Shown one piece after another: positions 1 to 23,642 of a stretch of 23,642 bases of DNA. Position numbers and translations under genes: made by a program. The DNA is from a virus, in IMG/VR virus record IMGVR_UViG_3300027963_000346, positions 1 to 23,642 of that record; one strand, written 5' to 3'. The stretch's first letter is position 1, and each line of letters opens with the position of its first letter. Below the pieces are notes generated by a model, which saw nothing but the letters and a program-made list of their open reading frames with translations, ran no database searches and had not been told where the DNA came from.

Positions 1-39
1 ATGCAACGCACTGCCACTCCTTTTTTGAGTGAAATTTAA
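1..39 (+). other. Possible 3' end of an upstream gene cut by the window edge
   Basis: From base 1 one frame is open for 12 codons and ends at TAA 37-39. It is too short to identify. It could be the tail of a gene lying before the window. The rest of 40-56 is an AT-rich leader without a clear Shine-Dalgarno sequence before the terminase gene. Confidence 0.2.
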
Positions 40-56
40 AAACCTTACTTTGACCT

Positions 57-548
57 ATGGGACGCCCTAAAAACACCGCAATCCATGCACAGGCCGCCGC
101 TGCCGGCGTCGGTCTGCGCCAAGCTCGGCGCCAGCTTGAAAAGCAGGCGGCCGCAAACCCACCCAAAGCGCTGACAGCGATCGACGGCGTCGGTCTCGAC
201 GGCGAAATCGATCGACTGGAATCATTGGCCGCCACCTTGGGCGAAGCGGCAAAGCAGGCGACAGGCCCAGAGCGGTCGGCATTGATCAGCGATTACACCC
301 GCGTCGTCGAAGCGCTCCGCAAAATGAAAGGCGATCGGCCCGACATTAACGAAGCTGAAGGCAAAATGGTGCCCGTGGATGAGGCCGACAAGCTGCTGGC
401 CGCCCGGGACAACGCGCTGATCCCGCTGCTGAAAGGCATGGCGAAAAGGCTGGCGCCGATCTGCGCCAACAGACCGGCCGCCGAGGTGCAGGCGGAGGTC
501 GAGAACGAGGTGGGGCAGATCATGCGGCAGGTGGAAGCGGCATTGTGA
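57..548 (+). CDS. Putative terminase small subunit
   Basis: A 163-residue, Ala-rich, largely helical protein directly upstream of, and overlapping by 4 nt, the large terminase gene. The role is inferred mainly from this position: small terminase subunits bind the packaging site and load DNA onto the large subunit. The N-terminus is short and basic (GRPKN at residues 2-6). It is followed by a possible DNA-binding helical stretch (residues 17-30, GVGLRQARRQ) and a central and C-terminal helical region suited to oligomerisation. No family motif is diagnostic. The ATG at 57 has no clear Shine-Dalgarno; a TTGACC lies immediately before it. It could instead be an unrelated small packaging or DNA-binding protein. 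Confidence 0.6.
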   Translation: MGRPKNTAIHAQAAAAGVGLRQARRQLEKQAAANPPKALTAIDGVGLDGEIDRLESLAATLGEAAKQATGPERSALISDYTRVVEALRKMKGDRPDINEAEGKMVPVDEADKLLAARDNALIPLLKGMAKRLAPICANRPAAEVQAEVENEVGQIMRQVEAAL

Positions 549-2296
549 CGAAGGCACAAACCGAACTCCGCCGGCGGGAAAAGGCGCGCTGGCATTATGA
601 GAAGCCGCCGTCGGTGATTGAATGGGCGGAACGCAACATCCAACTGGACAGCCGGATCACAGCTCGGCCCGGGCTGTACTCCACGGCCAACTCGCCCTAC
701 GTCCGGGGCGTGCTCGAAGCGCTGGCGGATCCGGGCGTTCACACGGTCTGCCTGTGCTGGGGATCGCAGACAGGAAAGACGCTGACGCTGGCGGTGTGGT
801 TGGCCTATCGGATCGCCAACGACCCGGCGCCGTCACTGCTGGTCATGCCCAACGCGGATCTGGCGCGGTCATATTCTAAAACGCGACTGGTGCCCATCTT
901 TGAAAAATGCAAGCCGGTGAAAGCGCTGTTTCCTTACGACAGCGACGACTTTGCTAACTTGGAAATGCAGTTCCTTAACTGCACGTTGACGCTGACCGGA
1001 TCGAACAGTCCGGCCAATATTTCCAGCCGTCCTGTCTGCATCGCCGTTCTGGACGAGCTCGACAAGTTCGCGCCGCCTACCGACAAAGAAACTTCCGCCA
1101 TGTCGCTATGCCTAGAACGCACGAAGGCGTTCCCGGCACGCAAACACGTTCTGACCAGCACGCCCACACTCAGCACAGGCGATATTTGGACGAACTATCT
1201 GGCCGGATCTCAGGAGACCTATCACGTGCCATGCCCGGCCTGCAACGAACCGCAGGCGATGGAATTCGGACAGGTGCGATGGGACGACGCCGCCCGGGAC
1301 GCAAACGGAAAGTGGGACATGAAAAAGGTGGGAGAGACGGCATGTTATCACTGCACAAAATGCGACCACCCGTGGACGGAAGGCGAACGGCGCAAGGCAA
1401 TCGAACAAGGGAAGTGGGTGGCCAACAATTCAAACGCCGAGCCGGGCCGGCGTAGCTTCCGGCTGCCGTCGTACTATTCACTGAGCGTCACGATCGCCGA
1501 CTGCGCCAAAAAGTTCCTAACGGAAAAACATTATCTGCACGGATTGCAGGGGTTCGTGAACGGGTGGAGCGCATTACCCTGGGAAGATCAATTCGACGAC
1601 GACAAGACTGTGGACATTCCCGCGGGCGCTTTTGCGAAAAGGCAATCATGGGAAACGGAACATATAAAACTTGCGGCCATAGATAGACAGATCGACGAGT
1701 ACTGGTTTGTCGTGCGTGCGTTTGCCCGGGACGGATCTAGCCGACTGATTGAGGAAGGGCGACGCCGAACGATCGAGGACGTGGCGCAAACACTTCACGA
1801 GCTCGGCGTGGATCCGAAGCACGTCTGCATCGACTCCGGGTTTGAAGCGCAAGACACATACCGGATCGCGGCCCGCTATAAGTTCACGGCGTTGAAAGGT
1901 GAGGAGCGCCCATTCTACTGGATTGAAACGCCACGTGGTCGGATGAAGTCCGTGCATAGCGCAACGCAACCCACGGACGCCGGCTGCATGCTGATCCTGC
2001 TTAGTTCACCGGCCTGTCAGGATTTGCTGGCATGGCTACGCCGTGGGCAGGGGCCGCTGTGGGAAGTGGCGCACGACGTTTCCCCACAATACAAAGAGCA
2101 CATGAGCTCCCACAAAAAGATCCACCGCATCAATCGAAAGACCGGCAAGGATCTCTACGAATGGGTGCGAATCAAAAGCCGGCAGGATCATTTATACGAC
2201 TGCGAAACCTATCTGGCCGGCTTTGCCGTGTTTGGAAAAATCATCAGGCCGACAGCCGCTCTCGATGAAGAATCGTTGACACCCACGGGCGAGTGA
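545..2296 (+). CDS. Terminase large subunit, lambda GpA family
   Basis: 583 residues, normal for the GpA-type packaging motor, which cuts concatemeric DNA and pumps it into the prohead. The N-terminal ATPase shows a Walker A-like GSQTGKT (73-79), a Walker B region AVLDELDKF (167-175) and a coupling motif LTSTPT (203-208). A zinc-ribbon-like pair follows, C230xxC233 and C270xxC273, typical of GpA proteins. The C-terminal nuclease has acidic positions D380, D430 (CIDSGF) and D552 (HLYDCE). The start is GTG at 545, overlapping the stop of the preceding gene in a GTGA arrangement, which implies translational coupling. The end overlaps the next gene by one base. GpA-type enzymes are associated with cos packaging, so cohesive ends are plausible, but no cos site is recognised here. 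Confidence 0.97.
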   Translation: MTKAQTELRRREKARWHYEKPPSVIEWAERNIQLDSRITARPGLYSTANSPYVRGVLEALADPGVHTVCLCWGSQTGKTLTLAVWLAYRIANDPAPSLLVMPNADLARSYSKTRLVPIFEKCKPVKALFPYDSDDFANLEMQFLNCTLTLTGSNSPANISSRPVCIAVLDELDKFAPPTDKETSAMSLCLERTKAFPARKHVLTSTPTLSTGDIWTNYLAGSQETYHVPCPACNEPQAMEFGQVRWDDAARDANGKWDMKKVGETACYHCTKCDHPWTEGERRKAIEQGKWVANNSNAEPGRRSFRLPSYYSLSVTIADCAKKFLTEKHYLHGLQGFVNGWSALPWEDQFDDDKTVDIPAGAFAKRQSWETEHIKLAAIDRQIDEYWFVVRAFARDGSSRLIEEGRRRTIEDVAQTLHELGVDPKHVCIDSGFEAQDTYRIAARYKFTALKGEERPFYWIETPRGRMKSVHSATQPTDAGCMLILLSSPACQDLLAWLRRGQGPLWEVAHDVSPQYKEHMSSHKKIHRINRKTGKDLYEWVRIKSRQDHLYDCETYLAGFAVFGKIIRPTAALDEESLTPTGE

Positions 2297-2589
2297 TGGC
2301 CATTTCCCGCAGACTTACCCGGGCCGTCGCTACCAACTACCTAGCGCAAGCCTCCGGGGTTACAGCGACAGCGCTGACCAATCTGGCGGCCGACCGAAAC
2401 TCGGCCATGACCGGCGCAGCTTCCGGGCGTGCTTTGGTGGGAACGTCGGCGGGCGGACAATCCGCCAGTTTTCAAATCGATCTGAAACCCACCGAACGTG
2501 TCGAACTGTTTCAGGCTGCCATTGATTATCTAAACGGCGTGCAAGTCACACGCACCAGCGCCTCGTTTTCCTACATTCTGGATAGCTGA
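2296..2589 (+). CDS. Putative head-completion/connector protein (lambda W position)
   Basis: 97 residues from ATG 2296, which shares its first base with the terminase stop codon; a GTG three bases earlier (2293) is the alternative. In lambda the gene between the large terminase (A) and portal (B) is W, a small protein that closes the filled head and prepares it for tail joining. The protein is Ala/Thr-rich in its first half. Its C-terminal half (DLKPTERVELFQAAIDYLNG, then a Ser/Thr-rich strand) has a helix-then-strand look reminiscent of small connectors. Assignment rests on gene order and size; sequence similarity to W is not obvious. A TTGACA lies 20 nt before the start. Confidence 0.5.
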   Translation: MAISRRLTRAVATNYLAQASGVTATALTNLAADRNSAMTGAASGRALVGTSAGGQSASFQIDLKPTERVELFQAAIDYLNGVQVTRTSASFSYILDS

Positions 2590-2591
2590 TC

Positions 2592-4802
2592 ATGTCGAAA
2601 AAAGTTTCACTCGTGGCCCGGATGGGTGCAGGAATCAAAGCGTTCGGCGCAGGATTTGGCGCTGGCATCAGCACGTTCCAACCTTACGAGGGCGCAGGAT
2701 TTTCACGGAAACGCCCGGTCATTTACGGAGCCCACGCCCGCGATTCACGCCTCGATCTTAACGAAGCGACCCGGACGGAACTTCTCAAACTTGCGCGGCA
2801 CATGTACCGGAACGTCGGGCTGATCAAAGGCGCAGTGGACTCGATTGCCACCTACTCGATCGGGCCCGGACTGCGCCCACAATATCGCGGAACCGATCAG
2901 GAGTTCGGAAGACTCTGTGAGGAATACTGGCGGGACATGGTCGCGCCATCCCCAGAGGTCACCGGCCGGATGACTTGGACGGATATGCTGCTGACTCTAT
3001 CGCGATCGATCGACGTGGACGGCGACGTGTTCGTCGTCATGACTGAGAAGGGAAAACTGCAAATTGTCGAAGGTCATCGGGTATGCGAGGGCGACGACTA
3101 CGGAACCGCCGACGGCGTGTTTCTCGGAAAGCTAGGTGAACCCACCGCCTACTTGATCCAGACCGGAGACATGTGGCGCAAACTTTCAGCAGATACCGTC
3201 ATTCACCTGATGGAACTAGAACGGCCCGACCAGATCCGCGGAGGATCGTCACTGGCCCGTGCGTTGAATCACGTCCGGGATCTGAAGATGTTGGGTGAAT
3301 TTGAAAAAGACGCTCTGAAACTTCAGGGATCGATTGCCGCTGTCATCACGACAAACGAAGGCGATGAACTGGCAGGGCAGGGCGGATTCTTTGGAACCGT
3401 TCAGGCGCAGGATACCGGCGAAAGCACCATCGCCCGCGAGGAGATCACAAGCTCGGCCACGATCCCACGGCTGGCCCCTGGCGAAAAGATTGAGATGGTC
3501 GGGCCGAATCGGCCGCACGCCGGCTTTGAACCGTTTGCCAAATTCCTGATCCGCGACGTGGCGATGGGCCTCGGCCTTCCGGTGGAATTCGTTTACGACC
3601 CCGCCAGCGTCGGCGGCGCAGGGATGCGATTCATCGTGGCCAAAGCGCAGCGCCGTTTTGAACAGCGCCAGCGCCTACTGATCGACAGATTTTGCAACAG
3701 GGCGTGGCGTTATTTCATCGGCGGAGCGATTGCCAACGGCGACCTGCCGGCCGTCGAAGATTACGCAAAGGTCACGTGGCAGACTCCGAAGTCTCTGACC
3801 GTGGACGCAGGGCGTGAGGCACAGCAGGCGCGGGAAGACTATAAAGCGGGCCTATCCTCCTTGCAGGACTACTTTGGGGAGCTTGGCCTCGACTGGGAAG
3901 AACAGGTCAGACAGATCGCAAAGGAACGGGAATTTATCGCATCCATCGGAACCGTCACACCGCAGACCGACGTAGCTGCTCCGGTCGAAGCAGTCAAAGA
4001 AGCTCCCGCCATCGACGAACCCACTCCGGTGAATTCTGAAAAGGATCCGAACGCAGGGCCGGACGCGGAGCTGTCGGCCCTGGTCGAACTGAACATGCCC
4101 GACCCCACCCCGGGCGAAAACGAATCCGCTTTCATGGATAGGTGCATGACCGAAACCAGCATGATTAAAGAATATCCCGATCAGGATAAACGGCAGGCGG
4201 CGTGCAAACTACGTTTTACGTCAAAGACAGAATTCAACATGCCGGATCCTACCGTGGGCGAAAACGAAAGCGCTTTTATGGATCGCTGCATGACTGATCG
4301 TGCCATGGTGAAAGAATACCCCGATCAGGACAACCGGCAGGAGGCATGCAAACTTCGCTTCAATAAAAAAACAGAATTTAACATGCCCGACCCCACCCCG
4401 GGCGAAAACGAATCTGCTTTCATGGATCGGTGCATGACCGAAACCAGCATGATTAAAGAATATCCCGATCAGGATAAACGGCAGACTGCGTGCAAGCTGC
4501 GCTTCACGTCGAAGACAGATCTGGAAGCGAAGGTTGAACTGGATCTTCCCACACAGAATCCCGGCGAAAGTGACGACAATTTCATGGGCCGGTGCATGGG
4601 AAATCCAACCATGAACAAGGAATTCCCTGACGCGGCACAACGCACGGCCGTGTGCGTTCGGCAGATGAAACTGTCAGCCAATCCACAGACAGAATCCTTC
4701 ACAATGAAGGACGACCCGGACTTCAATCTTTCAGCTAAGGAACTCGATATGGTGGCAAAGGCCGTCGGGCTTGGCGTAAAAAAAAAGACAAAATTGAGTT
4801 AG
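2592..4802 (+). CDS. Portal protein, lambda GpB family, with C-terminal Cys-containing repeats
   Basis: 736 residues. About the first 470 form the portal, the dodecameric ring through which DNA enters and leaves the head. Family-like segments include HMYRNVGLIKGAVDSIATYSIGPGL (in short: an early helix then GPGLRP near 93-98), HLMELERPDQIRGGSSLARA around residues 205-224 (RPDQIRGGS) and the later RDVAMGLGLPVEFVYDPASVGGAGMR region. After a Pro/Glu-rich linker come four 45-48-residue repeats (499-693), unusual for this family. The last codons contain a nine-A run, beyond which the -1 frame is open into the following domain, so a longer 841-residue product is likely. The ATG lies two bases after the preceding stop, with no strong ribosome site, suggesting coupling. 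Confidence 0.93.
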   Translation: MSKKVSLVARMGAGIKAFGAGFGAGISTFQPYEGAGFSRKRPVIYGAHARDSRLDLNEATRTELLKLARHMYRNVGLIKGAVDSIATYSIGPGLRPQYRGTDQEFGRLCEEYWRDMVAPSPEVTGRMTWTDMLLTLSRSIDVDGDVFVVMTEKGKLQIVEGHRVCEGDDYGTADGVFLGKLGEPTAYLIQTGDMWRKLSADTVIHLMELERPDQIRGGSSLARALNHVRDLKMLGEFEKDALKLQGSIAAVITTNEGDELAGQGGFFGTVQAQDTGESTIAREEITSSATIPRLAPGEKIEMVGPNRPHAGFEPFAKFLIRDVAMGLGLPVEFVYDPASVGGAGMRFIVAKAQRRFEQRQRLLIDRFCNRAWRYFIGGAIANGDLPAVEDYAKVTWQTPKSLTVDAGREAQQAREDYKAGLSSLQDYFGELGLDWEEQVRQIAKEREFIASIGTVTPQTDVAAPVEAVKEAPAIDEPTPVNSEKDPNAGPDAELSALVELNMPDPTPGENESAFMDRCMTETSMIKEYPDQDKRQAACKLRFTSKTEFNMPDPTVGENESAFMDRCMTDRAMVKEYPDQDNRQEACKLRFNKKTEFNMPDPTPGENESAFMDRCMTETSMIKEYPDQDKRQTACKLRFTSKTDLEAKVELDLPTQNPGESDDNFMGRCMGNPTMNKEFPDAAQRTAVCVRQMKLSANPQTESFTMKDDPDFNLSAKELDMVAKAVGLGVKKKTKLS
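4086..4670 (+). repeat. Four tandem 144-bp coding repeats in the portal C-terminus
   Basis: Copies lie at 4086-4229, 4230-4373 and 4374-4517 (each exactly 48 codons). After an 18-bp linker, a diverged fourth copy runs 4536-4670. Each encodes a core of the form NMPDPTPGENESAFMDRCM, then EYPDQD-RQ-ACKLRF, with two invariant Cys. Copies 1 and 3 differ at only about 11 of 144 bases and share a long identical central stretch, indicating recent duplication or gene conversion. Copy 2 is more diverged. I recall single copies of this GE...F..RC...EFPD..QR.A.C motif in many phage head proteins; its function is unknown to me. Confidence 0.95.
4778..4787 (+). promoter_or_regulatory. Candidate -1 ribosomal frameshift site (A-run, A AAA AAG) in the portal gene
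   Basis: Nine A's (4778-4786) followed by G read in the portal frame as AAA AAA AAG. The last seven bases, A AAA AAG (4781-4787), match the efficient bacterial slippery heptamer known from dnaX. A -1 shift here avoids the stop at 4800-4802 and enters the frame of the next domain with no intervening stop, through to 5116. A 5-bp hairpin (CGGCA/TGCCG) lies about 30 nt downstream, which is far for a stimulator. An assembly error in the homopolymer (true length ten A's) would produce the same picture. Confidence 0.55.
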
Positions 4803-4819
4803 CCAAATCCACCGCCGGC

Positions 4820-5116
4820 ATGATTGCCGAGGCAAAGCGAGGGCTTGAATGGCGTAAAAAACACAAGCGCGGCGGAACGCTTGTCGGCGTTGCAAGGGCG
4901 AGAGACATTATCAACAATGTGGACTTTCCCGATTCGACCATCGCTCGAATGCACAGCTACTTCTCAAGACATGAAGTCGATAAGAATGGCAAAGGATTTA
5001 GCCCAGGTGAGCAGGGATTCCCATCAGCCGGCAGAATAGCTTGGGCGCTATGGGGAGGGGATGCTGGTCAGACATGGGCGGCCGCACAAATGAGGCGAAT
5101 TAACCGCGAAGAATAA
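4820..5116 (+). CDS. Conserved phage head-associated domain; probably the C-terminus of a frameshifted portal
   Basis: 98 residues if started at ATG 4820, but the frame is open back through the A-run at 4778-4787, giving a 109-residue extension to the portal (841 residues in all). Recognisable conserved blocks are RGLEWRKKHKRGGT, VGVARARDI, MHSYFSRHEVDK and the strongly conserved PSAGRIAWALWGGDAGQTWA. I know this domain from phage structural proteins, often as a C-terminal part of portal or head-maturation proteins; it has no established activity that I can cite. No Shine-Dalgarno precedes 4820, which favours production by frameshifting over separate initiation. The next gene begins 19 nt after the stop, preceded by TTGACA. 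Confidence 0.7.
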   Translation: MIAEAKRGLEWRKKHKRGGTLVGVARARDIINNVDFPDSTIARMHSYFSRHEVDKNGKGFSPGEQGFPSAGRIAWALWGGDAGQTWAAAQMRRINREE

Positions 5117-5135
5117 TTGACACGCGTTGGCCTGC

Positions 5136-6068
5136 ATGGCCAACAAACTTTCAAACGTTTCCATTCTTACGATCGGCGAGGCCAAAGGGCATAATCTGCT
5201 GATCGATCAAAAGTCGCTCGAGCAGGCGCTCGAAGTCGCCAATTCCATGAAGCGGATCAAGGTGACCATGGGCCACGGGGCCGAGGTCTCCGGGATCCTC
5301 GGATATATTGACGGATTCAGGATTGAAGGCGAACGCCTCATGGGCGACCTGACCCTGTTCAACACCAATGAAGCGCAGTTCGTTCAACACCTGGCGCAAG
5401 TCCTCCCAGAGGGGTTTGGCCTGTCCCTTACATTCAGCGGCGTCCCGGAACAAATTGCAGGCGATCGTTTCGCCAGGGTAACCGAAATTTACGACATCAG
5501 CGTGGTCAGCACACCGGCCGCCAACCCCGCCGGAATGTTTTCTGCATTCACAGCAGTTGACATGAAAAAACTGCAAATGAACGAAGCGCCTGTCGAAGTA
5601 AAGAAAGAGGAGATCGCGCCGGCCGTTGTGGCCGAGGTCGCAGCTCCTGCCGTTGAAGCTCCCGTTGTCGAAGTGAAAGCAGAGCTGGCCGAAATGCCTG
5701 CCGATAAACCTGCCGACAAGCCCGAGGAAAAAATGGCCGAACCTACTTTGACCGACATCGCCGGAATGCTGGCCGAGCTGCTTGCGCTGATGAAAGCCGA
5801 CGCAACTCAGGACGTGACCGAAGCTCCTGAAGCTCCCGCTGAAGACATGGCCAAAAAGCCCATGCCTTCCGAGATGAGTGCCAAGTCCGACGATAAGGCC
5901 GACAAGGCCGTGACCACTTTGGAAAAAGCCAAGGCCGACGCTGCTGGTGCAGTGGCGGTTCCCGCTGAATCGAGCCAACCGCTCGGCCGGGCTGAAATCC
6001 TCAATCAATTCAACGCGGAAAAGTCTCCGGCCCGTCGGTCGGAACTGCTTCGCAAACTCGGACTGTAA
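5136..6068 (+). CDS. Prohead protease-scaffold fusion
   Basis: 310 residues from ATG 5136 (a TTG at 5127 would add three). Residues 1-140 look like a prohead serine protease: MGHGAEVSGILGY around H47, GFGLSLTFSG with candidate nucleophile S97, and EIYDISVVSTPAANP (117-131), the strand seen in this protease class. Such enzymes cleave scaffold and coat proteins inside the prohead. Residues 140-310 are Ala/Pro/Glu/Lys-rich and low complexity, with a basic C-terminal helix (ARRSELLRKLGL) that fits a scaffold tail binding the coat protein. The position just before the capsid gene supports this. Codon-biased low complexity also creates a long antisense reading frame that is not a gene. Confidence 0.8.
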   Translation: MANKLSNVSILTIGEAKGHNLLIDQKSLEQALEVANSMKRIKVTMGHGAEVSGILGYIDGFRIEGERLMGDLTLFNTNEAQFVQHLAQVLPEGFGLSLTFSGVPEQIAGDRFARVTEIYDISVVSTPAANPAGMFSAFTAVDMKKLQMNEAPVEVKKEEIAPAVVAEVAAPAVEAPVVEVKAELAEMPADKPADKPEEKMAEPTLTDIAGMLAELLALMKADATQDVTEAPEAPAEDMAKKPMPSEMSAKSDDKADKAVTTLEKAKADAAGAVAVPAESSQPLGRAEILNQFNAEKSPARRSELLRKLGL

Positions 6069-6079
6069 TCCAGTCCACT

Positions 6080-6085
6080 AGGAGA
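6080..6085 (+). promoter_or_regulatory. Strong Shine-Dalgarno of the capsid gene
   Basis: AGGAGA ends 8 nt before the ATG at 6094. It is the clearest canonical ribosome-binding site in the window, matching the need for high expression of the major capsid protein. Most other genes here use stop-start overlaps or weak leaders. Confidence 0.85.
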
Positions 6086-6093
6086 ACACTACA

Positions 6094-6984
6094 ATGGCCA
6101 ACACAATCGGAACAACGAATGCCAATGTAATCGCTCAGAGGGCTCTCGAGATCCTCGTGGCGGATTACAGCTTCCTCAAAAACAGCGTGACGGACTTCAG
6201 CTCGGAAGCCGCAAAGTACGGCGCCAGCGTCTATACCCACCGCATCTCTGCGACGACCGCTCAGGACTACTCGCAGACCAACGGTTACGTGGCGACTGCT
6301 ACGACACAGCAGGACGTGCAAATAACATTAAATAAATTCAAACACGTCTCGTACGCTATTGACGATCAAGAGCGCACCAGCTCCAACATCAACCTGATCG
6401 AACGGTTCGCCGGTGCGGCCGCTCACGCTCTTGGGTTGCAGATGGTCGGTGACCTGCTCACGCTCGTCACTTCCAGCAGCTTCACCTCCGCGCTCACGCA
6501 GAGCTCGGCAACCTTCAGCTACGCCTCCGTGGTGTCGGCTGGAATCACCCTCAACAACGCAAACGTTCCCCAGCACGATCGGTACGCGGTTCTCGCCCCT
6601 TCGTTCTATGGCCGTCTCTTGAATGATTCGACCATCGTGGCGAACGCTCAGATCTCCGGTGAACAGGCCCGCACGGCTGGAATCGGATCCGTTGCCGGGT
6701 TCAACATCAACATGTACAGCGCGGTGCCTTCCAACAGCATCACCCTCGGCGGATTCTTCGCCCAGCGTGAGGCGCTCTTGATCGCAGCCCGCGTGCCCGA
6801 AGTCCCCACTGGCGTCCCGATCCCCGGCGACATCAGCGTTGTGACGGAACCCCGCACTGGCCTGTCGGTTCAGGTTCGCGAGAACTACGACGTGGTCAAA
6901 GGGTTGCTCCAACGCACCTACGCGCTGATCTACGGCGTGAAGGCCGGCGAGACATCGAGCCTCGTGCGTATCAACGGCAGCTAA
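6094..6984 (+). CDS. Major capsid protein
   Basis: 296 residues, immediately after the protease-scaffold gene, with the best ribosome-binding site in the window and a terminator just after it. The composition (Ser/Thr/Ala-rich, with NANVIAQRALEILVADYSF at the start and SFYGRLL and VRENYDVVKGLLQRTYALIYG later) resembles HK97-fold coat proteins, particularly the P22 coat-like group found in short capsid proteins. It forms the icosahedral shell. The segment after residue 75 (LNKFKHVSYAIDDQE) is typical of the coat-protein family where the long helix begins. Identification is by position, expression signals and general family resemblance. Confidence 0.88.
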   Translation: MANTIGTTNANVIAQRALEILVADYSFLKNSVTDFSSEAAKYGASVYTHRISATTAQDYSQTNGYVATATTQQDVQITLNKFKHVSYAIDDQERTSSNINLIERFAGAAAHALGLQMVGDLLTLVTSSSFTSALTQSSATFSYASVVSAGITLNNANVPQHDRYAVLAPSFYGRLLNDSTIVANAQISGEQARTAGIGSVAGFNINMYSAVPSNSITLGGFFAQREALLIAARVPEVPTGVPIPGDISVVTEPRTGLSVQVRENYDVVKGLLQRTYALIYGVKAGETSSLVRINGS

Positions 6985-6996
6985 TTCACTCGGGGA

Positions 6997-7027
6997 GGGC
7001 GGTGGGCTGAAAGGCCCGCCGCCCTTT
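6997..7027 (+). terminator. Rho-independent terminator after the capsid gene
   Basis: Left arm 6997-7007 (GGGCGGTGGGC), loop TGAAAG and right arm 7014-7024 form an 11-bp stem with one T-G wobble, followed by TTT and a T-rich stretch. It lies 12 nt after the capsid stop. It likely reduces read-through so that capsid transcripts outnumber downstream ones. Confidence 0.8.
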
Positions 7028-7047
7028 CCACTTTAAGAAATCCTCAA

Positions 7048-7347
7048 ATGTCTGAATTTACTGAATGCCTGAAGGAAAGTCTGGCGGCTCTTTACACCCA
7101 GACCGGCACCGCCGCCACAATCGGATCCACTAGCGTCACCGGGATCCTGTCCACAATCTCACGCAAAGAAAACGTCGAGCTGGGCGGCTTTGATTTGGAT
7201 CTAAATTCAACGTTCACCATCGACGTGGCAAACATGGCCACAGCGCCGACGATCGGTTCCATTCTTTTGGCCAACTCGGTCAGTTATCGGGTGGCGTCTT
7301 TGGATACGTCGATCGGAAGCTACGTGCTGGGACTTCGAGAGGTTTAA
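7048..7347 (+). CDS. Putative head-tail joining protein (lambda FII position)
   Basis: 99 residues, first gene after the capsid terminator. Size and position match head-completion proteins such as lambda gpFII (about 117 residues), which sit on the filled head and provide the tail docking surface. The C-terminal half looks like alternating strands (FTIDVANM, GSILLANSVSYRVASLD, SYVLGLREV), consistent with a small beta-barrel joining protein. No diagnostic motif is present. The start is preceded by GAAATCCT rather than a Shine-Dalgarno. It is the last head gene before the enzyme cassette, whose first gene begins two bases after this stop. Confidence 0.5.
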   Translation: MSEFTECLKESLAALYTQTGTAATIGSTSVTGILSTISRKENVELGGFDLDLNSTFTIDVANMATAPTIGSILLANSVSYRVASLDTSIGSYVLGLREV

Positions 7348-7349
7348 AC

Positions 7350-9035
7350 GTGGCCACTCGAAATCCTAAAATCTCAATTTACATGATCGCAGGCCATGAG
7401 GCCGCATTCATGGAACGCTGTCTGACCGCATTCAAACCGTTCTGCGATGAACTGGTCGTGTGCATGGCGCAGGGATCCCGGCCGGACGACGGCACCCGGG
7501 CGATCGCTGAAAAGGCGGGGGCCGTCATTACAGAATATCACAACGCATCGGCAGGAGCCGATTGGCCGCACATCGACAACTTTGCAGCCGCTCGCAACAA
7601 AGCACTGGACGCCTGCTCCGGGGATTATGCCGTATGGATCGACTGCGATGACCTCCCCCATAAAGACCTAAAAAACGCGTTTAAAAGAGCCGTGGCGGCG
7701 TTTGAATGCGATCCGAAGGTCGGCATCTATGCCGGAGTTTATGACGTTATAAACGCCAAACTGCGTCCAGTACGGGAGCGAATGGTTAAGAAAATCGAAA
7801 GCGGATGGACGGGCCGGTGGAACTACGCTGTGCACGAAGCGCTTTTGCCGCTTCCGGGATTCACTTCAGTGGGTGAGCAGGCTGTCTGGGTTGAACATCA
7901 CCCTGGCGGATACAAACAAGGAAGCGCTGATCGGAATCTACGCATTCTCAAAGCGCAACTGAGCGAGGCCGGCAAGTACGCATACTACTATCAGCAGGAA
8001 CTTTTCCTATCCAACAATCGGGCAGAGTCGATCACCTGGTCAAACGCTGCCGCCCACTGGCCGGATCAAGAAGCGACGCTGGCCTATGAGGCGATGAACA
8101 ATTTGGCGACGGCCACGCCTGACCGTGAAAAGCGGATCGAGCTTTATCACAAGGCGCATCACATGAATCCCAGCCGCCGGGAATCTCTTTACTACTTGGC
8201 CCGAGAGGAAGCGTCCGTCGGCCGTTGGTCGTCGGCTTATCATTATCTCAAATCGGCGATGGTTCAGTCGGATCCAGGCGTCACGGTCTGGAACGCTCAG
8301 CGAACGGTCTATGACTTTGAATGCATCGATCTCTATATTGCGGCGTGCCGTGCTGTTGGCGACAACGATGAGGCCGATCGAGTGACTGCAAGCTGGCGAA
8401 AGATTCGTCCGGTCAAAATCTCAATCTGTCACGCCACCCGCGGGCGACCGCAGGAAGCGATCAACGCCCGGATCCTGTGGATGAAAAAGGCGGCCGATCC
8501 GGCTGCCGTCGAATGGATCTTTTCCTGCGACGACGATGACGAAAAGGCGAAGACGCTCAAACCGTGGGGGCCAGTCATGGGCAAAGGTAGCTGCATCGCC
8601 GCTTGGAACAGGGCGGCCGCTGTGGCACAAGGCGAGATCATCGTGCAAGGCTCCGACGATTGGGATCCGCCGCTGCACTGGGATCAGATCCTGATCGATA
8701 GGTTGGGCGATACCAGCAAGCCGAAGGTTTTGGCGGTCAGCGACGGCCATCGGAAGGATGACCTGTTGTGCATGGCAATCATGACCCGGGCGAGACTAGA
8801 TGATCAGGGCGCCATGTTTGCGACTGAATATGATCAATGCTCGGGAATCTTTTCTGACAACGAATTCAGCCACAGAGCGAAATTTGACGGAGTGATCGTG
8901 GACGCGAAAGACGTGGTCTTCAAACATAACAACCCATTCTTCACCGGCGCACCACAGGACGAAGAATTCAAAAAGCACAACGCCAAAGAAAACTACACGC
9001 TGGGAGAAAAGATTTTTAAGGAACGCAATCCGTGA
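7350..9035 (+). CDS. Two-domain GT-A glycosyltransferase with central helical repeats
   Basis: 561 residues. Domain 1 (about 6-190) is a family-2-like glycosyltransferase: a start strand KISIYMIAGHEAAFMERCL, DDGTRAIAEKAGA, FAAARNKAL and the metal/nucleotide motif WIDCDD (97-101). The middle (about 225-350) is helical with TPR-like repeats (YHKAHHMNPSRRESLYYLA). Domain 2 (about 354-560) restarts with KISICHATRGRPQEA and has CDDDD (393-397), AAWNRAAAVAQGEI and SDDWDPP (435-441), so it looks like a second GT-A fold. Such enzymes transfer sugars from nucleotide donors. Start GTG 7350 has GAGAGG 7 nt upstream. The stop overlaps the next start. It probably adds one or two sugars to a virion protein or glycan; the acceptor is not deducible. 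Confidence 0.85.
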   Translation: MATRNPKISIYMIAGHEAAFMERCLTAFKPFCDELVVCMAQGSRPDDGTRAIAEKAGAVITEYHNASAGADWPHIDNFAAARNKALDACSGDYAVWIDCDDLPHKDLKNAFKRAVAAFECDPKVGIYAGVYDVINAKLRPVRERMVKKIESGWTGRWNYAVHEALLPLPGFTSVGEQAVWVEHHPGGYKQGSADRNLRILKAQLSEAGKYAYYYQQELFLSNNRAESITWSNAAAHWPDQEATLAYEAMNNLATATPDREKRIELYHKAHHMNPSRRESLYYLAREEASVGRWSSAYHYLKSAMVQSDPGVTVWNAQRTVYDFECIDLYIAACRAVGDNDEADRVTASWRKIRPVKISICHATRGRPQEAINARILWMKKAADPAAVEWIFSCDDDDEKAKTLKPWGPVMGKGSCIAAWNRAAAVAQGEIIVQGSDDWDPPLHWDQILIDRLGDTSKPKVLAVSDGHRKDDLLCMAIMTRARLDDQGAMFATEYDQCSGIFSDNEFSHRAKFDGVIVDAKDVVFKHNNPFFTGAPQDEEFKKHNAKENYTLGEKIFKERNP

Positions 9036-9796
9036 TTCACACGCACAACGCGTTCAGACTTGGCGACAATCTGGTGCAGCTAAACTTTCTGCGCCGCCTA
9101 TGCCTGCAAAATCCTGAACTAGAGATCACGCACTATTACTGTCCTTACCTTTGCAAATTTGAGGAAATCGACGCGCTTCGGTCTGATATTTCACGCCGAC
9201 TATTTCTAAAGACGATTGACCAAGCTCCCAAAGACAGCATCAACTCTTGGCGCGGATCCGACGGTTACTGGTACGGCCATCCCGACAGATTGGATTTTGC
9301 AAAGTTTCACCTGTGCTGGTTTGAGGAACTGGCCAGCCGGATGGCCGTAAAAAATCCAATACGCAAAACGGAAGATCTCTTGTTTGATTATTGGGCGCTT
9401 GAATCGTTCATTCCTATGACCGAAGACTTCGACGTCGTCGTCATCAATTCGCCGGGGCTGTCCAATCAATTCACAAATTTCAACAAAGACGACTTCACGG
9501 TTTTAATTTCAAAACTTGTCGCAAAAGGCCATCGGGTAATCACAACGGCGCCGACTGAGATCTGTCCTGCCTTTGAAAATAAAAACGTCACTTGGATCGG
9601 AGCCACGGCCGCCAAGGCGAAAGCGATCATCGGAACATCCACCGGGCCGAGCTGGCCGTGCCTGAACGTTCACAATAAAGACGCCTTTCACCTGCTTTGC
9701 GCCGATACCGAAAACGTAATCCTTACTGAACGCGGGCAGATGGCCAGAAGCGCATTTCACGCCATTCATATTTTGGAAGAAGTGGGGCTGCTTTGA
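9032..9796 (+). CDS. Putative GT-B-like glycosyltransferase (heptosyltransferase/GT9-like)
   Basis: 254 residues, GTG start in a GTGA overlap with the preceding glycosyltransferase. The N-terminus FRLGDNLVQLNFLRRLC resembles the GDN/GD loop at the start of GT9-type and related sugar transferases. The C-terminal part has a Rossmann-like strand FDVVVINSPGLSNQF, then TTAPTEI and a donor-site-like IIGTSTGPSWPCLN, comparable to the TGPxH/S region of GT9 enzymes. It is short for a full GT-B enzyme (about 330), so one domain may be reduced. The context of a glycosyltransferase upstream and TPP/radical SAM genes downstream supports a sugar-transfer role. The assignment is from motif likeness only. 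Confidence 0.6.
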   Translation: MIHTHNAFRLGDNLVQLNFLRRLCLQNPELEITHYYCPYLCKFEEIDALRSDISRRLFLKTIDQAPKDSINSWRGSDGYWYGHPDRLDFAKFHLCWFEELASRMAVKNPIRKTEDLLFDYWALESFIPMTEDFDVVVINSPGLSNQFTNFNKDDFTVLISKLVAKGHRVITTAPTEICPAFENKNVTWIGATAAKAKAIIGTSTGPSWPCLNVHNKDAFHLLCADTENVILTERGQMARSAFHAIHILEEVGLL

Positions 9797-10314
9797 AAGC
9801 TGAGCTGACGAAAGCTATGGAAACTTTGGCCTGGGATCCGGCCGTCCGGTTCATTGGATACGGCGTAAAAGTGGGCGGTCGGGCCGCCGGCACACTGAAC
9901 CGCGTTCCAGATTCTCAACTGATCGAGACGCCTGTGGCTGAAAATCTCATGGTTGGAATGGCGACCGGCCTAAGTCTGGCAGGACTCAAGCCAGTTGTTT
10001 TTATTGAAAGAATGGATTTCATTCTGAACGCCTTGGACGCAATCGTGAACCATTTAGGCGCTGCGGCCCGGATAAGCTGCGGGCAATTTTATCCGGCCGC
10101 CATCATCAGAGTGGTCATCGGAAATAAAAAGAAGGCACTTTTTACAGGGCCAACGCACACGCAGGACTTCACCCAGGCGATCAGGGGAATGGTGGACTTT
10201 CCAGTCATCGATCTTTCACACCCTTCGCAAGTGGCCGGTGAATACAAATTCGCACTTGAAGGCCTGAGCTGGGGCCGATCGACCATGCTTGTCGAACGAA
10301 AGGACGATTGGTGA
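9793..10314 (+). CDS. TPP enzyme, pyrimidine-binding half (E1-beta/transketolase Pyr domain)
   Basis: 173 residues starting at TTG 9793 within a TTGA overlap; an in-frame ATG at 9817 is the alternative. It matches the pyrimidine-binding domain of 2-oxoacid dehydrogenase E1-beta and transketolase-like enzymes: LIETPVAEN (43-51), where E50 corresponds to the glutamate that activates the thiamine aminopyrimidine; GLKPVVFIERMDF (64-76); ALDAIVNHLGAAA (80-92); SCGQF (95-99); GPTHTQDF (119-126). It lacks the C-terminal domain that makes normal E1-beta about 325 residues, so it is a minimal version. It probably pairs with the product of 11399-12013 to build one active site. The substrate is unknown; ketose or alpha-keto-acid chemistry is the family expectation. 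Confidence 0.85.
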   Translation: MKAELTKAMETLAWDPAVRFIGYGVKVGGRAAGTLNRVPDSQLIETPVAENLMVGMATGLSLAGLKPVVFIERMDFILNALDAIVNHLGAAARISCGQFYPAAIIRVVIGNKKKALFTGPTHTQDFTQAIRGMVDFPVIDLSHPSQVAGEYKFALEGLSWGRSTMLVERKDDW

Positions 10315-11402
10315 AGCAGAACAAATACAGCGACCTAAAAATCTTTTCGTTTCCAGATAAGATCACCAGCTTCCGGGACGATATTATCACGGCTCCGATC
10401 TACGTGCGGATCAAACCGACGAATATCTGCAATCATGCGTGCCGTTTTTGCGTTTATTCTGACGGCACAACTCGGCCTAAAGATCGCCCGGATCTACACC
10501 TGCAAGCCGGAATGCACACCAGCATGAACGAACGAGACGTCATGCCTACGGCCAAGGCGATGGAACTGATTGAGGATCTTTCCAACATAGGCACCAAAGC
10601 CGTGACGTTCAGCGGAGGCGGCGAACCGCTACTGCATAAAGACATCGTTCAAATTATGACAAAGACTGTTTCATCCGGGTTGGATCTTTCTATCATCACC
10701 AACGGCCAGCTTCTCACCGGTGAACGGGCGGAAGTATTGGGCAACGCCAAGTGGGTCAGGATTTCCATGGACTACACCAGCGCCGAACAGATGGCCGCCA
10801 GCCGAAACGTGCCGGATCGATCGTTTGATTCGGTCATGCAAAACATAAAAAACTTTTCCAATACAAAGACCGAAACCTGCGATCTTGGAATCAATTTCAT
10901 CATCACCCGTTATAATTATGAAGGGCTCGTTTCGTTTGCAAAACAGCTCAAGGAATGCGGGGTGAGCAACGTCCGCTTTTCGCCCGTCTATGTTCAGAAC
11001 TTTAAGGAATATCACGGTACGATTGCGACCAGGGTGCGTGAACAGCTTGCGGAATGTCAGTCATTCTGTGATGAGGATTTTACGATCAATACGACTTACG
11101 ATCTGGATAGTCCAAGCAAGTCGCCGCTGCGTCCGTTTCATCGTTGCTTATACGCTCAAGCCGTTTGCGTGGTCGGTGCGGATCTGGATATCTACGCCTG
11201 CCACAATACGGCATACGCAAATCACGGCCGGATCGCATCGATGAAGAATCAAACGTTCAGTCAGGCATGGTTCGGGGATGAGGCCAAGGCATGGCACAAG
11301 AACTTCAATCCCGGCGTCAGCTGCCTGCATGAATGCGCCAATCACGCGAAGGTTGCGCTGTTTGAAAAACTGGCAACCGACAGCCATGACGCCTTTGTAT
11401 GA
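10311..11402 (+). CDS. Radical SAM enzyme with SPASM-like C-terminus
   Basis: 363 residues from GTG 10311 (GTGA overlap); a TTG one codon earlier is possible. The radical SAM cluster motif is CNHACRFC (C40, C44, C47), followed by a GGE-type SAM motif SGGGEP (101-106) and barrel strands such as LSIITNGQLL and VRISMDYTSAEQ. The C-terminal region carries five spaced cysteines (279, 286, 297, 338, 342), as in SPASM/twitch enzymes that bind extra Fe-S clusters. These enzymes use a 5'-deoxyadenosyl radical to modify peptides, sugars or other small molecules. Lying between the two halves of a TPP enzyme and downstream of two glycosyltransferases, it may act on the same sugar or on a virion peptide. 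The substrate cannot be read from sequence. Confidence 0.92.
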   Translation: MKQNKYSDLKIFSFPDKITSFRDDIITAPIYVRIKPTNICNHACRFCVYSDGTTRPKDRPDLHLQAGMHTSMNERDVMPTAKAMELIEDLSNIGTKAVTFSGGGEPLLHKDIVQIMTKTVSSGLDLSIITNGQLLTGERAEVLGNAKWVRISMDYTSAEQMAASRNVPDRSFDSVMQNIKNFSNTKTETCDLGINFIITRYNYEGLVSFAKQLKECGVSNVRFSPVYVQNFKEYHGTIATRVREQLAECQSFCDEDFTINTTYDLDSPSKSPLRPFHRCLYAQAVCVVGADLDIYACHNTAYANHGRIASMKNQTFSQAWFGDEAKAWHKNFNPGVSCLHECANHAKVALFEKLATDSHDAFV

Positions 11403-12013
11403 ATAAACAAGACCTGATCGATTTTGAGCTGCGGATCAAAGCCCTTTTTGAGCAGGGGAAACTGCCTTATCTGATCCACCTTTGCGGCGGAAATGAAGAT
11501 CAACTGATCGAAATTTATAAAGAAATCCGCCCGGGCGATTGGATCTTTTCAACCCATCGATCGCATTATCACTACCTTTTAGCCGGCGGGGATCCCGACG
11601 CACTGGAACAGATGATAAAAGACGGTAGATCCATGTTCGTCTTTGACCGTAAATTAAATTTTTACACATCCAGCGTGCTGGCCGGGACGTGCGGAATAGC
11701 GGCCGGAGTCGCGCACACGCTCAAAGAACAGGGCAGCGCATCAAAGGTATGGTGCTTTCTGGGCGACGGGGCGGAGGATGAAGGTCACTTTTATGAAGCC
11801 GTGAACTATGTCGCCGGCTCCGGCCTGCCTTGCACCTTTATCATCGAAGATAACGATCGGTCAGTCGATACGTCCAAAGCAGCCAGGGGAAAAGCGACAA
11901 TGACTTGGCCGGATTGTGTCCGGCGCTATTCCTACACGCCAACGTTCCCCCACGGCGGTGCTGGGTGCAAAACGATGGTCACTTTTGATCCATCAATTCG
12001 TCCGATCTGGTGA
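11399..12013 (+). CDS. TPP enzyme, pyrophosphate-binding half (E1-alpha/transketolase N domain)
   Basis: 204 residues, ATG in an ATGA overlap with the radical SAM gene. It matches the E1-alpha/transketolase N-terminal domain: IRPGDWIFSTHRSHYHYL (43-60; H53 and H56 are in the active-site loop region), AGTCGIAAGVAHTLKEQG (95-112), and the TPP/Mg motif GDG (122-124) with N152 after 27 residues (GDG...IIEDND). Typical E1-alpha has about 330-360 residues, so this is compact, ending soon after a RYSYTPTFPHGG segment. It is the partner of the E1-beta-like half three genes earlier. It is the last gene of the cassette, followed by a 17-nt gap before the tail genes. Active-site residues look intact, arguing against decay. 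Confidence 0.87.
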   Translation: MNKQDLIDFELRIKALFEQGKLPYLIHLCGGNEDQLIEIYKEIRPGDWIFSTHRSHYHYLLAGGDPDALEQMIKDGRSMFVFDRKLNFYTSSVLAGTCGIAAGVAHTLKEQGSASKVWCFLGDGAEDEGHFYEAVNYVAGSGLPCTFIIEDNDRSVDTSKAARGKATMTWPDCVRRYSYTPTFPHGGAGCKTMVTFDPSIRPIW

Positions 12014-12030
12014 CAACAACAGTTTAGAAT

Positions 12031-12477
12031 ATGCCCGCCGTCACCATGCTCGACCGCCTAATCGAAGGCGCTTTTCAGGAACTACTTTCCGCCACCGTCA
12101 CCGGGCAGGACTACCACCTGTCTCACGATCTGACCGAAAACAAACCGCCATCGATCGTCATTAAAGCGACCATGGGAACAGAAGAACCCGTGCAAGGATC
12201 TGGCGTGTTCAGCGTCCCGGTGGAGATCATTCTGGAACAGAGCTATGACGACACGACGCTGGCGGCACATACACAAAAATGCTCAAAAATCCTTCAGGCG
12301 TTTTATGATACGAGCAGCCTGACGGCCAGACTCAACGCCACGACAGCGATCGGCGCGGCTCGTTGCTACAACGCAAAACTGGAAAGCAGTGAGGCTGAGG
12401 CCGACAACGAGGAACGCAGCATGAAGCGAAACTTTAAGCTGGCAGTGATCGCGTACCCGAACAGCGTCGCGAGTTGA
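12031..12477 (+). CDS. Putative tail terminator/completion protein (lambda U position)
   Basis: 148 residues. The first tail-side gene after the enzyme cassette and immediately before the tail tube candidate, the place of lambda gpU-type tail terminators that cap the growing tube and bind the head. Features: N-terminal helix MLDRLIEGAFQELLSA, strand KPPSIVIKATMG, FSVPVEIILEQSYDD, a helix with AAHTQKCSKILQAF, and a final strand KRNFKLAVIAYPN. This alternating helix-strand pattern fits small tail terminator folds. No exact family is claimed. A GTGACA, one base off TTGACA, lies 21 nt before the ATG. Confidence 0.5.
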   Translation: MPAVTMLDRLIEGAFQELLSATVTGQDYHLSHDLTENKPPSIVIKATMGTEEPVQGSGVFSVPVEIILEQSYDDTTLAAHTQKCSKILQAFYDTSSLTARLNATTAIGAARCYNAKLESSEAEADNEERSMKRNFKLAVIAYPNSVAS

Positions 12478-12495
12478 CACAAAAAATAGGGCAAT

Positions 12496-12840
12496 ATGGC
12501 GACCACAATCGGAACTTCAGGCCTTTCTTTCGGAATGAGCGCAGAGAGCGGAATCCTCGTTTCCAACTTCTCTGAAACAAGGAACATCGAGAAAGCGGAA
12601 GTCCGCAACGCGTCCGGCGACGTGGTCGCTCTCGCACTTTATAATCAGACCGACGCTCTCAGCTTTTCCGGAACAATCACCGGAACCTACGCCACAACGG
12701 CCGGAGCCGTTCTGACCACCCTCGCCAACGCTACCAGCACCGGCGGGAAGATCGTGGTCGAATCCGTGGCCTTCTCAAAAAGCCCTGACGCGTTCGTCAC
12801 GGTGGACGTCAGCGCCACTCGCTACCCTAACATGAGCTAA
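12496..12840 (+). CDS. Putative tail tube protein
   Basis: 114 residues, beta-strand-rich and Thr/Ser/Ala-rich, without Cys. Segments such as NIEKAEVRNASGDVVALALY and DALSFSGTITGTY resemble short tail-tube proteins, in which a linear peptide tag and beta sandwich stack into hexameric rings. Position (after the terminator candidate, before chaperones and tape measure) fits the tail tube slot, but 114 residues is small for a main tube protein. TTGACA lies 22 nt upstream of ATG 12496, with a weak AGGG nearby. A small hairpin follows the stop. It could alternatively be a minor tail protein. Confidence 0.5.
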   Translation: MATTIGTSGLSFGMSAESGILVSNFSETRNIEKAEVRNASGDVVALALYNQTDALSFSGTITGTYATTAGAVLTTLANATSTGGKIVVESVAFSKSPDAFVTVDVSATRYPNMS

Positions 12841-12853
12841 GCCCGAAAAGGGC
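12841..12853 (+). other. Small hairpin after the tail tube candidate
   Basis: GCCC-GAAAA-GGGC directly follows the stop codon. The stem is only 4 bp and no U-run follows, so it is not a convincing terminator. It may be an attenuator or an RNA 3'-end protector. It is one of three hairpins lying before a GAGATCCT/GAAATCCT start leader. Confidence 0.35.
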
Positions 12854-12873
12854 GGTTCACCTGAGATCCTAAA

Positions 12874-13251
12874 ATGATCGAGAGCTTCTGGGGTACAACG
12901 AATATCAAAGTGGCAGCGGCCGCCGCCGCCTATGGCGCCAAGCTGCGGCCTATGGATCCGGTCACCAGAATCCAAAAAGAGGATGGGCGGGAGCAGGTCA
13001 CGTTCTGGTTTATGGATGGCGGTGAAGGACAGGACGCCAAAGCCGAAATGGAACGCACCTGGGCGGATATGAAAAGCCCGGAGGATGCGTCGATCCGGTT
13101 CGTCCGGGCCGCACTTGAAAACAGGGAAACTCTTCTCGGGCTGGTGAAGCGTGCCGAAAAGATCCTATCCATACAAAGGGGCGGGCAGACGCTACTGGTC
13201 GCAGAGAAGGCCCGTCCTGAGCTAAAGAAAGCCCTTTTAAGCAGGCTATGA
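12874..13251 (+). CDS. Hypothetical tail-region protein
   Basis: 125 residues; I do not recognise a family. It begins MIESFWGTT, then an Ala-rich helix (KVAAAAAAYG), a hydrophobic strand in VTFWFMDGG and two C-terminal basic/acidic helices (VRAALENRETLLGLVKRAEK). It lies between the tail tube candidate and the G/GT chaperone genes and overlaps the next gene by 4 nt (ATGA), so it is probably translated with it. Tail assembly factors or minor tail proteins are found in this slot. The start leader is GAGATCCTAAAATG. Confidence 0.7.
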   Translation: MIESFWGTTNIKVAAAAAAYGAKLRPMDPVTRIQKEDGREQVTFWFMDGGEGQDAKAEMERTWADMKSPEDASIRFVRAALENRETLLGLVKRAEKILSIQRGGQTLLVAEKARPELKKALLSRL

Positions 13252-13634
13252 GCGATCAAGACCTAGAGGCGGAATTGAATTCCGCGTTCGTCAGCCCGGA
13301 TCGATATTTCAAAGATCAGCGCCTTGCGCCTTACACCGAAGGATCCCGCCTGCTTTTGCTCCAAGTCCGAGACGACGCCGACAGCTCGATATATTTCATA
13401 TGGTCTTTTCTGTTCGTTCACATTCTGCTGGCTAAGGACAGAAAAGCAGCGATCCGACTGGCATGGAACAAGGATGAATTTCGCGAGAAGCTGATGGAGT
13501 GGTCGGAAGATATGACGCCAGAGGATCGAGACACTGCCGGTCTGCTGGTGGCGGCAATTCTTGGGGAAGCTAACAAGTCACGGGTGGCGGTCATCCCGGA
13601 TAAGAAGCCAATCGGCGACCCGGGAAACGCCTGA
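13248..13634 (+). CDS. Tail assembly chaperone (G-like, unshifted product)
   Basis: 128 residues, ATG in an ATGA overlap with the preceding gene. Mostly helical and acidic (LEAELNSAF, YFIWSFLFVHILLA, WNKDEFREKLMEWSEDMTPEDRD). It occupies the lambda gene G slot between tail tube and tape measure, whose product chaperones the tape measure during tail assembly. The frame ends at TGA 13632-13634, just after a slippery GGGAAAC at 13622-13628, and the -1 frame continues as a T-like domain. This organisation is the strongest evidence for its role. Confidence 0.75.
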   Translation: MSDQDLEAELNSAFVSPDRYFKDQRLAPYTEGSRLLLLQVRDDADSSIYFIWSFLFVHILLAKDRKAAIRLAWNKDEFREKLMEWSEDMTPEDRDTAGLLVAAILGEANKSRVAVIPDKKPIGDPGNA

Positions 13635-13837
13635 CGCCGGCCGGATGCGCCGCGAGCGTGTTCGTGCTGGCAAAGGAAACAGGATGGGATTTGCAAAAGA
13701 TTTTATGGGAAATTCCGATCTCCTTGGTCAATCAGGCCGAGCATGTTTTCATGTTTATCAACGGCGTGAAACTGCGCCGGGTGGAAGCGATTACCGGCGA
13801 CGATCTTCGTGACATAAAGGATCTGTTGGGAATATGA
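13248..13837 (+). CDS. Tail assembly chaperone GT-like fusion made by -1 frameshift
   Basis: The predicted product joins 13248-13628 to 13628-13837 (196 residues). After residue N127 the -1 frame adds 69 residues beginning RLTPAGCAASVF, with ETGWDLQKILWEIPISLVNQ and ending DLRDIKDLLGI. The W...ILWEIP pattern is what I expect of the T domain of G/T chaperones. The T stop (TGA 13835-13837) overlaps the next gene's ATG (13834) as ATGA, the coupling pattern used throughout this genome, which supports translation of this frame. The -1 frame has no plausible independent start before its blocking TAA at 13601-13603. In lambda a small fraction of ribosomes shift to make the GT protein that recruits tube subunits to the tape measure. 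Confidence 0.85.
13622..13628 (+). promoter_or_regulatory. Programmed -1 frameshift slippery heptamer G GGA AAC
   Basis: GGGAAAC is positioned in the zero frame exactly as X XXY YYZ (CCG GGA AAC), four bases before the zero-frame stop codon's preceding codon ends. The lambda G/GT site is GGGAAAG. The GC-rich sequence immediately downstream (GCCGGCCGG and following) may supply structure. Confidence 0.85.
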
Positions 13838-14655
13838 AACTGACAATAGAAGAAAAGAATCTCACCAAAGCGCTGGCCTTATGGGGAAAGCTGACCAAGA
13901 AAGAAGCATACAGAGAGATGAAAAAGTCTGGCCGCGTTCTCGCGTTACGCCTTACAAATGCCACTCAACCATTCGGCATGAATGCAAAGGTCAGAAAGAC
14001 TTCTGAAAAAGCAGTCGAGACGGGCATTTCACAAGTCTATAAGACCGCAAAAATTCCAGGCAAAGAACTGAAAAGCGCAGGCACGCCAAAAGGAAAAACG
14101 AAAACACAGAACCCAGAACAAGCCGCCAAAGCATTCCTTCAATTAATTAAAAAAGGCGACTACCACCAATCGGAAGAAATCGTAAGGCGGCTGGGCATGA
14201 AGCCATATATTTACACCGAGGTCGGTTCGTTTGACGGCGGAAAACTGCATCAACTTGCACGATACGGATCCACACAAAGAGTCCCGAAAAATCAATATGT
14301 TCGCATGATTACGCCTACAGGGAGTGAACTCAATAAATACAAAAAACGCAAGATGTCGCATGTAGGAATTGCAAAGGCCGCATGGGCTGAATGCGCCGCT
14401 AAATTAGGTGGATTCAGCGGTGCGACTGGCGTGAAGAAAATTCAGGATTGGATTGCTAAACTGATTTCAAAATATGGCCGCGGCACTGTGACTTTGACGG
14501 ACAAATATGTAGAAATAAAAAATAGTGTTCCATGGATAGGCCGAGCCCTTGGGCCCGGAACGCTCAAGCAGACCCTTGACATCCAACGAAACACACTAGC
14601 CAAAAGCGTGATTGCCATAGTGAAACACAAATCAAAAGAAGCGGGATTTGCCTAA
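13834..14655 (+). CDS. Conserved hypothetical basic phage tail-region protein
   Basis: 273 residues, Lys-rich and basic, starting at ATGA overlap with the T-domain stop. An N-terminal part (REMKKSGRVLALRLTNATQPFG, i.e. helix then NATQPFG) precedes a KAVETGISQVYKT segment, a middle helical region with KGDYHQSEEIVRRLG and a C-terminal AKAAWAECAAKLGG. I recall similar proteins (TPPFG and AAWAxCA features) as unnamed tail-region proteins of other phages. It sits between the chaperones and tape measure, where most siphoviruses have no extra gene. Base composition is more AT-rich than its neighbours (about 40% GC in sampled lines), suggesting separate acquisition. A Z/gp10-like minor tail role is possible but unproven. 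Confidence 0.65.
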   Translation: MKLTIEEKNLTKALALWGKLTKKEAYREMKKSGRVLALRLTNATQPFGMNAKVRKTSEKAVETGISQVYKTAKIPGKELKSAGTPKGKTKTQNPEQAAKAFLQLIKKGDYHQSEEIVRRLGMKPYIYTEVGSFDGGKLHQLARYGSTQRVPKNQYVRMITPTGSELNKYKKRKMSHVGIAKAAWAECAAKLGGFSGATGVKKIQDWIAKLISKYGRGTVTLTDKYVEIKNSVPWIGRALGPGTLKQTLDIQRNTLAKSVIAIVKHKSKEAGFA

Positions 14656-14656
14656 T

Positions 14657-16135
14657 ATGGACGCCGTCGCAACAGCCAAACTTGCGCTAGAAAAAAGCTC
14701 GTTTGAGAACGGGTTGAAAGAGGCGGAGAACGCCGTCAACAAGTTTGCCAAACAGACGGCCGGGATCCTGACCGGCGCTTTTGCATTCGATAAAATCCTC
14801 AGCGGCCTTTCCTCGGCAATCGATAAGGGCGATCAGCTTCAGGATCTGGCAAATCGCTTTGGAATTTCAGCGTCCGCCCTTCAGGAAGTTGGGAACGCCG
14901 CATCTTTATCTGGGGCAGGCGTTGAAGACGTGGCCAGCGCCATGAATAAACTGGCCGTGAATGCCGGAAAGGCGATCGGCGGCGATGACGCCATGATCGC
15001 ATCGTTTGAAAAACTAGGTTTAACCGTTTCCGATCTGCAAGGCATGTCGCCTCAGGATCTATTTTTCAAGCTCAGCGAGGCAGTGGCCGGTGCCAACGAC
15101 CCACTGGAAGCGTTCGCCCAGGCGCAGGAAGTGGCCGGCAAAAGCGTCGGAGCTCTCATGGAAACGCTCAGAATGGGCCCGGATGCCATTCAGAAAATGG
15201 GGCAAGACATGGGCGTCTGGTCGGATGATACGATCGCACAACTTGGCGCAGCTTCAGACGAAATTAAAACTTTTCAGAATACGATGACAATAATGTTTGG
15301 AAGCATCGCTCAGTTTGTAAATCCTGCGGTAAAAACGTTCAAATTTATGGCTGAGCAGATCACGATGACCCTAGCGGCTATGGGTGAGGCTGCTACTGGC
15401 AATTTTTCAGGAGCAAGGGAAATCGTAAAAGAAGCAAATAAATTATCTGCTGAATTCAAAAAAGGCGACCAACGCAAAGCCGCAGGCAAACCAATGGATT
15501 TGGAAGGCGGAGCAGGAGGTGGGAAAAAAGCCGCAGCAAAGTCCGCCAAGGAAGCCGAAAAAGCTGAAAAAGACGCCATTAAAGAACGTACCGACGAAGC
15601 CATGCGGGCGCTCAAAGAAGAAGAAGATGAAAAAAAGATGGCCGCAGACAGCGAAGAACGTCGCCGGCAGTACATCTTTGAAAGCGAACGGGAAGCGATA
15701 AACGAAAAAATTAAACAAAACGAAGAAGCCGCAAAATATCAGCAGAAATATAATGAGTGGCTGGCAGGCGCACCAGACAGAGCACGGCAAGGCCAGCAGG
15801 CAACAGGCCAAGCTGCTGGGCAACGCCTCGACATCGCAGCCGGGCTTGGCGGCGGCGTAGCGGCCGAAGTCGAAAAAGCCCGCAAGAAAGCAGCGGAAGA
15901 TCAAAAGAAAATCACGCAAGGCCAACTCGATAAAGAAGTCCTGGCAAGCACGTCAGCCACAAAGGTCGGATCGTTTGGAATCGGAACCGCTCAGCGCTCC
16001 ATGTCTGAACGCCGTTCCGAGTACATCCAAACGCAGGCCAAGAAAGAGGCGGAAGGTAAGACCACCTTGGACGACATCAACAAAACCCTGCAAGACGCCC
16101 TGGCAAAGCTGACGTCTGCTCCCTTGGTGAGCTAA
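14657..16135 (+). CDS. Tail tape measure protein
   Basis: 492 residues from ATG 14657 in a TAATATG junction; an in-frame TTG at 14648 inside the previous gene is less likely. N-terminal segment ATAKLALEKSSFENGLKEAE is the usual tape measure opening, followed by LANRFGISASALQEVGNAA and VEDVASAMNKLA, typical of these proteins. A hydrophobic region lies around 210-260 (MFGSIAQFVNP, MAEQITMTLAAMGE). Residues 290-385 are highly charged coiled coil (KEAEKAEKDAIKE, RALKEEEDEKK, REAINEKIKQ). At about 0.15 nm per residue the predicted tail is roughly 74 nm, short for a siphovirus. It runs inside the tube, sets tail length and is ejected ahead of DNA. Confidence 0.92.
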   Translation: MDAVATAKLALEKSSFENGLKEAENAVNKFAKQTAGILTGAFAFDKILSGLSSAIDKGDQLQDLANRFGISASALQEVGNAASLSGAGVEDVASAMNKLAVNAGKAIGGDDAMIASFEKLGLTVSDLQGMSPQDLFFKLSEAVAGANDPLEAFAQAQEVAGKSVGALMETLRMGPDAIQKMGQDMGVWSDDTIAQLGAASDEIKTFQNTMTIMFGSIAQFVNPAVKTFKFMAEQITMTLAAMGEAATGNFSGAREIVKEANKLSAEFKKGDQRKAAGKPMDLEGGAGGGKKAAAKSAKEAEKAEKDAIKERTDEAMRALKEEEDEKKMAADSEERRRQYIFESEREAINEKIKQNEEAAKYQQKYNEWLAGAPDRARQGQQATGQAAGQRLDIAAGLGGGVAAEVEKARKKAAEDQKKITQGQLDKEVLASTSATKVGSFGIGTAQRSMSERRSEYIQTQAKKEAEGKTTLDDINKTLQDALAKLTSAPLVS

Positions 16136-16136
16136 T

Positions 16137-16790
16137 ATGGCCGGTTCTATCCTTGGCGCATTATCGTCTGGCAGCAAAATCTTGCGGCGTTCCGAGTACA
16201 GCCGAGAGATCGTTGGTCTGGAAACGCTGACCGAAACCTACACGATCAGGACGGCGGATCGTCAGACCATTCTGCCGCTGAAGGACGTCACACATTCCGT
16301 ATTTTCTGAGGCATCCACCACGTTCCCACGAATGGCGGTCGAGACAGCGTCCGTCCGGGAACAGGACGGCGACATCAGCGAATTGAGCGTCACTTACGTG
16401 GGGCTCACTAGTTCCACCGGACTGCCGCAGGCGCAGGTGAAATTTATTCCTACGACCGGGGCGGATATATTCGGCCCGCCGGTTGTGATCGAAGTGAGCT
16501 TCGTGACTGATCTGACTGAAAGTCAATTCGCCAGCGGCCAGCTTTCCTCGAGTTTCCCCGTGAATGAACGATTCGGCCCAAACGCCATCGTGCCCATGCC
16601 GGCCTATATTAACGAGACGGCAACTCCACAGAATCCACGAAGTCCGGGAGTCACAGTCAGTAATCTTGAGGGCACGGTAACATATTTTGGCTACTGCTTG
16701 GATAGCTTGGACTCTACCCGCCGCGGGCAGTTTCTGGTCGCCCGGGCAGTGTTTAAAGAGAAGCAGCAAGGTCAAGGCGTGTACGCGTAA
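16137..16790 (+). CDS. Putative distal tail/tail-tip protein, unassigned
   Basis: 217 residues, beginning one base after the tape measure stop (TAATATG). Strand-rich: VGLETLTETYTIRTADRQTI, VREQDGDISELSVTYVG and PPVVIEVSFVTDL. In siphoviruses the gene after the tape measure usually encodes the distal tail (Dit-like) hub. Size and beta content fit, but no Dit signature is visible. The C-terminus is basic (QFLVARAVFKEKQQGQG). It may bridge the tube and the fibre encoded downstream. Confidence 0.5.
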   Translation: MAGSILGALSSGSKILRRSEYSREIVGLETLTETYTIRTADRQTILPLKDVTHSVFSEASTTFPRMAVETASVREQDGDISELSVTYVGLTSSTGLPQAQVKFIPTTGADIFGPPVVIEVSFVTDLTESQFASGQLSSSFPVNERFGPNAIVPMPAYINETATPQNPRSPGVTVSNLEGTVTYFGYCLDSLDSTRRGQFLVARAVFKEKQQGQGVYA

Positions 16791-16793
16791 GCC

Positions 16794-17045
16794 ATGGCAA
16801 CCGAAGCCCGCCTGAATGAAATCGATGGCCCGTCCCGACTTGGGAAGGGATTTTTTAACAAGCTAATCCGGCGGATTGAATGCACCAAACCGATCGCAGG
16901 CGCCAACGTCACCCTGATCGACGTCCCGGACGGCATTCAGATCAGCGTGACCGGAGTGGTGACGGGCACGTCAGCCCTGAAGCAGATCACTCTAAACGTA
17001 TGTTCCAACGGAACTCCCGCCACGATCACGGTCTTCGGGCCTTGA
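16794..17045 (+). CDS. Small hypothetical tail protein
   Basis: 83 residues, three bases after the preceding stop. N-terminal helix with SRLGKGFFNKLIRRIE, then strands NVTLIDVPDGIQISVTG and QITLNVCSNG. Similar short proteins with a helix followed by an IxVxxxPxGIxI strand occur near fibre genes in other phages, where they may act as adaptors; I cannot name a family. The stop TGA is part of a TTGACA positioned 21 nt before the fibre gene start. Confidence 0.6.
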   Translation: MATEARLNEIDGPSRLGKGFFNKLIRRIECTKPIAGANVTLIDVPDGIQISVTGVVTGTSALKQITLNVCSNGTPATITVFGP

Positions 17046-17062
17046 CATAGGCGACGGATAAA

Positions 17063-18769
17063 ATGGGCCAGCAGATCGATCTTTATTTTGATACAGGGGC
17101 CAACGCACTGGTGGCGGCAGGATCCGTGAAGAATGGCGTATTCCCGACGCTCACCCGAAACGACTCCTACACACTCCGCGTCCGCTTGCAGGCCCGGGAC
17201 AGCTCCGGCCTGTTGCGTGATATTGATACCACGGGCGCCAGCCTGAAGCTGGGCATCGGTTATCTGGACGGAAAGCCGACTGACGGCCAGTTCAAACTAA
17301 CCACCAGCACAGGCACTTCGACGGCAATCTCTTTTAATGCGACGACTGCACAGGTCGCCACCGCCATCTCAGCTATCGCCGGCAACTGCACAGTCACCAC
17401 CTACGGCTCCGTGACGAACGGGGCGTGGGTGATTACTGCCGTCACCGCCAATACAGCGCTGTCCTTTGGCGGATCGTCTTTCACGCTATTCCCGACAAGC
17501 TCCGTGTTGGTCAACACCCGGCGCTATCCGGCCGCATCAGTCAAAGCCCAGCAGATCATCCAACTTTCCCGCAATCCTGCCGTGTACAGCGACACGTTCA
17601 CCGCGTCCAGCACGGCCGGAGTGGTAAGCCTGACGCAACTTCAGGTCGGATCCTCCGGGACAACTGGGACAAATCAGACCTGGCGGCTTAGCGTTGGCCC
17701 GGATGCAGAAGGCGGAAACATCGTTCTTAACTATGGCGCAAACAGCACCACCGGGATCGCCATCGGAGCCACCGCGGCCAGCTTCTCGGAAGCGCTGTCT
17801 GCCGTCACGGGCATCGGATCCGGGAACATCAGCGTGCAGGCAGGCAACAACCAGGGCGACTACACGATCAGCTTTGTTCGTAATCTCGGCCAGCAGAACG
17901 TCACGACAGCGCTCACCTTGGACCCGTCCGCCGTGGTGTTTGGAAAGTTTTTCCAGACCACCGTGACGATGGCCACAAGCGAGCTGGATGAGCTTTACGC
18001 TGAAGCGGGAACCAGCACGATCACGCCGAAACTTGAGATCGAGCTGACGCAGTCCGGCACCCCGAAGACGATCTATCAGGGCGACATCACAATCCGCAAA
18101 GACGTCATCACCACAGGATCCGCAGTCCCGGCTGCCGCCGCCGGCTACTACACAAAAGCAGAATGCGACGCCCTGTTCGTCGAAGACAGCGCCACTAACG
18201 TGGATGCGACCAACCGCAAGCTGTACAACTCGGGCGGATCCGTGTTTCTCGATTGGCAGAATAATACAATCGGCACAGGCGCCACCGTGTTGGATCTATC
18301 CGGCACGGCCGTCACCATCACGGACGGATACAACCTGGGGCTGGGCACCGCTACCGGGACGAAGTTCGGCGTCAGCACGTCGTCGAAACTTGCGTTCTAC
18401 GGATCCACCCCGGTCACGCAGCCCAACGGCCCGAACGTCGTGACGAGCTTGGTCAACCTTGGCCTGTTGCGTAGTGGTTCCACTACTTACGGCGTGTTCC
18501 CGCTGTCGCCTAAAACGCTAACGACGACCGCATCACTGGCGTTTGGCAGCGTCGGAAGCAATTCATCCACGTCCATCACCGTCGCAGTCACAGGAGCATC
18601 TCTCAACGACATCGTGCTGCTTGGAATACCTAGCGCAGTATCTGAAGGGCTTGCATTTTTTGGTCACGTAGTAGGCACGGATCAGGTTCACGTGGATGCG
18701 GTGAACGCAACGAACGCAAGCAAAACACAATCCACGCAGACTTTCCGTATCACCGTCATCGGCTATTAA
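17063..18769 (+). CDS. Tail fibre / receptor-binding protein
   Basis: 568 residues, Thr/Ser/Gly-rich. N-terminal DLYFDTGANALV and LTRNDSYTLRVRLQARD suggest a virion-anchoring beta domain. Two related beta modules follow around residues 69-115 and 215-275 (FKLTTSTGT...ISFNATTAQVATAI; NYGANSTTG...ATAASFSEALSAV, with ISVQAGNNQGDYTISF). Near 436-460 is the frequent phage-fibre segment GLGTATGTKFGVSTSSKLAF, leading to YGSTPVTQP, then a compact C-terminal domain with alternating short strands (SITVAVTGASLND, QVHVDAVNATNAS) that probably binds the receptor. Fibres of this kind trimerise and recognise surface glycans or proteins. The stop overlaps a 7-8-bp hairpin. Confidence 0.82.
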   Translation: MGQQIDLYFDTGANALVAAGSVKNGVFPTLTRNDSYTLRVRLQARDSSGLLRDIDTTGASLKLGIGYLDGKPTDGQFKLTTSTGTSTAISFNATTAQVATAISAIAGNCTVTTYGSVTNGAWVITAVTANTALSFGGSSFTLFPTSSVLVNTRRYPAASVKAQQIIQLSRNPAVYSDTFTASSTAGVVSLTQLQVGSSGTTGTNQTWRLSVGPDAEGGNIVLNYGANSTTGIAIGATAASFSEALSAVTGIGSGNISVQAGNNQGDYTISFVRNLGQQNVTTALTLDPSAVVFGKFFQTTVTMATSELDELYAEAGTSTITPKLEIELTQSGTPKTIYQGDITIRKDVITTGSAVPAAAAGYYTKAECDALFVEDSATNVDATNRKLYNSGGSVFLDWQNNTIGTGATVLDLSGTAVTITDGYNLGLGTATGTKFGVSTSSKLAFYGSTPVTQPNGPNVVTSLVNLGLLRSGSTTYGVFPLSPKTLTTTASLAFGSVGSNSSTSITVAVTGASLNDIVLLGIPSAVSEGLAFFGHVVGTDQVHVDAVNATNASKTQSTQTFRITVIGY

Positions 18770-18781
18770 GCCGATAGCCGA
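18759..18781 (+). other. Hairpin at the fibre gene stop
   Basis: TCGGCTAT and ATAGCCGA form an 8-bp stem around a 7-nt loop holding the TAA stop. No U-run follows, so a factor-independent terminator is not convincing. It may be an RNA stop/stability element. GAAATCCT then directly precedes ATG 18796. Confidence 0.5.
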
Positions 18782-18795
18782 AAGACTGAAATCCT

Positions 18796-19473
18796 ATGGG
18801 TAAAATCCTAACCACCCAGCCCTTTCCATTTTATCATTATGATGTGGAAACAGAGAGCTTTCTTCCATGCGGAAGCACGGCAAATGCTTTTTATATAACT
18901 GGGAATGCAACCGAAATGATGAAGCAGTATTGGAGAGTAAAAAAGCTCCATGTTACTTGTTCTTTTACTGGTCATTTATTTAGTGACCCAGCACAACCAA
19001 CATCAGATGAGTCTTTTTCTTTTGATGTTATTTCTGGTGCAAGCGCAGAGGAGGGGCTTGTTTGTTCAGCAACCCTAGGAACAATTCAAAATTTATCAAA
19101 AACATCTAGAATAACAGACATCGGCATAAATTTTACATTTGGAAAAAGTGATTATTACTTCAACTCATCATCACAAGAAAATATAAAACTATATTTTGGT
19201 GGATTTTATTTTCAATGCTCTAATGACGATTTTTCTAGCTTTAGTAGTGTATATAATCCCGGCGTAACAAATCCATTATCCAATATAATTTTTAATGGTT
19301 ACCAACTCTATCAAGGAGAAACAGACCTTACTCCTAGGCCACCGACAGGAACTGCATTAACATTTTGGGATGATGGCTCTGGAACAATTACAAATTTTTC
19401 AATGTCGATTCTTGCTACTGAATACTGGTCGTATGGTGGAACCTACGACACGGCCACCGGTAATCCGCTTTGA
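18796..19473 (+). CDS. Hypothetical AT-rich tail/host-interaction protein
   Basis: 225 residues, unrecognised. Aromatic and Ser/Asn-rich with strand-like stretches (FYHYDVETESF, LHVTCSFTGHLF, DIGINFTFGKSDYYFN, YWSYGGTYDT), the style of an externally exposed fibre or adhesin domain. Three lines sampled inside it (19081-19260) have only about 26% GC, far below the rest of the window, and I found no GATC in the gene, although GATC is common elsewhere. This argues for recent acquisition. It is embedded between two fibre-type genes, so a receptor-binding or accessory fibre role is inferred. Confidence 0.6.
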   Translation: MGKILTTQPFPFYHYDVETESFLPCGSTANAFYITGNATEMMKQYWRVKKLHVTCSFTGHLFSDPAQPTSDESFSFDVISGASAEEGLVCSATLGTIQNLSKTSRITDIGINFTFGKSDYYFNSSSQENIKLYFGGFYFQCSNDDFSSFSSVYNPGVTNPLSNIIFNGYQLYQGETDLTPRPPTGTALTFWDDGSGTITNFSMSILATEYWSYGGTYDTATGNPL

Positions 19474-19491
19474 CACTCTTGTGACCCATAT

Positions 19492-19761
19492 ATGGCGTAC
19501 GATCTTCAGATCAATCAGGACACGTCCCTCAGTGTTGGTGAATATGGCGGCAAGGTGGCAACAGGCACCACGGCCGTCACTGGCAACTTTCAAGCCATTC
19601 AATTTATCACGGACGGGTCCTTCACGTCCGTCAGTCAGACTGCTCTTGCGGGTGACGCTCTTACCGGCGTGACCTTCCCGGCTGGATTTGTCGTGTTTGC
19701 GGCCGTCACCGCATTCCAACTGGCCACCGGCAAAGCCATCGCCTACACCCGGGGGAACTAG
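19492..19761 (+). CDS. Small beta-rich virion protein, possible fibre accessory
   Basis: 89 residues. It returns to normal GC content. Opens MAYDLQINQDTSLSVGEYGG, then Thr/Ala-rich strands FQAIQFITDGSF and VFAAVTAFQLATGK. Small proteins of this type (short strands, no charged helix) are often decoration or fibre-associated subunits; I do not recognise a family. TTGACA, overlapping the preceding TGA, lies 22 nt before the ATG. Confidence 0.6.
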   Translation: MAYDLQINQDTSLSVGEYGGKVATGTTAVTGNFQAIQFITDGSFTSVSQTALAGDALTGVTFPAGFVVFAAVTAFQLATGKAIAYTRGN

Positions 19762-19764
19762 GCC

Positions 19765-20517
19765 GTGTATCTCGGCCTCGGTCTGAGACTTGGATCGACT
19801 CGCGTGGGAACGCAAGGCAACGCAATACCGTCACTTGGTTTGTCCTTATGGCTAAAAGCTGACGCAGGCGTGACTTTATCTGGTTCAAATGTTACAGCGT
19901 GGGCAGATCAAAGTGGCACGAGCAAAAATATGTTTGCTTCTGGCGGAAATGAACCAATTTTTATAGCAAGCGAATTAAATGGAAAACCAGTAATAGATTT
20001 TGCAACAAACAAGTATTTAACCGCATCATTTTCCTCAATCAATTTTTCACAGCAAACTGTATTTGTTGTATTTAAGTTTGTGTCGGAAGATATAAGTAAT
20101 TATGCAAGGCCATTCTCGCAAAGTAATATAGACTACAATGATTACCAAACACCAGGAAACCTTTTGCCACTTATGCGGAAAGATGGGACAGATGATATGT
20201 GGTGTTATAGTTCCCAAGATGATGCATTTCTAGCTAGTCTTCCAACATCTAACAATACTTGGTATATTTCAACAACAAAAACAAATGGAAGTAATGGTTC
20301 TTTTTTGCTTAACGGAAGTAATGAGCAATCGTTTTTAGCAGAATTTAATTCAGATATTACAAATATGAGAGTTGGTGGAGCTATATTTGAAGGTGGATCT
20401 TTCAGCGACCCATTCAATTCTAAAATAGCCGAAGTAATTGTTTACAATAGAGATTTAACAACCCCAGAACGCCAGCAAGTAGAGGCGTATCTAAACGCAA
20501 AATATGCGATTTACTAG
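19765..20517 (+). CDS. LamG/concanavalin-like lectin-domain tail protein
   Basis: 250 residues, GTG start four bases after the preceding stop. After a short N-terminal linker, SLGLSLWLKADAGVTLSGSN and WADQSG mark the start of a LamG/concanavalin A-like domain, with NGKPVIDFATNKYL, TVFVVFKFV, MRVGGAIFEGG and the classic end segment KIAEVIVYNRDLTTPERQQ and EAYLNAKYAIY. Such domains bind carbohydrates and are common in phage fibres and baseplates. The sequence is AT-rich through about 19880-20500. Most likely it is a secondary receptor-binding protein. Its 3' end overlaps the first gene of the lysis region. Confidence 0.85.
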   Translation: MYLGLGLRLGSTRVGTQGNAIPSLGLSLWLKADAGVTLSGSNVTAWADQSGTSKNMFASGGNEPIFIASELNGKPVIDFATNKYLTASFSSINFSQQTVFVVFKFVSEDISNYARPFSQSNIDYNDYQTPGNLLPLMRKDGTDDMWCYSSQDDAFLASLPTSNNTWYISTTKTNGSNGSFLLNGSNEQSFLAEFNSDITNMRVGGAIFEGGSFSDPFNSKIAEVIVYNRDLTTPERQQVEAYLNAKYAIY

Positions 20518-20647
20518 TCTGCTTTTATTGTGCGTGTTTTTTTCCTCATGCTCTAATCGTCATGAACAAATCGAAGCATTTACTCGCTACACCAACACGC
20601 CGACAATGGGTGATGCGGCTCGGGCAGGCGGTGAAAAGCCGTTTTGA
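20504..20647 (+). CDS. Short lipoprotein, o-spanin-like candidate
   Basis: 47 residues, starting inside the last codons of the lectin gene in another frame. A classic lipoprotein signal is visible: basic start MRFT, hydrophobic SLLLLCVFF and lipobox-like FSSC with the acceptor Cys at 16. The mature part is only about 32 residues, without membrane segments. Size and location in a lysis region resemble Rz1-type outer-membrane spanin subunits, which link to an inner-membrane partner to disrupt the envelope. A second lipoprotein is encoded at 21383, so one of the two may have another role. Confidence 0.65.
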   Translation: MRFTSLLLLCVFFSSCSNRHEQIEAFTRYTNTPTMGDAARAGGEKPF

Positions 20648-20650
20648 GAT

Positions 20651-20803
20651 ATGGCTGCCGAAACTCAAGACGGAGCTGATTACCGTCAGTTCAATGCGGC
20701 TTTGCGTTTTTTAGAGGCAGAAGGATTTATTGTTCGATGGACTGACGCCCAGGGCAACGAATGGGTGCGAATTGCGGATGGAGCAGAAAACGCAAAACTA
20801 TGA
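20651..20803 (+). CDS. Small hypothetical protein
   Basis: 50 residues from ATG 20651, three bases after the preceding stop, ending in an ATGA overlap with the next gene. It reads MAAETQDGADYRQFNAALRF then GFIVRWTDAQGNEWVRI, a helix followed by two strands, and looks soluble. The neat spacing and overlap support it as real. No function recognised. Confidence 0.6.
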   Translation: MAAETQDGADYRQFNAALRFLEAEGFIVRWTDAQGNEWVRIADGAENAKL

Positions 20804-21060
20804 GCACCGACCAGATCAACGAACTTTCCGAACGCCTTTCCGTCGTACGGGAATCTGTGGCCAGGATTGAAACCCGCCAGAGTGTTATCCTCGACCTATT
20901 GGAACGTTCACAGGCCAGCCTGGGAGAATATCACGGCCGGCTGACCGCCATGGAACGAGACGCTCACACGATCAAAACGAAGCTGTGGCTGGTGGCGTTG
21001 GTATCCGGAGCCGTAGTCAGCACCGCGTGGGAGCTGATCAAACGCCGATTCGGTCTTTGA
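20800..21060 (+). CDS. Membrane-tethered coiled-coil protein, holin/hemolysin-XhlA-like
   Basis: 86 residues from ATG 20800 in an ATGA overlap (an ATG at 20761 in the same frame lies within the preceding gene and is unlikely). Residues 1-55 form an amphipathic coiled coil (ELSERLSVVRESVARIE, LLERSQASLGEYHGRL); residues 60-78 are one hydrophobic membrane segment (LWLVALVSGAVVSTAW) followed by a basic tail KRRFGL. This layout matches XhlA-like/DUF1515-like proteins found with phage holins. It probably assists membrane lesion formation or timing. Confidence 0.65.
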   Translation: MSTDQINELSERLSVVRESVARIETRQSVILDLLERSQASLGEYHGRLTAMERDAHTIKTKLWLVALVSGAVVSTAWELIKRRFGL

Positions 21061-21075
21061 CACTAGCCAAGGGGC

Positions 21076-21243
21076 ATGAACGATACTTTATCCTATGTAA
21101 TCAGCCACGGGACGCAGATCCTGGGCGCAGTCACCGCTCTCCTGACGGCCGCCATCGCCGTCGCCACTCTGTTCCCCGGGGACGAACCGGAAGCGACCCT
21201 GCAAAAGATCGTTGATTTCATCAGCAAAATCTCCCGCAAATAA
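21076..21243 (+). CDS. Small one-helix membrane protein, holin candidate
   Basis: 55 residues. AAGGGG one base before ATG 21076 is a Shine-Dalgarno candidate, though close. The region ILGAVTALLTAAIAVATLF (15-33) is a single strong transmembrane helix; an amphipathic C-terminal helix follows (TLQKIVDFISKISRK) with a basic end. Small single-span proteins in this position are usually holins or holin partners. TTGACA lies 19 nt upstream. Confidence 0.6.
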   Translation: MNDTLSYVISHGTQILGAVTALLTAAIAVATLFPGDEPEATLQKIVDFISKISRK

Positions 21244-21249
21244 CGGAAC

Positions 21250-21420
21250 ATGATCGCCGCGATCCTTTCGGCGGTGAGTGGTTTGATCGGAATCATCCTT
21301 TACGCACTAAACCGCAAAACCCCGACCCAGCGGAACTTTGAATCGATCGAACTGGAACGCCGAAAAAGACTGAGAGACATCGATGCGTGGTGGACGAAAC
21401 GCCCTCCTGCTGATTCTTAG
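21250..21420 (+). CDS. Small membrane protein, i-spanin or holin candidate
   Basis: 56 residues, six bases after the preceding stop. An N-terminal membrane helix (ILSAVSGLIGIILYAL, 5-20) is followed by a charged tail with IELERRKRLRDIDAWW. The gene's 3' end overlaps the start of a lipoprotein gene by 38 nt in another frame, similar to Rz/Rz1 arrangements. It is short for an Rz-type i-spanin (usually over 100 residues), so the assignment is tentative. Confidence 0.55.
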   Translation: MIAAILSAVSGLIGIILYALNRKTPTQRNFESIELERRKRLRDIDAWWTKRPPADS

Positions 21421-21631
21421 CCTGGCGCTGGCAAGCTGTGCGACGACCTCGCAAACGCAAGACGGCCCGCCGCCAAGCACGGATACAGTCTCATACTTCA
21501 TCTACGCATGGGACAAAGCCGAGCGAACAAACAAACCCTGTCCGCAGGCTTATCGAGATCTCTTTGCGCAATCGCTCAAAGCGCTATCTGATTCTCTGGC
21601 AGAAACAGAAAGAGAGCGAGCAAGGCGATGA
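21383..21631 (+). CDS. Lipoprotein of the lysis region (o-spanin candidate)
   Basis: 82 residues. Signal peptide: basic MRGGR, hydrophobic NALLLILSLAL and lipobox LASC with the lipidated Cys at 19. Mature region starts ATTSQTQDGPPPSTD, a Pro/Thr-rich linker as in many Rz1 proteins, then a helical part ending in ETERERARR. Starts inside the preceding small membrane protein gene and overlaps the endolysin gene by 4 nt. Best candidate for the outer-membrane spanin. GAGAGA upstream is a possible ribosome-binding site. Confidence 0.75.
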   Translation: MRGGRNALLLILSLALASCATTSQTQDGPPPSTDTVSYFIYAWDKAERTNKPCPQAYRDLFAQSLKALSDSLAETERERARR

Positions 21632-22134
21632 CTAGCCTAGCGGAAGCGACCGCCAGGACGCTCCGATGCATTGAAACGCTCGATCTGGACTTTCAGAAGC
21701 GCGTGCGCGGGTGGCTGGTGGAGATGCAAAACAGCCGGATCCAACCGCTGATTTATACAGGCAGGAGATCCATGGAGGAACAGGCGATGCTGTTTGCTCA
21801 GGGACGCTCCCGCCCTGGCAGAATTATCACACAGGCAAAGCCCGGGCAGTCGTATCACAACTATGGGCTGGCGTTCGATTGGGTGCCGTTGAGGGTAGGA
21901 AAGGGCGATCTGCTCGACACAAACTGGGACGACGAAACAGCCTTTCGCCTCGGAGAACACGTAGGGCTGACGTTTAACCTCACCGCCATAAGCTTTGAAA
22001 CCGGTCACTTACAAGATGGCCGATATAGTTCATGGCGTGACATTCCACATAGTCCTGTGGAACAAGTCGTGGCAAAGCCTAAGGCAGCAAAGGGCAGGGG
22101 ATTGGTATCAAAACGCCCGTGGAGCTCACGATGA
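21628..22134 (+). CDS. Endolysin, M15-family L-Ala-D-Glu (or DD-) peptidase
   Basis: 168 residues, ATGA overlap with the lipoprotein gene. It shows the VanY/M15 zinc peptidase signature: YTGRRSMEEQ (43-52), SYHNYGLAFDWVP with ligands H77 and D84, and FETGHLQ with catalytic E124 and ligand H127. These enzymes cleave peptide bonds in peptidoglycan stems during lysis. No signal peptide is seen, so it needs a holin for export, matching the small membrane proteins just upstream. The C-terminal basic tail (KPKAAKGRGLVSKRPW) may bind the wall or membrane. L-Ala-D-Glu versus D-Ala specificity cannot be decided. Confidence 0.92.
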   Translation: MTSLAEATARTLRCIETLDLDFQKRVRGWLVEMQNSRIQPLIYTGRRSMEEQAMLFAQGRSRPGRIITQAKPGQSYHNYGLAFDWVPLRVGKGDLLDTNWDDETAFRLGEHVGLTFNLTAISFETGHLQDGRYSSWRDIPHSPVEQVVAKPKAAKGRGLVSKRPWSSR

Positions 22135-22463
22135 ACGGAGCTGAAGTCATGTCGCCGGAGCACAGAAAACACCTTGCAACAATTATCAACGACCTGACGA
22201 ACGACGTCTCGGCAAAATATGTGAAAGGCCAGATTGAACACGGCGGCGCCCTGTGGCGGCGGCCGGTGTGGAAGGATGCGTGGGAAGAAATTTTGGATTT
22301 ATGTACGTACATGCACACGCTGAAACTTCAGCTTGGGGTGATCGCCGACATGGCCCTGCAAGGCGCAGCGGACGACAGCGTGGCGGCAGCTACGTCCCGG
22401 GAGGCGTGCCGACAGATTCTCGCCGTCTTGCACGGGTTGCCGGGGGCGGAGGATAAGAAATGA
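22131..22463 (+). CDS. MazG-like all-alpha NTP pyrophosphohydrolase-like protein
   Basis: 110 residues from ATG 22131 in an ATGA overlap; a GTG at 22119 would add four. Key segment: DVSAKYVKGQIEHGG then KDAWEEILDLCTYMHTLKLQL. EHGG and EEILD resemble the glycine-rich and acidic metal motifs of MazG-like/phage dNTP pyrophosphohydrolase proteins that clean up nucleotide pools. Only one EExxD motif is seen. The C-terminus is helical and Ala-rich. The family is recalled from motif, so moderate confidence. It begins the post-lysis region. Confidence 0.6.
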   Translation: MNGAEVMSPEHRKHLATIINDLTNDVSAKYVKGQIEHGGALWRRPVWKDAWEEILDLCTYMHTLKLQLGVIADMALQGAADDSVAAATSREACRQILAVLHGLPGAEDKK

Positions 22464-23203
22464 AAATCATACGCAAGTGGAAGCGATGGCTGGCCGTATC
22501 GTGCAGTCACGGGCACCTGGCGAACGCCGCGGCCTGCAAGGCTGCCATTGAAATGAAGCGCCGGTGGAAGCCGGAAACCACCATGCACCTAGGCGACGCC
22601 GTGGATCTGGCGGCTCTCCGGGCCGGAGCTATGAGGGATCCCAACGCAACAGATCGGTCGGCCTCAATCCGGGAAGACTTCGATGCCGGAATCAACTTTT
22701 TGCGTGAACTACGCCCCACGCATTTTTTTGCAGGTAATCATGAAGACCGGCTCTATTCCATGCAGAACAGTCCCAGCGCCATCGTCGCCCATTGCGCCAC
22801 CAGCGCCATCGCCGAGCTCATGACGGCCATGAAAGAAATGAAAACAAAGGTCACGCAGTACGACATTGAAAAGGGGTGGGTAGACTTTGGCGGGACACTT
22901 TTCGGTCACGGTTACATGTTTAACGAGATGGCCGTTCGAGATCATGTAGAAATGCTCCGCCGTCCTGTCGTGTTTGGTCACTTACACCGGATTGATCGAG
23001 CGGCCGGCCGTTGCGTAGGCGCCCCGGTGGGATGGTCGATCGGTTGTCTCGCCGACATAGGATCGATGCACTACGCCCGCCGTAATCGCTCTGTGACGCG
23101 CTGGGCGCATGGGATCGCTTACGGGGAGTACGTGGACGGCGGGCAGGGCTGCACGGTCAACGTGGTGAGCCCGGTGGAGGGGGAATGGCGACTGCCGATC
23201 TAA
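22460..23203 (+). CDS. Metallophosphoesterase
   Basis: 247 residues, ATGA overlap with the preceding gene. Motifs of the calcineurin-like phosphoesterase superfamily: HLGDAVD (43-49, metal-binding GD), AGNHEDRL (91-98), GH in LFGHGYM (148-150) and GHLHRID (173-179). The first motif is SCSHGH (14-19) rather than the usual DxH, so one metal ligand may be missing or replaced; similar GCSHG-type starts are recalled in other phage proteins of this family. Substrates may be nucleotides, DNA ends or phosphoproteins. Coupling to the MazG-like gene hints at nucleotide metabolism. Confidence 0.85.
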   Translation: MKIIRKWKRWLAVSCSHGHLANAAACKAAIEMKRRWKPETTMHLGDAVDLAALRAGAMRDPNATDRSASIREDFDAGINFLRELRPTHFFAGNHEDRLYSMQNSPSAIVAHCATSAIAELMTAMKEMKTKVTQYDIEKGWVDFGGTLFGHGYMFNEMAVRDHVEMLRRPVVFGHLHRIDRAAGRCVGAPVGWSIGCLADIGSMHYARRNRSVTRWAHGIAYGEYVDGGQGCTVNVVSPVEGEWRLPI

Positions 23204-23481
23204 AGGACTGGGCGAACGCGCTGGCCGAGCATTTGGCGGGCAGGCGGATTGAGCCGATCCCGCCTGGCTGGAAGTCGATCGACGATCTTGTAAAGATTTA
23301 CGGATACACGCGCCCTACCATCAGCCGACTCATGGCACGTATGGTGAAAGAGGGAAGGGCGGAAAAGAAAAAGTTTTATCAGTTAGTAAAAGCAGGAAAT
23401 CATCAGTCCAAGTTTGGCCCCCGAAGGGAGTACACTAGGCCAGCGCCTTATTATAAACTAAAGAATATGTCCCAAAAGTGA
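23185..23481 (+). CDS. Winged-helix/HTH DNA-binding protein
   Basis: 98 residues, starting inside the metallophosphoesterase gene (19-nt overlap) with a G-rich GGAGGGGGA directly upstream of ATG 23185. The central part GWKSIDDLVKIYGYTRPTIS (28-47) and RLMARMVKEGRAEKKKFYQL form helix-turn-helix plus wing; the C-terminus is basic and aromatic (RREYTRPAPYYKL). It could be a small regulator of the early or late switch. It ends 13 nt before the stop of the convergent minus-strand gene. Confidence 0.65.
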   Translation: MATADLKDWANALAEHLAGRRIEPIPPGWKSIDDLVKIYGYTRPTISRLMARMVKEGRAEKKKFYQLVKAGNHQSKFGPRREYTRPAPYYKLKNMSQK

Positions 23482-23494
23482 TAAACTTAATCGA

Positions 23495-23635
23495 CTACTT
23501 TTTAGATTCAGCCAGCTCCCGGACAAGTAAGGTCGTCACGTAGGCTGAAAAAGACAGGCCGTTCTTCTTGGCCAACTGTTCGCCCTTGCGCTTGACCTTA
23601 GGATCGATCGTCAGGTTCGTTTTCACCTTTTTCAT
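23495..23635 (-). CDS. Ribbon-helix-helix (Arc/CopG-like) protein
   Basis: 46 residues read on the minus strand: start ATG at 23635, stop TAG at 23497-23495. The reading MKKVKTNLTIDPKVKRKGEQ followed by LAKKNGLSFSAYVTTLLVRE is a textbook ribbon-helix-helix protein: an N-terminal basic strand that inserts in the DNA groove (KTNLTI), then two helices with GLSFS between them. Such proteins are repressors or antitoxins, acting as dimers. No partner toxin gene is visible before the window ends. It is the only clear minus-strand gene. Confidence 0.85.
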   Translation of the reverse strand: MKKVKTNLTIDPKVKRKGEQLAKKNGLSFSAYVTTLLVRELAESKK

Positions 23636-23642
23636 AGGCATA

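Follow-up and report, generated by a model that had tools for sequence, protein, structure and literature searches.

The portal gene described here is best explained, on the evidence of its sequence, as one gene that would specify portal proteins of two lengths. We give an even chance to the more specific proposal that a run of nine adenines (A9) near the 3' end of the gene is a slip element at which RNA polymerase slips, so that a 736-aa and an 841-aa portal would both be produced. The window, that is, the whole stretch of DNA that was analysed (23,642 nucleotides), comes from a 23.6-kb virus contig. The features of the locus are as follows.

2592..4802, plus strand: portal gene, short form, 736 aa (PF05136, E = 2.9e-51; phrog_21 portal, E = 2e-57)
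4778..4786, plus strand: A9 run, putative slip element (A9 in 29/31 and A10 in 2/31 domain-bearing relatives)
4781..4787, plus strand: portal-frame heptamer A AAA AAG, putative site of a -1 ribosomal slip
4787..5116, plus strand: -1-frame domain of 109 aa, phrog_2859 (E = 9.1e-26), which would extend the long portal to 841 aa
4800..4802, plus strand: zero-frame TAG, end of the short portal (present in 10/10 out-of-frame contigs)
5136..6068, plus strand: next gene, prohead protease or scaffold by position and synteny (same place as the Clp protease-like gene in Verrucomicrobia phage P8625)

The portal gene and its 3' junction

The upstream product is a portal protein of the lambda family, in which PF05136 (Phage_portal_2) spans the portal core with a score of 175 bits (cut-off 32.9). 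The C-terminal tail of the short portal is of the tandem-repeat type. The repeats lie at positions 4090-4660 (NMPDPTPGENESAFMDRCMTE...EYPDQDKRQAACKLRF), and this tail region is also where the portals of relatives vary widely in length. The gene at 5136..6068, for which Pfam and PHROG matches were sought and none was found, directly adjoins the portal in the relatives that lack the domain.

At the junction, the codons of the portal frame are GTA AAA AAA AAG ACA AAA TTG AGT TAG, with G4787 directly 3' of the A9 run. The portal stop is located five codons past the A9G run (4778-4787), and this TAG overlaps a TTA Leu codon in the -1 frame that is rare and conserved. The -1 frame, which reads DKIELAKSTAGM... 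at the junction, is open from stop to stop over 4739-5116, with its stop codon at 5114-5116. The predicted long portal consists of 732 portal residues followed by the 109 residues of the domain. An earlier note on this DNA had described a nine-A run ending in A AAA AAG in the portal frame, a -1 frame open through to 5116, and a predicted 841-residue product with the junction peptide KKKDKIEL; all of these readings of the sequence are correct. In the window, the A9 run is the only homopolymer of at least eight nucleotides. Because an A9 or T9 run arises in 219 of 500 first-order Markov sequences of the window's composition, the rarity of A9 within this single window is no evidence in itself.

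As for the remainder of the window, a block without an obvious virion role lies between the head and tail genes (7350-12013) and contains what appear, by eye, to be genes for a glycosyltransferase and a radical-SAM protein as well as split transketolase-like genes. The motif TTGACA[CT] occurs in eight copies on the plus strand and in none on the minus strand. The copies at 2276, 5117, 12474, 17042, 19470 and 21057 (plus strand) are found at gene ends, where they overlap or touch the stop codon and the next start follows shortly after. TTGACA[CT] is possibly a recurrent intergenic expression signal.

With respect to the host, the capsid protein has a single near-full-length match among isolates, in Verrucomicrobia phage P8625 (29% identity). 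The synteny of that phage is similar, and its portal is of ordinary length and lacks the domain. We take a verrucomicrobial host as no more than a lead. A portal scan of genome contigs gave no prophage relatives, and a Poseidonia MAG contig that matched the A-run and domain pattern was set aside as a chance match, the domain search of that MAG being negative.

The run and the domain among relatives

IMG/VR was scanned with the domain, the portal, the capsid gene and three DNA patterns, more than 200 loci were fetched, and the 3' end was read for each portal of the window's family. The window and nine relatives (L002, L003, L004, L005, L082, L086, L090, L098 and L100) form clade A, comprising ten distinct contigs from ten metagenomes, all of which have exactly A9 and carry the domain in the -1 frame. 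All ten of these out-of-frame contigs, among them the deeply diverged L005, share the codons GTA AAA AAA AAG, and the block GGCGTAAAAAAAAAGA is invariant across all ten sequences. A further member of clade A, L089, has A10 and is an in-frame fusion. In clade B (about 17 distinct sequences), the junction is CTT AAA AAA AAA GAA and the A9 run fuses portal and domain in frame; its member L157 has A10, which places the domain out of frame, to be reached only through the loss of one A or the gain of two. A9 is in frame as well in clade C (L129 and L133) and in L012, a distant relative. Thus, homologous phages that fuse the domain in frame, which the earlier note had proposed as a check, do exist in the sister clades, and with the same A9. 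In clades B and C (L006, L007, L102 and others), the long portal also has an extra C-terminal piece of ~130 aa, ending ...PNSRTAWAIARVNKFL...KKSYREADGDLL.

In total, the 31 domain-bearing portal ends comprise 29 with A9 and 2 with A10, whereas the 54 distinct portal ends in the family that lack the domain include none with a run of at least eight. A8 and A11 are absent among the 31, and A8 did not appear in a scan that would have accepted it. A9 was seen in six more loci read by eye, two of which duplicate contigs already in the count. These results indicate that the conservation of A9 or A10 at the junction exceeds chance (31/31 domain-bearing versus 0/54 domain-less ends), in counts from which phylogenetic dependence is incompletely removed.

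The portal tree places L089 and L157 nested among members with A9, and the domain tree, which has little resolution inside the clades, places each of them within its own clade. The two trees are discordant at L213 and L243, for which the domain groups with clade B and the portal core falls outside clades A, B and C. This discordance suggests that a piece consisting of A9 and the domain has been exchanged between portals. Since the trees disagree, the 31 cases are not independent, and the A9-domain cassette has perhaps moved as a unit.

Codon choice at the junction was also compared with that in the rest of the gene. GTA and TTA are both rare in clade A portals, where none of the 24 invariant Val columns is all-GTA and none of the 36 invariant Leu columns is all-TTA, yet both codons are fixed at the junction, the TTA providing the zero-frame TAG. 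In clade B, where the fusion is in frame, synonymous variation is zero at nine junction codons, against a mean of 0.175, and codons -31 to -23 form a second, equally invariant stretch. Part of the reason why the in-frame clades retain A9 may be a KKK linker and low local divergence.

In 31/31 sequences, exactly one of the three phases leads into the domain, and each of the others meets a stop 5-13 codons from the start of the run. The nearby off-phase stops were considered as a selected trait per se and rejected as such, being not significant per sequence: a simulation with the clade codon usage gives them in 14-43% of cases. The weight of the case therefore lies on the A-run and not on the stops.

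The residues of the domain that are invariant in an alignment of 46 sequences (GRGGT...ARARD...SYF.RHEVDK...PS.GRIAWALWGGD) are present in the window. Pooled over the 10 out-of-frame contigs, pN/pS is 0.07 for the domain and 2.8 and 3.2 for the other two frames, third positions account for 71 of the 94 variable sites, and neither stops nor indels occur in the domain. The codons between the A-run and the ATG at 4820 are likewise constrained (pN/pS 0.09, on small counts). These results indicate that the -1-frame domain is under purifying selection as a protein. In addition, L005 differs from the other clade A members with a pS of about 0.72-0.83, synonymous divergence being saturated for the deepest pair in the clade, and its domain protein is 91-92% identical to theirs. 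The out-of-frame layout is therefore old and no recent error, unless the two parts came together by recombination. The proposal of the earlier note that recoding at the A-run adds a conserved domain to the portal is thus strongly supported, by the A9 in ten out-of-frame contigs, by the selection on the -1 frame and by the fusions in sister clades.

An AlphaFold2 model of the domain has five helices (pLDDT 93), and a Foldseek search of the PDB found no solved fold like it. Its predicted viral fold relatives are prohead proteases, XkdF-like proteins, portals and Mu gp29-like proteins, and in Roseobacter and Synechococcus phages the domain starts the protease or capsid gene that adjoins the portal. 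These occurrences mark the domain as a mobile head-assembly module.

Proposed polymerase slippage and the alternatives

In the explanation that we prefer, the host RNA polymerase would slip on A9 and generate mixed transcripts. Those with A10 (or A9+1+3n, or A7) would be read into the domain, whereas in those with A9, A8 or A11 translation would end after a few codons. Ribosomal -1 slippage at A AAA AAG might contribute too. In the sister clades, where A9 is in frame with the domain, a slip would yield the short form, and both lengths would arise either way. In many bacteria, slippage begins to show once a run reaches nine bases (PMC1088944). As in slippage of the Thermus dnaX type, a run of at least nine A lies in a coding region, the domain is in one phase with stops in the others, and the length of the run is conserved. 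Somewhat more tentatively, we propose that A9 travels with the head domain among portals as a cassette indifferent to phase, polymerase slippage yielding a ring of mixed short and long subunits whatever the frame in the DNA.

In known portal structures, the C-terminus faces the capsid interior. The extra domain would therefore be located near the protease or scaffold and the DNA, on some subunits of the ring only. If only a fraction of the subunits carried the domain, crowding would be avoided or a ratio would be set.

The leading alternative, which we regard as possible though rather doubtful, is programmed -1 ribosomal frameshifting at A AAA AAG of the E. coli dnaX type, in which transcripts would be faithful and a minority of ribosomes would produce the 841-aa protein. 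A dnaX-like shift had been put forward in the earlier note, and as far as the heptamer and the phase are concerned it is right for the window's clade: A AAA AAG, an in-frame heptamer of the X XXY YYZ type, does not vary among ten contigs, and the domain lies exactly in the -1 frame. The ribosomal mechanism itself remains a candidate, and neither a conserved upstream Shine-Dalgarno (SD) element nor a stem-loop at the usual spacing was found. A_AA.A_AA.G is among the top E. coli heptamers when stimulators are provided, whereas without them such heptamers reach 2-10x a background of about 0.05% (PMC4066793). Among the ten contigs, neither an SD nor a purine-rich element is conserved at about 10 nt upstream, L005 altering both of the nearest G-rich stretches, GGTGGC and GGGCTT. 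Single-sequence folds and RNAalifold gave nothing unusual for a downstream stem-loop at 5-9 nt (z about -0.3 to -1.1, no covariation). One small hairpin lies further downstream.

4816..4829, plus strand: small conserved hairpin CGGCA-TGAT-TGCCG, beginning about 28 nt past the slip site, without covariation

This hairpin is probably not a frameshift stimulator. In clade C (L129 and L133), a hairpin TCCCTAACAAAGGGA / TCCCCAATAAGGGGA is found at a similar distance past the A-run, with one compensatory change between the two sequences.

A ribosomal shift also leaves unexplained the retention of A9 in the in-frame clades and the A10 of L157, in which a -1 shift misses the domain. Slippage by polymerase is rated above ribosomal shifting because it explains the retention of nine adenines, the phase that varies between clades and the A10 runs in both directions. 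A point against polymerase slippage is that in clade A the run invariably ends in the ideal heptamer A AAA AAG, correctly phased, although a slipping polymerase has no need of it. Slippage by polymerase and by ribosome look alike in the DNA, whose anatomy agrees with the Thermus dnaX type at least as well as with the E. coli dnaX type, and both may act.

Replication slippage, which we consider improbable, would make the run a phase-variable contingency locus, with A9 and A10 varying in the phage population and each phage producing one form. The two A10 contigs, L089 and L157, each with an on/off state opposite to that of its own clade, speak for such variation, but 29/31 ends have exactly A9 without any A8 or A11. 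Moreover, the supposed off state is the rule in clade A, yet the domain there is under strong purifying selection.

Still less probable, in our view, is the production of a separate domain protein by re-initiation 18 nt past the portal stop, at the following codon.

4820..4822, plus strand: first -1-frame ATG, the rival start, without an SD; a start here drops 11 conserved N-terminal residues of the domain

This in-frame ATG is conserved. The earlier note was correct that the downstream domain lacks an SD, and it had counted this toward a frameshift; as evidence the observation is weak, since a clear SD is missing from many genes in the window. We therefore rejected the argument that the missing SD implies a frameshift, and it is equally indecisive against re-initiation. 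What weighs against re-initiation is that the residues before the ATG, KIELAKPTAG, belong to the domain in the alignment and are constrained, so that a start at 4820 would produce a clipped domain. In addition, the stand-alone domain genes examined mostly start upstream of the domain, and the A9 (or A10) in 31/31 carriers would be unexplained.

Finally, an assembly error in which an A10 fusion was misread as A9, or a decaying or dead domain, is highly improbable and largely refuted, for although homopolymers are error-prone and the close relative L089 is an in-frame A10 fusion, nine other contigs from nine other metagenomes also have nine A's, which makes the misread ten-A run that the earlier note had named as its refuting case unlikely, and the domain has a pN/pS of 0.07 and no stops.

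Comparison with known recoding systems

Portal rings are taken as built of identical subunits. If two lengths are made, rings would be mixed, or a few long subunits would have a dedicated use at the special vertex, possibly to recruit the protease or scaffold or to nucleate the head. If polymerase slippage is indeed responsible, a phage structural gene would join the few cases of transcriptional slippage, and the slip run would have been retained while the frame that it serves changed. In phages with an out-of-frame A9, the long form would be missed by gene callers and annotators. Recoding of phage structural genes and slippage at A9 are already known. The conservation of such a run irrespective of phase is, to our knowledge, new for a phage structural gene, and no published case of portal frameshifting or recoding was found among the open-access papers that were searched.

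One comparison is with the in-frame fusions of phrog_2859 to portals and to XkdF or prohead proteases, which involve the same domain in the same head-module neighbourhood. Unlike in the window's family, the junction of phrog_2859 fusions in other portal families has no A-run.

In dnaX of T. thermophilus, transcriptional slippage at A9, with stops in both other frames, gives two products (PMC1088944, PMC5009743). The portal gene resembles it in the A9 on the coding strand, in the close downstream stops in the other frames and in the two lengths, which are here predicted from sequence; the layout of Thermus dnaX is that of the in-frame clades B and C and of L012. It differs in that Thermus dnaX encodes a polymerase subunit and the gene here is a phage structural gene, and in that the form that needs a slip in clade A is the long one and not the short one. 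With E. coli dnaX, the portal gene shares the heptamer, its phase and the shift to the -1 frame. There, however, the shifted product is the shorter one and the run is A6, whereas here the run is A9, and neither a conserved upstream SD nor an adjacent stem-loop was found.

Shigella mxiE and other long products made by slippage (PMC1088944) are similar to clade A in that two overlapping frames are joined to give a longer protein. mxiE is a regulatory gene with a U run, in contrast to the portal gene with its A run. Among phages, 10A and 10B of T7 are a short and C-terminally extended pair made by recoding. In lambda G/GT and SPP1 gp17.1/gp17.1* (PMC6316719) likewise, a single virion or assembly protein comes in a short form and a C-terminally extended one at a set ratio, as would the two portals proposed here. 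In the lambda, SPP1 and T7 cases, ribosomal shifts give rise to tail or major capsid proteins, whereas the protein that would be made in two lengths here is the portal.
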